Source of the DNA: Thermoleophilia bacterium SCSIO 60948
GTDB taxonomy: Bacteria; Actinomycetota; Thermoleophilia; Solirubrobacterales; 70-9
Assembly (NCBI GenBank): GCA_021496505.1
Contig: CP053031.1
Location: 1,976,001-2,040,000 of the forward strand
Length of the DNA stretch: 64,000 nt
Direction: 5' to 3'
In this document: positions 1 through 64,000 of the stretch, piece by piece
Layout: every line of letters starts with the position of its first letter
Position numbering within the stretch: position 1 is the stretch's first letter
The notes under the pieces: generated by a model
Database searches by the model: none
The model's input: only the letters and a program-made list of their open reading frames with translations
What the model was told of the DNA's origin: nothing
Translations under genes and position numbers: made by a program

Positions 1-1
1 G

Positions 2-85
2 AGGCCGCCGCCGATCGCCGACCCCAAGAACCCTCTGACCTTTCGCATCGAACGAGCGTTGCGTCAGGTTCCGAAGCCTTCCTAA
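2..85 (+). CDS. possible C-terminal tail of a truncated gene
   Basis: A plus-strand frame is open from the window edge and ends at a TAA at 83-85, giving a 27-residue tail (ending ALRQVPKPS) with ordinary actinobacterial composition. It would be convergent with trpC. The visible piece is too short to assign to a family, and the frame could be chance in GC-rich DNA, so this is a weak call. Confidence 0.25.
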   Translation, partial: RPPPIADPKNPLTFRIERALRQVPKPS

Positions 86-132
86 CGCGGCCCGAACACG
101 AACCTAAAGATGTTTGACCCCGGGTTAAGCGT

Positions 133-159
133 TGAGCCTCGCGCGCGCTGCGGGGCTCA
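133..159. terminator. hairpin between convergent ends, candidate trp operon terminator
   Basis: The inverted repeat TGAGCC / GGCTCA continues inward, after one mismatch, with CGC/GCG around a 7-nt loop. It starts just beyond the trpC stop. No U-tract follows on either strand, as is common for hairpin terminators in very GC-rich actinobacteria, so the role is inferred from position. Confidence 0.4.
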
Positions 160-162
160 GAG

Positions 163-978
163 TCAGAGCAGATCTCGCGGGATGTAGTGCTCGCGCGTCT
201 GGTCGGCGTCGACCGCGAGCTCGGCGAGCGCGCGCTCGGGGTCCTCGGCGCGCATCAGCGACTCCCCGACGAGGACGGCGTCGACGCCGATCCGCTCAGC
301 CTCCACGAGCTCGGAGCGATCCGAGTAGCCCGACTCGGAGACGACGATCTTGCCGGCCGGGACGTCCGTGATCAGCTCGGCGGTCGTGCCGAGGTCGACG
401 CTCAGGTCGCGCAGGTCGCGGTTGTTGATCCCGATGATGTCGGCGCCGGCCTCGAGGGCGATCTCGAGCTCCTCGTCGGCGTGCACCTCGACCAGGCAGT
501 CGATGTCGAGTTCCCAGGCGCGCTCGAGCATCCCCTGCGTGCGATCGCCGAGCGCCGCGACGATCAGCAGCACCGCGTCGGCGCCGGCGGCCGCGGTCTC
601 GAGAAGCCCGTAGCGGCTCGTCACGAAGTCCTTGCGCAATATCGGCAGGCCGGACGCCTGGCGGGCGGCGCGGACGTCGGCGAGCGAGCCGCCGAAGCTC
701 CGCTCCTCGGTCAGGACGGAGAGCGCGGCAGCGCCGCCGCGCTCATACGCGCTGACGATCTGCGCGACCTCGGCACCGGGACGGATCTCCCCCGCGCTCG
801 GCGAGGACCGCTTGAACTCCGTGATCAGCGACAGGCCGGGGCGCTGGAGGGCCTCGCCGAACGGGCGCGGCTCCTCGCGGCCCTCGAGGCGTCGCTCGAG
901 CTCCTCCGCTGGGACCTCACGGCTGCGTCGCTCCTCAGCCTCGCGAGAGTCGTCGACGAGCTGGTCGAGTCGGCTCAT
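163..978 (-). CDS. trpC: indole-3-glycerol phosphate synthase
   Basis: TrpC closes the indole ring, converting 1-(2-carboxyphenylamino)-1-deoxyribulose-5-phosphate to indole-3-glycerol phosphate in cytosolic tryptophan synthesis. The 271-residue protein is a single (beta/alpha)8 barrel of normal family length. Family motifs appear in order: EFKRSSPS near residue 54 (catalytic Lys region), LTE then FGGS near 90, LRKDF near 115, GINNRDL near 184, SESG near 215 and the phosphate-binding VGESLM near 238. Its ATG overlaps the trpD stop as ATGA, so the two are probably translationally coupled. It is the last gene of the hisIE-trpEGDC run, and trpB/trpA do not follow it in this window. Confidence 0.97.
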   Translation of the reverse strand: MSRLDQLVDDSREAEERRSREVPAEELERRLEGREEPRPFGEALQRPGLSLITEFKRSSPSAGEIRPGAEVAQIVSAYERGGAAALSVLTEERSFGGSLADVRAARQASGLPILRKDFVTSRYGLLETAAAGADAVLLIVAALGDRTQGMLERAWELDIDCLVEVHADEELEIALEAGADIIGINNRDLRDLSVDLGTTAELITDVPAGKIVVSESGYSDRSELVEAERIGVDAVLVGESLMRAEDPERALAELAVDADQTREHYIPRDLL

Positions 979-2030
979 TCCGTTGGCAGGCTAGCCGAGC
1001 GAGCGGAGGCCGCGGCTCGAAGCCGGTCGAGCACCGCTGACGCCGCCCCGGAGTCGACCGCCTCGCGCGCCCGGTCGATGCCCCGCGGAAGGTCTTCGAC
1101 GCCGCCGCCGACGAGGATCGTCGCGCCCGCGTTGATCAGGACGACCTCGCGCGCGGGGCCCTTCTCGCCGGCGAGCACGGACTCGATGACGGCGGCGTTC
1201 TGCGCGGGCTCACCGCCGGCGATCGCCGACAGCTCGGCGGACTCCAGCCCGAGCTCCTCGGCGTCCGCGAACCACTCGTCGGTCCTGCCGCCCGCGACCT
1301 CGATCACCCGCGTCTGACTCGCGATCGAGAACTCGTCGAGACCGTCCTCGGCCGAGACGACGAGCGCCCGCTCGCAACCGAGGCCGATCAGGGCCTCGGC
1401 GATCGTCTCCTGGAAGTAGCGATCCGAGACGCCCAGCAGCTGCCGCCTCGCCCCGGCCGGGTTCGTCAGCGGTCCGAGGAAGTTGAAGATCGTCCGCACC
1501 GCCAGCGCCTTGCGGACGGGCACGACGTGGCGGGCGGCGACGTGGTGCTTCGGCGCGAACATGAACCCGAACCCCGTCTCAGCGATCGCCGCGGCAACCT
1601 CGTCCGGCGAGAGCTCGATCTCGACGCCGAGTGCCTCGAGCGCGTCGGCCGAACCGGATCGCGACGTCGCCGAGCGATTTCCGTGCTTGGCGACCGCGAC
1701 GCCCGCGCCCGCCGCGACGAGCGCGGCGGCCGTCGAGATGTTGAACGTCGTCGGCCCGCCGCCCGTGCCGGCCGTATCGACGACCGCCGAGGGGTCGGGC
1801 ACCTCGACCGACGCCGCCAGGCGACGCATCGTCCGCGCGAGTCCGACGAGCTCGGCGACCGTCTCGCCCTTGGTCCGCAGAGCGATCAGGAAGGCACCGG
1901 TCTGGACCTCGTCGGCGCGTCCTTCCATGATCTCGTCGAGCACGGCCGAGGCGTGATCCGAGGTCAGGTGCTGTCCGCGGGCGACGGAATCGATCGCGCG
2001 GGTCAGGACCGGGTTCGGCTCGCTCGGCAT
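975..2030 (-). CDS. trpD: anthranilate phosphoribosyltransferase
   Basis: TrpD transfers the phosphoribosyl group of PRPP to anthranilate, the second committed step of tryptophan synthesis. The 351-residue length and the motifs fit the family: DTAGTGG (PRPP pyrophosphate loop) near residue 86, KHGNRS near 114, and NFLGPLTNPA near 185. An N-terminal helical part precedes the Rossmann-like alpha/beta domain. The start ATG directly abuts the trpG stop codon and the end overlaps trpC by 4 nt. It is separate from trpG, unlike the TrpGD fusions of enterobacteria. Confidence 0.97.
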   Translation of the reverse strand: MPSEPNPVLTRAIDSVARGQHLTSDHASAVLDEIMEGRADEVQTGAFLIALRTKGETVAELVGLARTMRRLAASVEVPDPSAVVDTAGTGGGPTTFNISTAAALVAAGAGVAVAKHGNRSATSRSGSADALEALGVEIELSPDEVAAAIAETGFGFMFAPKHHVAARHVVPVRKALAVRTIFNFLGPLTNPAGARRQLLGVSDRYFQETIAEALIGLGCERALVVSAEDGLDEFSIASQTRVIEVAGGRTDEWFADAEELGLESAELSAIAGGEPAQNAAVIESVLAGEKGPAREVVLINAGATILVGGGVEDLPRGIDRAREAVDSGAASAVLDRLRAAASARSASLPTE

Positions 2031-2681
<651 letters not shown>

Positions 2682-2698
2682 CCCGGGCTCGGCTCCCC

Positions 2699-4243
2699 TC
2701 ACTCCCAGTCCGGCTGGCCGGCCGCCAGCTCGACCGCGGCGAAGACGGCCTTCGCCTTGTTGACCGACTCCTGGAACTCGCGCTCGGGCACCGCGTCGGC
2801 GACGGTACCGCCGCCGGCCTGGACGTGGGCCATCCCGTCCTTGCAGACCACGGTGCGGATGTGGATCGCCGTGTCGAGGTCGCCGTCGAAGGAGACGTGG
2901 CCGATCGCGCCGCCGTAGGAGCAGCGCTTGACCGGCTCGAGCTCGTCGATGATCTGCATCGCGCGGACCTTCGGCGCGCCGGAGAGCGTGCCCGCCGGCA
3001 GCGTCGCCCGAAGCGCGTCGAAGGCGTCGACGTCGTCGCGGAGCCGCCCCGAGACGGCGCTGACGATGTGCAGCACGTGCGAGTAGGTCTCGACGATCAT
3101 GAACTCGTCGACCGACACCGATCCGTACTCGCTGACCCGACCGAGGTCGTTGCGTCCGAGGTCGACGAGCATCACGTGCTCGGCGCGCTCCTTCGGGTCG
3201 GCTAGCAGCGCCTCGGCCTGACGGCGGTCCTCCTCCTCCGATGAGCCGCGTGGGTAGGTCCCGGCGATCGGCCGCGTCTCGACGCGACGGCCGTCCACCT
3301 TGATCAGCGGCTCCGGCGAGGCGCCGGCGAGCTGGAAATCGCCGAAGTCGAGGAAGTACATGTAGGGCGAGGGGTTGACCGCGCGCAGGCCACGGTAGAT
3401 CGAGAAGGCCCCGACCGGCACCTTGGCCGAGAAGCGCTGCGAAGGGACGACCTGGAACGCGTCGCCGGCGTGGACGTACTCGACGATCCGCGAGGTGTTG
3501 GACTCGAACGCCTCGCGCGTCAGGTTCGACTCGAAGCGGACCTCGCGCCGGGCGGCGCCCGAGGCGGCCATCGCCGGGGTGTGTGTCGGAACCGGGCCGT
3601 CGAGGATCTCGAGCGCATCGTCGATCAGCGCTCGGGCGCGGCGGTGCGCGATCTCGAGCCCCTCCTCGCCGACGAAGGCGAAGCCGACGACCGCGAGCTC
3701 GCGCTTGAGGTGGTCGAAGACGAGGACGAGCCGGCAGACCATCAGCGCCATGTCGGGCAGCCCGAGCGGATCGGGCGGCGGGTCGCCGAGCGGCTCGACG
3801 GTGCGGACGAGGTCGTAGCCGAAGAACCCGACCGCACCACCGCCGTCGGTCGCGTCGGAGAGCCCGGCGGCGCGGAACGCCGCGACGTACTCGCGAGCGG
3901 CGGCGTAGGGATCGGCCGCCTTCGATACCTCGGGTTCGGCCCATCCGCTGGGGTCGCCACTGCCGATCTCGGCCTCGCTCCAGCGGCGCAGCGTGCCTCC
4001 GTCCTCGCCCGACCAGCGGATCAACGAGTGCGGCATGAAACCGGCGAACGAGTAGCGACCGAGCTGCCCCTGCTCGGCCGACTCGAGCAGGTAGGCGGGG
4101 CCCCTGCCGAGCTCGGACGCGCGCAGCTTGAGGAACGCCGACACGGGCGTCTCGCAGTCCTCGACGAAGCGGTGGACGACGGGCACGACGTTCGCTCCCG
4201 CCTCGCCGTCGAGCAGCGCACGGGCCTCTTCGAGGCCGGTCAT
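2699..4243 (-). CDS. trpE: anthranilate synthase component I
   Basis: TrpE makes anthranilate from chorismate with ammonia supplied by TrpG, and is the usual feedback-inhibited step of the pathway. At 514 residues it has family length. The N-terminal part contains [15 protein letters not shown], resembling the LLES tryptophan-binding site, which suggests feedback control. The chorismate-binding domain shows [45 protein letters not shown] and [11 protein letters not shown]. The start overlaps hisIE by 4 nt. A PabB role is less likely given the adjacent trpG, trpD and trpC. Confidence 0.96.
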
Positions 4244-4914
4244 CGCGGCCGCCGGCGCTCGATCAGGACGTCGAGGGCGTCGCCGAGCGCGAGCCCGCGC
4301 GAGGCCAGCAGGACGTCGAGGTGGTAGATGACGTCGGCGGCCTCGTTGGCGACCCGGTCATCGGACTCCTCGCGCGCCGCGCGCGAGACCTCCTCGGCCT
4401 CCTCGCGCACCTTGGCTCCGATCAGCGGCGGGTCGGAGAGCAGACGCGTCGTGTACGAGGCGAGCGGCATCTCCTCGCGACGCTGGTCGAGCACGCGCTC
4501 GAGCTGCGGCAAGACCTCGAAGCGCTGCGGCGCGATCGGCTCGTCGGCCGGCGGAGCATCCGGCTCGGGCGAGGCCGGCCCGCCGACCTCGCGGTAGAAG
4601 CAGGTCCGCTCACCCGTGTGGCACGCCGGACCCGCGGGATCGACGATCGCGAGCAGCGCGTCGGCGTCGCAGTCGTAGCGAAGCGAGCGCACGCGCTGGA
4701 CGTTGCCCGACGTCGCGCCCTTGTGCCAGAGCTCGCCCCGCGAGCGGCTCCAGAAGTGGGTCTCCCCCGTCTCGCGCGTCCGCTCGACCGCCTCGGCGTT
4801 TACCCAGGCGAGCATCAGTACCTCGCCCGTGGTGGCGTCCTGGACGATGCACGGCGCGAGACCGTGCTCGTCGAATCGGATCGGTGAGTCGGCTGCGGAG
4901 TCGAAGGCGGCCAA
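4240..4914 (-). CDS. hisIE: bifunctional phosphoribosyl-AMP cyclohydrolase / phosphoribosyl-ATP pyrophosphatase
   Basis: The protein carries two consecutive steps of histidine synthesis: PR-ATP to PR-AMP (HisE) and PR-AMP ring opening (HisI). Residues 1-115 are the HisI domain, with [21 protein letters not shown], and the zinc/Mg-binding DCDAD and CHTGERTCF motifs. After a Pro/Glu-rich linker, residues 130-224 form the all-alpha HisE domain ([26 protein letters not shown]). The start is TTG, with a TAGAAT hexamer 9 nt upstream and no Shine-Dalgarno, so translation is probably leaderless. Its stop overlaps trpE as a 4-nt coupling, making a histidine gene the head of the trp operon. Confidence 0.95.
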
Positions 4915-4923
4915 GAGAGCGCG

Positions 4924-4929
4924 ATTCTA
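4924..4929 (-). promoter_or_regulatory. -10 hexamer TAGAAT for hisIE-trpEGDC
   Basis: TAGAAT lies 9 nt before the TTG start of hisIE. This spacing places the transcription start at or next to the start codon. No convincing -35 or leader/attenuator is visible in the 44-nt gap. Confidence 0.55.
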
Positions 4930-4958
4930 GGTCCGGCGCGAGTCTCGGACTCTCGCCG

Positions 4959-5522
4959 CTAGTGCAGGTGGACCCGTTCGCCCTGCGGACCGAGGATCGC
5001 GACCAGCTCGACCGGGCCGTCGACGGCGCCGAACCAGTGCGGAACGAGCGTCGAGAACTCGACCGCCTCGCCGGGCTCGATCACGAGGTCGTCCTCGCCG
5101 AGCAGCAGTTGCATGCGGCCGCTCATCACGTAGAGCCAGTCGTGACCTTCGTGCACGGGCAACGGGTCCGGAGGCGTCGTGCGCCCGGCCGAGACGACGA
5201 ATTTGTAGGCCTGAAGCCCGGCGGCGGCGCGGTTGGTGAGCGGGACGATCGTCAGCCCATCCACCTCCCGGGTCCGGTGCCGCACCCTTGGATCGCGCGG
5301 TTCCGGCGCGCCGAGCAGCTCATCGGTGCTCACGCCGAGACCCGCCGCCAGCGGCCCGACGTGGTCGAGCGCGAGCCGGCGCTTGCCCGACTCGAGCCGG
5401 CTCAGCGTCGAGACGTCGATGCTCGCAAGCTCGGAGACCTGACTCAGGGTGAGCCCGCGCTCGCGGCGAATCTCACGCAACCGCCGCCGAACGCGATCAT
5501 CGACCGACTCGTTTGCCTGCAT
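4959..5522 (-). CDS. XRE-family transcriptional regulator with C-terminal cupin domain
   Basis: A one-domain helix-turn-helix regulator fused to a small-molecule-binding cupin. Residues 10-70 form the HTH_XRE domain (LREIRRERGLTLSQVSELA, DVSTLSRLESGKR, LAAGLGVSTDELL). Residues 95-187 form the cupin, with PVHEGHDWLYVMSGRMQLL, the EPGEAVEF turn and VPHWFG. It is divergent from the flavoprotein at 5571, which it may regulate. The ATG start was chosen because the HTH follows at normal distance. An in-frame GTG at 5549 would add nine residues, and neither start has a well-spaced Shine-Dalgarno. Confidence 0.85.
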   Translation of the reverse strand: MQANESVDDRVRRRLREIRRERGLTLSQVSELASIDVSTLSRLESGKRRLALDHVGPLAAGLGVSTDELLGAPEPRDPRVRHRTREVDGLTIVPLTNRAAAGLQAYKFVVSAGRTTPPDPLPVHEGHDWLYVMSGRMQLLLGEDDLVIEPGEAVEFSTLVPHWFGAVDGPVELVAILGPQGERVHLH

Positions 5523-5555
5523 GGCAAAGAACCTTGGCAGGTTGAGCACGCCGGC

Positions 5556-5561
5556 GTACGG
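5556..5561 (+). promoter_or_regulatory. -10 hexamer TACGGT of the flavoprotein gene
   Basis: TACGGT is 9 nt before the ATG at 5571, and a TTGGCA at 5534-5539 lies 16 nt further upstream as a plausible -35. No Shine-Dalgarno is present, so the mRNA is predicted to be leaderless. The whole promoter sits within the 5' end of the divergent regulator, allowing control by it. Confidence 0.55.
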
Positions 5562-5570
5562 TCCTCCGCG

Positions 5571-6512
5571 ATGAACTCGATCGAAGACCTGGACTGCGTA
5601 GTGATCGGCGGCGGCGTCGCGGGCCTCAGCGCCGCGCTCGTGCTCGGCAGGGCGCGCCGGCGACTGCTCGTCGTCGACGCCGGCGAGCAGTCGAACCTCG
5701 CCGCCGACGGCATCGGCGGCCTACTCGGAAGCGACCGCCGCCCGCCCGCCGACCTCTACGCGCAGGGCCGTCGCGAGCTCGCGGCCTACCCGTCGACCGA
5801 CTTCCGCCACGACCGCGTGGTCACGGTGAGAGCAGGCGAGAAGGGGTTCGAGGTCGAGACAGAGGACGGCCTCACGGCGCGCTCCTCGACCCTCGTCCTC
5901 GCCCCGGGGATGGACTACCGCTACCCCGATGTCGCCGGTCTCGCCGAGCGCTGGGGTCACGGCGCGTTCCACTGCCCGTTCTGCCACGGATGGGAGGTCT
6001 CGGGACGGCCGCTCGGTTTCCTCGGCGACCTCGAGCACGGCGCCGAGCGCGGCCTGATGCTGCGCGCCTGGAGCGACGATGTCACGGTCTTCACGAACGG
6101 CAGCGACGACCTCGGGAGCGAGGCTCGCGAAAGGCTCGACGCGGCGGGCGTCGCGGTCGAGGAACGCGTGATCGCCGCGCTCCGCGGGCCAGGTCGCGAG
6201 CTCGAGTCGATCGGCTTCAGCGACGGGACCGAGCGCCCGCTCGGCGGACTGCTCGTCCAGACCGAGCTCCATCAACGCTCCGATCTCGCGACGTCCCTCG
6301 GACTGCGGCTCGGCTCGCCGAACCCCGTCGTCAAGGACCCGGTCAAGGTCGATGGCCGCATGGCGGCGTCGGTCCCGGGGGTCTTCGCGGCCGGCGATGC
6401 CGCGGCTCAGATGCCTTCGATCCAGAACTCGATCGCGGCCGGAGCGATGGCCGCGGCCGGCGTGATCCACGAGCTGACGATCGCCCGCGCGCCGGCGCCG
6501 GTCTCGGGCTGA
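5571..6512 (+). CDS. thioredoxin-reductase-like NAD(P)/FAD-dependent oxidoreductase
   Basis: The 313-residue protein has the two-dinucleotide-domain fold of the thioredoxin reductase family. Visible are the FAD-binding CVVIGGGVAGLSAAL at the N-terminus, LAPGMDYRYP, a redox-active CPFC pair followed by HGWE near residue 137, and the C-terminal FAD motif GVFAAGDAA. The central NAD(P) domain has a weak GFLGD loop in place of a canonical GGGxxA, so cofactor preference is unclear. The substrate is unknown and no thioredoxin gene is adjacent. The divergent XRE-cupin gene suggests stress- or ligand-responsive expression. Confidence 0.85.
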   Translation: MNSIEDLDCVVIGGGVAGLSAALVLGRARRRLLVVDAGEQSNLAADGIGGLLGSDRRPPADLYAQGRRELAAYPSTDFRHDRVVTVRAGEKGFEVETEDGLTARSSTLVLAPGMDYRYPDVAGLAERWGHGAFHCPFCHGWEVSGRPLGFLGDLEHGAERGLMLRAWSDDVTVFTNGSDDLGSEARERLDAAGVAVEERVIAALRGPGRELESIGFSDGTERPLGGLLVQTELHQRSDLATSLGLRLGSPNPVVKDPVKVDGRMAASVPGVFAAGDAAAQMPSIQNSIAAGAMAAAGVIHELTIARAPAPVSG

Positions 6513-6555
6513 GGCGAAGCGCCCTCCTCTCACACTGCCCGTCACTGGCCGCTGC

Positions 6556-6580
6556 TACGTTCGGAGGCAGACCGAAAGGA
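6556..6580 (+). promoter_or_regulatory. promoter and ribosome binding site of cydAB
   Basis: A TACGTT hexamer (6556-6561) is followed by AAAGGAG (6574-6580) ten nt before the cydA ATG. In contrast to many neighbours, this operon has a leader with a real Shine-Dalgarno. Confidence 0.5.
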
Positions 6581-6590
6581 GTCGAGCACG

Positions 6591-7976
6591 ATGCTTGACC
6601 TCCCGCTCCTGATCGCTCAGGTCGGCACCGCCGTCGACCAGCCTTATCTCCTCGAGGCGCGCCAGATGCAGGCGCTCTCGCTCGGCGTCCACATCCCGTT
6701 GGTCTGCTTCGGGATCGCCTTCCCGGCGATGGTCCTGTTCGCCGAGGGGCTCTACCTACGGACGGGCAACCACGTCTACCGTGCTCTGGCCAAGCGCTGG
6801 TCGAAGGTGATGCTGATCCTGTTCGCGATCGGCGTCGTGACCGGGACGATCCTGTCGTTCGAGCTCGGCCTGCTGTGGCCGAACTTCATGTCGACCTTCG
6901 GCGAGGTCTTCGGCTTCGCCTTCACCCTCGAGGGGATCTCGTTCTTCACCGAGGCGATCTTCATCGCCATCTACGTCTACGGCTGGGATCGGCTGTCGGA
7001 CAAACGCCATTTCCTCGCCGGGATCCCGATCATGATCTCGGGGTTCACGGGGTCGCTGTTCGTCATATCGGTCAACGGCTGGATGAACAACCCCGTCGGC
7101 TTCGACCTCACATCAGAGGGCACGGTCGAGAACGTGCGGCCGCTCGCGGCGCTGTTCAACTCGAACCTCTGGCACGAGCTCTTCCACATGTACCTGGCGG
7201 GCTTCATCGTCGCCGGGTTCATCGTCGCCTCGGTCTACGCGTTCGGCTGGATCCGCGGCCGGCGGACCCCCTACCACCGCGCCGCGCTGATCATCCCATT
7301 GACGATCGCTTCGCTCGCCGTCCCGATGCAGCTCATAGTCGGGGACTGGGCGGCCCGGACCGTCGCCGAGAACCAGCCGACCAAGCTCGCCGCCTTCGAG
7401 GGCCTGCAGGAGACCACCGAGGGCGCGCCTCTGACCGCCGGAGGGATCTACATAGACGGCGAGGTCTACGGCGGGATCACTTTGCCGAACCTGCTCTCGC
7501 TGCTCGCCTTCCACGACCCCAACGCGACCGTCGAGGGGCTGGACGCCGTGCCCGCCGCCGACCGCCCGCCGGTCGGGGTCGTGCGAAACAGCTTCCAGGT
7601 GATGGTCGGGATCGGCTTCGCGATGATGATCGTCGCGGCGATCTACCTGCTGACGTGGCTGCGCCGCAGGCGCCTGCCGCGGTCGAAGTGGTTCTACCGC
7701 GCCGTCGTGCTGGCCGCCCCGGCGTCGGTCGTCGCGCTGATCGCCGGCTGGATCACGACCGAGGTCGGGCGACAACCGTGGATCGTCTACGGCGTCATGC
7801 GAACCGAGGAGGCCGTGACGGGCGCCGATCAGATCGTGATCGGCTACGGGGTGCTGGTCGCCGTCTACCTCGCGCTCGGCGGCGTCGTCTTCTGGCTGCT
7901 GCGAAGGCTGGCCAAGCAGCCGCTCGACGATGAGGTCGGGGACGCTGCGGGCCCTCAGGCGAAGGCGGTCGGCTGA
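6591..7976 (+). CDS. cydA: cytochrome bd ubiquinol/menaquinol oxidase subunit I
   Basis: CydA carries hemes b558, b595 and d and oxidises quinol at the cytoplasmic membrane in the high-affinity terminal oxidase. The 461-residue protein has about nine membrane segments. Recognisable are the N-terminal RQMQALSLGVH (heme-ligand His), the GRQPW motif in the C-terminal third, and HELFHMYLAGF. The Q-loop is of the short type: only a modest stretch separates the LIVGDWAAR and NSFQVMVGIGF segments. It overlaps cydB by one nucleotide in TGATG. Confidence 0.96.
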   Translation: MLDLPLLIAQVGTAVDQPYLLEARQMQALSLGVHIPLVCFGIAFPAMVLFAEGLYLRTGNHVYRALAKRWSKVMLILFAIGVVTGTILSFELGLLWPNFMSTFGEVFGFAFTLEGISFFTEAIFIAIYVYGWDRLSDKRHFLAGIPIMISGFTGSLFVISVNGWMNNPVGFDLTSEGTVENVRPLAALFNSNLWHELFHMYLAGFIVAGFIVASVYAFGWIRGRRTPYHRAALIIPLTIASLAVPMQLIVGDWAARTVAENQPTKLAAFEGLQETTEGAPLTAGGIYIDGEVYGGITLPNLLSLLAFHDPNATVEGLDAVPAADRPPVGVVRNSFQVMVGIGFAMMIVAAIYLLTWLRRRRLPRSKWFYRAVVLAAPASVVALIAGWITTEVGRQPWIVYGVMRTEEAVTGADQIVIGYGVLVAVYLALGGVVFWLLRRLAKQPLDDEVGDAAGPQAKAVG

Positions 7977-9022
7977 TGCTGGTCGATCTCTGCGTCGCAG
8001 TCCTGTTGCTCGGGATCGTGCTCTACGCGGTTCTCGGCGGCGCCGACTTCGGCGCCGGGTTCTGGGACCTGACCGCGGGCGGCGCCGAGCGCGGCTCGCG
8101 CATCCGCGGGATGGTCAAGGCGGCGATGGGGCCCGTCTGGGAGGCCAACCACGTCTGGCTCATCTTCGTCCTGGTCGTCTTCTGGACCGCGTTCCCGATC
8201 GCGTTCGGCGCGACGATGCAGACGCTCTACATCCCGCTTTTCCTCGCAGCTGTCGGGATCATCTTCCGCGGCACGGCGTTCGCGGTCCGCGGTCAGGCCG
8301 CGACGATCTCCGAGGCGCGGCTGATCGGCGCCGCGTTCGCGCTCGCCTCCGTCCTGATCCCGTTCTTCCTCGGCGCGACGATCGGTGGCGTGGCGTCGGG
8401 TCGCGTTCCGGTCGGCGAGCCGGGCGACCCGTTCACGAGTTGGGCCAACCCGACCGGAATCCTCGCCGGAGTCCTGGCGGTGGTCGTCGGCGCCTACGTC
8501 GCGGCGGTCTTCCTCAGCGGTGACTCGGTCCGCGCGGGCGAGCGCGATCTCGCGGACTCGTTCCGCAGGCGGGCGCTCGGCGCGGCGAGTGTCGCCGGGG
8601 TGATCTCGGTCGGCGGGCTGTTCGTGATCCGCTCCGACGCGCCGGAGCTCTACGACGGGCTGACGAGTGGCGGTGGGCTCGCGATGGTGATCGCTTCGGT
8701 CGTGGTAGGCGCGATCACGCTCGGGCTGCTCGTCACCCGCCATTTCGAGATCGCCCGCTACACATCGGGCGTAACGGTGGCGACCGTGTTGATCGGGATG
8801 GCGCTCGCGATGCGGCCGGACTTCCTGCCGGGCCAGCTCACCCTGGCCGACGCCGCCGCCGGCGATCCGACCCTGATCGCGACGCTGATCGTCACCGCGG
8901 TCGCGGTCGTGATCCTCGCGCCGTCGCTCTTCATCCTCTACCGGCTCGTGCTCCAGGGCCGGCTCGACCGCGACTTCAAGCCGCTGCTCGCGGCCGAGCG
9001 ACACGAGGAGGCCGGGTCGTGA
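7976..9022 (+). CDS. cydB: cytochrome bd oxidase subunit II
   Basis: CydB is the second core subunit of the bd oxidase. The 348-residue protein has eight or nine hydrophobic segments. Family signatures include LYAVLGGADFGAG near the N-terminus and GPVWEANHVWLIFVLVVFW near residue 55, followed by the FRGTAFAVRGQ region. Its ATG overlaps the cydA TGA by one base and its stop overlaps the next small gene as GTGA. No cydDC transporter genes follow. Confidence 0.95.
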   Translation: MLVDLCVAVLLLGIVLYAVLGGADFGAGFWDLTAGGAERGSRIRGMVKAAMGPVWEANHVWLIFVLVVFWTAFPIAFGATMQTLYIPLFLAAVGIIFRGTAFAVRGQAATISEARLIGAAFALASVLIPFFLGATIGGVASGRVPVGEPGDPFTSWANPTGILAGVLAVVVGAYVAAVFLSGDSVRAGERDLADSFRRRALGAASVAGVISVGGLFVIRSDAPELYDGLTSGGGLAMVIASVVVGAITLGLLVTRHFEIARYTSGVTVATVLIGMALAMRPDFLPGQLTLADAAAGDPTLIATLIVTAVAVVILAPSLFILYRLVLQGRLDRDFKPLLAAERHEEAGS

Positions 9023-9225
9023 GGGGCGCGAGCCGGACGCTCAAGGCGACCTGGGTCGCGCTCGCGCTCGCAGTCGTCCTGATGATCGTCTTCGACGCGA
9101 CCCTCACGCGGATCGTCGGAGTGACGGCGATCTTCGCGTTCATCGCCCTCGGCACGTTCGCGATCGCGACGCCCGAGTTCCTCGAGGGCGATCGCGACGA
9201 CTCAGAGGTCGAGCCCGAGCGGTAG
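9019..9225 (+). CDS. small membrane protein downstream of cydAB
   Basis: The 68-residue protein begins at a GTG that overlaps the cydB stop (GTGA). It has two hydrophobic stretches (ALALAVVLMIVFD and VGVTAIFAFIALGTFAI) and an acidic C-terminal tail. Position and size resemble the small accessory subunits (CydX/CydS type) of bd oxidases, but there is no recognisable sequence match and it has two helices rather than one. The tight coupling supports a function with CydAB; a terminator follows immediately. Confidence 0.7.
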   Translation: MRGASRTLKATWVALALAVVLMIVFDATLTRIVGVTAIFAFIALGTFAIATPEFLEGDRDDSEVEPER

Positions 9226-9236
9226 CGGGCCGAGAT

Positions 9237-9281
9237 TGTCACTGAATCGGCACGAAGCGTGCGGGTTCGATGACAGTTTTT
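9237..9281 (+). terminator. rho-independent terminator of cydAB
   Basis: A long imperfect hairpin (TGTCA/TGACA outer, GAATC/GGTTC middle, GCAC/GTGC inner pairs) is followed directly by a GTTTTT run. It sits 11 nt after the stop of the small membrane gene and is the clearest intrinsic terminator in the window. Confidence 0.8.
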
Positions 9282-9329
9282 CCCTCTAAATAGCCGGTTT
9301 TCGTCCGCTGGTGGCGGGATCATCTGGGT

Positions 9330-10748
9330 ATGCCAGACGTGCCCGATGACGATGGCGACGACCGCGACGATGGTCGCGAGGACCTCCGAGATCTGTCCCT
9401 CGGATCGCTCGAGGACGAGATCACCTCGATCGCCTCGAGCCTCGCGAGCCGCCAGGCACGCTGGCTCGCGCTGGTCGCCGAGTTCGACCGGCGGGAGGGG
9501 TGGGCGTCGTGGGGCATGCGCTCCTGCTCCGACTGGATCGCTTGGCGTTGCTCGCTCTCCTCGCGCTCGGCCCGCGAGCAGGTCCAGGTCGCGCGGGCGC
9601 TCGTCGACCTGCCCCTGATCCGGGCCGAGTTCGAGGCCGGACGTCTCAGCTACTCGAAGGTCCGCGCGCTGACCCGTGTCGCCGACGCCGAGTCGGAGGC
9701 CGACCTGATCGAGCTCGCGACCCACACCACCGCATCGCAGCTCATAGGCGCGGTTCGCTCGCTGGAACAGGTCGACGATCTCGCGCTTCGCGAGCGCGAG
9801 GAGGCGCGCCGCGTCTCGTGGTTCTGGAACGACGATGGCTGCCTCGAGCTGCGGGCGGTCCTGCCCGCCGAGGAGGGCGCCCTCCTCGTAGCGGCGATCG
9901 ACGCCGCGCAGGAGGAGCTCTTCGCGCTCGACGATCACGACACCGAGGAGCCGTCCGGCCACTCGGCATCCGGCGCCGCGGCGCCGAATGGCTCGCGAAA
10001 CGGCGCCGCGGCGCCGGTGAGCGAACCCGAGGCGGAACCGGTCCCGCCGCCGACGAACGCGGACGCCCTCCTCTACGTCGCCGAGAAGGCCCTCGCCCGC
10101 TCGACGCCGGGCGGCCCCGCCGCGGAGCGGCGATCACTGGTCGTCCACCTCGACCTCGAAGCCGATCACGCGCACGTCGAGGGAGGCCCGGCGCTTCACC
10201 CGACGACCGCGCGCCGGCTCGGCTGCGACACGGCCGCGATCGCCGCGATCGAGCGCGGCGAACGCGTTCTCTCGGTCGGTCGCCGCACCCGCTCGGTGCC
10301 GCCGTCGATCCGTCGCGCTCTCGCCGGGCGGGATCCACGATGTCGTTTCCCCGGCTGCCGCTCACGCCGCGGCCTCGATGCCCACCACGTCGTCCACTGG
10401 CAGGACGGAGGCGAGACCTCGCTCGAGAACCTCGTACTGGTCTGCCGGTCCCACCACCGTGCGCTGCACGAAGGCGGCTGCTCGGTCGAGCAGGCCCCCG
10501 ATCTCCCGCATCGGTTCCGGTTTCGGGACCCGCACGACCGGGTCCTCGAGCCCGCCCCCTCCCCACCGGACCCGCCGGCGAGCGACTCCCGACCGGACCC
10601 CACGCTGCTGGGTCCGCTCCACACCGGCAGCGGCGAGCGGGTCGACCGAGCGCTCGCGATCGAAGCGCTGATCGCGATCCGCAAGGTAGCCCGCGAGCGC
10701 CGGAAGCGGGGGCGAGATCGGGACGGGCCCGGCCTCGACTACAGCTGA
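9330..10748 (+). CDS. DUF222 domain protein with C-terminal HNH nuclease motif
   Basis: This 472-residue protein is of the 13E12-repeat/DUF222 type common in multiple copies in actinobacteria. Residues about 20-190 form DUF222 (REGWASWGMRSCSDWIAW, GRLSYSKVRALTRVA, ALLVAAIDAA). A low-complexity Ala/Pro/Glu linker covers 205-245. The C-terminal HNH part includes CRFPGCRSRRGLDAHHVVHW and LVLVCRSHHRALHEGG, with two zinc-type Cys pairs and catalytic His residues intact. Cellular function of the family is unsettled; such genes are often repeat-associated. The gene is convergent with era. Confidence 0.88.
   Translation: MPDVPDDDGDDRDDGREDLRDLSLGSLEDEITSIASSLASRQARWLALVAEFDRREGWASWGMRSCSDWIAWRCSLSSRSAREQVQVARALVDLPLIRAEFEAGRLSYSKVRALTRVADAESEADLIELATHTTASQLIGAVRSLEQVDDLALREREEARRVSWFWNDDGCLELRAVLPAEEGALLVAAIDAAQEELFALDDHDTEEPSGHSASGAAAPNGSRNGAAAPVSEPEAEPVPPPTNADALLYVAEKALARSTPGGPAAERRSLVVHLDLEADHAHVEGGPALHPTTARRLGCDTAAIAAIERGERVLSVGRRTRSVPPSIRRALAGRDPRCRFPGCRSRRGLDAHHVVHWQDGGETSLENLVLVCRSHHRALHEGGCSVEQAPDLPHRFRFRDPHDRVLEPAPSPPDPPASDSRPDPTLLGPLHTGSGERVDRALAIEALIAIRKVARERRKRGRDRDGPGLDYS
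9971..10016. repeat. twin 16-bp palindromes CGGCGCCGCGGCGCCG
   Basis: Two identical perfect palindromes lie at 9971-9986 and 10001-10016, exactly 30 bp apart, inside the linker-coding part of the DUF222/HNH gene. They encode two GAAAP repeats, so they may simply be a duplicated 30-bp coding unit. Confidence 0.8.
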
Positions 10749-10786
10749 CCTACCTCCCGCGCGATGCCGCCTGCCGCCCTCGCGGG

Positions 10787-11716
10787 CTACTCGATCCCGA
10801 GCCGGTCGAGCATCTCGCCCTCACGCCGCCAGTGGTCGCGGACCTGGACCTCGAGGTCGAGGAAGACCTGGCCGCCGAGCTCGGTCTCGAGGACCTTCCG
10901 AGCGGCCGTGCCGATATCGCCGATCATCTTGCCGCCCTTGCCGATCACGATCCCCTTCTGCGACGGCGTCTCGACCCAGACCTGCGCATGGATCTCGAAG
11001 ATGCCGTCGTCGCGATGCTCGAACTCGTCGAGCCGCACCTCGACCGCGTGCGGGACCTCGGCCCGCGTCCGGCGCAGGACCTGCTCGCGCACGAGCTCGG
11101 CGAGATGCACCTCGCTCGAGAGGTCCGACCGCGTGTCCGGCTCGTACATGAACGGCCCGGCCGGCAGCAGCTCCGCCAGCCGCGCGACGAGGTCGGCGAC
11201 ACCGTCACCGCGACGCGCCGAGATCGGGAAGATCTCGTCGACCACCTCGAGCTCCGCCGCGGCGCTCAGCACCTCGACGTGCCCGCCCAGCTTCAGCCGG
11301 TCGCACTTGTTGACGGCGCAGATCACGGGTGTGGCCGCGGCTCCCTCGGCGCTGCGACGCGCGCCGAGCATCGTGTCGGCGATGAACCTGTCGCCCGGAC
11401 CGACGCCCTGCTCGGCGTTCAGGACCAGCAGCGCGACATCGGAGTCGACCAGCTCGCGCTCGACCCGCTTCTGCATCCGCTGCGTGAGGTGATCGCGCGG
11501 GCGCTGTACCCCCGGCAGGTCGGTGAGGATCATCTGCCAGCCGGCCTCGGCGTCGGTCGCCACCCCGCGGATCGCGCGCCTCGTCGTCTGCGGGCGGTCG
11601 GAGACGATCGCGACCTTGGCGCCGACGATCGCGTTGACGAGCGTCGACTTGCCGGCGTTCGGCCTGCCGGCGAGGCCGACGAACCCCGACCGGGTTCCCT
11701 CCGTGCCGATCAGCAT
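10787..11716 (-). CDS. era: GTPase Era
   Basis: Era is a GTPase that binds 16S rRNA and assists 30S subunit maturation. The 309-residue length is typical. It has the G1 loop GRPNAGKST, G2 region QTTRRAIRGV, G3 DLPGVQ, G4 NKCD and G5 ISARRG in the first 180 residues, then the C-terminal KH domain with IGKGGKMIGDIGTAARK. The frame is open further upstream, but the ATG that overlaps the ybeY stop as TGATG gives the family N-terminus and was chosen. It is the last gene of yqeY-phoH-ybeY-era. Confidence 0.96.
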   Translation of the reverse strand: MLIGTEGTRSGFVGLAGRPNAGKSTLVNAIVGAKVAIVSDRPQTTRRAIRGVATDAEAGWQMILTDLPGVQRPRDHLTQRMQKRVERELVDSDVALLVLNAEQGVGPGDRFIADTMLGARRSAEGAAATPVICAVNKCDRLKLGGHVEVLSAAAELEVVDEIFPISARRGDGVADLVARLAELLPAGPFMYEPDTRSDLSSEVHLAELVREQVLRRTRAEVPHAVEVRLDEFEHRDDGIFEIHAQVWVETPSQKGIVIGKGGKMIGDIGTAARKVLETELGGQVFLDLEVQVRDHWRREGEMLDRLGIE

Positions 11717-12096
11717 CAGGACGACCTCGCCCCGGCGAGACGCGACATCACCTGTTCCTGGAGCTCGAGCATCTCGCCGTCGTCGGTCTCGTGGTCCATC
11801 CCGCAGAGGTGGAGCACGCCGTGGACGGTCGCCTCGACGATGTCCTCGGTGTGCTCGGGGCATATGACGACGTCGCCGAGCTCGCGCGGTCCCGCGACCT
11901 CGCCGATCCCGTCGACCGGGAACGAGAGGACGTCGGTCGGGCGGTCACGGTCGCGGTGCGCACGGTTCAGCTCGTGGATCCGCTCGGCACTGACGAGCTC
12001 CACCGACAGATGCCCGTCGCTCACCCCGCGCGCCGCGAGCGCCGCCGCGGCGGCGTCCCTGAGCTCGGCCGGGACGTCGCCGAGCTCGACGCTCAA
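11716..12096 (-). CDS. ybeY: endoribonuclease YbeY
   Basis: YbeY is a metal-dependent single-strand RNase involved in 16S rRNA 3' processing and ribosome quality control. The 126-residue protein carries the defining H-x3-H-x5-H zinc site in HGVLHLCGMDH near residue 93, preceded by RPTDVLSFP and LGDVVICPE. Its start overlaps phoH by 4 nt and its stop overlaps era by 1 nt. The phoH-ybeY-era order is conserved in many bacteria. Confidence 0.96.
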   Translation of the reverse strand: MSVELGDVPAELRDAAAAALAARGVSDGHLSVELVSAERIHELNRAHRDRDRPTDVLSFPVDGIGEVAGPRELGDVVICPEHTEDIVEATVHGVLHLCGMDHETDDGEMLELQEQVMSRLAGARSS

Positions 12097-13085
12097 CTTG
12101 GACGCCCTCGCCGCTCTCCGCCCCCGCCGGGGACCTCGCCGCGCTGCCGGGCGCCGTAGGCGTCGTAGGCATCGACGATCCGCTGGACCAGCTTGTGGCG
12201 CACGACGTCCTCGCGGCCGAAGCGCGTGAACGCGATCCCGTCGACCTCGGCGAGGATCTCCGAGGCGGCGATCAGACCCGAGCGCTCATCGCGGGGCAGG
12301 TCGATCTGCGTGACATCGCCGGTGACGACCATCCGCGACCCGAACCCGAGCCGGGTCAGGAACATCTTCATTTGCTCGGGGGAGGTGTTCTGGGCCTCGT
12401 CGAGGATGACGAACGCGTCGTTGATCGAGCGCCCGCGCATGAAGGCGAGCGGCGCGACCTCGATGACGCCGCGCTCGAAGTAGCCGGTGACCCGCTCGGG
12501 GTCGAGCATCACGTAGAGCGCGTCAAAGAGCGGGCGCAGGTAGGGATCGACCTTCGCCTGTAGGTCGCCGGGAAGGAATCCCAGCCGCTCGCCGGCCTCG
12601 ACCGCGGGGCGCGTCAGGATCACGCGGCTGACGTCGCGCTGCTCGATCGCGGCGACCGCCATCGCCACCGCCAGGAAGGTCTTGCCGGTGCCCGCCGGAC
12701 CGATACCGAACGAGACGGTGTGCTCACGGATCGCGTCGACGTAGAGCTTCTGATTGACCGTCTTCGGCGCGATCTTCACCGCGCGGTGGCGCCAGACGAC
12801 GTCGTCGACGATCGCGCTCGGGTCGGCGTCCTGCTCGACCGCGCCGCTCACGGTCTCGACGCTCGCCGGCGCGAGGGTGTGGCCTCGCTCGACCATCCCG
12901 ACCAGCTCGTCGACCATCGTCGCTGCGCGCGCGACGTCGGCCTCCTCGCCGTCGAGCGTGAGGATGTTGCCGCGCAGGTAGAGCTGGCAGCCGAGTCGCG
13001 ACTCGAGCTCGCGCAACGTCGAGTCCTCCGAGCCGGCGAGCTCGGCGGCGACGGCGTTGTCGAGGGTCAGCGTCTGGCGAGCCAC
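12093..13085 (-). CDS. PhoH-like ATPase
   Basis: The 330-residue protein has an N-terminal KH-like region (residues 1-85) followed by a PhoH P-loop ATPase. The ATPase contains [13 protein letters not shown] (Walker A) near residue 133, the [18 protein letters not shown] family motif, [16 protein letters not shown] (Walker B) near 225, and [13 protein letters not shown]. Family members are predicted RNA helicase or nuclease partners. Its placement directly before ybeY and era suggests a role in rRNA processing. The C-terminus is a Gly/Arg-rich tail overlapping ybeY by 4 nt. Confidence 0.93.
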
Positions 13086-13086
13086 G

Positions 13087-13527
13087 TCAGCCCGCCCCTC
13101 CGGTGAGGCGCTCGCGAACGGCGGCCGAGACGCGCTTGCCGTCGGCCTTGCCCTGCACCCTGCCCATCGCGATCGGCATCACCTTGCCCATCTCCTTCGG
13201 GCTCTCGGCACCGGACTCGGCGACGGCGGCGTCGACGATCTCGGCCAATTCCTCGTCGGAGAGCTCGGCCGGCAGGTAGCCCGAGATCAGCTCGGCCTCC
13301 GAGCGCTCGGCGTCGGCGCGTCCGGCGTCGCCGGCGTCGGAGTAGGCGCTCGCCGCCTCCTCGCGGCGCTTTCGCTCGCGGCGCAGCACGGCGACCTCGT
13401 TTCCCGAGCCCTCCTTCGCATCCTTCTGGAGCGCGTCGGCGATCATCCGCAGCGCGGCGACGCGGTCGCGTTCACGGGCCTTCATCGCCTCGCGCGTATC
13501 GGCGTTGACCTGATCGAGGATGCTCAC
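13087..13527 (-). CDS. GatB/YqeY domain protein
   Basis: The 146-residue, highly charged all-helical protein is of the YqeY family, which resembles the tRNA-binding tail domain of GatB. Typical segments are ADTREAMKARERDRVAALRM near the N-terminus and ISGYLPAELSDEELAEIVD, then SPKEMGKVMPIAMGRVQGKA and DGKRVSAAVRERL. It heads the yqeY-phoH-ybeY-era run with a GTG start and a TAGCCT hexamer 7 nt upstream. The precise function of the family is unknown. Confidence 0.92.
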   Translation of the reverse strand: MSILDQVNADTREAMKARERDRVAALRMIADALQKDAKEGSGNEVAVLRRERKRREEAASAYSDAGDAGRADAERSEAELISGYLPAELSDEELAEIVDAAVAESGAESPKEMGKVMPIAMGRVQGKADGKRVSAAVRERLTGGAG

Positions 13528-13534
13528 CCGTCCA

Positions 13535-13540
13535 AGGCTA
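13535..13540 (-). promoter_or_regulatory. -10 hexamer TAGCCT of yqeY-phoH-ybeY-era
   Basis: TAGCCT lies 7 nt before the GTG start of yqeY, with no Shine-Dalgarno between, consistent with a leaderless transcript. Confidence 0.5.
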
Positions 13541-13563
13541 GTGGCGCCCTCGGTGCCTCTGAG

Positions 13564-14379
13564 CTAGAGCTCGACGAGCTCGACGTCGCCGAGCGGCAGC
13601 TGGAGGAACCGCGTGCCGAGCTCGCCGAACGTCTGAGGGTCGCCGGTGCAGACGAAGTCGTAGGTGCCCTCGCCGCGCTGGTGCGTCGCGAGGTCGCGGG
13701 CGGCGAGCGTTCGCTCCATCGTCCCGGCGATGGCGTGGCCGGCGGAGACGAGGCGTACGTCGCGGCCGAGGATCCGCTGGAGCAGCGGGCGGACGAGCGG
13801 ATAGTGGGTGCAGCCGAGGATCACCGTGTCGCAGCGCGCGCGGATCAGCGGCTGACAGTAGGAGCGCACGCGGTCGACGACGTCTTGGGAGAAGGTGAAT
13901 CCGCGCTGGATGATCGCGGCGAGGTCCGGGGCCTCGACCTGGGTCACGGTTAGCTCACGGTACTGGCGGCCGAGCGCACGGAGGTAGGCGCCGCCCTCGA
14001 CCGTCGCGGGCGTCGCGAGGACGCCGACACGGCCCGAGTCCGTGATCGCGGCGGCGATCTCGGCTTCGGGCTCGATCACGGCGAGCACTTCGATCCCGTA
14101 CTCGGCGCCGATCGCCCTCGCCGTCTCGAGGCCGGCGCCGGAGGCCGAGTTGCAGGCGATCACGATGAGCTTCACGCCGCGCTCGACGAGGAAGCGGCAG
14201 TCGCGCTCGACGCATTCGCGCAGCTCCTCGCCGCTCTTCGCGCCGTATGGGAACCGCGCGTCGTCGCCGAGGTAGAGGTAGTTCTCCGACGGCAGAGCGA
14301 CGAGCAACTCGTGGAGGACGGTCAGGCCGCCGACGCCGGAGTCGAAGACCCCGACCGGGAGCTCGGGCCGAGCGTTCAT
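13564..14379 (-). CDS. murI: glutamate racemase
   Basis: MurI supplies D-glutamate for peptidoglycan precursor synthesis. The 271-residue protein has the two catalytic cysteines in IACNSAS (Cys76) and LGCTHYP (Cys190), plus the substrate-binding GVFDSGVGGLTVL and DDARFPYG motifs. The ATG at 14379 was chosen because the family begins a few residues before the GVFDSG strand; an upstream in-frame start would add 16 unrelated residues. It starts 1 nt after the prmA stop, so the two are likely co-transcribed. Confidence 0.95.
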   Translation of the reverse strand: MNARPELPVGVFDSGVGGLTVLHELLVALPSENYLYLGDDARFPYGAKSGEELRECVERDCRFLVERGVKLIVIACNSASGAGLETARAIGAEYGIEVLAVIEPEAEIAAAITDSGRVGVLATPATVEGGAYLRALGRQYRELTVTQVEAPDLAAIIQRGFTFSQDVVDRVRSYCQPLIRARCDTVILGCTHYPLVRPLLQRILGRDVRLVSAGHAIAGTMERTLAARDLATHQRGEGTYDFVCTGDPQTFGELGTRFLQLPLGDVELVEL

Positions 14380-14380
14380 C

Positions 14381-15259
14381 TCAGGAAGGAGGGTTCGACG
14401 CCTCGAGCCGAAGCCCCGCCCAGTCACCGAGCTCGCGCACGGCGCGCAGCGAATATCCCAGCGCCCCGAAGGCCTCGATGACGCGATCGCGCTCGGTCCG
14501 CAGCAGCCCCGAGCACAGCAGCCGCTCCGGCAGCGCGGCGCGGTCGAGCCTCGACGCGAGCTCGAGCAGGAGTGGCGCGGTCAGATTCGCGACGAGGGTC
14601 GCCGTCGGCGGGATCAGGTCGGTGCGCAGGTCGAGCCGCTCGGCGCCGATCGAGACGTCGTTGCGGCGCGCGTTGTCGGCGATCGCCTCGACGGCGGCGG
14701 GATCGTGGTCGGCGGCGAGAACGGGGTCGAACCCGAGCTCGACCGCGGCGATCGCGAGCACGCCCGACCCGGCACCGAGGTCGATGAGGGCGCGGTTCGC
14801 CAGGCCCTCGTCGACGAGATCGAGGAGCAGCGCGAGACACAGGCGCGTCGTCGGATGCGCGCCGGTTCCGAACGCCTGCGCCGGCTCGACCTCGATCACG
14901 ACCGGGTCGGCGGCGGCCTCGCCCTCCGGCGGCCCGGCGGCGAGGACCTCATCGGTGGTGACCCAGGGCGGGCGGACGACGATCCGGCCCCTGACCCAGG
15001 CCGGCCGGTGGAACTCGCGCCAGCGTTCGGCCCAGTCCTCCGGCACCTCCTCGCTCGTGACCGAGACGAGGCCCTCGCCGGCGGCCGCCTGGACCTCTCC
15101 CAGCTCCGGCAGCTCGGACGGCGCGCCGTAGATCGCGTACTCGACCCAACCCTCGGCTTCGTCGCTCGATTCCTCCACCCCGCCGGGCGCCACCGCCAGC
15201 AGCTCGGCGAGGACGATCTCCGACTGCGCGGGGTCGCAGCGGACCGCGAGCCGGATCAT
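14381..15259 (-). CDS. prmA: ribosomal protein L11 methyltransferase
   Basis: PrmA trimethylates ribosomal protein L11 using S-adenosylmethionine. The 292-residue protein has a small N-terminal recognition domain and a C-terminal Rossmann methyltransferase with AFGTGAHPTTRLCL near residue 138, LIDLGAGSGVLAIAA (SAM motif I) near 165, and LVANLTAPLLLEL in place of the common NIL/NPP-type motif. It starts with an ATG overlapping the dnaJ stop as ATGA, which rules out the longer open frame upstream. This dnaJ-prmA pairing is common among actinobacteria and firmicutes. Confidence 0.93.
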   Translation of the reverse strand: MIRLAVRCDPAQSEIVLAELLAVAPGGVEESSDEAEGWVEYAIYGAPSELPELGEVQAAAGEGLVSVTSEEVPEDWAERWREFHRPAWVRGRIVVRPPWVTTDEVLAAGPPEGEAAADPVVIEVEPAQAFGTGAHPTTRLCLALLLDLVDEGLANRALIDLGAGSGVLAIAAVELGFDPVLAADHDPAAVEAIADNARRNDVSIGAERLDLRTDLIPPTATLVANLTAPLLLELASRLDRAALPERLLCSGLLRTERDRVIEAFGALGYSLRAVRELGDWAGLRLEASNPPS

Positions 15260-16401
15260 CGCCCGCGTGTCGCGCGGCGCAGGCGCTCGCGCAGCCCGCC
15301 CCGGGCGCGGCTCCCGTTCAGGTTGCGCTCCGTGAGGCTCTCGTCGAGCGAGCTGACGGCCTCGCGCTGGGATTCGTCGAGCGCGCTCGGCACCACGACG
15401 TCGCAGATCACGAACTGATCGCCGCGACGCGGCCCGCGAAGCGACGGCAGGCCGGCGCCCTTGATCCGCAGCCGCTCGCCGGGCTGGGTTCCGGCCTCGA
15501 AGCTCAGCTCGTGCTCGCCGTCGAGCGTCTCCACGGTCACCTCGCCGCCGAGCATCGCCCGGGTCGCCGGGATCTCGACGTGGCTGATCAGGTCGGAGCC
15601 CTGGCGCTCGAAGCGCTCGTCCTCGGCGACCCGGATCAGCACGAAGAGGTCGCCCGAGCCACCGCCGCGCTCGCCCGCCTGACCGGCTCCCTGGATCCGG
15701 ATCCGCTGCCCGGACTCGATGCCGGTCGGGACCTCGACCTCCCACGTGCGCTCGCGAAGCAGCCGGCCCTCACCGCCGCAGACCTCGCACGGCGTCTCGG
15801 GAATCTTGCCCTCGCCGCCGCAGGTCGGGCAGGCCTGCGCCTGGACCATCTGGCCGAAGGCGGTCCGCATCACGCGCCTGACCTGGCCCCGGCCCTCGCA
15901 CGTCTCACACGTCTTGATCGGCGTCCCGGGCTCGGCGCCGTTGCCGTTGCAGTGCTCGCAGGTCGATACGGCGTCGAAGCTCACCTCACGCTCGACGCCC
16001 GTCAGGACGTCGGCGAGCTCGATCTCGAGCTCCATCGCGAGGTCGGCCCCCTGCTGCGGTCCACCGCGGGATCCGCCGAAGCCGAAGAGGTCACCGAAAG
16101 CGCCTCCGCCCTGGCCGAACAGTGACGAGAGGATGTCCTCGAAGCCGCCGGTCGCGCCACCCGGGCTGTAGCCGCCCGAGCGCAGGCCGTCGTGTCCGAA
16201 GCGGTCGTAGGTCGAGCGCTTATCGGGATCCGACAGGACCTCGTAGGCCGAGGCCGCCTCGCGGAAGCGCTCCTCGGCGTTCGGGTCGTCCTTGTTGACG
16301 TCCGGATGCAGCTCGCGGGCGAGGCGGCGGAACGAGCGCTTGATCTGCGCGTCGTCGGCATCGCGCTCGACGCCGAGCACCTCGTAGAGATCGCGCGGCA
16401 C
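15256..16401 (-). CDS. dnaJ: chaperone DnaJ
   Basis: DnaJ is the co-chaperone that delivers clients to DnaK and stimulates its ATPase. All domains are present in 381 residues: the J domain with HPD near residue 33, the Gly/Phe-rich linker (GGAFGDLFGFGG), four CxxCxGxG-type zinc repeats between about 150 and 215 (CEHCNGNG, CETCEGRG, CPTCGGEG, CEVCGGEG), and the C-terminal peptide-binding sandwich ending in a basic tail. It lies 2 nt after hrcA with no dnaK or grpE adjacent, the hrcA-dnaJ arrangement typical of a second DnaJ in actinobacteria. Confidence 0.96.
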   Translation of the reverse strand: MPRDLYEVLGVERDADDAQIKRSFRRLARELHPDVNKDDPNAEERFREAASAYEVLSDPDKRSTYDRFGHDGLRSGGYSPGGATGGFEDILSSLFGQGGGAFGDLFGFGGSRGGPQQGADLAMELEIELADVLTGVEREVSFDAVSTCEHCNGNGAEPGTPIKTCETCEGRGQVRRVMRTAFGQMVQAQACPTCGGEGKIPETPCEVCGGEGRLLRERTWEVEVPTGIESGQRIRIQGAGQAGERGGGSGDLFVLIRVAEDERFERQGSDLISHVEIPATRAMLGGEVTVETLDGEHELSFEAGTQPGERLRIKGAGLPSLRGPRRGDQFVICDVVVPSALDESQREAVSSLDESLTERNLNGSRARGGLRERLRRATRGR

Positions 16402-16403
16402 CG

Positions 16404-17429
16404 TCAGCCCTCGTAGACCGTCTCGAAGAAGCGCGAGAGCGTGCCGGCGGCCTCGCGGACCGACCCGATCGCCGTCTCGTAGTCCATCCGCATCGGCCCG
16501 ACGACGCCGACCGTCCCGAGGTTGCGGTAGCCGAGGCCGTAGTTCGCGCCGACGATCGAGACCTCGCGCAGCTCCGGCGAGGGATTCTCGGACCCGATCC
16601 AGACGAAGACCGAACGCTCGTCCAGGGCCGAGCGCAGCAGGCTCAGGACGCCGGCGCGGCGCTCGAGCGTGCGTACGAGCGAGCTCGCCTCCGGCAGGTG
16701 CGAGGCGTTCTCCTCGGCGAGCAGCCGGCCTGTTCCGGTGACATAGAGCTGATCCTCGCCGGCCTCCTCGAGGCCGGTCACGGCGCCCGAGATCTGGGCG
16801 AGGAAGGTCGTCTCGGACGGCCCGAGCTCGGGGTCGGCGAGGCAGCGGGCGACGACGCTCGCGGCGATCGGGCGCCCGGCGAGCTTCTCATTGAGGTACT
16901 CCGACGCCCACTCGACGAGTCCGGGATCGACCGTTCCCTCGAAGGTGAATACGCGCTTTGCGACGGCGCCGTTCGAGGCGATGACGACGACGGTCACGAC
17001 CCGCGACTGCGGGCGCAGGACCTCGATCCGGTGGATCTGCGCGGTCGAGTGCGGCGGCGCCGAGGCGAGCGCGAGCAGGTTGTTGGCCTGGGCGAGCGCC
17101 GAGGTCGTCTCGCGCATCGCCTCGTCGACCTCGCGCCGGACCTCGGTCAGATCGAGCGAGCGGACCTTCGCCGGCACATTCGCCGGGCGCTCGAGCAGGT
17201 GGTCGGTGTAAACGCGGTAGCCGGCGTCGGTCGGGACGCGGCCGGCGGAGGTGTGCGGGTGGTCGAGGAAGCCCTCGGCCTCGAGCGCGGCGAGCTCGGA
17301 GCGAATCGTCGACGGACTCCAGGTGACGTCGGCGCGCGAGGCGATCGCCTTCGAGCCGACCGGTCGGCCGCACTCGAGGTAGTCGCCTACGACGAGGCGC
17401 AGGATCTCGCTCTGGCGCTCGGTGAGCAT
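16404..17429 (-). CDS. hrcA: heat-inducible transcription repressor HrcA
   Basis: HrcA represses class I heat-shock genes by binding CIRCE operators. The 341-residue protein starts MLTERQSEILRLVVGDYLE, followed by the winged helix (PVGSKAIA, WSPSTIRSELAALE, DHPHTSAGRVPTDAGYR) and the GAF-like C-terminal domain (VNYG-like GANYGLGYRNLGTVGVVGP). It is transcribed with dnaJ and prmA. Upstream, a TAGAAT hexamer lies 7 nt from the ATG, indicating a leaderless mRNA. No CIRCE inverted repeat is visible in front of it. Confidence 0.95.
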   Translation of the reverse strand: MLTERQSEILRLVVGDYLECGRPVGSKAIASRADVTWSPSTIRSELAALEAEGFLDHPHTSAGRVPTDAGYRVYTDHLLERPANVPAKVRSLDLTEVRREVDEAMRETTSALAQANNLLALASAPPHSTAQIHRIEVLRPQSRVVTVVVIASNGAVAKRVFTFEGTVDPGLVEWASEYLNEKLAGRPIAASVVARCLADPELGPSETTFLAQISGAVTGLEEAGEDQLYVTGTGRLLAEENASHLPEASSLVRTLERRAGVLSLLRSALDERSVFVWIGSENPSPELREVSIVGANYGLGYRNLGTVGVVGPMRMDYETAIGSVREAAGTLSRFFETVYEG

Positions 17430-17436
17430 CCAGGCG

Positions 17437-17458
17437 ATTCTAGGAACGGGCCCGGTCC
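17437..17458 (-). promoter_or_regulatory. hrcA promoter: TAGAAT -10 abutting a 16-bp palindrome
   Basis: TAGAAT (17437-17442) is 7 nt from the hrcA ATG. Directly upstream at 17443-17458, the near-perfect palindrome GGAACGGGCCCGGTCC (14 of 16 symmetric) would lie in the promoter spacer, a good place for a repressor operator. It does not resemble CIRCE. Confidence 0.45.
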
Positions 17459-17461
17459 CGC

Positions 17462-17875
17462 TCAGACCCGGAGCTCGCCGACGACCTTGCGGACGATCCG
17501 GTTGTCGCCCTGCGCGGCCTCGGCGCTCGTCACGACGGTGCCGTCCTCGCGGACCTCGGTCACCTTTCCGGTGACCGCGATCTCCTGCTCGGGCATGCCC
17601 ATGCCGCGGAACTGGACGCTGAGTCGCTTGAGCGCGCGCGGGTCACCGCCGGCGGCGTCGGTGTGGGCGCGAGCCACGAGACCCATCGAGTAGAGGCCGT
17701 GGAGGATCGCCCCGGGGAGGCCGACCTGGCGCGCGAACTCCGGATCGATGTGGATCGGGTTGAAGTCGCCCGAGGCGCCGGCGTAGCGATTGGGCAGGTA
17801 CTTGTCGGGGGTGACCTTGAGCTCGGGGAGCTCGTCACCCTCGTTCAGGCTCGGTCCGGTCGTCTCGTCGCTCAT
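17462..17875 (-). CDS. MaoC-like hydratase/dehydratase, HadB-type subunit
   Basis: The 137-residue protein is a single hot-dog fold of the R-specific enoyl hydratase family. The catalytic signature is intact: GASGDFNPIHID near residue 35, with the Asp and His of the hydratase motif, then LPGAILHGLYSMGL. It overlaps the preceding dehydratase-like gene by one base (TGATG). The pair resembles the HadA/HadB subunits of (3R)-hydroxyacyl-ACP dehydratase, in which the HadB subunit carries the active site. Substrate (ACP or CoA thioester) cannot be told from sequence. Confidence 0.85.
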   Translation of the reverse strand: MSDETTGPSLNEGDELPELKVTPDKYLPNRYAGASGDFNPIHIDPEFARQVGLPGAILHGLYSMGLVARAHTDAAGGDPRALKRLSVQFRGMGMPEQEIAVTGKVTEVREDGTVVTSAEAAQGDNRIVRKVVGELRV

Positions 17876-18324
17876 CAGCCATCCACCCCGCGCACGATGT
17901 TGGTCCAGGTGCCGCGCACGACCTCGGCGCCGTCGTCGTTGACCGACTCGGTCTCGAATACGTAGAAGCCCATCCCGCCGCGGACGTCGAGCGAGACGAA
18001 CTTCGCGGTCGTCGTGATCCGGTCGCCCGAGCAGACCGGCTCGCCCCAGACGAACTCCTGTCCGCCGTGGACCATCGCGGCGAAGTTCATCCCGACCTCG
18101 GGATCGAACAGCGCCGGTATGAGCGACGGGCTCGAGTACACGACGCAGAACATCGGCGGCGCGACGACATCGCGGAAGCCCGCGGCCTGGGCCGCTTCGC
18201 GGTCGTGGTGGACCGGGTTCTGCTCGCCGATCGCGTTCGCGTACTCGCGGATCTTCTCGAGCCCGACCTCATACGTCGTCGGCGCGAAGGTCTTGCCGAC
18301 GGCTTCGGTGGAGACTGGTGCCAT
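17875..18324 (-). CDS. MaoC N-terminal-type dehydratase, HadA-type subunit
   Basis: The 149-residue hot-dog protein matches the MaoC_dehydrat_N (FAS1-like dehydratase) type: IREYANAIGEQNPVHHDREAA near residue 25 and VAPPMFCVVY near 55. The position equivalent to the catalytic Asp is Asn in EQNPVHHD, as expected for the stabilising rather than catalytic subunit. It is followed with 1-nt overlap by the catalytic partner, so the two probably form a heterodimeric (3R)-hydroxyacyl dehydratase of fatty-acid synthesis. A TAGGCT hexamer 9 nt upstream suggests leaderless expression. Confidence 0.85.
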   Translation of the reverse strand: MAPVSTEAVGKTFAPTTYEVGLEKIREYANAIGEQNPVHHDREAAQAAGFRDVVAPPMFCVVYSSPSLIPALFDPEVGMNFAAMVHGGQEFVWGEPVCSGDRITTTAKFVSLDVRGGMGFYVFETESVNDDGAEVVRGTWTNIVRGVDG

Positions 18325-18336
18325 GGTGCGCGCAGC

Positions 18337-20133
<1,797 letters not shown>

Positions 20134-20142
20134 GAGCCGCGG

Positions 20143-20148
20143 ATTATG
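20143..20148 (-). promoter_or_regulatory. -10 hexamer CATAAT of lepA
   Basis: CATAAT ends 9 nt before the lepA ATG; no ribosome binding site lies between. Confidence 0.5.
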
Positions 20149-20163
20149 GCGGCGCCGGGGGCG

Positions 20164-20799
20164 CTAGCCGAGCGGCTTGCTGAGCAGCTTCCAGTCCTCG
20201 AGCAGCGGCATCGGGTCGATCGCCTCGCCGTAGGGGTCCTGGCCGGGGTGGATCTCGAAGTGCAGGTGCTCGCCGTAACAGGAGCCCGTGCAGCCGACGG
20301 CACCGATCTGCTGGCCCGCCTTGACCTCGTCGCCCTCGGCGAAGCTCGTGGGCTCGACCATGTGCATGAAGACGTAGCTCTGGTCGAGCTTCGGGTCGTA
20401 GGCGTTGACGTAGTTGCCGCGACCGCCGTCGGAGCCGACCTCGGTGACCTGCATGTCGGTCGGGGCCACGATCGGGGTGCCGGTCGGGACCATCATGTCC
20501 TGGCCCTCGTGGCTGCGGCCCGAGCGCGAGGCGCCGAACACCGCTCCGCTGTCGCCGTAGTCGATCCCGTCGCTGACGACGGGGTTGAACGGACCCTTCG
20601 GTCGCGGCGGGCGGATCGCCTTCTCGAACTCGTCGCGCTCGGCGACGACGACGCGGTCGTTGCCGCGGACCGTCTCGACGTCGTCGCTGCCGGGGACGGC
20701 GATCGCCGAAGCCGAAGCAGGGATGGCCACGGCAGCGAGGGCCGCCGCCGCGACACCGCGGCTCGCGGTTCGAAAACGCTTTGCTAACAGATTGCTCAT
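20164..20799 (-). CDS. secreted M23-family metallopeptidase
   Basis: A predicted cell-wall endopeptidase of the LytM/M23 fold. From the ATG at 20799 the N-terminus is a signal peptide (basic start, then GVAAAALAAVAIPASASA). A short linker follows, then the peptidase domain with HEGQDMM (zinc His and Asp), VFMHMVEP, and the HLHFEIH motif (zinc and catalytic His). The GSCYGEHLH Cys pair could form a disulfide. A longer in-frame start exists but the signal peptide and a TAGCCT hexamer 11 nt upstream favour this one. It precedes lepA on the same strand by 30 nt. Confidence 0.9.
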   Translation of the reverse strand: MSNLLAKRFRTASRGVAAAALAAVAIPASASAIAVPGSDDVETVRGNDRVVVAERDEFEKAIRPPRPKGPFNPVVSDGIDYGDSGAVFGASRSGRSHEGQDMMVPTGTPIVAPTDMQVTEVGSDGGRGNYVNAYDPKLDQSYVFMHMVEPTSFAEGDEVKAGQQIGAVGCTGSCYGEHLHFEIHPGQDPYGEAIDPMPLLEDWKLLSKPLG

Positions 20800-20810
20800 A
20801 GTCCGCCGGG

Positions 20811-20816
20811 AGGCTA
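20811..20816 (-). promoter_or_regulatory. -10 hexamer TAGCCT of the M23 peptidase gene
   Basis: TAGCCT is 11 nt before the ATG at 20799; a short purine stretch between is too weak to be a convincing Shine-Dalgarno. Confidence 0.4.
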
Positions 20817-20898
20817 GCGGCGGTCTCGGCGACTCCTGTGACGGGTGTCGCACTGGGCGAATGCGCCCAAAAGCGGGGAATTCGGGCGCCCTGCGTGT

Positions 20899-22800
20899 CT
20901 AGGCCGAACGCCGGCGCAGTAGCCGGACGATCTGCGCGGCTTCGGGGACGCGCAGGATCCGGACACCGACGATGTAGACCGCGCCTCCGATCGCGAGCGC
21001 GAAGACCATGGCCACGACGGATGCGAGGAAGCCCGCGCCGAGCAGGGCCGTGAGCCCGTCGTAGACCCCGAGCGCGACGAGCGCGAGAGCCGCCGAGGCC
21101 AGGATGACGCGCGCTCCGCTCGAGACCAGGGCACCGAGCTCGAGCCGCCCGAGCATCCCACGCAGCACGTAGGCCTGGGCGGCGACGCTGGCGGCGGTCG
21201 CAAGCGCGGTCGCGGCGACGATCCCCGCGATGCCGTACGGCCGGTAGAGCAGGAACGCCGCGATCGCGGTGACGAGCAGGTTGAGCAGCGAGATCGCGGT
21301 CGGGATCCATGGCCGCTGGAGTGAGAAGAACGTGCGCGTCATCAGCAGGAAGAGGCCGTTGAACGGCAACGAGAACGCGAACCAGAAGAGCGCGGTCGCG
21401 ACGAGGTCCGTCTGCGAGCCGTCGAACGCGCCGCGCTCGTAGATGATCGCGGTGATCGGCTCCGACAGCGCCAGCAGCACGGCCGCCGCGGGAACCAGCA
21501 GCAGCGTGATCTGGCGCATGCCGTTGGCCATCGTCGCCCGCAGCTCGCCGAAGTCCTTACGGGCGGCGAACCGGGCCAGCGTCGGGAAGAGCACGGTCGA
21601 GATCGCGACGGAGAAGATCCCCTGGGGCAGCATGTAGACGCGGAACGCCTTGTCGATCGCGGCCGGTGCCTGGGCCGAGACGAGCGTGCCGAAGATCGAG
21701 TTGATCGCGAGGTTGAAGTTGATCAGGCCGAGCGAGATCGTCACCGGAAGCATCAGCAACAGGACCCGGCGGACGGTCGGACTGCGCCAGTCGAACACCC
21801 GCTCGAGCCGGAACGGCGTGTTTCGCAGGTCGACGGCGTTGATCGCGAGCTGGACGACCGTGCCTACGAGGACGCCGATCGCGTAGGCGTAGATCTTGTC
21901 GCGGCCCTCGAACATCGGCTCGAGCGCCAGCAGGACGACGATGATCGCGACGTTCCAGAAGAACGGTGAGATCGCGAACGCGTTGAAGCGGTCGTAGGAG
22001 TTGAGGATGCCCGCAACCATCCCGGTCAACCCGAGCAGGACGAGGATCGGGAACAGGAGCTGTGAGAGCGCGACCATCAGCACGGTCAGCCCGTCGTTGA
22101 AACCGGGGCCGAAGAGCGGCATCACGAGCGGCGCGGCGAGGATGAAGACCGCGGTCAGGACGCCGAGGATCGCCGCGACGAGGTAGATGAGGGTCGAGGC
22201 GAGCCGGAACGCCTCGCGACGATCGCCCTTCTCGAGCAGTTCGGTGAAGACGGGCACGAACGCCGCCTGGATCGCGGCGTCGGCGAACAGGCTGCGGACG
22301 AGGTTCGGGACCTGGAAGGCGACCGTGAACGCCGACATGACGCCGAGGACGCCGAACTGGGCCGCTGCGACGATCTCGCGCACCAGCCCGGCGACCCGCG
22401 AGAGTCCGGTCGCTACGGCGAAGAACGCAGTCGAGCGGGCGATCCGCTCGGACTCGGTCCCGGGCTGATCGGCCGAGGCGCGTGCCTCGGCGTCGGCGTC
22501 CGCGGCCGCTGCCGGCTCCCGATCGCGTCGGACACGCCGACGGCGGGGCGCAGGCTCCCCCGGCTCCGGCGCCTCGGACGCTCGGGCGGGATCCGGGTGC
22601 GCGAAGGGGTCGCCCCCGCGCGGAAGCCCGGGGTCGACGTCCTGGTCGAACAGCCCGCCGGCGGACCGCCGCGGCGGCGGTGATTCGATCTCAGGTGGCC
22701 GGCTCGGTCCGGGCGCGGCGTCGGTGGCAGGTCGCCGGCGACGCCGCCGCGGTTCGTCCTCCCACTCGAAGTCACCGTCCCAGCGGCGATTCCCGCTCAA
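20899..22800 (-). CDS. murJ: lipid II flippase MurJ
   Basis: MurJ flips lipid II across the membrane for peptidoglycan synthesis. Residues about 120-633 form the MATE/MVF-type bundle of roughly fourteen membrane helices, beginning RSTAFFAVATGLSRVAGLVR, with FQVPNLVRSLFADAAIQAAF and FVPVFTELLEKGD, the family's N-terminal signature. Residues 1-118 are a charged, Pro/Arg/Glu/Asp-rich disordered extension not found in the core family. The start is TTG; a later start inside the tail cannot be excluded. The gene is divergent from rpsT. Confidence 0.93.
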   Translation of the reverse strand: MSGNRRWDGDFEWEDEPRRRRRRPATDAAPGPSRPPEIESPPPRRSAGGLFDQDVDPGLPRGGDPFAHPDPARASEAPEPGEPAPRRRRVRRDREPAAAADADAEARASADQPGTESERIARSTAFFAVATGLSRVAGLVREIVAAAQFGVLGVMSAFTVAFQVPNLVRSLFADAAIQAAFVPVFTELLEKGDRREAFRLASTLIYLVAAILGVLTAVFILAAPLVMPLFGPGFNDGLTVLMVALSQLLFPILVLLGLTGMVAGILNSYDRFNAFAISPFFWNVAIIVVLLALEPMFEGRDKIYAYAIGVLVGTVVQLAINAVDLRNTPFRLERVFDWRSPTVRRVLLLMLPVTISLGLINFNLAINSIFGTLVSAQAPAAIDKAFRVYMLPQGIFSVAISTVLFPTLARFAARKDFGELRATMANGMRQITLLLVPAAAVLLALSEPITAIIYERGAFDGSQTDLVATALFWFAFSLPFNGLFLLMTRTFFSLQRPWIPTAISLLNLLVTAIAAFLLYRPYGIAGIVAATALATAASVAAQAYVLRGMLGRLELGALVSSGARVILASAALALVALGVYDGLTALLGAGFLASVVAMVFALAIGGAVYIVGVRILRVPEAAQIVRLLRRRSA

Positions 22801-22817
22801 CTCTGCCCACCCGTCGC

Positions 22818-22823
22818 TATCAT
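22818..22823 (+). promoter_or_regulatory. -10 hexamer TATCAT of rpsT
   Basis: TATCAT lies 13 nt before the rpsT ATG, in the 36-nt gap between the murJ and rpsT starts. The leader would be only a few nucleotides, without a Shine-Dalgarno. Confidence 0.5.
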
Positions 22824-22836
22824 CCGCGCTCGCCCG

Positions 22837-23100
22837 ATGGCCAACATTGCTTCACAACGCAAGCGAATCCTGCGCACCGAGCGCGAGCGCATCGAGAACC
22901 GCCGCTTCACGAGCGCGGTCAAGACGCATTTTCGCCGACTCGAGGGTGCCGTCACCGAGGGTGACGCGGACAAGGTCGCGAGCGAGCATCGCGAGCTCGT
23001 CTCGAAGATCGACAAGGCCGTCCAGAAGGGCGCCCTTCATCGCAACAACGGCGCCCGCAAGAAGGCCCGCGCCGCTGCGATCAGCTCCCGCGCCTCGTAG
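22837..23100 (+). CDS. rpsT: 30S ribosomal protein S20
   Basis: S20 is a primary 16S rRNA-binding protein of the small subunit. The 87-residue, Lys/Arg-rich, all-helical protein has the usual start MANIASQRKRILRTERERIENR, the KTHFRRLEGA helix and the conserved DKAVQKGALHRNNGARKKAR end. It is the only plus-strand gene between murJ and the sulfatase, and is divergent from murJ and convergent with holA, the usual murJ/rpsT/holA neighbourhood. Confidence 0.96.
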   Translation: MANIASQRKRILRTERERIENRRFTSAVKTHFRRLEGAVTEGDADKVASEHRELVSKIDKAVQKGALHRNNGARKKARAAAISSRAS

Positions 23101-23129
23101 CGCCGCTGCGCTCCCGATCCGCGTCGCGC

Positions 23130-24155
23130 TCAGCCGGTCCGTAGGCCCGCCGCTCGCCTGATCGCGAGCGTCATCGCGACGTCCTCGGGATAGTCCGCGC
23201 CGCCCCGGCTCCACCACTCGAGGTCCGCGATCGCACACGATCCGGCCCGGATCTCATCGACCGAGCGCCCTTGAACCGAGCGCAGCAGGAGCTTCGCCGC
23301 GTACGGGTGCATCGGCAGCGATCCCTCGAGCTCCTTGGCAGAGCGTCCGGCCTCGAGGCCGCAGGCGGCGAGATGGGCATCGCGGAGGCGCCGCGCGACG
23401 GCGTAGACGAGCGGCGTCAGCGCCTCGCCCTGCTCGCTGAGCCGCTCCGCCGCGGAGACGGCGCGCGGTGCGTCGCGGTCGACGAGGGCGTCCGAGAGCG
23501 ACCAGACGACCTCCTCCGAGGTGTCGGCGATCATCGCGCCGACGTCCTTGCCCGCGACGGTCCCGCCGGGCTCGGCCCAGACGGACAGCCGGTCGAGCTC
23601 GGAGCTCAGGCGCGGCGTCGATTCGCCGAGCCGCTCGGCCAGAATCCGGGCGGCTTCGGGCTCGACCTCGAACCCGCGACGGCGGGCCTCCTCGGCGATC
23701 CAGCGCGGCAGGTCGCGGACCTTCGGCGCCGGATACTCGATCACGCGTCCGCCGGCCGCCTCGACCGCCGGCGCGAGCTTCGCGACCGCGCGCTTCGAAC
23801 GCGATCGGTCCGCACCCGAGGCGCCGGAGTCGAGCGCCGCGACGAGCACGACGGTGACGTCACCCGGTAGCGCGCCGAGAGCCTCGAGGATGAGGCTCTG
23901 GTCCTTCGAGTTCCAGCGCCAGACGTCGCTCGCCAGCATGTAGCGGCGCTCGGCCGTCAGCGACATCGCCGGGATCGAGTTGACGAGCGCGGTCGCGTCG
24001 GGCGCTCCGGTCCCCTCGGGGTCGAAGACCTCGAGCGCGCCGGGGCCGCCCTCGCGCTCGGCGCGACGCCGCAGCGCGTCGACCGCGGTTCCGATCTTCG
24101 CCCGGTCCCCCCCGTGAATCAGGTACGCGGGGAGGATCTCGGGCGGTGAGCTCAC
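23130..24155 (-). CDS. holA: DNA polymerase III subunit delta
   Basis: The delta subunit opens the beta clamp within the clamp loader. The 341-residue protein shows the family layout: N-terminal AAA+-like domain (LPAYLIHGGD, NSIPAMSLTAERRYML), the middle helical lid (WIAEEARRRGFEVEPEAARILAER) and the C-terminal collar (YAVARRLRDAHLA, PYAAKLLLRSVQGRS). As expected for delta, no P-loop is present. It starts 3 nt after the stop of the small membrane gene at 24159. Confidence 0.9.
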   Translation of the reverse strand: MSSPPEILPAYLIHGGDRAKIGTAVDALRRRAEREGGPGALEVFDPEGTGAPDATALVNSIPAMSLTAERRYMLASDVWRWNSKDQSLILEALGALPGDVTVVLVAALDSGASGADRSRSKRAVAKLAPAVEAAGGRVIEYPAPKVRDLPRWIAEEARRRGFEVEPEAARILAERLGESTPRLSSELDRLSVWAEPGGTVAGKDVGAMIADTSEEVVWSLSDALVDRDAPRAVSAAERLSEQGEALTPLVYAVARRLRDAHLAACGLEAGRSAKELEGSLPMHPYAAKLLLRSVQGRSVDEIRAGSCAIADLEWWSRGGADYPEDVAMTLAIRRAAGLRTG

Positions 24156-24158
24156 GGG

Positions 24159-24518
24159 TTAGAAGAAGATGATGGCGATTGCGGCGAGCACCACGGCGAT
24201 GATCGTGGTGATCGCGAGCTTGCGACCCGTCGCGGCACCGAGTGCGAAGCCGAGCGCGAGCAGAGCGGCCGCGGCGCCGAACAGGCCGGCGGCACCGGTC
24301 AGGATCGTGCCGATCGTCTTCTCGAACGAGCTGCCGAGGTAGCACTCGGTCGCCGTCGGGTCGCTGAAGGCCTGCTCGCAGGTCTGCGAATCGACCAGCG
24401 TGACCGTCGCATAGATCAGGACCGCCGCTCCGAACGCGAGCACCAACGCGCCGAGAAGTGCCAGAAACCGCAGCCCTACGCCCGCCTTGGTCGCCTCGCC
24501 GCCAGTCGGTGTCGTCAT
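24159..24518 (-). CDS. small four-helix-like membrane protein, unknown
   Basis: I do not recognise this 119-residue protein. It has three clear hydrophobic segments (FLALLGALVLAFGAAVLIYA; TILTGAAGLFGAAAALLALG; LAITTIIAVVLAAIAIIFF at the very end) and an extracytoplasmic-looking loop with two cysteines (SQTCEQAFSDPTATECYLG) that may form a disulfide. It sits between comEC and holA on the same strand, 71 nt after comEC begins and 3 nt before holA, so it is probably co-transcribed with holA. Confidence 0.7.
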   Translation of the reverse strand: MTTPTGGEATKAGVGLRFLALLGALVLAFGAAVLIYATVTLVDSQTCEQAFSDPTATECYLGSSFEKTIGTILTGAAGLFGAAAALLALGFALGAATGRKLAITTIIAVVLAAIAIIFF

Positions 24519-24589
24519 GCCTGCCCCCCGCTCCTAGGTTCGCCGTCGATTGCGATCGCCAACCTAGACGATCCGGCGGCTTGAATCGC

Positions 24590-26950
24590 TCATTCGATCC
24601 GCGACCACCCCGTCCTGCGCACCTCGATCTCGATGTCGCCGTCGCGGTCGGTGCGCGCGACCGGAAGTCCGTGGTCGGAGGCCGCCGCCAGCGTCTCCGG
24701 CGTCGGGTGGCCGTAGGCGTTCTCGGCGCCGACGCTCGCGACCCCGAGCTCGGGCTCGGACCGCTCGAGGAGCTCGGACAGACCGGCGTCGGCGCTGCCG
24801 TGGTGCGCGAGCTTGAGGACGTCGATCGGACCCGGGTCGAGGGGGACGGCCTCGGCCTCCGCATCGCCCGGAAGCAGCATCGTGAAACGGCGCCAGCGCA
24901 GGAGCAGGACGAGCCCGAGGCCGTTGCGCTCGTCGGCGAGCACGGGTGAGCGATCCCCGGGCGAGCGGCGCGCGAGCTCGGGAGGTGGCCACAGCGCCTT
25001 GAGGCTGAGCCGCCCCGATCGCAGCACCTCGCCGCGCGTCATCGCCTGCTCGCGGGCGCCGAACGCGGCGGACGCCTCGCGGAGCCGTCGCGACGGTGCG
25101 GCGCGAACGATCCGTGCGGCCGGGATCGACTCCAGCACCTCGCCCAGCCCCCCGACGTGATCGTCGTCGGCGTGGCTGACGAGTACGGCGTCGAGTGCCT
25201 CGACCCCGTGCTCGGCGAGGCTGCGGGGCAGGTCAGCGCCCGCCGGTCCGGCGTCGATCAGCAACGGCGCGCGGTCGCGCGGCTCGACCAGGATCGCGTC
25301 GCCCTGGCCGACGTCGAGGACGGTCACGGTGAGCGGCGCCTCGCGACCCGGCGCCGAGCCCGGGCCTGCGCGGCCGAGCAGCGCCACGGAACCCGTGGCG
25401 AGCACACCGGCGAGCACGAGGCCCGCTGCGAGGTGGAGCGAGATCCGAGCCGTCCTGCCCGCCGGCCGTGGCACCCACCGTCGCGAGCCGAGACCGCGCC
25501 GGCGTGCCGCCACGGCGAGGCCGACCGTGGCGGCGACGGCGAGGGTCAGGTAGCTGGCGAGGACCGCTGGGATCCCGAGCGGCTCGAGCTCGGCCTCGGC
25601 CCAGCTCGGCGCCGCCATCAGATGCGCGACCTGCTCGACGTAGCCGGCGAGTCGTGCGGCGAGCCAGACGAGCGGCTCGACGGGCACCGCAGGGATCTGG
25701 CCGAGGAACGCGGCGGCCATCCCGAGCCACATGATCGGCGCGACCGCCGGGAGGACGAGGAGGTTCGCGAGCAGCGAGGTGAGGGAGAACGCGCCGAACG
25801 TCGCAGCCATGAGCGGCGCGGTGGCGAGGGTCGCGGCGAGCGTCACCGCGATGCCCTCGACGACTCCGCGGCGAAGCGGCGAGGCCATTCGCGGGGGAGG
25901 CGGCAGGAGCAGGTCGCGCAGCGGAGCGGCGAAGGCCAGGATCCCGATCACCGCCGCGAACGACAGCTGCCAGCCGACGTCGCCCGTGGCGCGCGGGTCG
26001 AGAGCAAGCGTGAAGAGAGCGGCGCCGGCGAGCGCGTACCAGCGCGAAGCGGGCCGGCCGGCGAGGGCGGCGAGCAGTCCGGCGACGCCCATCGCGCCGG
26101 CTCGCAGGATCGAGGGCCCTGCTCCAGCGACAGGCACGTAGATCGCGATCAGCGCGATCACGATCAGGAGCCGGTCGCGGAGCGAGACGCCGAGGAGCGC
26201 CAGGACCGCCATCGCGAGGATCGCGAGCAGGAGGACGTTCTGGCCACTGACCGCGAGTAGATGGCTCAAGCCGGACCGGCGGAAGTCCTCCTCCGTACGC
26301 GGGTCGATGCGTTCGTCCTGACCGAGGACGAACCCGCGAAGCAGTGCAGCCTCGGCCTCGGGCGCGCCGCGGCCGAGCGCATCCTCCGATCGGACGCGGA
26401 CGGAGTCGATCGCGCCCGCGAGCCCACCGCGTCGCGCCCCCGTCGTCTCGATCGAGCCCGCCTGGAGTATCTGCTCGATCCCGTCGTCGGCGAGCCGATC
26501 GGCTTCGAACTCCGACGGGGCGCGAAGCACGCCTTCGGCGCTGACCTCGCCGCCGACCGGGAGCTCGCCGACCGGTTCGGGAGCGCGGACCTCGACCCGG
26601 CCCTCGGCGCCCTCGACGACGACGCGGACCTCCCCGTCGTCACGGTCCGGCACCTCGCTGACGAATCCGGTCAGCTCGCCGCGATCTCCGGCCGGTCCGG
26701 TGAAGGCGCCCTCGTCGATCGCCGCGGTCCGCGCCGAGCCGAGCGTCAGACCGGCGAGCACCGCGGCCATGCAGACGGATGGTGCGAGCACGCGACGGTC
26801 CCCGGAGCGAGCGAGCGCGGCGAGCGCACCGACCGCGACCGCAGCTGCGAAGGGTGCGAGCGGTGAAGGCTCGCCGGCCATCGGCGCGGCGGCCAGACCG
26901 GCCGCGCAGCCGGCGAGTGCCGCGATCCGCGGCGTGTCGCGGCGCCCCAC
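24590..26950 (-). CDS. comEC: ComEC/Rec2-family DNA uptake channel protein
   Basis: ComEC forms the inner-membrane channel that takes up single-stranded DNA. The 786-residue protein has an N-terminal membrane part and OB-like domain (GELTGFVSEVPDRDDGEVRV), the central Competence domain with FRRSGLSHLLAVSGQNVLLL and many helices (residues 200-490), and a C-terminal metallo-beta-lactamase-like domain (VTVLDVGQGDAILVEP, VSHADDDHVGGLG, LKLAHHGSADAG) from 540 onward. With comEA 12 nt upstream, it forms the comEA-comEC operon; no comF or pilus genes are in the window. Confidence 0.94.
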   Translation of the reverse strand: MGRRDTPRIAALAGCAAGLAAAPMAGEPSPLAPFAAAVAVGALAALARSGDRRVLAPSVCMAAVLAGLTLGSARTAAIDEGAFTGPAGDRGELTGFVSEVPDRDDGEVRVVVEGAEGRVEVRAPEPVGELPVGGEVSAEGVLRAPSEFEADRLADDGIEQILQAGSIETTGARRGGLAGAIDSVRVRSEDALGRGAPEAEAALLRGFVLGQDERIDPRTEEDFRRSGLSHLLAVSGQNVLLLAILAMAVLALLGVSLRDRLLIVIALIAIYVPVAGAGPSILRAGAMGVAGLLAALAGRPASRWYALAGAALFTLALDPRATGDVGWQLSFAAVIGILAFAAPLRDLLLPPPPRMASPLRRGVVEGIAVTLAATLATAPLMAATFGAFSLTSLLANLLVLPAVAPIMWLGMAAAFLGQIPAVPVEPLVWLAARLAGYVEQVAHLMAAPSWAEAELEPLGIPAVLASYLTLAVAATVGLAVAARRRGLGSRRWVPRPAGRTARISLHLAAGLVLAGVLATGSVALLGRAGPGSAPGREAPLTVTVLDVGQGDAILVEPRDRAPLLIDAGPAGADLPRSLAEHGVEALDAVLVSHADDDHVGGLGEVLESIPAARIVRAAPSRRLREASAAFGAREQAMTRGEVLRSGRLSLKALWPPPELARRSPGDRSPVLADERNGLGLVLLLRWRRFTMLLPGDAEAEAVPLDPGPIDVLKLAHHGSADAGLSELLERSEPELGVASVGAENAYGHPTPETLAAASDHGLPVARTDRDGDIEIEVRRTGWSRIE

Positions 26951-26962
26951 CCCGGTTCGCCC

Positions 26963-27565
26963 TCAAGGCTGGAGGCGCTCGCGCAACGCGTCCATCGTCG
27001 TCGGCCCGATCCCCGAGACCTCGTCGAGCTCGTCGACCGAGGAGAGACCGCCGTTCTCGTCGCGGTAGGCGATGATCGCCTCGGCCGTGACCGGCCCGAT
27101 GCCCTCGATCGTGTCGAGGTCCTCGACGCTCGCCGACCCGAGGCTGATCGGGCCGTCCTCCGCCGCCGCTCCGGCGCTCGCCACGGGCGCACCGCCCGGA
27201 TCGAGCTCGGGAACGACGACCTGCTGGCCGTCGGCGACCAGCGCCGCGAGGTTGATCGCCTGGGTCGCCCGGGAATCGGTCGCTCCGCCGGCCCGCTCGA
27301 CCGCGTCGGCGACTCGCGATCCGGAGGGCATCCGGTAGATACCCGGGTCGCGGACGCCGCCGGCGACGTGGACGACGACCGAGCCCTGATCGAGCCCGCC
27401 GGCGGGTGCGCCCGAGGGGCCGGCGTCGGCCGCCGGTGCCGCCTCGAAGCCGCCGTCCTCAGGTGGCGAAGCCTCGGACGCGCGGATCCAGCGCGCCCCG
27501 AGGATCAGCAGCGCGACCGCGATCGCTGCGTAGACGACGATCTGGCTGCGCGAGAGCTCGGCCAC
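26963..27565 (-). CDS. comEA: ComEA-family DNA-binding competence protein
   Basis: ComEA binds incoming double-stranded DNA at the cell surface. The 200-residue protein has an N-terminal membrane anchor (QIVVYAAIAVALLILGARWI), an acidic Ala/Gly-rich linker, an SLBB domain near 65-120 (VHVAGGVRDPGIYRMPSG), and a C-terminal double helix-hairpin-helix (LDTIEGIGPVTAEAIIAYR and LDEVSGIGPTTMDALRERL) that binds DNA. The start is GTG. It precedes comEC by 12 nt on the same strand. Confidence 0.94.
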   Translation of the reverse strand: MAELSRSQIVVYAAIAVALLILGARWIRASEASPPEDGGFEAAPAADAGPSGAPAGGLDQGSVVVHVAGGVRDPGIYRMPSGSRVADAVERAGGATDSRATQAINLAALVADGQQVVVPELDPGGAPVASAGAAAEDGPISLGSASVEDLDTIEGIGPVTAEAIIAYRDENGGLSSVDELDEVSGIGPTTMDALRERLQP

Positions 27566-27710
27566 GGGCCGATGCTCGAGCCTCCCCGCTCACGCATGGC
27601 GCGTCGAAGGCGACGACTTGCGATCGATTCGGAGGCCAAAGCCCACTCGGGCCAGTTCACCCACAGCGGGTGATGTGCGGGGTCGCGCACCGCGATGAGG
27701 CTTGCGAGCC

Positions 27711-30014
27711 ATGACACCGGAGAGCCTTCCGTTCGCGCCGACGCCAAGCGCCAGCCACGCGGGCCGCACGATGCAGGAGTCCACCTACGAGGCACGCACC
27801 CGGCCGCAGCGGCTGCCCGACGATGCGCCCAACATCCTGATCATCCTGATCGACGACGCCGGACCCGCCCTGCCCGACACCTTCGGTGGCGAGGTTCGCA
27901 CCGACACGCTGAGCCGCGTACACGGCGACGGCATCGGACTCAACCGCTTCCACACGACGGCCATGTGCTCGCCGACGCGCGCGTCGCTGCTGACCGGCCG
28001 CAACCACCATCGGATCGGCAACGGCCAGATCGCCGAGCTCGCCAACGACTGGGACGGCTATGCCGGCGAGATCCCGAAGAGCAGCGCGCTCTGCGCCGAT
28101 GTCCTCAAGGAGTACGGCTACGCCACGGGCGCCTGGGGCAAGTGGCACAACACCCCCGCGATCGAGACGACCCCCGCCGGGCCCTTCCACAACTGGCCCA
28201 GCGAGATCGGGTTCGAGTACTTCTACGGATTTCTCGCCGGAGAGGCCTCCCAGTACGAGCCCAACCTGGTCCGCAACACGACCAGCGTGCTGCCGCCGCG
28301 TACACCCGAGGAGGGGTACCACCTGAGCGAGGATCTCGCCGACGATGCGATCTCCTGGCTGCGGCGCCACGAGGCCTTCGAGCCCGACAAGCCCTTCTTC
28401 ATGTACTGGGCCACGGGCTGCCTGCACGGGCCCCACCACGTGACCAAGGAGTGGGCCGACAGGTACGCGGGCAAGTTCGACGACGGCTGGGACGCCTACC
28501 GCGAGCGCGTCTTTCACCGCGCCAAGGAGAAGGGCTGGATCCCCGCGGAGGCGCAGCTCACGCCGCGCGACCCCCAGATGCCTGCCTGGGACGACATCCC
28601 CGAGGCCCAGCGACCGTTCCAACGGCGCCTGATGGAGGTCGCCGCGGGCTTCGCCGAGCACGCCGACGTACAGGCCGGGCGGGTCATCGACGAGATCGAA
28701 CGCCTCGGCCGAGCCGAGAACACGCTGATCTTCTACATCTGGGGCGACAACGGGTCCTCCGGAGAGGGGCAGAACGGAACGATCAGCGAACTGCTCGCCC
28801 AGAACGGCATCCCGACCACCGTCGACACGCATATCGACGCGCTCGAGGAGATGGGCGGCCTCGACCTGCTCGGCACCCCCAAGGTCGACAACCAGTACCA
28901 CGCCGGCTGGGCCTGGGCGGGGAGTACGCCCTACTCCGGCATGAAGCTGATGGCCTCGGATCTCGGCGGGACGCGCAACCCGCTCGCGATCCGCTGGCCG
29001 GCGCGGATCGCGGCCGACTCGACGCCCCGCAGCCAGTTCCACCACTGCAACGACATCGTGCCGACGATCTACGAACTGCTCGGGATCACCCCGCCACGGA
29101 CCGTACGCGGAGTCCCACAGGACCCGATCGATGGGACGAGCTTCGCCTATGCGTTCGACGACCCCGATGCGCCGGGGCGGCTGATCACCCAGTACTTCGA
29201 GATCATGGGCAGCCGGGCGGTCTACCACGATGGCTGGATGGCGTCGGCCACGGGCCCGCGGCTGCCATGGGTCCCGGGCCTGCCCCCGGGGATCGCCGAC
29301 TGGACGCCCGACGACGACGAGTGGCGTCTCTACAACCTCGACGAGGACTTCTCACAGGCCAACGACCTCGCCGCGGCGATGCCCGAGAAGCTCGCGCAGA
29401 TGAAGGAGACCTTCGCGATCGAGGCGGCCCGAAACAGCGTCTACCCGATAGGCGGCGGGCTCTGGATCCCGGTCTATCACCCGGAGCTGCGGATCTCGAC
29501 CCCCTACCGCGAATGGAACTTCTCCGGGGAGATCACCCGGATGCCGGAGTTCTGCGCGCCGGCCCTCGGCAACCGCGGCAATCTGGTCACGATCGAAGCT
29601 CAGCTGCCGGAGACCGCGGAGGGCGTCCTCTACGCGCTCGGTGGGTCCGGCGGCGGGCTGACCTGCTTCCTCGACGACGGCCATCTCTGCTTCGAGTACA
29701 ACCTGTTCATCGTCCAGCGGACGAAGATCCGCTCCGAACGGCGACTGGCGGCAGGTCCCGCCAGGATCGAGGTCTCGACCGAATACGCGGATGGGGTCGC
29801 TCCGGGAGGCGCGCTGCGAATCGAGCTATCCGTCGACGGCGAGCAGTTTGCGACGGGCGTCGTTCCCGTCAGCGCCCCGCTGCTGTTCAGCGCCAACGAT
29901 TGCCTCGATATCGGCACCTGCCTCGGCGGCCCGGTCTCACTCGACTACTACGACCGGGCTCCATTCCCGTTCAACGGGACGATCGACGGGGTCCACGTCC
30001 GCTACACGGCGTAG
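27711..30014 (+). CDS. arylsulfatase, formylglycine-dependent
   Basis: A 767-residue sulfatase of the alkaline phosphatase superfamily. The N-terminal NILIILIDDAG gives the metal aspartates. The formylglycine signature C-x-P-x-R is present as Cys86 in TAMCSPTRASLLTGR, followed by GAWGKWH and the YWATGCLHGPHH metal/active-site His region. WGDNGSSGEG supplies the second Asp-Asn metal site. The last 170 residues form a beta-rich module of unknown role. No signal peptide is evident. The ATG was preferred over an upstream TTG. No formylglycine-generating enzyme gene is in the window, so modification must come from elsewhere. Confidence 0.93.
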   Translation: MTPESLPFAPTPSASHAGRTMQESTYEARTRPQRLPDDAPNILIILIDDAGPALPDTFGGEVRTDTLSRVHGDGIGLNRFHTTAMCSPTRASLLTGRNHHRIGNGQIAELANDWDGYAGEIPKSSALCADVLKEYGYATGAWGKWHNTPAIETTPAGPFHNWPSEIGFEYFYGFLAGEASQYEPNLVRNTTSVLPPRTPEEGYHLSEDLADDAISWLRRHEAFEPDKPFFMYWATGCLHGPHHVTKEWADRYAGKFDDGWDAYRERVFHRAKEKGWIPAEAQLTPRDPQMPAWDDIPEAQRPFQRRLMEVAAGFAEHADVQAGRVIDEIERLGRAENTLIFYIWGDNGSSGEGQNGTISELLAQNGIPTTVDTHIDALEEMGGLDLLGTPKVDNQYHAGWAWAGSTPYSGMKLMASDLGGTRNPLAIRWPARIAADSTPRSQFHHCNDIVPTIYELLGITPPRTVRGVPQDPIDGTSFAYAFDDPDAPGRLITQYFEIMGSRAVYHDGWMASATGPRLPWVPGLPPGIADWTPDDDEWRLYNLDEDFSQANDLAAAMPEKLAQMKETFAIEAARNSVYPIGGGLWIPVYHPELRISTPYREWNFSGEITRMPEFCAPALGNRGNLVTIEAQLPETAEGVLYALGGSGGGLTCFLDDGHLCFEYNLFIVQRTKIRSERRLAAGPARIEVSTEYADGVAPGGALRIELSVDGEQFATGVVPVSAPLLFSANDCLDIGTCLGGPVSLDYYDRAPFPFNGTIDGVHVRYTA

Positions 30015-30015
30015 G

Positions 30016-30315
30016 TCAGCGGATCTCGAAGCTCTCGGCTCCACTCGGCTCGGCGGGCGATACGTCGAGCCGATCCACCGACGCGTTGCCGGGGCCTCCG
30101 CGGAGGAACTCGAGCCCGTCGTCGACGGCGCCCTCCGGACCCTCGAGGAGGCCCTCCACGCTGCCGTCGTCGGCGTTTCGCACCCAACCGGCGAGGCCCA
30201 GCCGCTCGGCCTCGCGCCGGGTCGAATCACGGAAGAAGACACCCTGGACGCGACCCGTCGCGAGGAACCTCCGCGCGACGCGGTCGCCGGCGTCCGAACT
30301 CGCCGAACCGGGCAG
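30016..30315 (-). CDS. acyP: acylphosphatase with non-canonical start
   Basis: The frame encodes a complete acylphosphatase: GRVQGVFFRDSTRREAERLG with catalytic Arg29, and GWVRNADDGSVEG with catalytic Asn47, then a C-terminal ESFEIR strand and TGA. The enzyme hydrolyses carboxyl-phosphate bonds of acyl phosphates. No ATG, GTG or TTG exists between the cupin stop codon (TAG, 30319-30321, same frame) and the first motif. The only usual near-cognate start is the CTG at 30315, giving 99 residues. It is likely translated by re-initiation after the cupin gene. Its stop is 1 nt from the end of the convergent sulfatase. Confidence 0.85.
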   Translation of the reverse strand: MPGSASSDAGDRVARRFLATGRVQGVFFRDSTRREAERLGLAGWVRNADDGSVEGLLEGPEGAVDDGLEFLRGGPGNASVDRLDVSPAEPSGAESFEIR

Positions 30316-30318
30316 CGG

Positions 30319-30732
30319 CTAGGACTCCTCGTAGTCGTCGTCGTAGTCGTCGTAGCCCTGAGCCTGTGCCGCGACGCGCTCGCCGTAGAGCTCGTCGGCG
30401 GACACGCCGGGGCTGTTGACGCTGACGAGCACGAGCTCGTCGTCCTCGGCGGCCGAGATCCGGTGGTCGGTCGCCGGTGGGATCATCACGAGATCACCCG
30501 GGGAGAGCTCGACCTCCTCGCCGGTGGCGGCCATCCTGCCGCTGCCGAAGGCGATCACGTAGAGCTGCTCGGCCTCCTCGTTGGAGCGCAGCTGCTCGGA
30601 GGCCCCGGCCGGGAGCTCGAGCCAGGTGGCCGAGAGATTGCGAGAGCCGAGCTCGCCCGCGTCCATGAGGATGGACGCGCTCATCTGGTGGACATCGATC
30701 ACGGGAGCCTCGGAGAGGCGTCTGACCAGCAT
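30319..30732 (-). CDS. cupin-domain protein
   Basis: The 137-residue protein is a single cupin barrel: LGSRNLSATWLELPAG, EEAEQLYVIAFGSGRM, ELSPGDLVMIPPATDHRI. The metal-binding His usual in the first cupin motif is absent (LPAGASEQLRSNEEAEQLY), so it may be a ligand-binding rather than catalytic cupin. The C-terminal tail is acidic and Tyr-rich (YDDYDDDYEES). A TATAAA hexamer 8 nt before the ATG implies a leaderless mRNA shared with acyP. The specific function is not evident. Confidence 0.82.
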   Translation of the reverse strand: MLVRRLSEAPVIDVHQMSASILMDAGELGSRNLSATWLELPAGASEQLRSNEEAEQLYVIAFGSGRMAATGEEVELSPGDLVMIPPATDHRISAAEDDELVLVSVNSPGVSADELYGERVAAQAQGYDDYDDDYEES

Positions 30733-30740
30733 CGATGCGC

Positions 30741-30746
30741 TTTATA
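30741..30746 (-). promoter_or_regulatory. -10 hexamer TATAAA of cupin-acyP
   Basis: TATAAA lies 8 nt upstream of the cupin ATG, within the 36-nt gap after the leuS stop; the message would begin at or beside the start codon. Confidence 0.6.
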
Positions 30747-30768
30747 GCGGAAGGCGCGCCGTGCGGTG

Positions 30769-33279
30769 CTAAGCCGAGGGCCGAGCGACGAGGTTGACGA
30801 GCTTTCCGGGCACGACGACCTCCTTGACGACGTCCATGCCCTCGAGGTGCGCGCGCACCGACTCATCGGCGCGCGCGAGCTCGAGAAGCGCGTCCCGGTC
30901 GGCGCTCGAGTCGGCCTCGATCCGCGCCCGCAGCTTGCCGTTGACCTGGACGACGAGCGTGATCGTCTCCCGCGCCAGAACCTCCGGATCGGCGGTCGGC
31001 CACGGCTGCTCCCAGACGCGCTCGCCGGTCAGGCGGTCGTAGACCTCCGAGGCGAGGTGGGGCGCGAACGGGAAGATCAGCGAGGCGGCCGTCGCGGTGG
31101 CGAAGCGGGCGGCGGTCGGTCCGCCCGGCGCGTCTCGCAGCTCGTCCTTGACGAGGTAGGCCTCGTTGATCAGCTCCATGACGGCGGCGATCGCGGTGTG
31201 GAAGGCAAAACCCTCGCCGATGTCACGGGTCGCCTTGTCGATCGCCCAGTGGATCTTGAGGTTGAGCCTCGACGCAGCCTCGGGCGTCTGCCCGTTCGCG
31301 GCCTCGGCGCCGGGGTCCTCGGGCCAGGCGCGGACCTCCTCGCTGAGACGCCAGAGGCGCCCGAGGAAGCGATGGACGCCCTCGACCCCTGCGTCGACCC
31401 AGTCGCCACCGCGCTCCGGAGGGCCCATGAAGCAGACGTAGGTGCGTGCGGTGTCGGCGCCGTAGCGCTCGACCGTCTCGACGGCGCTCACCGCGTTGCC
31501 CTTCGAAGAGCTCATCTTCGCCCCGTCGCGGGTGATCATCCCCTGGGTCAGGAGGTTCGTGAACGGCTCGAGCGCCTCGAGGCGGTCGTCGTCGTGGAGC
31601 GCCTTGACGAAGAAGCGCGAGTAGAGCAGGTGGAGGATCGCGTGCTCGACGCCGCCGATGTACTGGTCGACCGACATCCAGTGGTCGGCCGCCTCGCGGC
31701 TCCACGGCGCCTCGTGATTGTGCGGGTCGAGGTAGCGGATGTAGTACCAGGACGAATCGACGAAGGTGTCCATCGTGTCCGTCTCGCGGCGCGCCGGGCC
31801 GCCGCAGCGGGGACACGTCGTGTTGACCCAGTCGGTGACCGCGGCGAGCGGGCTCTGGCCCTTCGGCGCGTACTCCTCGACGTCCGGGAGCTCGACCGGC
31901 AGCTGGTCCTCGGGGACCGGGACCTGCCCGCAGTCCGAGCAGTAGACGATCGGGATCGGGCAGCCCCAGTAGCGCTGGCGGGAGAGCAGCCAGTCGCGAA
32001 GCCTGTAGTTGACCGTCATCTCGCCACGGCCCGTCTCGGCGAGCCAGTCGATGATCGCCTGCTTGGCCTCGGCGGGCGCGAGGCCGTCGAAGCGACCGGA
32101 GTTGACCATCCGGACCTCAGAGGACTGCTCGACGAACGCCTCGTCGAGCGGAGCTTCCTCCTCCCCCGGTTCGGCCACGACGCGGCGGATCGGGAGCTCG
32201 TGCGCGCGGGCGAAGTCGAAGTCGCGCTCGTCGTGCCCCGGCACGGCCATGACGGCGCCGGTGCCGTACTCCATCAACACGTAGTCGGCGACCCAGACCG
32301 GGATCTCCTCGCCGTTGACCGGGTTGGTGACGGTGCGGCCCGTGGGGACGCCGGTCTTCTCGCGGTCCTCGGCGCCGCGCTCGGCCGCGCTCGAGCGCGC
32401 GGCGCGGTCGACGTACTCCGCGACGGCGGCCTCGTTCGGACCTCCGGCCGCCATCTCGCCGACGAGCGGGTGCTCGGGCGCCAGCGCGAAGAACGTCGCC
32501 CCGAAGAGGGTGTCCGGACGGGTCGTGAAGACGGGGAAATCGAGCCCGAGCTCCGCGCAGCGGAAGTCGACGCGGGCGCCCTCGGAGCGGCCGATCCAGT
32601 TGCGCTGCATCGTCACGACGTGCTCGGGCCACTTGCCGAGCAGGTCGAAGTCGGAGAGCAGACGATCCGCGTAGGCGGTGATCCTGAAGAACCACTGCTC
32701 GAGCCGGCGCTGCTCGACGAGCGCGCCGCAGCGCTCGCAGTGGCCGTCGACGACCTGCTCGTTGGCGAGCACGGTCTGGTCGTTGGGGCACCACTGGACG
32801 GGTGCCTCGTCGCGGTAGGCGAGTCCCAGCTCGCGCAGGCGGAGGAAGATCCACTGCGTCCAGCGGTAGTACTCGGGCGTGTGGGTGGCGACCTCGCGCG
32901 ACCAGTCGATCGAGATCCCCCAGCGCTTGAACTGCTGGCGGTAGGCGGAGATCGAGCGCTCGGTCGCGACGCGCGGGTGGACGCCCGTCTTGATCGCGTT
33001 GTTCTCGGCCGGGAGGCCGAACGCGTCGTAGCCCATCGGGTGGACGACCTCGAAGCCGTTGCGGCGCCGGAAGTGGGCGATCGCGTCGCCAATCGAATAG
33101 TTCTTGAGGTGGCCGACGTGAGGCTCGCCCGACGGGTAGGGCAGCATCTCGAGCACGTAGGACTTCGGCTTGGCGGGGTCGAAGCCCGGCTGACCCGGGT
33201 TCGGAACCTCCCAGGTGTGCTCGGCCTCCCAGACCGCCTGCCAGCGGGCCTCGATCTCTGAGGGGTCGTAGCGGTCCAT
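30769..33279 (-). CDS. leuS: leucyl-tRNA synthetase
   Basis: LeuS charges tRNA-Leu. The 836-residue class I synthetase starts MDRYDPSEIEARWQAVWE, has the HIGH-type motif in PSGEPHVGHLKNY, the CP1 editing domain (VFTTRPDTLFGATF; TGAVMAVPGHDERDFDFA), the zinc-type Cys pairs, the KMSKS-type motif GAKMSSSKGN, and the anticodon-binding and C-terminal domains (LVVQVNGKLR). The frame is open far upstream, but the family N-terminus and a TAGAAT hexamer 11 nt upstream fix the ATG at 33279. Confidence 0.97.
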   Translation of the reverse strand: MDRYDPSEIEARWQAVWEAEHTWEVPNPGQPGFDPAKPKSYVLEMLPYPSGEPHVGHLKNYSIGDAIAHFRRRNGFEVVHPMGYDAFGLPAENNAIKTGVHPRVATERSISAYRQQFKRWGISIDWSREVATHTPEYYRWTQWIFLRLRELGLAYRDEAPVQWCPNDQTVLANEQVVDGHCERCGALVEQRRLEQWFFRITAYADRLLSDFDLLGKWPEHVVTMQRNWIGRSEGARVDFRCAELGLDFPVFTTRPDTLFGATFFALAPEHPLVGEMAAGGPNEAAVAEYVDRAARSSAAERGAEDREKTGVPTGRTVTNPVNGEEIPVWVADYVLMEYGTGAVMAVPGHDERDFDFARAHELPIRRVVAEPGEEEAPLDEAFVEQSSEVRMVNSGRFDGLAPAEAKQAIIDWLAETGRGEMTVNYRLRDWLLSRQRYWGCPIPIVYCSDCGQVPVPEDQLPVELPDVEEYAPKGQSPLAAVTDWVNTTCPRCGGPARRETDTMDTFVDSSWYYIRYLDPHNHEAPWSREAADHWMSVDQYIGGVEHAILHLLYSRFFVKALHDDDRLEALEPFTNLLTQGMITRDGAKMSSSKGNAVSAVETVERYGADTARTYVCFMGPPERGGDWVDAGVEGVHRFLGRLWRLSEEVRAWPEDPGAEAANGQTPEAASRLNLKIHWAIDKATRDIGEGFAFHTAIAAVMELINEAYLVKDELRDAPGGPTAARFATATAASLIFPFAPHLASEVYDRLTGERVWEQPWPTADPEVLARETITLVVQVNGKLRARIEADSSADRDALLELARADESVRAHLEGMDVVKEVVVPGKLVNLVARPSA

Positions 33280-33290
33280 TCCGGGCGGCG

Positions 33291-33296
33291 ATTCTA
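33291..33296 (-). promoter_or_regulatory. -10 hexamer TAGAAT of leuS
   Basis: TAGAAT is 11 nt before the leuS ATG, without a Shine-Dalgarno between. Confidence 0.5.
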
Positions 33297-33324
33297 CGGT
33301 CGCGAAGCGGCGGACCCCGGGGCG

Positions 33325-33363
33325 TATCATCGATCGCGAGGCGTACCACGACCCTTGGAGAGG
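33325..33363 (+). promoter_or_regulatory. promoter (TATCAT) and ribosome binding site of the 74-residue gene
   Basis: TATCAT at 33325-33330 is followed by a leader with GGAGAGG at 33357-33363, four nt before the ATG at 33368. It is divergent from the leuS promoter. Confidence 0.5.
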
Positions 33364-33367
33364 TGCC

Positions 33368-33592
33368 ATGGCCAAGCTCATCAGGTTCGATCGAAGCGGA
33401 CATTCGACCCTCGCCGAGTGGGAGCTCACCGATGACCGGGCACGCGCGCAGGCGTCGCGCCTCCTCGAAGGCGAGCTGGAGCGCGGGATGATCGCGTCGG
33501 CGAGCCGCGCCGGCGGTGAGGCCGAGGTCGTGCGCGCGCTGCCCGCCGACGCCGAGCTCGTGATCCTCCGCCGGCCGATCGTCGGCGGCTGA
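33368..33592 (+). CDS. small conserved-looking protein, unknown function
   Basis: The 74-residue protein (starting MAKLIRFDRSGHSTLAEW) has a strong Shine-Dalgarno and ATG start. It looks like a compact alpha/beta protein: an N-terminal strand, a helix (DDRARAQASRLLEGELERG) and a C-terminal strand pair (AELVILRRPIV). No family is recognised. Its TGA overlaps a CTG that is the best start for the next frame (CTGA), suggesting the two form an operon. Confidence 0.7.
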   Translation: MAKLIRFDRSGHSTLAEWELTDDRARAQASRLLEGELERGMIASASRAGGEAEVVRALPADAELVILRRPIVGG

Positions 33593-34356
33593 GCGACCGG
33601 GCTGACATCGGTCGCGGGGCGCCGGGGTCCGGGGCGGCTCTCGCCGACGGCCCCGGGGACGGGCGGCTGCCGGAGGCGGCGGAGCTCGGCTGGCGCGAGG
33701 TCCCGAGCGAAGGGTCGCTGCGGCGGCGTGGGCGTCGCTGGACGCTCTGGACCTGGGTCACCTCGGGCTACCTGCTGATCCCGACCGGCTTCCTCGTCTG
33801 GCTCGAGCCGCTGGCGTTTCCGGTGCTCGGGCTCGCGATGCTCCACGCCTGGGCGATCCCGACGATCACGGCGCGGCGTGGCGCGCGGTCGATCGTCCCG
33901 CTGGGGAGCGAGCGCAGCGCGGCTCATGACGATTCGCTTCGGCCCGATTCGCAACGCGTCGCGCTCGGACTCCTGGCCGATCTGCTCGGTCACCGCGAGC
34001 GCGAGCTGATGAGCGCGACGGGTCTCGCGCTACAGCGCGGTGCGCTCGGTACCTGGCTGGTCGGCGAGCAGGGTGCGGCGCTCGTGCGCTGCGCCGGACG
34101 GCGGACCGACTGCTGGTGCGTGAGGATTCGTGACGTCGAGGAGCTGCCCGCCGCCGACCGGGTGGCGCACCTGCTGCTGGCGTTGCGCGAGGACGAGCGC
34201 GGCTTCGCGAAGGTCGCGAACCTGGCGTTCTCGGGTGCGACGGGACGGATCCGCCGCAGGTTGCCGTCGGCCTCCCGAGCGGCGATCGTCGCCGCCCGGG
34301 AGATCGAGGAGTCGCGGGCGCGCGGACCCGCGACCGGCGCTACTCGACCGGTGTGA
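33589..34356 (+). CDS. membrane-anchored protein, unknown, CTG start
   Basis: An open frame from 33520 to 34356 contains one or two membrane segments (WTLWTWVTSGYLLI then GFLVWLEPLAFPVLGLAMLH) followed by a soluble alpha/beta part (SQRVALGLLADLLGHRERE, GTWLVGEQGAALVRCAGR, LLALREDERGFAKVANLAF). No ATG, GTG or TTG precedes the first helix: the first canonical start, GTG 33823, lies inside the hydrophobic region. The CTG at 33589 overlaps the upstream stop as CTGA and gives 255 residues. The family is not recognised. The end overlaps the convergent gene at 34340 by 17 nt. Confidence 0.65.
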   Translation: MSDRADIGRGAPGSGAALADGPGDGRLPEAAELGWREVPSEGSLRRRGRRWTLWTWVTSGYLLIPTGFLVWLEPLAFPVLGLAMLHAWAIPTITARRGARSIVPLGSERSAAHDDSLRPDSQRVALGLLADLLGHRERELMSATGLALQRGALGTWLVGEQGAALVRCAGRRTDCWCVRIRDVEELPAADRVAHLLLALREDERGFAKVANLAFSGATGRIRRRLPSASRAAIVAAREIEESRARGPATGATRPV

Positions 34357-34711
34357 CCCTGATCGTCTTGCTCTTTCCGGCCGCGCAGCCGGAGGTCTTG
34401 GGGGCCTTGGCGTAGAAGCGGCCCTTCTTCTCGCCGGTGTTACCGGTCGACCACTTGTAGGCGTTGCCCTCCTTCGAGGCGTTGTCGGTCGCGATCTTCT
34501 CGTCGGGACCATTGCGGACGCGCATCACCTTGATCGTGCGCTCCTCGGTGCACTTCGGCTCCCTGCTGGACTTGACCTTGCCCTGGAAGTCGCCGTTCTC
34601 ACCCTTGATCGTGACCTGCGTCTCCGCTGGAGCGCGGGCCGTCGCCGGCGCCGCGACTACGAGCGCTCCGATCATCGCGATCGCCAGCAGACCGATCGTT
34701 GTCCTCTTCAT
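34340..34711 (-). CDS. small secreted protein, unknown
   Basis: The 123-residue protein has a classic signal peptide (MKRTTIGLLAIAMIGALVVAAPATARA), then a basic, Lys/Ser-rich mature part with a pair of cysteines (REPKCTEERTIKVMRV and PKTSGCAAGKSKT) likely in a disulfide. A good GGAGG lies 7 nt before the ATG at 34711, which decides the start over a longer open frame. It shares the small Cys-paired secreted style with the three proteins at 57-58.8 kb but shows no obvious sequence identity to them. Confidence 0.78.
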   Translation of the reverse strand: MKRTTIGLLAIAMIGALVVAAPATARAPAETQVTIKGENGDFQGKVKSSREPKCTEERTIKVMRVRNGPDEKIATDNASKEGNAYKWSTGNTGEKKGRFYAKAPKTSGCAAGKSKTIRVTPVE

Positions 34712-34763
34712 CCAGAACCTCCGCGGGTAGCGGCCCACCCCCGGCGAGCCTCTCGGTTCGAAC

Positions 34764-34937
34764 CTAGACGCGGTCCGGGGAGGTGGCAAGCGCAGCGGCC
34801 GACGAGAGCCGGGCGGCGGGCCTTCCATGGCGCAAGACGAGCACTTCCCGACCGGCGCTCGCCTGCTCGAGATAGAAGCCGAACCGATCCCGGAAGTCGT
34901 GCGCAGAGACCTCGAGTCGGTCCGCTGGTTCGGCGAG
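34764..34937 (-). pseudogene. Phd/YefM-like antitoxin segment without start codon
   Basis: Directly after the tRNA-Ala 3' end, the frame reads RLEVSAHDFRDRFGFYLEQA followed by SAGREVLVLRHGRPAARL, an almost complete Phd/YefM antitoxin fold (beta, helix, beta hairpin with the GRPAARL end). No ATG, GTG, TTG or CTG exists between the tRNA and this segment. The frame is instead continuous upstream through the tRNA gene into the nuclease remnant. No toxin gene (PIN, Doc, RelE) adjoins. It may be a remnant, or a gene initiated inside the tRNA sequence, where an in-frame ATG exists. Confidence 0.55.
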
Positions 34938-34939
34938 GA

Positions 34940-35012
34940 TGGAGCTGAGGGGGCTCGAACCCCTGACCTCCGCCATGCCATGGCGGCGCTCTCCCAGCTG
35001 AGCTACAGCCCC
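34940..35012 (-). tRNA. tRNA-Ala (anticodon GGC)
   Basis: The 73-nt sequence folds as a full cloverleaf: acceptor GGGGCTG/CAGCTCC (one G-U pair), D stem GCTC/GAGC, anticodon stem CCGCC/GGCGG around the loop ATGGCAT with anticodon GGC, and T arm AGGGG TTCGAGC CCCCT. The CCA end is not encoded. The anticodon reads GCC/GCU alanine codons, GCC being heavily used here. It lies wholly inside an open reading frame (see neighbours). Confidence 0.96.
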
Positions 35013-35309
35013 AAGTTCGTAATCGGCAGCCCACCTTATCGCGGCGCGCTGTCCGTTCTTGGCTGCATTCAATCGAAGCCGGAGGGCCTGGCGGCCCTCG
35101 ACCTCGGCGGCCGGAATGAGGTACGTCCGACGCAGATCTCCGCAGTAGGCCGCTACGAAGTCGATCTCATCGACGCCGTAGGTCGAACGTACATACCCCC
35201 GGGTTGTCGAGCGACAGCGACCGACCTGGACGTTATCGAGCCCTTGGCGTTCGCATCGAGCTGCTCGTTGAGATCGGACACCCGCCCATCGTCGCGCGAT
35301 CCGGCGCAC
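35013..35309 (-). pseudogene. remnant of a group I intron-associated PD-(D/E)XK-type nuclease
   Basis: The frame encodes GVDEIDFVAAYCGDLRRTYL, IPAAEVEGRQALRLRL and AKNGQRAAIRWAADYEL, which match my knowledge of the C-terminal half of the PDDEXK_5 (I-Ssp6803I-like) family. The N-terminal half, with the catalytic D and QxK strand, is missing: only a decayed VQVGRCRST remains and the DNA upstream soon meets the DivIVA-like gene. The frame does not stop at the end but enters the tRNA-Ala at codon 100 with no gap. Without the catalytic part it is very likely inactive. Confidence 0.6.
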
Positions 35310-35341
35310 GGATGATGCGCACTCCGAAGCGGTTCGCGTAC

Positions 35342-36163
35342 CTAGGCCGCGACGTCGAGTACGAGGCGGTCGGCCCGAGTGTCGCGGACCTCGAAGGTGA
35401 GCGAGGAGCGGCTCTCGAGCTCGCGGAGGAGATCGACGGGATGCTCGAGCGAGAGTTGGATCGTCGCGCGGCCCTTGCTGAACCGCCGCACCGAGATATC
35501 GCTCGCGCCCTCGATCCCGCCGGCGGCGTCCTCGAGTCCGGCGAGCTGGGAGAAGTCGCTTAGCGGCCCGACCTCGAGCGCGACCTGGCCCGTCCAGAGG
35601 TTCTCGCCCTCGCCGGCTCCATCGGCGCCATCGTCGGCGCGCTGGGTCGGCTCGGCAGCCGCCGACGGCCCATCGGCCCCGGTCGTCCCGTTGTCGGCCG
35701 ACGCGGCTCCATTAGCCGACGCGCGACGCTCCCCGGCGGCCTGGACCGCCGAGTCGACGGCGCTGCGGCGCGAGGCGGGAAAGTCGGCGAGCAACGGATC
35801 GGGCGCGGGCAGCGCGGTCGCCTCGACCGCTTCCGCGTCCGACACCGGACCGTCCGAGTCGCCCGCCGACTCGCCGCGCACGACGCGGAGCTCGCGCTCG
35901 CGATCGACCACACGGTCGGCCAGCCAGGCGACGACGGCCTCGAGCTCGCGGATCCGGTCTGCGCGGGCATCGGACTCCTTGCGCGTCTCGACGAGCGAGA
36001 ATCGCGTGTAGTCCAGTTCACCCCGTACCTCGGTGAGCGCCGACTGCGCCTTGGCGCTCTCGACCCGCGCCTCGTTCAACTCGTCCGACGTCGTGCTGAC
36101 GGCGCGGTCGACCGCGGCGCGGTTGTAACCGAACAGCGAGCGCTTGAAGCTGAACGAAGCCAT
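35342..36163 (-). CDS. DivIVA-like coiled-coil protein
   Basis: The 273-residue protein begins MASFSFKRSLFGYNRAAVDR, close to the DivIVA/GpsB membrane-targeting motif (FGYxxxxVD). A coiled coil of about 80 residues follows (VESAKAQSALTEVRGELDY, RIRELEAVVAWLADRVVDRE). A disordered Ala/Asp-rich linker covers about 115-190. A compact C-terminal alpha/beta domain (LEVGPLSDFSQLAGLEDAAG, SVRRFSKGRATIQLSLEHPV) ends the protein. A polar or septal scaffold role is inference. A TAACTT hexamer 7 nt upstream supports the ATG at 36163. Confidence 0.78.
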   Translation of the reverse strand: MASFSFKRSLFGYNRAAVDRAVSTTSDELNEARVESAKAQSALTEVRGELDYTRFSLVETRKESDARADRIRELEAVVAWLADRVVDRERELRVVRGESAGDSDGPVSDAEAVEATALPAPDPLLADFPASRRSAVDSAVQAAGERRASANGAASADNGTTGADGPSAAAEPTQRADDGADGAGEGENLWTGQVALEVGPLSDFSQLAGLEDAAGGIEGASDISVRRFSKGRATIQLSLEHPVDLLRELESRSSLTFEVRDTRADRLVLDVAA

Positions 36164-36170
36164 GCCCGAC

Positions 36171-36176
36171 AAGTTA
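36171..36176 (-). promoter_or_regulatory. -10 hexamer TAACTT of the DivIVA-like gene
   Basis: TAACTT lies 7 nt before the ATG at 36163; no Shine-Dalgarno is present. Confidence 0.45.
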
Positions 36177-36222
36177 GGCGCGGCCGCGGACGGCGCGAGG
36201 CCGGACCCCGGAAACTGCGGAC

Positions 36223-36678
36223 TTAACCGGACTCCCGCAGCTCGAGCTCGACCCGCGGAGCCTCGCCCCACAGCTGCTCGAGCCGGTAGCGCTCGCGCGA
36301 TTCCGGCTGGAAGACGTGGAGCACGCAGTCGAGATAGTCGACGAGGATCCAGCTCGCGTCCGCCTCGCCCTCGGTCCGGCTCGGAAGCAGACCGCGCTCG
36401 TGCTTGAGCGCGAGCCGGACGTCCTCGACGATCGCCCTCGCGAGGCGCTCGTTGCGCGCGGTGGCGATCAGCAGCACGTCGGTGTAGGAGACGAGCTCGC
36501 GGACGTCGACCGCGACGATGTCCGTCCCCTGCTTGTCGTCGACGATATGGGCGACCCGGCGGACGAGATCGACCGACGTTCCCCAGTCGTGCGCGCGCTC
36601 ACCAGCACCGTCGGCCCGTGCCGCGGCGACCTTCTCCTCAGTCTCGATCCGCTCCACGCCGGAGCCCGTCGCGCTCAC
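36223..36678 (-). CDS. rsfS: ribosome silencing factor RsfS
   Basis: RsfS binds L14 and blocks subunit joining under starvation. The 151-residue protein has the typical core from about residue 37: VAHIVDDKQGTDIVAVDVRE, SYTDVLLIATARNERLARAI, EADASWILVDYLDCVLHVF and RYRLEQLWGEAP. The first 30 residues are a variable charged extension. The GTG start overlaps the nadD stop (GTGA), the usual nadD-rsfS coupling. Confidence 0.95.
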   Translation of the reverse strand: MSATGSGVERIETEEKVAAARADGAGERAHDWGTSVDLVRRVAHIVDDKQGTDIVAVDVRELVSYTDVLLIATARNERLARAIVEDVRLALKHERGLLPSRTEGEADASWILVDYLDCVLHVFQPESRERYRLEQLWGEAPRVELELRESG

Positions 36679-37271
36679 TCGTAGATCCTCCTTCGGGCGA
36701 TCAGCTCGCCGACCTCATCTCGCACCAGATACCTGATCGAACGGCCCTGTGCCAGGCGCCGCCTGATCCCCGTCGAGCTGACACCGATCTCAGGCATCGC
36801 GATCACCGTCGCGTCCTGTGCCGCTCCGAGTCGCTCGAGCGCGGCCTCGGCGTCATCGATGACCGTGCCCGGCCGCACCGCGACTCCGAGTCGCGCCAGC
36901 TCGACGATCCGCCCGGGCTCGCGCCACGACTCGAGCCCGGCGGCAGCATCGGCTCCCAGCAGGAACGTCAGCTCGTCGCCAGGTCGCTCGTCGCTCAACA
37001 ACTCAAGCGTACGAAAAGTGAACGACGGCCCGGACCTTTCGACCTCGATCGGTGAGGCCTCGAGCAGCTCATCGCCCGCGACGGCGAGCTCGACCATCTC
37101 GAGCCTGACCTCGGGGCCCGGCTCCGGCTCGATCGAGCGATGCGGCGCCTCGCCGTAGGGAACCAGCAGGACGCGGTCGAGCCCGAGCACCTCGACCGCC
37201 TCGCGGGCGAGCACCAGATGACCGATGTGCGGCGGGTTGAACGCCCCGCCGAGTATTCCGACGCGCGAGAC
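36675..37271 (-). CDS. nadD: nicotinate-nucleotide adenylyltransferase, no canonical start
   Basis: NadD adenylylates nicotinate mononucleotide in NAD synthesis. The family N-terminus GILGGAFNPPHIGHLVLARE is encoded in full, including the HxGH ATP-binding motif, and the protein ends with the GVSSTGIRRRLAQGRSIRYL signature. The first canonical start (GTG 37214) lies after HIGH and would destroy the active site. Between the proA stop TAG (37281-37283, same frame) and the motif the codons are GGC GGG GCC GTC TCG CGC GTC GGA ATA. GTC at 37271 would give the expected M-S-R-V-G-I-L-G-G start (198 residues); ATA is another option. Confidence 0.88.
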   Translation of the reverse strand, partial: VSRVGILGGAFNPPHIGHLVLAREAVEVLGLDRVLLVPYGEAPHRSIEPEPGPEVRLEMVELAVAGDELLEASPIEVERSGPSFTFRTLELLSDERPGDELTFLLGADAAAGLESWREPGRIVELARLGVAVRPGTVIDDAEAALERLGAAQDATVIAMPEIGVSSTGIRRRLAQGRSIRYLVRDEVGELIARRRIYE

Positions 37272-37280
37272 GGCCCCGCC

Positions 37281-38558
37281 CTACTCGCGGACCTGTCCGT
37301 CGCCGCGGACGACGTACTTCGTCGTCATCAGCTCGCGGATGCCGATCGGCCCGCGCGCGTGGAGCTTCTGGGTGGAGTTGCCGACCTCGGCGCCGAGCCC
37401 GAACTCGAATCCGTCCGTGTAGCGCGTCGAGGCGTTCCAGTAGACCGCCGCGGCGTCGACCGCCTCGGTGAACTCGAACGCCGCCCGCTCGTCGGCCGTC
37501 ACGATCGCCTCGGAATGGCCCGACCCGTAGCGGTTGACGTGCTCGATCGCAGCCTCGAGCGAGTCGACGACCGCGACCGACAACTTGAGGTCGAGGAACT
37601 CGGACGAGAAGTCGCTCTCCGTCGCGGCGGCGACGGCGGTGCCGCCCGCGGCCGCACGGGTCGCCTCGTCGCCGACCAGCTCGACGCCGTCGCTCGCCAG
37701 TTCGGCGAGCGCGCCGGGCAGGAACTCGTCCGCGACGTCGCGGTGGACGAGCAGGCTCTCGGCCGCGTTGCAGACGCCGGGCCGGCTGACCTTCGCATTG
37801 ACGATGATCCGCCGCGCCATGTCGAGATCGGCCTCGGAGTCGACGTAGACGTGGCAGTTGCCCGACGCCGCGTACATCACCGGCACCGTCGCGACCTGCT
37901 TGAGCGCCGCCTTCAGCCCCTCGCCCCCACGCGGGATCACGAGGTCGACCACGCCCTCGAGGGTCGCGAGCTCGGCCAGGTCCTCGCGACCGCCCTCGAT
38001 GAGGGCCACCGCCTCGGCGGGCAGTCCCTCGGAGGCCAGGGCCTCGGCGACGATCGCCGCCAGCGCGGCGTTGGAGCGAGCGGCGTAGCTCGAGCCGCGC
38101 AGGACGATCGAGTTCGCGCTCTTGATCGTCAGCGCGGCGCAGTCGATGGTGACGTTCGGCCGCGCCTCGTAGATGACGGCGACGAGTCCCAGCGGGACTC
38201 GGCGCTTGGACAGCTCGAGCCCGCTTGCGAGCGTCCGCGACTCGATCGTCTCGCCGACGGGATCGTCGAGCGATGCGACCTCGCGCGCCCCCTCGGCCAT
38301 CGCGGCGATCCGCTCGGGCGTCAGCGCGAGCCGGTCGCGGAGCGCGCTCGTCAGCCCCTGTGCGCGTTCATCGTCGAGGTCGGCGCGGTTCGCGTCGAGG
38401 ATCTCGTCGGAGCGCTCGGAGAGCAGCTCGGCGATCCGCTCGAGCACTCGCGAGCGCGTCGCGGCATCGGCACGCGCGAGCTCGATCGCGGCGCGCTTCG
38501 CGGCCCGCGCTATCTCAGCGACCGAACCGCCTACCTGTTGTGCGCTGACCGCAGCCAT
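37281..38558 (-). CDS. proA: glutamate-5-semialdehyde dehydrogenase (gamma-glutamyl phosphate reductase)
   Basis: ProA reduces gamma-glutamyl phosphate to glutamate semialdehyde in proline synthesis. The 425-residue aldehyde-dehydrogenase-fold protein has VPLGVIG-like RRVPLGLVAVIYEARPNVT, NSIVLRGSSYAARSN, VDLVIPRGGEGL, the catalytic Cys in SRPGVCNAAESLLVH, and the C-terminal GLGAEVGNSTQKLHARGPIG. It is preceded by proB on the same strand (30 nt) and followed by nadD in the same frame. A TACCAT hexamer lies 8 nt before the ATG, so it may have its own leaderless promoter as well. Confidence 0.97.
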   Translation of the reverse strand: MAAVSAQQVGGSVAEIARAAKRAAIELARADAATRSRVLERIAELLSERSDEILDANRADLDDERAQGLTSALRDRLALTPERIAAMAEGAREVASLDDPVGETIESRTLASGLELSKRRVPLGLVAVIYEARPNVTIDCAALTIKSANSIVLRGSSYAARSNAALAAIVAEALASEGLPAEAVALIEGGREDLAELATLEGVVDLVIPRGGEGLKAALKQVATVPVMYAASGNCHVYVDSEADLDMARRIIVNAKVSRPGVCNAAESLLVHRDVADEFLPGALAELASDGVELVGDEATRAAAGGTAVAAATESDFSSEFLDLKLSVAVVDSLEAAIEHVNRYGSGHSEAIVTADERAAFEFTEAVDAAAVYWNASTRYTDGFEFGLGAEVGNSTQKLHARGPIGIRELMTTKYVVRGDGQVRE

Positions 38559-38566
38559 GACAGCCC

Positions 38567-38572
38567 ATGGTA
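38567..38572 (-). promoter_or_regulatory. -10 hexamer TACCAT of proA
   Basis: TACCAT is 8 nt before the proA ATG inside the 30-nt proB-proA gap. This fits an internal leaderless promoter, though read-through from proB is also likely. Confidence 0.4.
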
Positions 38573-38588
38573 GTGGCGAGATCCGCGG

Positions 38589-39677
38589 CTAGGCGAGGAC
38601 GAAGCGGTCGCGGTGGACCGCCTCCTCCGCCCCGCCCGGCAGCAGCTGGCCGACCTCCGAGGACTTGAGGCCGCTGAGCCGTCCGAGCTCGGTGGCGGAG
38701 TAGTTCACGATCCCCTTGCCGACCAGGTCCCCACCCGCGACCACGTCGACCGCGTCGCCGGGTGCGAACTCCCCCTCGACGCCGACGATCCCGACCGGGA
38801 GCAGGCTCGAGCCGCGCTCCCGGAGAACCCGCGCGGCGCCGTCGTCGACGAGCACGCGGCCGCGGCTCGGCTTGGCGTAGCGAAGCCAGAGCTTGAACGC
38901 CGAGGTCGGCTCGGGATGGGCCGCAAACCGCGTACCTACCCGCTCGCCCGCGACCGCGCGGCGGAGCGTGTCCGGCCGCTGCCCGTCGCAGATCACCGCG
39001 GGCACCCCCGCCGCGCAGGCCATCTCGGCGGCGGCGACCTTGCTTCGCATGCCGCCCGAGCCGAAGGTCGACGAGCGCCCGCCGATCGCGTGTTGCCTGA
39101 GCTCGGTCGGATCGGCGACCTCCTCGATCAGCTCGGCCGTGGGGTCGAGCCTCGGGTCGGCGGTGTGGACCCCCGCCTGGTCGGTCAGCAGCACGAGCAG
39201 CCGCGCCCCGAGCAGCATCGAGACCTGCGCGGAGAGGAAATCGTTGTCGCCGAACGTGATCTCGTCCGTAGCGGTCGTGTCGTTCTCGTTGATCACCGGC
39301 ACGCAGCGCCAGTCGAGCAATCTGCGCAGCGCGTGGCGGGCGTTCAGGTAGTGCATCCGCGCCGAGATGTCGACCGACGTCAGCAGCACCTGGGCCGCGT
39401 GGACGTCGCCGGCCGCCAGGCGCGACTCGTAGGCGCGAAACAGCGACCCCTGGCCGACCGCGGAGGCGGCCTGCATGTCGGCGACCTCGCGCGGGCGCGT
39501 CGCCATCCCCATGATCCGCATCCCGAGCGCGATCGCGCCCGAGGTGATCAGGCAGACGTCCTCGCCGCCGCGGTGCAACTCGACCACCTGCGGACAGACC
39601 GCGTCGAGCACGTCGTCTCGGACGAGGCCGCGCTCGTCGGCGACGATCGACGATCCGAGCTTGACGACGACGGTCAT
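38589..39677 (-). CDS. proB: glutamate 5-kinase
   Basis: ProB phosphorylates glutamate, the first and usually proline-inhibited step of proline synthesis. The 362-residue protein has an amino-acid kinase domain (VVKLGSSIVADERGLV, ITSGAIALGM, VINENDTTAT, GDNDFLSAQVSMLLGARLLV, GSGGMRSKVAAAEMA) and a C-terminal PUA domain from about residue 272 (GRVLVDDGAARVLRERGSSL, GDAVDVV). A TAGACT hexamer 11 nt upstream is the probable operon promoter. Confidence 0.97.
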   Translation of the reverse strand: MTVVVKLGSSIVADERGLVRDDVLDAVCPQVVELHRGGEDVCLITSGAIALGMRIMGMATRPREVADMQAASAVGQGSLFRAYESRLAAGDVHAAQVLLTSVDISARMHYLNARHALRRLLDWRCVPVINENDTTATDEITFGDNDFLSAQVSMLLGARLLVLLTDQAGVHTADPRLDPTAELIEEVADPTELRQHAIGGRSSTFGSGGMRSKVAAAEMACAAGVPAVICDGQRPDTLRRAVAGERVGTRFAAHPEPTSAFKLWLRYAKPSRGRVLVDDGAARVLRERGSSLLPVGIVGVEGEFAPGDAVDVVAGGDLVGKGIVNYSATELGRLSGLKSSEVGQLLPGGAEEAVHRDRFVLA

Positions 39678-39688
39678 GGCGGCGGCTC

Positions 39689-39694
39689 AGTCTA
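39689..39694 (-). promoter_or_regulatory. -10 hexamer TAGACT of proB
   Basis: TAGACT lies 11 nt before the proB ATG; no Shine-Dalgarno follows. Confidence 0.45.
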
Positions 39695-39731
39695 GGTCCG
39701 TCGCCGCGCGCCGATCCGCGACCGCCGCGAC

Positions 39732-41036
39732 TCAGCCCTCCGGGTCGAGCTCGAACTCGGCATCGCCGATCCGCACCTCGCCGCCCGTCTCGAACCCGGC
39801 GCGCCGCAGCGCCGCGATCACCCCGATCTCGCGCAGACGCCGCTCGAGGTAGTCGAGCGCCTCCTGATTCGTCGTGTCGTGGCGCGCGATCAGCGTCTCG
39901 ATCCCGCGGCCCGCGACGCGGAAGACCCCGTCGTCGTCGCGCAGGACCTCGAAGCCCTGCGCCTGCGGTCGATAGACGAGGTGTTCGGCCTCGAACCCCG
40001 AGTCCTCGGCGACCGCGGCCTCGACGTCGTCGCGTTCGGGGACCGCTGCGAGGATCGCGAGCGAGAGCTCGTCGAGGCCCTCGCCGGTCGCCGCCGACAC
40101 CGAGAGCACGCCGAGCACCGACTCACCGAGCCGCTCGCGCCACTCCGCGGCGAGCTCGGCGACGTCCTCGCTGGGCGCGAGGTCGGCCTTCGACAGGCAG
40201 ATCAGCTCCGGGAGATCGGCGAGCCCGTGCCCGTGGGCTACGAGCTCACCACGGACCGTCTCGTAGGCGAGCAGGGCGGCGTCTCGGTCGATCTCGCCGT
40301 AGGGGGCGATCTCGATCACGTGGACGATCGCCCGGCAGCGCTCGACGTGGGCGAGGAACTCGTGGCCGAGGCCGGCCCCCTCGGCGGCACCCTCGATCAG
40401 TCCCGGGATGTCGGCGATCACGACCGAGCGGTCGTCGGCCTCGAGCGTGCCGAGGACGGGGTCGATCGTCGTGAACGGATAGTCGCCGACCTTCGGGGCC
40501 GCCCGCGTCAGCCGCCCGAGCAGCGAGGACTTGCCGGCGTTCGGGAGGCCGACGAGCCCGGCGTCGGCGAGCAGCCGCAGGTGAAGCTCGATCCAGCCCT
40601 CGGCCCCCGCCAGCCCGCGCTCGGCGAATCGCGGGGCCTGTCGCGTCGAGCTCTTGAAACGGCGGTTGCCGTTGCCGCCGGCACCGCCCGCCGCGACGAC
40701 CGCACGCTGGCCGGGCCGTACGAGGTCGTAGCGCTCGCCCTCGAGACCCTCGACGCTCGTCCCGGGCGGGACGCGCAGGATGAGGTCGTCGCCACGAGCG
40801 CCGTGGCGCTGCGAGCCCTCGCCGTGGCGCCCGCGACCCGCGCGCTGGTGCGGCTGACCGCGGAAATAGGCGAGATCGCGGCGCGAGTCGTCACACAGCA
40901 GGACGACGTCTCCCCCGCGCCCGCCGTCGCCACCGTCGGGACCGCCGCGCGGGACATGCGCCTCGCGGCGGAAAGAGACGCAGCCGTTGCCGCCGTCACC
41001 GCCCTCGACCCAGATCTTCGCGCGGTCCTGGAACAC
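39732..41036 (-). CDS. obgE: GTPase ObgE/CgtA
   Basis: Obg is a large-subunit assembly and stress GTPase. In 434 residues it has the Gly-rich Obg fold (KIWVEGGDGGNGCVSFRREA, VPRGGPDGGDGGRGGDVVL), the G domain with GLPNAGKSSLL, FTTIDPVLG, DIPGLIEGA, SKAD and the actinobacterial/firmicute OCT domain at the C-terminus (FRVAGRGIETLIARHDTTNQ, EALDYLERRLREIGVIAAL). The GTG at 41036 gives the family N-terminus; longer open frame upstream runs into rpmA. rplU-rpmA-obgE is a classic cluster. Confidence 0.96.
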   Translation of the reverse strand: MFQDRAKIWVEGGDGGNGCVSFRREAHVPRGGPDGGDGGRGGDVVLLCDDSRRDLAYFRGQPHQRAGRGRHGEGSQRHGARGDDLILRVPPGTSVEGLEGERYDLVRPGQRAVVAAGGAGGNGNRRFKSSTRQAPRFAERGLAGAEGWIELHLRLLADAGLVGLPNAGKSSLLGRLTRAAPKVGDYPFTTIDPVLGTLEADDRSVVIADIPGLIEGAAEGAGLGHEFLAHVERCRAIVHVIEIAPYGEIDRDAALLAYETVRGELVAHGHGLADLPELICLSKADLAPSEDVAELAAEWRERLGESVLGVLSVSAATGEGLDELSLAILAAVPERDDVEAAVAEDSGFEAEHLVYRPQAQGFEVLRDDDGVFRVAGRGIETLIARHDTTNQEALDYLERRLREIGVIAALRRAGFETGGEVRIGDAEFELDPEG

Positions 41037-41073
41037 GCTCGTGAGGCTCGCCGCGGCGCGGCGGCCGGCGGTT

Positions 41074-41328
41074 CTACTCCGCCGGGTCGACGCTGATCTG
41101 GCGGCCCTTGCGGCCCTGCGAGAACGCGACGACGCCCGGGCGGGCGGCATAGATCGTGTGGTCGCGGCCGATGCCCGTGCCCTCACCGGGACGGAACTTC
41201 GTGCCGCGCTGGCGGACGATGATCTCGCCGCCGGTGACGCTCTGGCCCGCGAAGACCTTCACGCCGAGCATCTTCGGATTCGAGTCGCGTCCGTTGCGCG
41301 ACGAGCCGAGTCCCTTCTTGTGAGCCAT
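41074..41328 (-). CDS. rpmA: 50S ribosomal protein L27
   Basis: L27 lies near the peptidyl transferase centre. The 84-residue protein has the standard [20 protein letters not shown] start and [37 protein letters not shown] motifs. There is no cleavable N-terminal extension of the firmicute type. It overlaps the rplU stop by one base. Confidence 0.97.
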
Positions 41329-41705
41329 CAGTCGCTCCCGCTCTTCGTGTCGTCGGTGTCGGCCTTCTTCTTCGCCGGGCGCCGCGAGAGCATCTTGACC
41401 TCGGTGATCTCGAGCTTCGTCAGCTCGGATCGGTGGCCCCTGCGCTTGCGCTGGCCGCTCTTCGGCTTGTAGGTGAAGATCCGCAGCTTCTCGCCGCGCA
41501 CGTGCCCGGCGACCTTGGCCTCGACCTTGACCTTCTCGAGGTCGTCGCCCGCGATCACGACGTTGTCGTCGGAGCGGAACATGACCGGCCGCAGGGTGAC
41601 CTTGTCACCCTCGTCGGCCTTGAGCCGGTCGACGGTCAGCTTCGTGCCCTGCTGGGCGCGGTACTGCTTGCCGCCGGTCTCGATTATCGCGTAGGTCTCG
41701 GCCAT
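41328..41705 (-). CDS. rplU: 50S ribosomal protein L21
   Basis: L21 binds 23S rRNA. The 125-residue protein starts [20 protein letters not shown] and has [11 protein letters not shown] and the conserved [20 protein letters not shown] end, followed by a Lys/Asp-rich tail of about 22 extra residues. It heads rplU-rpmA-obgE with a TACACT hexamer 11 nt upstream and follows rng by 30 nt. Confidence 0.96.
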
Positions 41706-41716
41706 TCGGACGCGTG

Positions 41717-41722
41717 AGTGTA
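41717..41722 (-). promoter_or_regulatory. -10 hexamer TACACT of rplU-rpmA-obgE
   Basis: TACACT lies 11 nt before the rplU ATG in the short rng-rplU gap. Confidence 0.45.
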
Positions 41723-41735
41723 GCCAGCGCGGGCG

Positions 41736-43739
41736 CTAGGAACCGTCTGAATCCTGCGACCCGGCGCCCGAGCGGCTGCCGCGCCGCCCCCGCCCTCCGC
41801 GGCGGCCGCGACGGCGCCTCGAGCCGGACCCGTCGCCGTTGGAGTTGCCGTCAGAGGAGGTCTGCCCTCCGCCCGGCGCCGGCTCGGTCGGCGGGCCGTC
41901 GGGGTCGACGAGCGACGCCGTGGCCGAGGATCGCGCGACCGAGTCGATCCGCACCAGCCGGCGCTCGCCGACGTGGCGCCCGCCGCCAACCACGGAGACG
42001 ATGTAGGCGTCGAGCCGCGCGATCGCGTCGTCGACGTCGTACATGTGCGGCTCCTCGATCGTGACGAGAACCTCCTCGCCGACCTGGAACGGCAGCGCGC
42101 GCTGCTCGATGTCCTCGCGGCTGCCCGAGTCGGAGACCTCGAACGTGTCGACCGGCAGCGCGTCGCCGCCCTCGAAGTGGAACCAGCGTCCGGACTCCTG
42201 CTCGAGCTCGAGCAGCCCGGAGTCCTCGCGCACCAGCTCGGCGGCGACCTTCGGGTTGACCCGGATCAGGAACGCCTCGTCCCCCGCCCGATTCGGGTCG
42301 TTGACGAGCTCGTGGAGCTTTCGCAGCACGTCGATGGCGACGGTCTCCTCGGAGGGAATAACGCCCTCGCCGTCGCACGTCGGGCACTTGCGGGTGAGGA
42401 TCTCGCGGACGCCGTCGGTGACGTTCTGGCGCGTCATCTCGACGAGGCCGAGCGGCGAGACCTCCATCACGTAGGTCTTCGTGCGGTCCTCGTCGAGCGC
42501 CTTCTGGAGCGTCTTGAGGACCTGGTCGCGGTTCTTGGCCCGCGCCATGTCGATGAAGTCGATGACGATGATCCCGCCGATGTCGCGCAGCCTGAGTTGG
42601 CGCACGACCTCCTCGGCCGCCTCGACGTTGACGCGCGTGATCGTGTCCTCGAGCCGGCCCTTGCCGCGTCCGGTGAAGCTGCCCGTGTTGATGTCGATCA
42701 CGGTCAGCGCCTCGGCGTAATCGATGATCAGGTAGCCGCCGGAGGGCAGGTCGACGCGGCGTGACAGGGTCGAGCGGATCGCCTTGTCGGCGCCGTAGCG
42801 CTCGAACAGCTGGTCCTTGCCGTCGTAGAGCTCGACGAGGTCGCAGAGCTCCGGCGCGGTGCGCTGGAAGAAGCTCGTCACCCGCTGGTGCTGCTTCTCG
42901 TCGTCGATGATCGCGCCGTCGAACTCCTTGCCGAGGACGTCGCGCAGGACGCGGATCGAAAGGTCGGCCTCCTGGAAGACGAGATCCGGTCCCTTGACCT
43001 CGGCAGCGCGCTTCTCGACGACCTCGTGGAGGCGATGCAGGTAGGCGAGGTCGCGCTCGAAGTCAGCCTTGTCGGCGCCCTCCGCGGCGGTCCGCACGAT
43101 CACGCCGCCCTTGCCGTCGTGCAGCTTGTTCAGCAGCTTTCGCTGGCGGTCGCGCTCGTTGTCGGAAAGCCGGCGCGAGGCTCCGACGCCGCTTCCCTGC
43201 GGCATGTAGACGAGATAGCGGCCGGCGATCGAGAGCTGCATCGACAGACGCGCTCCCTTCGTCTTCAGCGGGTCCTTGACGACCTGGACGAGGATCTCCT
43301 GCTTCGGCTTCAGAAGCTCGTCGATCCGCTTGCCCTTGCCGCGGCCGCGCTTGGGCACGACCTGGCCGTCGGCGGTGACGATCTCGTCGACGTGCAGGAA
43401 GCCGTTTCGCTCGAGACCGATGTCGACGAACGCCGCCTCCATCCCGGGCAGGACGTTGTCGACGACGCCCATGTAGATGTTGCCGACGATCGAGCGCGAT
43501 CCGCGGCGCTCGACGTAGAGCTCGCCGACGCGCATGTTCTCGCCGCCGGCCGCGGCGCCGTTTCGCCCCTTGCCGTTCTGGCCCTTCTGACCGTCCTGGT
43601 CGGTGGCCTCGGCCTCAGCGGCCTCGCCGTTCTTGCGGCCGCGGCCGCGACGCTGCTGGCCGCGACCCGAGCCCTTGCCTTCGAGCACCGCGACCCGGGT
43701 CTCTCCCGAGTCGACCGATACGAGGATCTTCTTCTTCAA
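41736..43739 (-). CDS. rng: ribonuclease E/G family protein
   Basis: This endoribonuclease processes rRNA and decays mRNA. The 667-residue protein begins MKKKILVSVDSGETRVAVLE, then has a 50-residue Arg/Lys/Gly/Gln-rich insert, the S1 domain (IVGNIYMGVVDNVLPGMEAA), and the catalytic RNase E/G core with DLPSGGYLIIDYAEALTVID, NTGSFTG and IVIDFIDMA (metal Asp residues). The zinc-link CPTCDGEG allows dimer formation. An Arg/Gly/Ser-rich tail ends it. The start is TTG with AAGGTGAGA upstream. Between RNase E and RNase G types, the short flanks favour the latter name with reservation. Confidence 0.92.
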   Translation of the reverse strand: MKKKILVSVDSGETRVAVLEGKGSGRGQQRRGRGRKNGEAAEAEATDQDGQKGQNGKGRNGAAAGGENMRVGELYVERRGSRSIVGNIYMGVVDNVLPGMEAAFVDIGLERNGFLHVDEIVTADGQVVPKRGRGKGKRIDELLKPKQEILVQVVKDPLKTKGARLSMQLSIAGRYLVYMPQGSGVGASRRLSDNERDRQRKLLNKLHDGKGGVIVRTAAEGADKADFERDLAYLHRLHEVVEKRAAEVKGPDLVFQEADLSIRVLRDVLGKEFDGAIIDDEKQHQRVTSFFQRTAPELCDLVELYDGKDQLFERYGADKAIRSTLSRRVDLPSGGYLIIDYAEALTVIDINTGSFTGRGKGRLEDTITRVNVEAAEEVVRQLRLRDIGGIIVIDFIDMARAKNRDQVLKTLQKALDEDRTKTYVMEVSPLGLVEMTRQNVTDGVREILTRKCPTCDGEGVIPSEETVAIDVLRKLHELVNDPNRAGDEAFLIRVNPKVAAELVREDSGLLELEQESGRWFHFEGGDALPVDTFEVSDSGSREDIEQRALPFQVGEEVLVTIEEPHMYDVDDAIARLDAYIVSVVGGGRHVGERRLVRIDSVARSSATASLVDPDGPPTEPAPGGGQTSSDGNSNGDGSGSRRRRGRRGGRGRRGSRSGAGSQDSDGS

Positions 43740-43776
43740 GTTCTCACCTTCAAGAGTTGGGAACCCGCGCCACAGG

Positions 43777-44976
43777 TCAGTAGGCGGGGGCCCTGCTCTT
43801 GGAGGTGAGCCGCGCTTGAATGTGGATGCTCTGCAGGATCCCCACCGCCAGGAACATCGCGACGACCGATGAGCCTCCGAAGCTCATCAGCGGCAATGGA
43901 ATTCCTGTGATCGGGGCGATCCCGAGGTTCATGCCCACGTTGACGAAGAGGTGAAACAGCAGCATGGCGGCGATACCGCCGGCGATCATGCTCCCGTAGA
44001 GGTTCTTCGACATCGTCAAGATGCGCAGCGCCCGCCAGATGAGCAGGGCGTACAGGGACATAAGAATTGCGGCTCCCACGAACCCGAAACGCTCCGCCAC
44101 GACGGCGAAGATGAAGTCGGTGTGTCGCTCGGGTAGGAAACCATTCTGTGACTGGGTGGATTCGTCGCCACGCCCGGTCTTACCTCCAGAGCCTATGGCG
44201 ATCAGCGACTGATTGATCTGGTAGCTGGAGTCACCGGGGTCGTCGGAGGGGTCGAGGAAGGCCGTCAGACGGTCCTCCTGGTAGCCCTCGAGCAGTGGCA
44301 TGTTGAGCGCCGGCATCACGACGAGGACGACGGCGATGAACGCCGTCGCGGCGCCTCCGAGCACCGCGAGGTGGGTCCAGCGGGTGCCGCCGATCCACAG
44401 AACCGCGAACGTGATCACGACGTAGACGCTCGCCGTTCCGAGGTCCGGCTGGAGCAGGACCATCGCCGCCGGGATCATCCCGAGCAGCAGGATCTGGAGC
44501 GTCTTTCGGGCCGGCGAGACGCGCCGGACGCCGTCGAGGACGAACGCCGAAAGCGCCAGGAGCAGCAGCACCTTGCCGATCTCCGACGGCTGGAAGCTGA
44601 AGAACGGGAACTCGATCGATGCCTTCTGGCCTCGCGCCGCGGTTCCGAAGACGATGACGAGCGCGATCAGGCCGAGGATCGCGGCGTAGATCCCGACCCG
44701 CAGCTCGCGAAAGCGCGAGTAGTCGACCCGCATCGCCGCGAACATGAACGCCGTCCCGACGACCGCGTAGATCGCCTGGCGAAGCGCGTAGTAATAGGGC
44801 TCGCCGGGGATGTCGCCGGCCGTGGTGACGGCCAGCGTGTAGATCGAGAAGCCAACGATCAGGAACGTCACGCCGAGCAGCGTGAAGTCCATGTTGATCA
44901 GTGAGGTGCGCTCCTTCGCCGCCTCGCGCTGGCGGTCGGTCTGGAAGCTGCGTGGCTGCGGGATCGCTTCCATCAC
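43777..44976 (-). CDS. rodA: rod-shape-determining peptidoglycan polymerase RodA
   Basis: RodA is the SEDS glycosyltransferase that polymerises lipid II during elongation with PBP2. The 399-residue protein has about ten membrane helices. SEDS motifs include FFSFQPSEIGKVLLLLALSA, LLQPDLGTASVYVVITFAVL, HTDFIFAVVAERFGFVGAA, and the terminal TGIPLPLMSFGGSSVVAMF. The GTG start overlaps the mrdA stop as GTGA, and adjacency to PBP2 and mreBCD argues for RodA rather than FtsW. Confidence 0.94.
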   Translation of the reverse strand: MMEAIPQPRSFQTDRQREAAKERTSLINMDFTLLGVTFLIVGFSIYTLAVTTAGDIPGEPYYYALRQAIYAVVGTAFMFAAMRVDYSRFRELRVGIYAAILGLIALVIVFGTAARGQKASIEFPFFSFQPSEIGKVLLLLALSAFVLDGVRRVSPARKTLQILLLGMIPAAMVLLQPDLGTASVYVVITFAVLWIGGTRWTHLAVLGGAATAFIAVVLVVMPALNMPLLEGYQEDRLTAFLDPSDDPGDSSYQINQSLIAIGSGGKTGRGDESTQSQNGFLPERHTDFIFAVVAERFGFVGAAILMSLYALLIWRALRILTMSKNLYGSMIAGGIAAMLLFHLFVNVGMNLGIAPITGIPLPLMSFGGSSVVAMFLAVGILQSIHIQARLTSKSRAPAY

Positions 44977-46862
44977 TCAGCCGTCGCACTCACCGCGCAG
45001 CCCGGGCTGACGCGCTTGACGTCGAAGAAGTCCGTCAGCACCGACTTGACCGCGGGCGCGGCGGAGTCGGCGCCGAAGCCGCCCTCCTCCATCGTCATCG
45101 CGATCGCGATCTGCGGGTTGTCGGCCGGAGCGAGGGCGACGTACCAGGACTGGTCCTCGTAGCCGAAGCGCTCCGCGGTACCGGTCTTGCCGGCGATATC
45201 GACGGGGAAGTCGCCGAAGCAGCCGTAGGAGGTGCCGCCGGGCGCCATCGCCGCGTCCTCGAGGCCGGCCATGATCGAGTCGACCCAGCCGGGATCGAGC
45301 TCGACGGTGCGCCTGACCTCGGGCTGGATCTGCTGGAGCGTGCGGCCGTCGGGGTCCTGGACTCGCATGCCGAGCCGCGGCTCCATCACCTTGCCGCCGT
45401 TGGCGATCGCCGAGTAGGCGACGGCCATCTGAAGCGGGTCGGCGAGGAAATCGCCCTGGCCGACGGAGAAGTTGATGTTCGAGCCGATCGTCCAGGGGTT
45501 GAACCCGTCCTCGACGAGCGCGTTCTGCCACTTCGGGTCCGGCACGCGGCCCGGTTCCTCGTTCGGGAGGTCGAGCCCGGTGGCCGAACCGAATGAGAAG
45601 CGCCGCGCCCAGTCCTGGAGCGCGCCGCCGTCGCCGGTGTCGACGTTCATCTCCGCGCCGAGCGTGTAGAAGAAGACGTCGGAGGAGACCTGCATCGCGC
45701 CCTGGAGGTTCTGCGCCCCGAGGATCGCGTCGCCGGCGTTGCAGAAGTCCTGCGTTCCGACGCTGTAGCAGCCGGTCGAGTCGTCGATCACGCGCGAGGT
45801 CGTCAGGTTGCCGTTGTCGAGCGCGGCGACCGCGGTGATCGGCTTGAAGGTCGAGCCCGTCGGATATCCGCCCTTGATCGCGCGGTTGTAGAGCGGGTTG
45901 TCGTTGCTCTCGCTCGTCAGCGCCTTGTAATCGGACTGCTTGACCACCGGCTTGGCGAAGACCGACGGGTCGTAGGTCGGATACGAGCCCATCGCGAGCA
46001 CCTCGCCCGTGTTCGGGTCGATCGCGGCGAACGCGCCGGGCAGGCCGCGCGCCTCCATCGCGTCCTCGGCCGTCTTCTGCAGGCCCGCGTCGAGCGAGGT
46101 CACGAGGTCGTTGCCGGGCTCGGGCTCGCGCCGCGAGAGCGCGCGGCCGGTCGGCAGCCCGTTGGCGTCGACCTGGACCCGGGTCGCGCCGTTGATCCCG
46201 CGCAGGACGTCGTCGTAGGTGTACTCGAGACCGTCCTGGCCGATCGAATCGCCCGGCTCGATGCCCTTCCACTGCGGATCGTCTATCTGGTCCTCGGAGA
46301 TCTCACGGACGTAGCCGAGCTCGTGCGCGGCGAGTGAGCCTTCGGGGTAGCGCCGGACGTAGATCCGGTCGACGGTGACGCCGCGGTACTCCTCCTGGTT
46401 CTCGGCCAGGTAGTAGACGAGCTCGTAGGGGACGTCGCGTTCGAGCGTGACCGGGCTCGCCGGCGCCTCGAACGTCGACTGGCGGATCCGCTTGCGGATC
46501 TTCTTCTCCGACCACCCGATCAGCTCGCCCGTGCGCTCGAACAGCTCGGACTGTTTGCGTCGCGAGCTCGGGAGCTCATCGGTGCGGATCTGGAGCGCGA
46601 GCGCAGTGCGGTTCGTGACCAGCGGCTCGCCGTTTCGGTCGAGGATCTCGCCGCGCGGCGCCTGGACGGTGAACTCGCGCACCTGGTTGTCCTGAGCCTC
46701 GGCCAGGTACTCGTCGCCCGAGAGCACCTCGAGGTACCAGAGGCGGAAGAAGATGACCGCGAAGAGCAGCATCGCGGCGCCGCCGATCGCGGCGACGCGC
46801 ACGGGAAAGCGCGCGCCCGTCGGGCGCGACTCGTTGTCGAAGCCTCGGCCACCCGTCATCAC
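44973..46862 (-). CDS. mrdA: penicillin-binding protein 2 (class B transpeptidase)
   Basis: PBP2 crosslinks peptidoglycan during elongation as partner of RodA. The 629-residue protein has an N-terminal membrane anchor (VAAIGGAAMLLFAVIFFRLW), a dimerisation/pedestal domain (APRGEILDRNGEPLVTN) and the transpeptidase domain with SxxK in PTGSTFKPIT near residue 340, the SxN-equivalent SSDVFFYTLG, and KTG in IAGKTGTAERFG. The GTG start overlaps the mreD stop, giving tight mreD-mrdA-rodA coupling. Confidence 0.95.
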   Translation of the reverse strand: MMTGGRGFDNESRPTGARFPVRVAAIGGAAMLLFAVIFFRLWYLEVLSGDEYLAEAQDNQVREFTVQAPRGEILDRNGEPLVTNRTALALQIRTDELPSSRRKQSELFERTGELIGWSEKKIRKRIRQSTFEAPASPVTLERDVPYELVYYLAENQEEYRGVTVDRIYVRRYPEGSLAAHELGYVREISEDQIDDPQWKGIEPGDSIGQDGLEYTYDDVLRGINGATRVQVDANGLPTGRALSRREPEPGNDLVTSLDAGLQKTAEDAMEARGLPGAFAAIDPNTGEVLAMGSYPTYDPSVFAKPVVKQSDYKALTSESNDNPLYNRAIKGGYPTGSTFKPITAVAALDNGNLTTSRVIDDSTGCYSVGTQDFCNAGDAILGAQNLQGAMQVSSDVFFYTLGAEMNVDTGDGGALQDWARRFSFGSATGLDLPNEEPGRVPDPKWQNALVEDGFNPWTIGSNINFSVGQGDFLADPLQMAVAYSAIANGGKVMEPRLGMRVQDPDGRTLQQIQPEVRRTVELDPGWVDSIMAGLEDAAMAPGGTSYGCFGDFPVDIAGKTGTAERFGYEDQSWYVALAPADNPQIAIAMTMEEGGFGADSAAPAVKSVLTDFFDVKRVSPGCAVSATAE

Positions 46863-47461
46863 GGCGCGGCCACCCGCCTACGGATCCGCGGACCGCGGCG
46901 GCGCCGGCGCTCGCGGCGCCCGGCGCGACCCTCACTCAGCACCCGAGCGCTCGACGGCTCGTCGATCAGTGCCGGGCGCAGGATGCGGCGGAGCAGCGGA
47001 TAGACGGGCAGGGCGAGCAGGAACGCCAGCAGGCCCTTGATCAGGATCTCGCGCACGACCAGCCCGGAGACCGGCGCGTCGACGCCGAGCATCAACTGCA
47101 TCGCCGCGAAGGCAGAGCCCGCGACGACGGTGAACCCGGCCGCGAGCAGCGGCGGGGTGAGCGAGTTGGAGATCTCGAAGCCCTCGCGGAAGCGACCGGC
47201 GAGATAGCCGACGAGAAGCAGCGCCAGCGAGCTGATGCCGAGCGTCTGGAGCAGCAGCGAATCGAGCAGCAGCCCGGCCGAGAAGCCGCAGACCGCGCCG
47301 ACGACGCCGCCGCCGAGCAGCCCGAGGCAGATCACGACGACCGCGAGCAGGTCCGGCGACGTGCCGAACAGCTCGACGAACGAGAAGAACGAGGTCTGGA
47401 GCAGGACCGCGGCGAGCAGGATCAGCCCGATCCGGATCCCGATCCGGCGTGTGACGATCAC
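46859..47461 (-). CDS. mreD: rod shape-determining protein MreD
   Basis: MreD is a membrane component of the elongasome. The 200-residue protein has five to six hydrophobic segments (IGLILLAAVLLQTSFFSFVE, LLAVVVICLGLLGGGVVGAV, ISSLALLLVGYLAGRF, REILIKGLLAFLLALPVY) and a basic cytoplasmic tail. Sequence conservation in this family is low; the call rests on topology and on the overlap with mreC and mrdA (4 nt each). Confidence 0.9.
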   Translation of the reverse strand: MIVTRRIGIRIGLILLAAVLLQTSFFSFVELFGTSPDLLAVVVICLGLLGGGVVGAVCGFSAGLLLDSLLLQTLGISSLALLLVGYLAGRFREGFEISNSLTPPLLAAGFTVVAGSAFAAMQLMLGVDAPVSGLVVREILIKGLLAFLLALPVYPLLRRILRPALIDEPSSARVLSEGRAGRRERRRRRGPRIRRRVAAP

Positions 47462-48327
47462 CCGGGCACCCCGCCGCTGTCCGGGCCACCGGTCAGGACC
47501 TCGACGTACTCGAGATTGCGGATGTCGGCGAACGGCTCGACGACGACCTCCTGGAACTCACCCTGACCCGCGGTCGACTCGGTGATCCGGCCGATCTCGA
47601 TCCCCGGCGGGTAGTACGAGGAGAACTTACCGTCGCGGATCCCGGCGGTGATCAGGATGCTCGCCTCGTCGACGGGCTCCTCGTTCTCGATGAAGTCGAG
47701 CCGCAGCTCCTCGGGGTTGCCGACCTCGGCCTCGACGATCCCCTGCGTCCCGTCGGGAACGACCTCGGCGGTCACGGCGTTGCGGTGATCGGTGATCAGC
47801 GAGACGGTCGCCGTCCCCGACGTGACCTTGCCGACCTTGCCGACTAGCCCGTCGCCGGTCCGCACGGCGTCGTTGACCTGGAGGCCCGCGCTCGTGCCCT
47901 TGTCGATCTGGACGGTCGAGTACCAGGCGTTCGACGAGCGCCCGATGACCCGCGCGGTGACGGGCTCGTACGCGGAGATCTCCCCGTCGCGGTCCAGGTC
48001 GAGCTGGGCACGCAGGTCCTCGTTCTCCTCGATCGCGCCCTCGGCGCGCGCCAGCTCGGCGCGGGTCGAGGCGAGCTCGGCCTCGAGGTCGTCGTTCTCA
48101 CCCTGGGCCGAGAACGTGTCGCCGACCCAGTTGACGAGATCGCGTGCGGGCTTGAGCGCGCGGCTCGCACCCTCCTCGATCGGCGCGAAGACGGTCGCAA
48201 GCGCTCGCTGCACCGAGGCGACCGGACCGCTCTGGGCCTGCGAGAACGAGAGCGAGAGGAGGACGAGGCACGCGACCACGAGCGCGACGAGGACGATTCG
48301 CCGCCGCCTTACGTCCTTTCGATACAC
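47458..48327 (-). CDS. mreC: rod shape-determining protein MreC
   Basis: MreC links the cytoplasmic MreB filament to periplasmic PBP2. The 289-residue protein has one N-terminal helix (RIVLVALVVACLVLLSLSFS), a coiled coil (DLEAELASTRAELARAEGAI) and the double beta-barrel MreC domain (YEPVTARVIGRSSNAWYSTV, DGLVGKVGKVTSGTATVSLI, TAEVVPDGTQGIVEAE). It lies 15 nt after mreB and overlaps mreD by 4 nt. Confidence 0.94.
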   Translation of the reverse strand: MYRKDVRRRRIVLVALVVACLVLLSLSFSQAQSGPVASVQRALATVFAPIEEGASRALKPARDLVNWVGDTFSAQGENDDLEAELASTRAELARAEGAIEENEDLRAQLDLDRDGEISAYEPVTARVIGRSSNAWYSTVQIDKGTSAGLQVNDAVRTGDGLVGKVGKVTSGTATVSLITDHRNAVTAEVVPDGTQGIVEAEVGNPEELRLDFIENEEPVDEASILITAGIRDGKFSSYYPPGIEIGRITESTAGQGEFQEVVVEPFADIRNLEYVEVLTGGPDSGGVPG

Positions 48328-48342
48328 GAGCCCCGGTCCCCG

Positions 48343-49395
<1,053 letters not shown>

Positions 49396-49640
49396 TCGGG
49401 TCTAGCGCTCTTTCCTCGGGGTCGGTTACGTGGCGGGCATCCAGCCCCGGCGTGGGCGCGCGAGCGGGTCTTCGGTGACTCAGCCCTTGGCTCCCAGAAC
49501 GGCTCTCCCATGGGGCCCCTCGGGGCCGCGAAGCCTGTTCTCACCTGCGGCGGACGTCCTCGCCGCGGGCGCAGTGTAGCGCGGGTTTCGGCCACCTCGA
49601 ACCCCAAGTCGAGGGCTTTGGGAAACCCTAACCCTATTTC
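49396..49640 (-). promoter_or_regulatory. intergenic region upstream of mreB
   Basis: About 245 nt without a supported gene. A TACACT hexamer at 49573-49578 is the best -10 candidate for mreB and would leave a leader of roughly 175 nt. A purine-rich GGAAAGAG lies some 15 nt before the ATG. The maf stop is at the far end; no clear terminator is visible. Confidence 0.35.
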
Positions 49641-50246
49641 TTAGCTCCAGGGTTTTGGCGCGTTAGCGGAAGTTGCTGCGAAAAGCTCGGGAACTGTTGC
49701 GCGAAGCGCTCTTATCGGCAGCCCGACGATGTTCGAGAAATCTCCCTCGAACGCGGCCACGAGCATCGATCCGAGGCCCTGGATCGCGTATCCACCGGCC
49801 TTTCCGCGCCACTCGTTCGATGCGAGGTAGAGGTCTACGAGGGTCTCGTCGAGCTCGCGGAAGCGGACCCGGCTTATCTCGAGGGCGCTGCGCGGTTCCT
49901 CGCCGGGAAGGAGCGCCACGAGCCCGCCCAGGACCTCGTGGGTGCGCCCGGAGAGGCGGCCGAGGCTTGCCCTGGCCTCGGTCAGGTCGGCGGGCTTGCC
50001 GAGGACCTCCCCGTCGAGCGCGACGTCGGTGTCGCACGCGATTACGATCGCATCGCCGACAGCTCGCTCGCGGACGGTGCGGGCCTTGAGCCCCGCGTTG
50101 GCGAGGACGAGCTCACGCGGGTCTCCGCTGGCGAGCTCGTCGACGTCCGGCACGTCGACCTCGAAGTCGAGTCCGAGGCCCGAGAGGATGTCGCGGCGCC
50201 TCGGCGAGCCCGAGGCGAGGACGAGGCGCCGCGACGCGGCGTTCAG
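49641..50246 (-). CDS. maf: Maf-family nucleotide pyrophosphatase, CTG start
   Basis: Maf proteins hydrolyse non-canonical nucleoside triphosphates. From CTG 50246 the 201-residue protein reads M-N-A-A-S-R-R then [19 protein letters not shown], the family N-terminus, then [32 protein letters not shown] and [19 protein letters not shown]. The first canonical start (GTG 50153) would remove the substrate loop. The CTG overlaps the ndk TGA as CTGA, exactly like the ATGA/GTGA couplings elsewhere here. Family length is matched. Confidence 0.9.
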
Positions 50247-50656
50247 CGCTCCGGGAACCAGATCCCGATCTCGCGCTCGGCCGATTCGTCGGAATCAGAG
50301 CCGTGGACCATGTTGAACGTGACCTCGAGGCCGAGATCGCCTCGGATCGAGCCCGGAGCCGCCTCGACCGGGTTCGTTGCGCCGATCAGCTGGCGGGCGG
50401 CCTTGACGGCATGCGGACCGGAGAGGATCGCGGCGACGAGCGGTCCGCCGGTGATGAACTCGACGAGCTCGCCGAAGAACGGCTTCTCGGAGTGCTCGGC
50501 GTAGTGCTGCTTGGCGATGTCCTCGTCGGCCTGGATCAGCTTGAGGGCCTCGAGCTTGAGTCCCTTGCGCTCGAAGCGACCGAGGACCTCGCCGGTGAGG
50601 CCGCGCGAGAAGGCGTCGGGCTTGACGAGGATGAGTGTCTGTTCTGAAGAAGCCAT
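50243..50656 (-). CDS. ndk: nucleoside diphosphate kinase
   Basis: Ndk equilibrates nucleoside di- and triphosphates through a phosphohistidine. The 137-residue protein has [32 protein letters not shown], the [18 protein letters not shown] stretch, and the catalytic His118 in NMVHGSDS. It is co-transcribed with maf. A TAGGCT hexamer 10 nt before the ATG suggests a leaderless message. Confidence 0.97.
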
Positions 50657-50666
50657 ATCGGCGGCG

Positions 50667-50672
50667 AGCCTA
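50667..50672 (-). promoter_or_regulatory. -10 hexamer TAGGCT of ndk-maf
   Basis: TAGGCT lies 10 nt before the ndk ATG, with no Shine-Dalgarno between. Confidence 0.4.
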
Positions 50673-50709
50673 GCTCGCGCCGTGCGCGGTGCTGAGAGCG
50701 CCTGACGGC

Positions 50710-51549
50710 CTAGCGGCCGGTGCCGTCGTCGGCGTCGTACGGCCGCGACTCCGGGCGCCGCGACGCCGGACGCGCACCGGAGCCCTGCCGCTGCTTGGCG
50801 GGCGCTGAGCGCGCCGGGGCGGGCTTGCGAGACGAGCCGGATTCACCCGCGCCCTTCTCGGAGGACTCAGGCGCCGAGCCGCCGTTGGCCGCGGGCGGGG
50901 CAGAAGATGAATCCTCGGCCGGCTTCGCCGAGCGGGAAGATCGCGAGCGACCGATGCGTTCGGCGGGCGAGACGCGCGAGGAGGAGCTGCTGCGTGACGA
51001 GCGCGCCGGCTCCGCGGCAGGCTCACGCCTCGGTTCGGCCTCCGGCCTCGAGGGCCGACGGGCGCGACCACCGCTGGCGGGGCGCCCGGCCATCGGGGCG
51101 GAGCGGACCGGCGTCTCGCAGTAGGGACAGACGCTCCAGCGCGGGTCGATCGGGCGGTTGCAGTTCGTGCACGGATCCTTGATCCGCGTCTGGCAGTTGG
51201 GGCAGCGCAGGTAGTTGCGCTCGATCGGGAACTCGCAGCTCGGGCACGACTGCTCCTCGAGCTGGCGCAGGCGCATCTCGGAGGCGCGCACCTCGAGCTC
51301 GCGCTCGCGACGGTCGGCGAGCAACTCCGGCGGGCGGAGGATCGAGTAGATGATCGTGCCGACGAACGGGAACAGCGAGGCGACGGTCGCGGTCGTCACG
51401 AGCACCGGATCCTCGAGGCGGCGGCGCGCGTCGAGGAAGGTGTAGACGACGAGCGAGATGTAGACGACGATCAGGAACAGCAGCAGCAGGCTCACCGCTG
51501 TGTTCACGCCGGCGTTCTCGATGCCGAAGATTGCGACCGGGACGGACAA
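50710..51549 (-). CDS. zinc-ribbon membrane protein
   Basis: The 279-residue protein has two N-terminal membrane helices ([36 protein letters not shown]), a charged helix, then a double zinc ribbon ([18 protein letters not shown] and [18 protein letters not shown]) near residues 100-150, and a long basic, Ser/Arg/Pro-rich tail. The function is unknown. The TTG at 51549 was chosen because TAGACT lies 8 nt upstream and the helix follows naturally; an upstream in-frame TTG at 51570 would overlap that hexamer. Confidence 0.8.
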
Positions 51550-51557
51550 GCTCAAGC

Positions 51558-51563
51558 AGTCTA
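51558..51563 (-). promoter_or_regulatory. -10 hexamer TAGACT of the zinc-ribbon gene
   Basis: TAGACT is 8 nt before TTG 51549 and decides between two candidate starts for the downstream gene. Confidence 0.45.
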
Positions 51564-51601
51564 TTCGCAAACGCGGCGCAGACTCCTCGCCAACTCCGGG
51601 C

Positions 51602-51721
51602 TCACAGGAACAGGCGACCGAACAGATAGCCGAGCCCGAAGAAGACGAGGATCACGATCGCGACGACCGCCGCGACGAGTCCCATCATCTGTAAGAGCTC
51701 GGTCCGAGCCTGTTTGTCCAA
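51602..51721 (-). CDS. very small membrane protein
   Basis: A 39-residue frame starts at TTG with AGGAGAG six nt upstream and encodes MDKQARTELLQMM followed by one hydrophobic helix (LVAAVVAIVILVFFGLGYLF). It lies between folC and the zinc-ribbon gene on the same strand. No family is recognised. The ribosome binding site and coherent helix support it, but its size makes it uncertain. Confidence 0.6.
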   Translation of the reverse strand: MDKQARTELLQMMGLVAAVVAIVILVFFGLGYLFGRLFL

Positions 51722-51746
51722 CTGCTCTCCTCTGACCCCTGGCGAT

Positions 51747-53006
51747 CTAACCGGACGGCCGGTTACCCGGATCGGCGTGGGACAGAAGGTAGTGCGAGCC
51801 GGTGACGAGCGCCACCCCGCCCTGCTCACGCGCCGTCGCGACCGTCCTCGCGACCGCCTCGCTCGGCTCCTCGACGGGCTCGGCGGCGATCCCCGCCTGC
51901 GCGGCGAGCCGCGCCAGCTCACTCGCCGCGATCGACTCGCCGGGTCGTCCGAGTCCGCGCAGTTCGGACGCGGGGAGGCTCGTGAGAACGATGCGCGAGA
52001 CGACCGGTGCGAGCGCCGCCAGGATCCCGGCCGCATCCTTGCCGGCGAGGATCGCGACGCACGCGATCACCTGACGTCCCGCGGCGAGCCCCGCGACGGC
52101 CTCGGCGAGCGCCGCGGCACCGGCCGGGTTGTGGGCGACGTCGAGGAGCAGCGGCGGGTCGCCGTCTCGAAGCTCGGCGCGCCCGGCGAGCTCGAGCGAC
52201 GCGGCGACCTCGCGGACCGCCTCGACGTCGAGCCGGCCGAGGATCGTCTCGGCCGCGGCGAGCGCGACCGCGAAGTCGCGGCGCAGGAACGGAGCGTCGT
52301 TACGAAGCTCGATCGCCGGCGCGAGGTCTCGGACGTCGACGAACCGCGCCCCGAGCGCGTCCGCGTGCTCGCGCGCGAGTCGCCTGACCGAATCCGGCAG
52401 CCGCCCGGCGATCAGGGTCGAATGCGGTCTGAGGACGGCGAGCTTCTCGGTCGCGATCTCCTCCTCGGTGTCGCCGAGCAGCTCCGTGTGCTCGAGCGCC
52501 ACCGAGGTCAGGGCCGTCACCCTCGAGGGCAGGACGTTCGTCGCGTCGAGCCGCCCGCCGAGACCGGCCTCGATGACGCCCACCTCGACGCCCGCCGCCG
52601 CCATCGCGACGAAGGCGGCGGCCGTGATCGCCTCGAACTGCGTGACCCTCTCTCCCTCCTCGAGCGTCCGCTCGACCGCCGCGGCGGTCTGCGAGACGCG
52701 CTCGAGCGCCGCGGCGAGCGCGGCCGGTTCGATCGGCGCGCCGTCGAGCACGATCCGCTCCTCCCAGCGGTGCTCGTGCGGCGAGAGGTAGGCGCCGCTT
52801 CGCATCCCATGGGCGCGGAGCAGCTCCGCGCCCATCGCGGTGACCGAGGACTTCCCGTTCGTACCGACGACGTGGACCGATGCGAAGCGATGCTGCGGCA
52901 TTCCGAGCGCGGTGACCAGACGGCCCATCCGCTCGAGGCCGAATCGCCAGCCGACCGGCTCGAGCGAGTCGAGGTAGGCCTCGGCGTCGGCGCTCGTCCA
53001 GGACAC
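51747..53006 (-). CDS. folC: folylpolyglutamate synthase / dihydrofolate synthase
   Basis: FolC adds glutamate to (dihydro)pteroate or folates. The 419-residue Mur-ligase-fold protein has VHVVGTNGKSSVTAMGAELL (P-loop) near residue 45, SPHEHRWEERI, the folate site GLGGRLDATNVL, SVALEHTELLGDTEEEIATE and the C-terminal LLLDVAHNPAGAAALAEAV. The start is GTG, 17 nt after valS, the common valS-folC pairing. Confidence 0.95.
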   Translation of the reverse strand: MSWTSADAEAYLDSLEPVGWRFGLERMGRLVTALGMPQHRFASVHVVGTNGKSSVTAMGAELLRAHGMRSGAYLSPHEHRWEERIVLDGAPIEPAALAAALERVSQTAAAVERTLEEGERVTQFEAITAAAFVAMAAAGVEVGVIEAGLGGRLDATNVLPSRVTALTSVALEHTELLGDTEEEIATEKLAVLRPHSTLIAGRLPDSVRRLAREHADALGARFVDVRDLAPAIELRNDAPFLRRDFAVALAAAETILGRLDVEAVREVAASLELAGRAELRDGDPPLLLDVAHNPAGAAALAEAVAGLAAGRQVIACVAILAGKDAAGILAALAPVVSRIVLTSLPASELRGLGRPGESIAASELARLAAQAGIAAEPVEEPSEAVARTVATAREQGGVALVTGSHYLLSHADPGNRPSG

Positions 53007-53023
53007 GTGCGGGCGGACCCCGC

Positions 53024-55633
53024 TCAGGCGACCGACTCGAGCTCGGCGAGCTCGGAGCGATAACCGTCGAGCTTGCGCCGCTCCTCGGCGACCACCTCGG
53101 GCGGGGCCTTGGCGACGAAGCGCTCGTTCGCGAGCTTGCGCTCGCCGCGCTCGACCTCGGAGCGGAGCTTCGTGACGCGCTCGGCCAGGCGCTGGGCGAC
53201 GCGCTCGGAGTCGATCTCATCCGAGGCCAGGAGCGCGACACCGCCCGTCACGCTCAGGACCTCGCCGCCGCCGTCCGGCGGATCGAGGCGCGCGAGACGC
53301 GTGACGATCTCGGCCGGAGCGGCTCCGTCCTCGCCGCGGGCCGGGACGCGAACCGACGGCGCCAGGCCCACGAGGTCGCGCCAGCGGCGTACGGCGCGGA
53401 CCGAATCGATCGCGGCGCCGATCTCGGCCTCGGCCGAGGTGTCGACCCGGGCCGCCTCGGGGTGCGGGAAGGGATGGGTCGCGAGAAGCTCCGCGGACTC
53501 CTCGCCGAGGAACGGACGCAGGTGGCCGTAGACCTCCTCGGTGACGAACGGCATCATCGGATGCGCGAGCGCCAGCGTCCGATCGAGCACGCGGACGAGC
53601 GTCCGCGTCGCGTCGGGGTCGCCGTCGTAGAGCCGCGGCTTGACGATCTCGAGGTACCAGTCGCAGAGCTCGGACCAGAAGAAGTCGTAGAGCTCGAGCG
53701 CGGCATGGGCGAAGTCGTAGGCGTCGATCAGGTCGCTGACGCGCCCGACCGCTCGCTCCGTGCGCGAGACGATCCAGCGATCGGCGACGTGCTCGCTCGG
53801 CGCGATGTCGCCGCCCGCGACGGCGTCGAGATTGGCGTTGAGCAGGATCAGCCGCGAGGCGTTCCAGATCTTGTTCGCGAGGTCGCGGCCCTGGCGGACG
53901 CGATCGGCCGAGAATCGGACGTCCTGGGTCGATGACATCGCCAGCAACCCGAAGCGCAGCGCGTCGGCGCCGTTGGCGTCGATCTCGGTCAGCGGGTCGA
54001 TGCCGGTGCCGAGCGACTTCGACATCCGGCGCCCGTCGGGCGCCTGGACGACCGGGTGGACGTAGACGTCGCGGAACGGCACGTCGCCGGCGAACTCGAG
54101 CCCCATCATCACCATCCGCGCGACCCAGAGGAAGATGATCTCGCGTGCCGTCGTCAGGAACGACGTCGGATAGAAGACCCTGAGCTTGTCCGTGTCCTCC
54201 GGCCAGCCGAGAACGGCGAAAGGCCACAACGCCGAGGAGAACCAGGTGTCGAGGACGTCCTCCTCGCGGCGCAGCCCTCCGCCGCAGTCGCACTCCGACG
54301 GCTCGGAGCCCGGGATCGCGACGTGGACCTCGTCGCAGTCCTCGCAGTACCAGACCGGCAGCCGGTGGCCCCACCAGAGCTGGCGAGAGACGCACCAGGG
54401 CCGGATGTTGCGCATCCAGTCGAGGTAGACCCGCTTGTAGTTGTCGGGGACGATCCGGACCTCGTCGCGCTCGACGACCTCGATCGCGGGCGCGGCGAGC
54501 TCGTCCATGCGGCAGAACCACTGCAGGCTGATCAGCGGCTCGATCCGCGCGCCGGAGCGCTCCGAGAACGGCACGGAGTGCGTATAGGGCTCCTCGCTTC
54601 GCAGCGCGCCCGCCTCGCGAAGCGCCTCGACGACCGCGTCGCGCGCCTCCTCGGCCTCGAGGCCCTCGAAGCGCTCGCCCGCCGCGCTCGTCATCCGGCC
54701 GGCCTCGCCGATCACGGATATCTCCTCGAGCCCGTGGGCGCGGCCGATCTCGAAGTCGTTCGGGTCGTGGCCGGGGGTGATCTTGAGCGCTCCCGTGCCG
54801 AACTCGACGTCGACGTGGGCGTCGGCGATGATCGGGATCCGGCGGTCGGTCAGCGGCAGCAGGCAGCGCGAGCCGACGAGGTGCCTGTAGCGCTCGTCAT
54901 CGGGATTGACCGCGACCGCGGAGTCGCCGAGCATCGTCTCGGGCCGGACCGTGGCGACCGTGAGGACGTCGTCGGACCCCTCGATCGGATAATCGATCTC
55001 ATACAGCGCGTCGGTCACCTCGCGCATCTCGACCTCGAGGTCGGAGATCGCCGAGCGAGTGCCCGGGTCCCAGTTGACCATGTAGTTGTCGCGGTAGACG
55101 TAGCCGCGCTCGTGGAGCGAGACGAAGACCTTCATGACCGCCTCGACGTAGCGATCGTCGAGCGTGAAGCGAACGTCGTCGTAGTCGCACGACGCGCCGA
55201 GGCGCTTGTACTGCTCGACGATTCGCGAGCCGTAGTCCTCGCGCCACGCCCAGACGCGCTTCTCGAACTCCTCGCGACCGAGGTCGTGGCGCGAGATCCC
55301 CTCCGAGCGCAGTTGCTTCTCGACGACCGACTGCGTCGCGATCCCGGCATGATCGGTGCCGAGCGCCCAGCAGGTCGGGCGGCCGCGCATCCTGTTGACG
55401 CGGGTCAGCGTGTCCTGGATCGAGCCGTTGAGAGCGTGGCCCATGTGCAGGACCCCGGTTACGTTCGGCGGCGGGATCGCGATCGCGAAGCCCTCCTCCC
55501 CACGCTCGGCAGCCTCGAGGTCCGGGCGGAAGGCGCCGGCCTCGAACCAGGCGGCTGAGATCCGGTCCTCGACCTCGGCCGGGTCGTAGCGCGTCGTGCG
55601 CTCGAGGGTCTCGCGATCGGCATCCGGGCTCAT
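53024..55633 (-). CDS. valS: valyl-tRNA synthetase
   Basis: ValS charges tRNA-Val and edits misacylated threonine. The 869-residue class I synthetase has PPPNVTGVLHMGHAL (HIGH motif), WALGTDHAGIATQ, the editing domain (TVRPETMLGDSAVAVNP), the KMSKS-type GRRMSKSLGTGIDP, the anticodon-binding domain and a C-terminal coiled coil (VERGERKLANERFVAKAP). The TAGACT hexamer 9 nt upstream supports the ATG and a leaderless transcript. Confidence 0.97.
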   Translation of the reverse strand: MSPDADRETLERTTRYDPAEVEDRISAAWFEAGAFRPDLEAAERGEEGFAIAIPPPNVTGVLHMGHALNGSIQDTLTRVNRMRGRPTCWALGTDHAGIATQSVVEKQLRSEGISRHDLGREEFEKRVWAWREDYGSRIVEQYKRLGASCDYDDVRFTLDDRYVEAVMKVFVSLHERGYVYRDNYMVNWDPGTRSAISDLEVEMREVTDALYEIDYPIEGSDDVLTVATVRPETMLGDSAVAVNPDDERYRHLVGSRCLLPLTDRRIPIIADAHVDVEFGTGALKITPGHDPNDFEIGRAHGLEEISVIGEAGRMTSAAGERFEGLEAEEARDAVVEALREAGALRSEEPYTHSVPFSERSGARIEPLISLQWFCRMDELAAPAIEVVERDEVRIVPDNYKRVYLDWMRNIRPWCVSRQLWWGHRLPVWYCEDCDEVHVAIPGSEPSECDCGGGLRREEDVLDTWFSSALWPFAVLGWPEDTDKLRVFYPTSFLTTAREIIFLWVARMVMMGLEFAGDVPFRDVYVHPVVQAPDGRRMSKSLGTGIDPLTEIDANGADALRFGLLAMSSTQDVRFSADRVRQGRDLANKIWNASRLILLNANLDAVAGGDIAPSEHVADRWIVSRTERAVGRVSDLIDAYDFAHAALELYDFFWSELCDWYLEIVKPRLYDGDPDATRTLVRVLDRTLALAHPMMPFVTEEVYGHLRPFLGEESAELLATHPFPHPEAARVDTSAEAEIGAAIDSVRAVRRWRDLVGLAPSVRVPARGEDGAAPAEIVTRLARLDPPDGGGEVLSVTGGVALLASDEIDSERVAQRLAERVTKLRSEVERGERKLANERFVAKAPPEVVAEERRKLDGYRSELAELESVA

Positions 55634-55642
55634 CGGCGGGCG

Positions 55643-55648
55643 AGTCTA
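55643..55648 (-). promoter_or_regulatory. -10 hexamer TAGACT of valS-folC
   Basis: TAGACT is 9 nt before the valS ATG and no Shine-Dalgarno is present. Confidence 0.5.
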
Positions 55649-55688
55649 TTCCGGGCCTCACGAGCCGGATCGGGCGGCGCCGATCCTC

Positions 55689-55694
55689 TAGCCT
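55689..55694 (+). promoter_or_regulatory. -10 hexamer TAGCCT of the aldo/keto reductase gene
   Basis: TAGCCT is 9 nt before the ATG at 55704, divergent from the valS promoter 40 nt away. Confidence 0.45.
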
Positions 55695-55703
55695 CGGCGG
55701 TCG

Positions 55704-56840
55704 ATGAGCGAGCTCTCGAGCAAGGCGATCGGCACCTGGAGCGGCGGCGCGTACCTGCGCTTCGGCGAAGCGCTGGACGAGGACCGCCTCGCCGAGCTCC
55801 TGCGCCCGGGGGCTGGAATCGACACGGTGCTGAGCGCCGACACCTACGGGTCGGGCGCGGCCGATGAGCTGCTCGGCCGAGCGATCGCCGGCGAGGCGCG
55901 CGAGACGATGACGATCGTCGGCGCGGTCGGCCACGACTTCTACGAGGGCGAGCGCCAGGGTCCGCGCGGCTTTCCGCGCTTCACCGACCCCTCGCTGCGC
56001 GGGGCCGGCGAGTACGCGGACTACCTGCGGATGGCCACCGAGCGCAGCCTCGAGCGGATCGGGATCTCGCGGTTCGACCTCCTCCTGCTCCACAACCCCG
56101 ATCGGATCGGCTACACGTCCGAGGCAGTCTGGGACGGGATGGCCGCGCTTCGAGATGCCGAGCTGGCCGACCGGATCGGGATCGCTCCCGGGCCGGCGAA
56201 CGGCTTCACGCTCGACCTCATCTCCTGCTTCGAGCGCTTCGGCGAGCGAATCGACTGGGCGATGGTGATCCTGAACCCGTTCGAGCCCTGGCCGGGCGAG
56301 CTCTGCCTCGACGCCGCCGAGGCCGCCGGGGTCAGAGTCATCACCCGCGTCGTCGACTACGGCGGCCTCTTCTGGGGCGACCTGCGCCCCGACACGCCGA
56401 TGCACGAACACGATCACCGCCGCTTCCGCCCGGACGGCTGGATCGAACGCGGGCTCGAGCGGCTCAGGCAGGTCGAGCCCGTCGCCGAGGCGGCGGAACT
56501 CTCGCCGATGGCGCTCGCCTGCGCCTGGAATCTCTCCCACCCGGCCGTCGAGTGCGTCGTGCCGACGCTGATCCAGGAGATCGGCCCAGGCGCGCGGCCG
56601 GTCGAGGACAAGCGCGCCGAACTGGCCGCGATAGACGGGGCGTTCCGGCTCGCCGACGCCGACGTCGCGTGGATCCGCGAGGTCGGCGACAACTTCGGCT
56701 CGATGGCGCTCAAGGGCGCGACGCCCGACCACGAGGGCGAAGAGCGCCCCGACCGCTGGGCGCCGGATGAGGAGCTGCTCGCGGTCGCCGAGCGGCACGG
56801 GATCGACCCCGCGCGCGAGCTGATCAAGAGCGGCGCCTAG
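55704..56840 (+). CDS. aldo/keto reductase family protein
   Basis: The 378-residue protein is a TIM-barrel oxidoreductase of the aldo/keto reductase superfamily. The substrate-side DTYGSGAADELLGRAI matches the catalytic Asp/Tyr motif, followed by the SLERIGISRFDLLLLHNPDR strand and AWNLSHPAVECVVPTLIQ near the cofactor end. The C-terminal 60 residues are longer than in the core family. The usual catalytic Lys lies in a diverged stretch, so activity is not certain. The substrate is unknown. It stands alone, divergent from valS. Confidence 0.85.
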   Translation: MSELSSKAIGTWSGGAYLRFGEALDEDRLAELLRPGAGIDTVLSADTYGSGAADELLGRAIAGEARETMTIVGAVGHDFYEGERQGPRGFPRFTDPSLRGAGEYADYLRMATERSLERIGISRFDLLLLHNPDRIGYTSEAVWDGMAALRDAELADRIGIAPGPANGFTLDLISCFERFGERIDWAMVILNPFEPWPGELCLDAAEAAGVRVITRVVDYGGLFWGDLRPDTPMHEHDHRRFRPDGWIERGLERLRQVEPVAEAAELSPMALACAWNLSHPAVECVVPTLIQEIGPGARPVEDKRAELAAIDGAFRLADADVAWIREVGDNFGSMALKGATPDHEGEERPDRWAPDEELLAVAERHGIDPARELIKSGA

Positions 56841-56927
56841 AGGGTCGCCAGCCGCCCGAATAGAACCGACGGCACGGCCACCGCATCGACGCCCGTCCCG
56901 TCGTGTTCCATCCTCCGCTACGCGGGT

Positions 56928-56953
56928 TGACACCCGTTCACCCAGTGGTTCAG
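56928..56953 (+). repeat. 26-bp upstream box, copy 1 (paralog promoter)
   Basis: This box matches the one at 57609-57634 at 21 of 26 positions. Each contains two GTTCA copies 12 bp apart. It begins within TTGACA, a -35-like hexamer at 56927-56932. It lies 41 nt before the first secreted paralog gene. Confidence 0.7.
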
Positions 56954-56994
56954 CCGCCGAGAGGGGCTGGGCGACCTACCAGGAGGGACTGATC

Positions 56995-57471
56995 TTGAAG
57001 ATCAGCATCGGCCGCCGCTCGGCGGCCCTCATCGCGACCGGCGCGCTGACGCTCGGCGGCGCAGGAGTCGCGCAGGCGGGCATCCAGAACGAGTACCAGG
57101 GCACGGAGAAGGGCAACCAGGAGTCCTCCATCGGCCTCGACGTCAACCGCTTCGAGGGCAAGCGCGTCGTCGAGAACGTCAACGTGAGCGTCGACACGAT
57201 GTGCGACGGCTCGACGCTCCCGTTCACCACCGGTTCCGGCAGCGGGCGGATCAACGTCAAGCCGAACGACACGTTCGAGGGGGCGCGGAAGTTCACCAAC
57301 AACTTCGACGAGTCCTCGGAGGCCCGGATCTCGATCGAGGGCAAGGTCGTCTCGCGCGACGTCGTCCGAGGCTCGTTGCGAATCAGGGAGACCCGCAACT
57401 CCGGAACCTGTGACACGGGGCCGGTTGCGTTCCGCCTTACCCGTGCGGACATGGGCTCGCCCCAGCGCTGA
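56995..57471 (+). CDS. secreted protein of a three-member tandem family (1)
   Basis: The 158-residue protein has a signal peptide (MKISIGRRSAALIATGALTL, cleaved near AQAG) and then GIQNEYQGTEKGNQESSIGL. The mature part, with DVNRFEGKRVVENVNV, two cysteines, EGKVVSRDVVRGSLRI and a basic end, looks like a beta-sandwich closed by a disulfide. It is closely related to the gene at 57681 and more distantly to the one at 58283. The start is TTG with GGAGG 8-11 nt upstream. The function is unknown. Confidence 0.82.
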   Translation: MKISIGRRSAALIATGALTLGGAGVAQAGIQNEYQGTEKGNQESSIGLDVNRFEGKRVVENVNVSVDTMCDGSTLPFTTGSGSGRINVKPNDTFEGARKFTNNFDESSEARISIEGKVVSRDVVRGSLRIRETRNSGTCDTGPVAFRLTRADMGSPQR

Positions 57472-57491
57472 TCCCGCTCGGGTCCGTCGCA

Positions 57492-57520
57492 CACGACCCG
57501 GCGATCGGCGCCGGGTCGTG
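57492..57520 (+). terminator. hairpin after the first secreted paralog
   Basis: A perfect 12-bp stem (CACGACCCGGCG / CGCCGGGTCGTG) with a 5-nt loop lies 20 nt after the stop. No T-run follows, as expected for actinobacterial hairpin terminators. Confidence 0.6.
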
Positions 57521-57608
57521 ATGCGCACGGTCGGCGGCGCGGTTCGCGCCTCCGACCGGCCACCGCAACACCGTCCGTGAGCGTGTGTTGAATCGTGCGC
57601 AACGGGTG

Positions 57609-57634
57609 TGACGCCCGTTCATCCATCTGTTCAG
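57609..57634 (+). repeat. 26-bp upstream box, copy 2 (paralog promoter)
   Basis: The second copy of the box lies 46 nt before the second secreted paralog gene, again with paired GTTCA elements. It is absent before the third paralog. Confidence 0.7.
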
Positions 57635-57680
57635 ATCCCGGGATGGGGGGACTGGACGCTGACCAGAAAGGGATCCCGAC

Positions 57681-58163
57681 TTGAGGATCAACATCGGCCG
57701 CCGCACCGCGGCCTTCATCGCCACGGGGGCCGTCGCCCTCACCGGCGCCGGCGTCGCCCACGCCGGCATCCAGAACGAGTACTCCGGCACCGTTGAAGGC
57801 GACCAGGAGCCCGGATACATCGGTCTCGACGTCAACCGGGTCGAGGACAAGCGCGTCGTCGAGAACGTCAACGCCGGCACCGAGATCACCTGCCGTGGCG
57901 GCGTCAGCCCGATCAACTACACGTCCGGCTCCCTGCCCGGGCGCATCACGGTCAAGAAGGACGACACGTTCGAGGCCACCAGGCGCTGGAACAGCAACTT
58001 CGGCGGCACGCAGGAGTCGACGATCAAGCTCGAGGGCAAGGTCGTCTCCCGCGACGTCGTCCGCGGCACGCTTCGGATCGTCGAGTTCCGCGAGGACGGC
58101 GTCTCCGAGACGTGCAGGACCGGCGAGCGGCGCTTCCGCGCTACACGCCCGGAGATGAACTAG
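57681..58163 (+). CDS. secreted protein of a three-member tandem family (2)
   Basis: The 160-residue protein starts MRINIGRRTAAFIATGAVAL with a signal peptide cleaved near AHAG, then GIQNEYSGTVEGDQEPGYIG, LDVNRVEDKRVVENVN, two Cys, and EGKVVSRDVVRGTLRIVEF. It aligns end to end with the gene at 56995, including the GIQNEY and KVVSRDVVRG blocks, so the pair arose by recent duplication together with the upstream box. The start is TTG, with AAAGGGA upstream. Confidence 0.82.
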   Translation: MRINIGRRTAAFIATGAVALTGAGVAHAGIQNEYSGTVEGDQEPGYIGLDVNRVEDKRVVENVNAGTEITCRGGVSPINYTSGSLPGRITVKKDDTFEATRRWNSNFGGTQESTIKLEGKVVSRDVVRGTLRIVEFREDGVSETCRTGERRFRATRPEMN

Positions 58164-58190
58164 CCCCGTACGTCGAGGCGCGACGGTCAG

Positions 58191-58215
58191 ACGCGGGGTG
58201 CCTGCCACCCCGCGT
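58191..58215 (+). terminator. hairpin after the second secreted paralog
   Basis: A perfect 10-bp stem (ACGCGGGGTG / CACCCCGCGT) with a 5-nt loop lies 27 nt after the stop; no T-run is present. Confidence 0.55.
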
Positions 58216-58282
58216 CGGCCGGATCGCATCTCGCCCCTTGCCCCCCCCGTGCGATCATGCGCGCGTCGATCGCGAGGGGTGA

Positions 58283-58762
58283 GTGGTGCGAGGAAGCGGG
58301 ACGCGTCTGACCGGATTCGCGCTCTCCTGTGCGGCCGTGATGGCGATCGTGCTGAGCGGTGACGCGGTCGCCGGCTTCAACAGCGAGTACGAGGGTTCGA
58401 TCCGGGGCCAGCCGCCCGGACGGATGGGTCTCGACATCGAGAAGCGCGGCGGCAAGCGCGTCATCGGCCGAGTCCTGTTCGACGCGCCGACCGACTGCGA
58501 GAGCGGTGAGAGCGAGATCAGCGGCGGCATGTCCGGCTTCGTCCAGATCCGCCGCGGGCGGTTCGACGCCAAGCGCGCCGGCTCGAACTTCGCCGATCAG
58601 GCCGGTGACGACGAGGTCACGGTGTCGCTCGCCGGCAGAGTCGTCTCGAAGCGCGTGATCCGCGGCACGATCCGGGTCAAGGAGCTTCGCCGCAACGGCA
58701 TGCAAGCCGACCGCTGCACGACCGGCAAGCGACGCTTCCGGGTCGAGAAGGTGGCCGGCTAG
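58283..58762 (+). CDS. secreted protein of a three-member tandem family (3, diverged)
   Basis: The 159-residue protein has a signal peptide (LTGFALSCAAVMAIVLSGDA, cleaved near AVAG) and shares the family layout: FNSEYEGSIRGQPPGRMGLD, GKRVIGRVLF, a Cys pair, LAGRVVSKRVIRGTIRVKEL and a basic Cys-containing end (RCTTGKRRFRVEKV). It is clearly related to the two upstream genes but more diverged, and it lacks their 26-bp upstream box. The start is GTG. It ends 4 nt from the convergent cupin gene. Confidence 0.78.
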   Translation: MVRGSGTRLTGFALSCAAVMAIVLSGDAVAGFNSEYEGSIRGQPPGRMGLDIEKRGGKRVIGRVLFDAPTDCESGESEISGGMSGFVQIRRGRFDAKRAGSNFADQAGDDEVTVSLAGRVVSKRVIRGTIRVKELRRNGMQADRCTTGKRRFRVEKVAG

Positions 58763-58766
58763 TCCG

Positions 58767-59164
58767 TCAGCGCTCGGGCGCGTCGGTCCAGTCGTCCGCG
58801 ACGGCCTCGCCGTCGCGGACGTGATGCGGGCCGAAGGCGAGCAGCTCGAGTCCGTCGGGTCCGGCCTCGAACGCGCGCGGTGTCTGAGCGGCGACTCGGA
58901 TCGTGTCGAGCGGCTCGACGTCGTGGAGGTCGGCGCCGACCTTGATACGGCCGCTGCCCGAGAGCACGACGTAGGTCTCCTCCGCCTCGCGATGGCGATG
59001 CGTGAACGGGCTTCGCATGCCGGGACGGATGCGGAAGAAGACGGCGCCCGTCGACTCCATCCCGAGCGGTCGGCGGGCGGCCCTTGCCTCCCAGTGGTCG
59101 CCGAAGCCGTTGGCGGGCGCGACGTCCTCGACGTCGGCGAGGTTCAGCTTCGTGTAATCGCCGC

Positions 59165-59168
<4 letters not shown>
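58767..59168 (-). CDS. cupin-domain protein
   Basis: The 133-residue protein is a single cupin: [25 protein letters not shown] carries the His-x-His and Glu metal ligands of motif 1 ([11 protein letters not shown]), [20 protein letters not shown] forms the turn, and the second-motif His is replaced (AAQTPRAFE), so metal binding may be incomplete. The ATG overlaps the clpX stop by 4 nt, so it is co-transcribed after clpX. Its role is unknown. Confidence 0.83.
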
Positions 59169-60451
<1,283 letters not shown>

Positions 60452-60598
60452 TGGTCTCGGGTCTCCCTTCGGCCGAGCCCGTGGCTCCGACCTGACGATC
60501 AGGTTAGTCGCGCCACCAAGGCGCCGTGAGAACAGCCAGTTACTTCACGCCGTCCGGCCCTCCTGCAAATGCGGGCCGAGTTGCAGCGTCCGAACCGG

Positions 60599-61516
60599 TC
60601 AGGAACCCCGGTGCGACCGCTCGCGCGCGATCGCGAGAACGGCGGCGACGCGGGCGACGACCCGGGTCGACTCGTGATCGATCTGACGCCACGTGAAGCG
60701 CACCACCTCGAGACCGCGGCTCTTCAGGTCCGCGTCGCGCGCGCGATCGGCGTCGAACGCCGCCCGGGTTCCATGGGTCTCGAAGCCGTCCGTCTCGACT
60801 ACGACACGCTCCTCGCGCCAGAGGAAGTCGAGGACGTAGGGGTGCAGCCTGACCTCGGTCTCCGGCGTCGGGAGGCCGGCCTCGCGAACCCGCGCGAGGA
60901 ACCGTTGTTCGAGCTCCGAACGGGTGAGGCGCGGGCCATCACCACCGTCGAGCAGCGTCCTGAGCCGCGGGTTGCCGGGCCGGCCGTGCTCGGCCGCGAC
61001 CCGGTCGCGCAGTTCCGAGTCCGTGACGAGACCACGCTGCAGTCCCCTCGCCACCGCGAGCTCGAGATCAGCGAAGCCGGAGATGGCCGCGAGGTCGAGG
61101 AGGGTTCGAAGCGGCGAGGTGACTGGGATGTGGTTGCGGAGGCGGCGGTCGTGCTTCGAGATCTTGCCGGCGGTCCGTCGAACCCTGACGCCCCTCCGGC
61201 GTGGAGCGCGCCTCGTGGGGGCGAGCACCTCGATCACCTCGACGGCGTCGATGAGACCCCACAGCGCCGCGGCGGCCCGATGCGACAGCAGAGCCGATTC
61301 ACCGACGGACAGCACCGCCGCCAGCTCTCTACCCCGCCGTGACAGCGATGCGTGACCGACGGCGTAGACACCCGGGTGCACCGGGATGAAGCGCGCCGAG
61401 GCGAGGCGCCGCGAGATCGCCGCGTGGCTCATGCCCTGCCGGACCAGTTGCCGACGGGCAATGACCCCGTACTGGCGCTCGACGATCCGCGTGATCCGCG
61501 GGTCCAGGTCAGACAC
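60599..61516 (-). CDS. AbiEi-like winged-helix protein with DUF559 (VSR-like) nuclease domain
   Basis: The 305-residue protein has an N-terminal AbiEi-type DNA-binding part (RIVERQYGVIARRQLVRQGM, SHAAISRRLASARFIPVHPG, YAVGHASLS) and a C-terminal very-short-patch-repair-like domain (LDFLWREERVVVETDGFETH, RDADLKSRGLEVVRFTWRQI). The latter has the Asp-Glu-x-Asp and His typical of DUF559. Such proteins are frequent in actinobacteria and are often annotated as type IV antitoxin-domain proteins; no AbiEii toxin is adjacent. The GTG at 61516 was chosen over a longer open frame. It interrupts the clpP-clpX order. Confidence 0.8.
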   Translation of the reverse strand: MSDLDPRITRIVERQYGVIARRQLVRQGMSHAAISRRLASARFIPVHPGVYAVGHASLSRRGRELAAVLSVGESALLSHRAAAALWGLIDAVEVIEVLAPTRRAPRRRGVRVRRTAGKISKHDRRLRNHIPVTSPLRTLLDLAAISGFADLELAVARGLQRGLVTDSELRDRVAAEHGRPGNPRLRTLLDGGDGPRLTRSELEQRFLARVREAGLPTPETEVRLHPYVLDFLWREERVVVETDGFETHGTRAAFDADRARDADLKSRGLEVVRFTWRQIDHESTRVVARVAAVLAIARERSHRGS

Positions 61517-61800
61517 GGCTGCCCCTCGCTCGGCTCCGACGGAGCCATGACGACTCGGCGTCCGCCCCGTGCCGACGCCGAGCCATCGAGGGTCGAAATC
61601 CGGGCACGTATGACTCAAGGCCGATGTCGCGCGCGTACGGAGCCATCCGCGCTCGGTTCTCGAGCGCGCATGACTCGAAGCCGCCACGCCGACGGGCCGG
61701 AGTCGCTCTGGCTCGCACTCGGGGGGCAACCCCGCGGTCGGTCGGGACGCCCCTCGGTGTTCCGGAGCTGCGCGCCCGCGGGGCCCCGCGCGCGGAACGG
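61517..61800. other. 284-nt non-coding spacer containing a 60-bp imperfect tandem repeat
   Basis: No gene is supported here. Units at 61580-61639 and 61640-61699 share GAGCCATC and ATGACTC, with the two blocks spaced 30 bp apart in each unit and an exact 60-bp period. A partial GAGCCAT also occurs at 61542. The remainder is GC-rich with a GCGGGGCCCCGC palindrome. Confidence 0.55.
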
Positions 61801-61826
61801 GAAAGGGCGCCCGGAGGCGCCCTTTC
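61801..61826 (-). terminator. hairpin downstream of clpP
   Basis: A perfect 11-bp stem (GAAAGGGCGCC / GGCGCCCTTTC) with a CGGA loop begins 61 nt beyond the clpP stop. The stem ends in CTTTC on either strand, but no long U-tract follows. Confidence 0.6.
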
Positions 61827-61886
61827 GAAGCGATGCGATCCGGTTTGAGCGAGAGCCGGGCCCCGGCGGCTCTCAGCGACCGAGCC

Positions 61887-62471
61887 TCAGTGGTTCTCGA
61901 TCACGCGGTCGACGATCGAGTACTCGACGGCCTCCTCGGCCGACATGAAGTAGTCGCGCTCCGTGTCCTTGTTGACTCGCTCGAGCGGCTGACCCGTGTG
62001 GTGGGCGATGATCTGATCGAGCCGGCCGCGGATGTCGATGATCTCCTTGGCGTGGATCTCGATGTCCGTCGCCTGACCCTGGAACCCAGCCGAGACCTGG
62101 TGGATCAGGATCTTCGAGTTCGGGGTGGCGAGGCGCTTGCCCGCGGCCCCGCCGGCGAGCAGCAGCGCGCCCATGCTCATCGCGACGCCGACGCAGATGG
62201 TCGAGACGTCGGGCTTGATGTACTGCATCGTGTCGTAGATCGCGAGGCCCGCGTACACCGACCCGCCGGGCGAGTTGATGTAGATCGAGACGTCCTTGTC
62301 GGGGTCCTCGGACTCGAGGTGGATCAACTGCGCGACGATCAGGTTCGCGATGTCCTCGGTCACCGGGGTGCCGAGGAAGATGATCCGCTCGTTGAGCAGG
62401 CGGGAGTAGATGTCGAAGGCACGCTCGCCACGCGAGGTCTGCTCGACGACCATTGGGACTAGAGGGCTCAT
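61887..62471 (-). CDS. clpP: ATP-dependent Clp protease proteolytic subunit ClpP
   Basis: ClpP is the tetradecameric serine peptidase of the Clp system. In 194 residues the triad is complete: Ser99 in GVAMSMGA, His124 in [10 protein letters not shown], and Asp173 in TERDYFMS. The [19 protein letters not shown] block is also present. The usual GQAAS around the serine reads GVAMS here, as in one of the paralogous ClpP lineages of actinobacteria. A TAGACT hexamer 8 nt before the ATG suggests a leaderless promoter. Confidence 0.96.
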
Positions 62472-62479
62472 TGCAGCCG

Positions 62480-62485
62480 AGTCTA
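62480..62485 (-). promoter_or_regulatory. -10 hexamer TAGACT of clpP
   Basis: TAGACT lies 8 nt before the clpP ATG, without a Shine-Dalgarno. Confidence 0.5.
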
Positions 62486-62520
62486 TCCGCTGCCCTCGGC
62501 GGCCCGATCGGGCGCGACGG

Positions 62521-62554
62521 CGGTCGGCGCGCGTTCGCCCGCGCCCGCCGACCG
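62521..62554 (-). terminator. hairpin after the RTX-like gene
   Basis: A long stem (CGGTCGGCG / CGCCGACCG, then CGCG/CGCG with a 2-nt bulge) around a 6-nt loop lies 19 nt beyond the stop of the RTX-like gene and just before the clpP promoter region. Confidence 0.6.
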
Positions 62555-62573
62555 GCTCGCCGTGCGACCGTTT

Positions 62574-63173
62574 TCAGATGATCGGAAGCGCGTTCCTGGC
62601 GCGCTCACAGTCCGGGTCGTGGAGGTCGTAGTCCCCCATCGGATCGTCGGGCTCGGGCTCACCCCCGTCGCACAGGTCCCCCTGTCCGTCGCCCCCGGCG
62701 ATGACGTCCTCGTCGCCGTCACCGAACATGCGGTCCTTGGCGCCGCCGCCGCCGCGCACGTCGTCAGGACCCGGGCCGCCGCGGCCGACGTCGCGCCCGC
62801 CACCGCCGGTGCGGATCGCGTCGCCTCCGCCCTGTCCCTTGACGGTGTCGCGCCCGCCCTCGCCGAACAGGCCGCCGTCGCTGCCGCCACCACCGGAGAT
62901 GACGTCGTTGCCGTCGCCGCCGCAGACGTTGTCGTTACCGCCCTTGGCCTTGACCCGGTCGTTCCCCGCCCCGGCGATGATCACGTCGTCTCCGCTCGTA
63001 CCGGTGATCGTGTTGTCGCCGCCGCCACGGATGATCGTGGCGCTGAAGCCGTTGCAGCGCGGGGTTCCGCCCGCCGTCGCGCTACCGCCCGGCAGCACGA
63101 GCGCGGTTGCCACGAGCGCCACGAGCGCCGGTAGAGCCGCGGCGATAGCGGCACGCGAAAGGTTGAGCCTCAT
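62574..63173 (-). CDS. secreted RTX-like calcium-binding repeat protein
   Basis: The 199-residue protein has a signal peptide (MRLNLSRAAIAAALPALVAL, then VATALVLPGGSATA) and a mature part made of Gly/Asp-rich nonapeptide-like repeats: GTSGDDVIIAGAGNDRVKA, GGNDNVCGGDGNDVISGGG, GEGGRDTVKGQGGGDAI, GDGDEDVIAGGDGQGDL, resembling the GGxGxDxUx calcium beta-roll. Two Cys occur near the end. GGGAGGGAT lies 5-6 nt before the ATG at 63173, which was preferred over a longer frame. It sits between tig and clpP; its role is unknown. Confidence 0.82.
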   Translation of the reverse strand: MRLNLSRAAIAAALPALVALVATALVLPGGSATAGGTPRCNGFSATIIRGGGDNTITGTSGDDVIIAGAGNDRVKAKGGNDNVCGGDGNDVISGGGGSDGGLFGEGGRDTVKGQGGGDAIRTGGGGRDVGRGGPGPDDVRGGGGAKDRMFGDGDEDVIAGGDGQGDLCDGGEPEPDDPMGDYDLHDPDCERARNALPII

Positions 63174-63265
63174 CCCGGATCCCTCCCAAGTCTCGGTGGT
63201 CGGGGTCATCTAACCCCGAGCGGGCGGGGAGTGCAACCGGGAGAGACCGCGGACCGCGGCCCGCG

Positions 63266-64000
63266 CTAGTCGCGGCTTGGGGCCGTCTCCTCGGTCTCCT
63301 CGACCACGACCTCGGCCTCCGAGGGCTCCTCGTCGGGCATCGGCTCGGCCTCGTCGCCCGCGTCGGTCTCCTCGACGATGACCTCGGCCTCCGAGGGCTC
63401 CGCCTCGTCGGCGTCGTCGTCCTCGTCGGCGTCGGAGAGGACCGGCTCGGGCGCCGCCACCGGCTTCGCCTCCGCGATCACCAGGTCGGCGGCCTTGCGC
63501 AGACGCACGTCGTCGCGAAGCATCTGGTCGCGGCCGGACTTGCGCAGCTGCTTGAGGATCTTCTCGGGCTTGGTCTTCCCATCGCCCGGCCCGATCGCCT
63601 CGAGCAGCTCATCCTCGGTCGGCTCGATCTTCTCGGCGTCGGCGATCGCCTCCAGCGCGGCCTCGCGGCGCAGCGCGCGCTCGGCGTCGGCCCTGGCCTC
63701 GTCGATCAACTCGTCGCGCGTCTTGCCCTGCATCTGCAGGTACATCTCCGGGCTGATGCCGCGGTGGCCGAGCTGGTGCTCGACTCGCTCCCACATCTCC
63801 TCGGCGCGCGCCTGCGCGATCGCCTCGGGGATCTCCACCTCCGCCGCCTGCGCCGCCGCCTCGACCGCGGCCTCGCGGAACTCGGACTCGGCCCGCTGGT
63901 CGAGACCCTGGCGGAGCTTGCCCTCGATGTCGGAGCGCAGCTCGTCGATCGTGTCGAACTCCGAGGCGTCGGCGGCGAAGTCGTCGTCGAGCTCCGGGAG
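63266..64000 (-). CDS. tig: trigger factor, C-terminal part
   Basis: Trigger factor is the ribosome-bound chaperone and prolyl isomerase. Only the C-terminal 244 residues lie in the window; the frame continues past the edge. The chaperone arm is recognisable: LDDDFAADASEFDTIDELRS, EIPEAIAQARAEEMWERVEH, PEMYLQMQGKTRDELIDEA and LRKSGRDQMLRDDVRLRKAA. A long acidic tail with two EPSEAEV-VVEET repeats follows. The order tig-clpP-clpX is the usual one. Confidence 0.93.
   Translation of the reverse strand, partial: LPELDDDFAADASEFDTIDELRSDIEGKLRQGLDQRAESEFREAAVEAAAQAAEVEIPEAIAQARAEEMWERVEHQLGHRGISPEMYLQMQGKTRDELIDEARADAERALRREAALEAIADAEKIEPTEDELLEAIGPGDGKTKPEKILKQLRKSGRDQMLRDDVRLRKAADLVIAEAKPVAAPEPVLSDADEDDDADEAEPSEAEVIVEETDAGDEAEPMPDEEPSEAEVVVEETEETAPSRD

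Follow-up and report, generated by a model that had tools for sequence, protein, structure and literature searches.

The minus-strand reading frame that we followed up in a 64,000-nucleotide stretch of DNA from Thermoleophilia bacterium SCSIO 60948 (hereafter, the window) is probably part of a decayed, intronless element of the homing-endonuclease type that lies beside a tRNA gene, and in one clade of such elements a Phd-type domain is read in frame through the tRNA. We confirmed that the joined nuclease/tRNA/Phd frame is no accident of the window genome. That a frame stays open across a tRNA-Ala gene is in itself unremarkable, since such a tRNA normally has no stop codon in that frame; on the sequence comparison, it is the conservation of the frame in relatives, and not its mere openness, that goes beyond chance. 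A chance open frame was discarded as the whole story, since nuclease, tRNA, and Phd domain recur in the same order and frame.

The 181-codon frame and its domains

The whole open frame lies at 34764-35309 on the minus strand, with a GTG start at 35309 and a TAG stop at 34764-34766. Its 181 stop-free codons, described in an initial annotation, were borne out on the sequence; counted from stop to stop, the same frame comprises 315 aa. The tRNA-Ala(GGC) gene within it (34940-35012, minus strand, 73 nt; ARAGORN, plus an Rfam tRNA search of the genome) starts at base 35012, where codon 100 also begins, exactly as had been proposed. Its CCA is not encoded, the discriminator A being the last base (34940), and in the nuclease frame the tRNA is stop-free and translates as GAVAQLGERRHGMAEVRGSSPLSS.

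Upstream of the tRNA is the C-terminal part of a PDDEXK_5 nuclease (35013-35255, minus strand), delimited by Pfam PF11645 and by alignment with intact relatives. The initial annotation had placed the nuclease remnant within codons 1-99; PF11645 matched residues 19-99 (profile positions 56-137 of 138, E 6.2e-11), with the first few matched residues looking doubtful and codons 1-18 outside the match. The profile match begins past the catalytic core, and the catalytic D and QxK are missing from the window copy, in agreement with the earlier remark that the nuclease lacks its catalytic half. Downstream of the tRNA, the N-terminal DNA-binding domain of the Phd/YefM type (34797-34910, minus strand) was matched by PF02604 at residues 134-171 (profile positions 4-42 of 74, E 3.4e-7) and by TIGR01552 (phd_fam, NCBIfam; E 3.1e-6). 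The Phd/YefM-like part had been correctly recognized as far as this N-terminal half goes, the toxin-binding tail being absent. Both Pfam matches exceed the curated cut-offs, and the HMM search with PF11645 and PF02604 that had been suggested as a check supports both domains.

In a predicted structural model of the window frame, the Phd core has pLDDT values of 93-96 and the tRNA-encoded segment values of about 50 or below. The best structural matches of this model were I-Ssp6803I and the Phd-type antitoxins 4ZLX/3HS2, including an isolated Phd DNA-binding domain; the Foldseek E-values are at least 0.003, so these matches back the sequence matches and do not stand alone.

PDDEXK_5 genes lie beside tRNA genes

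Searching 199 genomes of the class with the window frame matched 106 of them, many of the weak matches being confined to the stretch encoded by the tRNA. The strongest matches have a longer nuclease of this family that lies directly against the first base of tRNA-Ala(GGC) and whose frame continues into the tRNA; relatives with the same gene order and an intact nuclease, for which the initial annotation had advised a search, do exist. A Pfam model search, the query of which contains no tRNA sequence, found a PDDEXK_5 gene in 106 of 399 class genomes. From the class, 135 distinct PDDEXK_5 elements were collected, of which 129 have a tRNA gene within 500 nt, 124 within 150 nt, and 88 within 50 nt, although the loci are related and the counts are not independent events. 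The six elements with no tRNA within 500 nt are all close to contig ends. The subset from the Pfam search (loci L148 on) has a tRNA at 58 of 61 elements, 54 of them within 150 nt. From the 46 tRNA genes found in the 3.42 Mb of the window genome (Rfam tRNA search), we estimate the chance of a random gene lying within 150 nt of a tRNA at about 0.5%.

Six target tRNAs were observed in the class (Ala-GGC 80, Ala-TGC 16, Thr-TGT 15, Tyr-GTA 13, Arg-CCG 4, and Ser-TGA 1), several of them having elements in either orientation. All three PDDEXK_5 genes of the window genome are at tRNAs (Ala-GGC, Ala-TGC, and Tyr-GTA). The second of these is an intact gene (L064, G000:C1:72107-72502, plus strand) that lies on the opposite strand to tRNA-Ala(TGC) and terminates about 40 nt away from the 3' end of this tRNA; other relatives are on the same strand, 5' of that tRNA. 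The third (L178, G000:C1:326530-326847, minus strand) is shorter, lies about 85 nt 5' of tRNA-Tyr(GTA), and belongs to a Tyr-specific branch. Elsewhere (Ala-TGC loci L203 and L205), two nuclease genes were seen in tandem upstream of the same tRNA-Ala(TGC).

In the rest of the phylum, most matches are again near tRNAs (Arg-TCT, Thr-CGT, Tyr-GTA, Pro-GGG, Ala-GGC); some nuclease-tRNA gaps outside the class are 400 nt or more, one locus (L295) being about 630 nt away. Phage and halovirus relatives are distant (25-33% identity) and mostly at tRNA genes. The annotated nuclease gene overlaps the 5' end of tRNA-Val by 21 nt in Synechococcus phage Sf-FR1 (L300 1429-1863) and that of tRNA-Ile by 7 nt in Pectobacterium phage My1 (L297 2483-2884). 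The nuclease lies 7 nt before tRNA-Asp in Streptomyces phage Forrest, directly after tRNA-Ser in Streptomyces phage Jada, and begins 2 nt after tRNA-Asn in Halorubrum virus HSTV-4; two phage loci (L306, L307) have no tRNA nearby in the annotation. Adjacency to tRNAs is less telling in phages because these relatives sit in phage tRNA clusters. A search of viral contigs with a narrower nuclease alignment gave no relatives, and a search for plasmid relatives found none. Genome contigs scanned with the window frame as the query gave no match; the narrower nuclease alignment gave matches.

The nuclease belongs to a homing endonuclease family

Judged by profile and core alignment, the nuclease genes belong to the I-Ssp6803I/PDDEXK_5 homing endonuclease family. 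A profile of 32 nucleases searched against the PDB matched 2OST (I-Ssp6803I) with E 6e-19, and PF11645 was matched by all 32 relatives. D32 and Q45 are invariant in the 32 aligned nucleases and K47 is present in more than 90%; the D..QxK core of the intact relatives aligns to 2OST. PADLOC labels the nuclease HEase. A tree of 118 nucleases sorts by target tRNA and orientation, with 19 changes as against 55 when the labels are shuffled; the Ala-GGC branch has a support of 99, and its nucleases split largely along host family lines.

Occupied and unoccupied loci

Two sister genomes of one genus have the upstream gene, the tRNA, and the downstream sequence in common and differ in the element. Their upstream homology ends 502 nt before the tRNA at the occupied locus (L254) and 28 nt before it at the unoccupied one (L256), and the downstream homology begins 143 and 5 nt after the tRNA, respectively. 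These limits on both sides are indicative that nuclease and Phd domain are gained or lost jointly on the two sides of the tRNA. A second occupied/unoccupied pair with continuous flanks was found (L255/L252), and unoccupied spacers at matching sites in sister genomes are short, 31-91 nt. At one unoccupied locus (L253), about 45 nt match the end of the nuclease with a score of 48, shuffles reaching at most 31; this deletion relic is indicative that some unoccupied loci are losses, and the contrast between occupied and unoccupied loci may record loss rather than insertion. A tRNA-Ala pattern search of 28 genomes gave exactly one GGC copy in 23; in the remaining five (G029, G041, G145, G180, and G198), the pattern gave other Ala tRNAs only, or nothing, and three of these (G029, G041, and G180) do have a GGC gene that the pattern missed. 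The tRNA-Ala(GGC) gene is therefore likely, on the pattern matches in these 23 genomes, to be single copy.

Decay is common among the Ala-GGC copies, 60 of 80 being near-complete and 20 truncated or broken. In the window, a possible relic of the nuclease N-terminus, LDANAKGS, lies in another frame at 35237-35260 on the minus strand (local alignments to intact N-termini, scores 25-34). The distance from its KG to the tRNA is about 230 nt, compared with about 390 in intact relatives (about 160 nt shorter), and we tentatively read the window copy as having undergone an internal deletion of roughly 150 nt and a frameshift. With the catalytic core lost from this copy, only the tRNA surely works now.

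A rival explanation is that the nuclease is no longer mobile and is a vertically inherited host gene, retained at tRNA loci because it serves the cell, for example by controlling tRNA expression or protecting the locus, and lost in many lineages. We consider this unlikely. The split of the Ala-GGC nucleases by host family, the rsfS/leuS context that recurs in several loci, the relic at the unoccupied locus, and a codon-position pattern of purifying selection are in its favour, whereas the patchy presence in the class (106 of 399 genomes), the 20 truncated or broken copies, the six target tRNAs with both orientations at several, the phage and halovirus relatives at other tRNAs, and the membership of a homing endonuclease family speak against it. 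Even for a homing-type element, the largely familial structure of the Ala-GGC clade suggests that it may be passed on chiefly by vertical descent and often lost.

The nuclease frame runs through the tRNA into a Phd domain

The nuclease frame enters the tRNA in 74 of the 80 Ala-GGC loci and stops before it in six. The nuclease stop is T8-A9-G10 of the tRNA in 14 of the 80 (e.g., L033, L107, L128); five more of the entering frames stop elsewhere inside the tRNA and the remainder after it. A Phd domain follows the tRNA at 19 loci, and at all 19 it is in the nuclease frame. The linker between tRNA and Phd domain varies from 14 to 35 nt, yet the summed length of tRNA and linker is divisible by three at every one of the 19. 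Four Phd loci have a 74-nt tRNA, within which the frame changes, and each of the four linkers is of the class that compensates for this. In one relative (L007), a single open frame encodes an intact nuclease, the tRNA-encoded segment, and the Phd domain, both domains being recognized by Pfam; at three of the 19 loci, the nuclease is frameshifted or broken at an earlier point, and its C-terminus, the tRNA, and the Phd domain are still one frame. L157 is another intact fusion; L117 is an intact nuclease that is not fused, and L126, from the cultured Svornostia abyssi J379, is an Ala-GGC copy lacking the Phd domain. Differences by codon position were 0.33, 0.30, and 0.51 in the Phd part and 0.36, 0.30, and 0.53 in the nuclease, a pattern by which the Phd part matches coding sequence. 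The Phd-bearing nucleases form one branch of 14 rows with a support of 95, which includes one nuclease without a Phd domain (L190); as this single branch extends across three host families, the Phd domain was probably acquired once.

The initial annotation had left a choice between capture of the Phd part and a start inside the tRNA. We favour a captured, fused domain over the product of a start inside the tRNA, with ATG, GTG, and TTG all absent between nuclease and Phd domain in 8 of the 19 loci. It is very improbable that the two parts are unrelated neighbours, that is, an upstream nuclease relic and an independent Phd antitoxin that starts inside or after the tRNA and shares the frame by chance. 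Such an arrangement would agree with the in-frame ATG inside the tRNA at some Phd loci, the window included, and with the naturally open frame of the tRNA; it would not explain why the domain is in frame at 19 of 19 loci despite varied linkers and a compensated tRNA length, the loci lacking any of the three start codons, or the single clade formed by the Phd-bearing nucleases. The neighbourhood also argues against it: no toxin family was found among the tested ORFs downstream of the window frame and of eight relatives, and the toxin-binding tail is missing. Matches to the Phd profile end at position 42 of 74 in the window, 39 in the L007 fusion, 44 in L144, and 50 in L140. The identity of the Phd part as a type II antitoxin was found to be unsupported, there being neither a toxin-binding half nor a toxin family in the tested neighbours, and the Phd part is probably not an antitoxin.

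The predicted tRNA promoter overlaps the nuclease codons

A TANNNT motif lies inside the last nuclease codons of 60 of the 61 Ala-GGC elements with a single-piece nuclease; synonymous resampling would lead one to expect 2.7 of 30 and 4.5 of 31 (about 7 in all). In the window, this position is occupied by TAAGGT (35033-35038, minus strand), which lies within nuclease codons and is a putative -10 box for the tRNA. The codons that hold the box encode conserved C-terminal peptides of the nuclease (NWA..., AATL/AARL), and unoccupied relatives usually have a TAAACT-like box a short distance 5' of the tRNA. The -10 boxes were recognized by their match to the consensus and the promoters are predicted ones; on this footing, the last nuclease codons at Ala-GGC loci likely contain the -10 box of the tRNA promoter, and one stretch of DNA appears to combine the roles of promoter, tRNA, and protein code.

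Group I introns

The initial annotation had suggested that the locus is the scar of a tRNA-targeting intron or integrated element, and of this the homing-type element at the tRNA stood and the intron scar did not: a search for a group I intron (RF00028) in eight tRNA-flanking loci found none, and a group I intron scar at the window tRNA was rejected. One relative (L268) does have its nuclease within a group I intron (RF00028, 63.7 bits), which splits a tRNA-fMet-like gene (Ser by ARAGORN, fMet by our reading of the exons); this is the classical I-Ssp6803I layout and the only intron-borne relative found. Its host (G703) is an actinobacterial assembly of 0.8 Mb. It is extremely improbable that a group I intron of the tRNA, or an integrase-type island, has left its scar at the locus, despite this relative and the first discovery of the family in a tRNA group I intron (reference 105 of PMC3984707), since the tRNA-flanking loci scanned have intact tRNAs and no group I intron, and unoccupied spacers of 31-91 nt leave little room for an integrase or att duplications.

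A possible mode of action

In the homing-type element that we propose, the Ala-GGC branch sits just 5' of the tRNA with its nuclease frame continuing into it; the tRNA either supplies the nuclease stop codon (often T8-A9-G10) or is crossed in full by the frame. In a sub-branch, a DNA-binding domain of the Phd/YefM type has been joined on beyond the 3' end of the tRNA, in frame with the nuclease. The predicted product is a nuclease, a tRNA-encoded linker, and a DNA-binding domain, and its coding sequence would enclose a complete tRNA gene and its promoter. The nuclease would cut empty tRNA alleles and spread by repair from the occupied copy; such intronless homing is reviewed in PMC3984707. Insertion may be tolerated, as the promoter stays with the tRNA and any 5' leader could be removed by RNase P. 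The protein would be translated through the tRNA, and the Phd domain may aid DNA binding or self-repression. Conceivably, though we would give it somewhat less than even odds, an essential tRNA lying in sense and in frame, with its promoter, inside a protein gene allows tRNA maturation (RNase P/Z) in competition with translation to set the amount of nuclease. The same processing is an argument against the proposed reading, for cuts by RNase P and RNase Z would destroy a read-through transcript.

Significance

The bacterial element with its nuclease at a tRNA is widespread and yet apparently undescribed; in the open-licence full-text literature, we found no account of PDDEXK_5 genes flanking tRNAs and none of such a reading frame through a tRNA. 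PDDEXK_5 genes, as sampled in Actinomycetota and phages, are thereby recast as mostly intron-free, tRNA-flanking elements, and it becomes testable within one family how homing endonucleases borne on introns and free-standing ones originate from each other, a matter as yet unsettled. The locus is also a rare case of a stretch of DNA apparently constrained in three ways, and the compensation of the frame points to real translation through a tRNA. The Phd part could be labelled as an antitoxin by annotation pipelines, as TIGR01552 matches it.

Comparison with known systems

I-Ssp6803I, from the group I intron of a Synechocystis tRNA-fMet gene (2OST), shares with the present nucleases the family, the D..QxK core, and a tRNA gene as host site. 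Here, however, the gene is intron-free, flanks the tRNA, and overlaps the promoter and body of the tRNA, and in one clade a Phd domain has been added. With Phd/YefM antitoxins (PF02604, TIGR01552), the added domain has the N-terminal DNA-binding fold in common; it differs from them in having no toxin-binding half and in following a nuclease and a tRNA as an in-frame fusion.

SegB and SegF of T4 are GIY-YIG proteins of phages. As free-standing homing endonucleases, they likewise have a nuclease gene outside an intron, and the title of reference 83 in PMC3984707 ties SegB to the T4 tRNA region. The elements described here differ from them in belonging to the PD-(D/E)XK family, in residing on bacterial chromosomes, and in abutting single essential tRNA genes with an overlap of frames. 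I-TevI is a modular homing endonuclease composed of a nuclease, a linker, and a DNA-binding domain that also represses its own gene. The layout predicted for the Phd-bearing clade is similar, with a nuclease, a flexible linker, and a small DNA-binding domain; the folds, however, are unrelated, and the linker here would be a translated tRNA gene.
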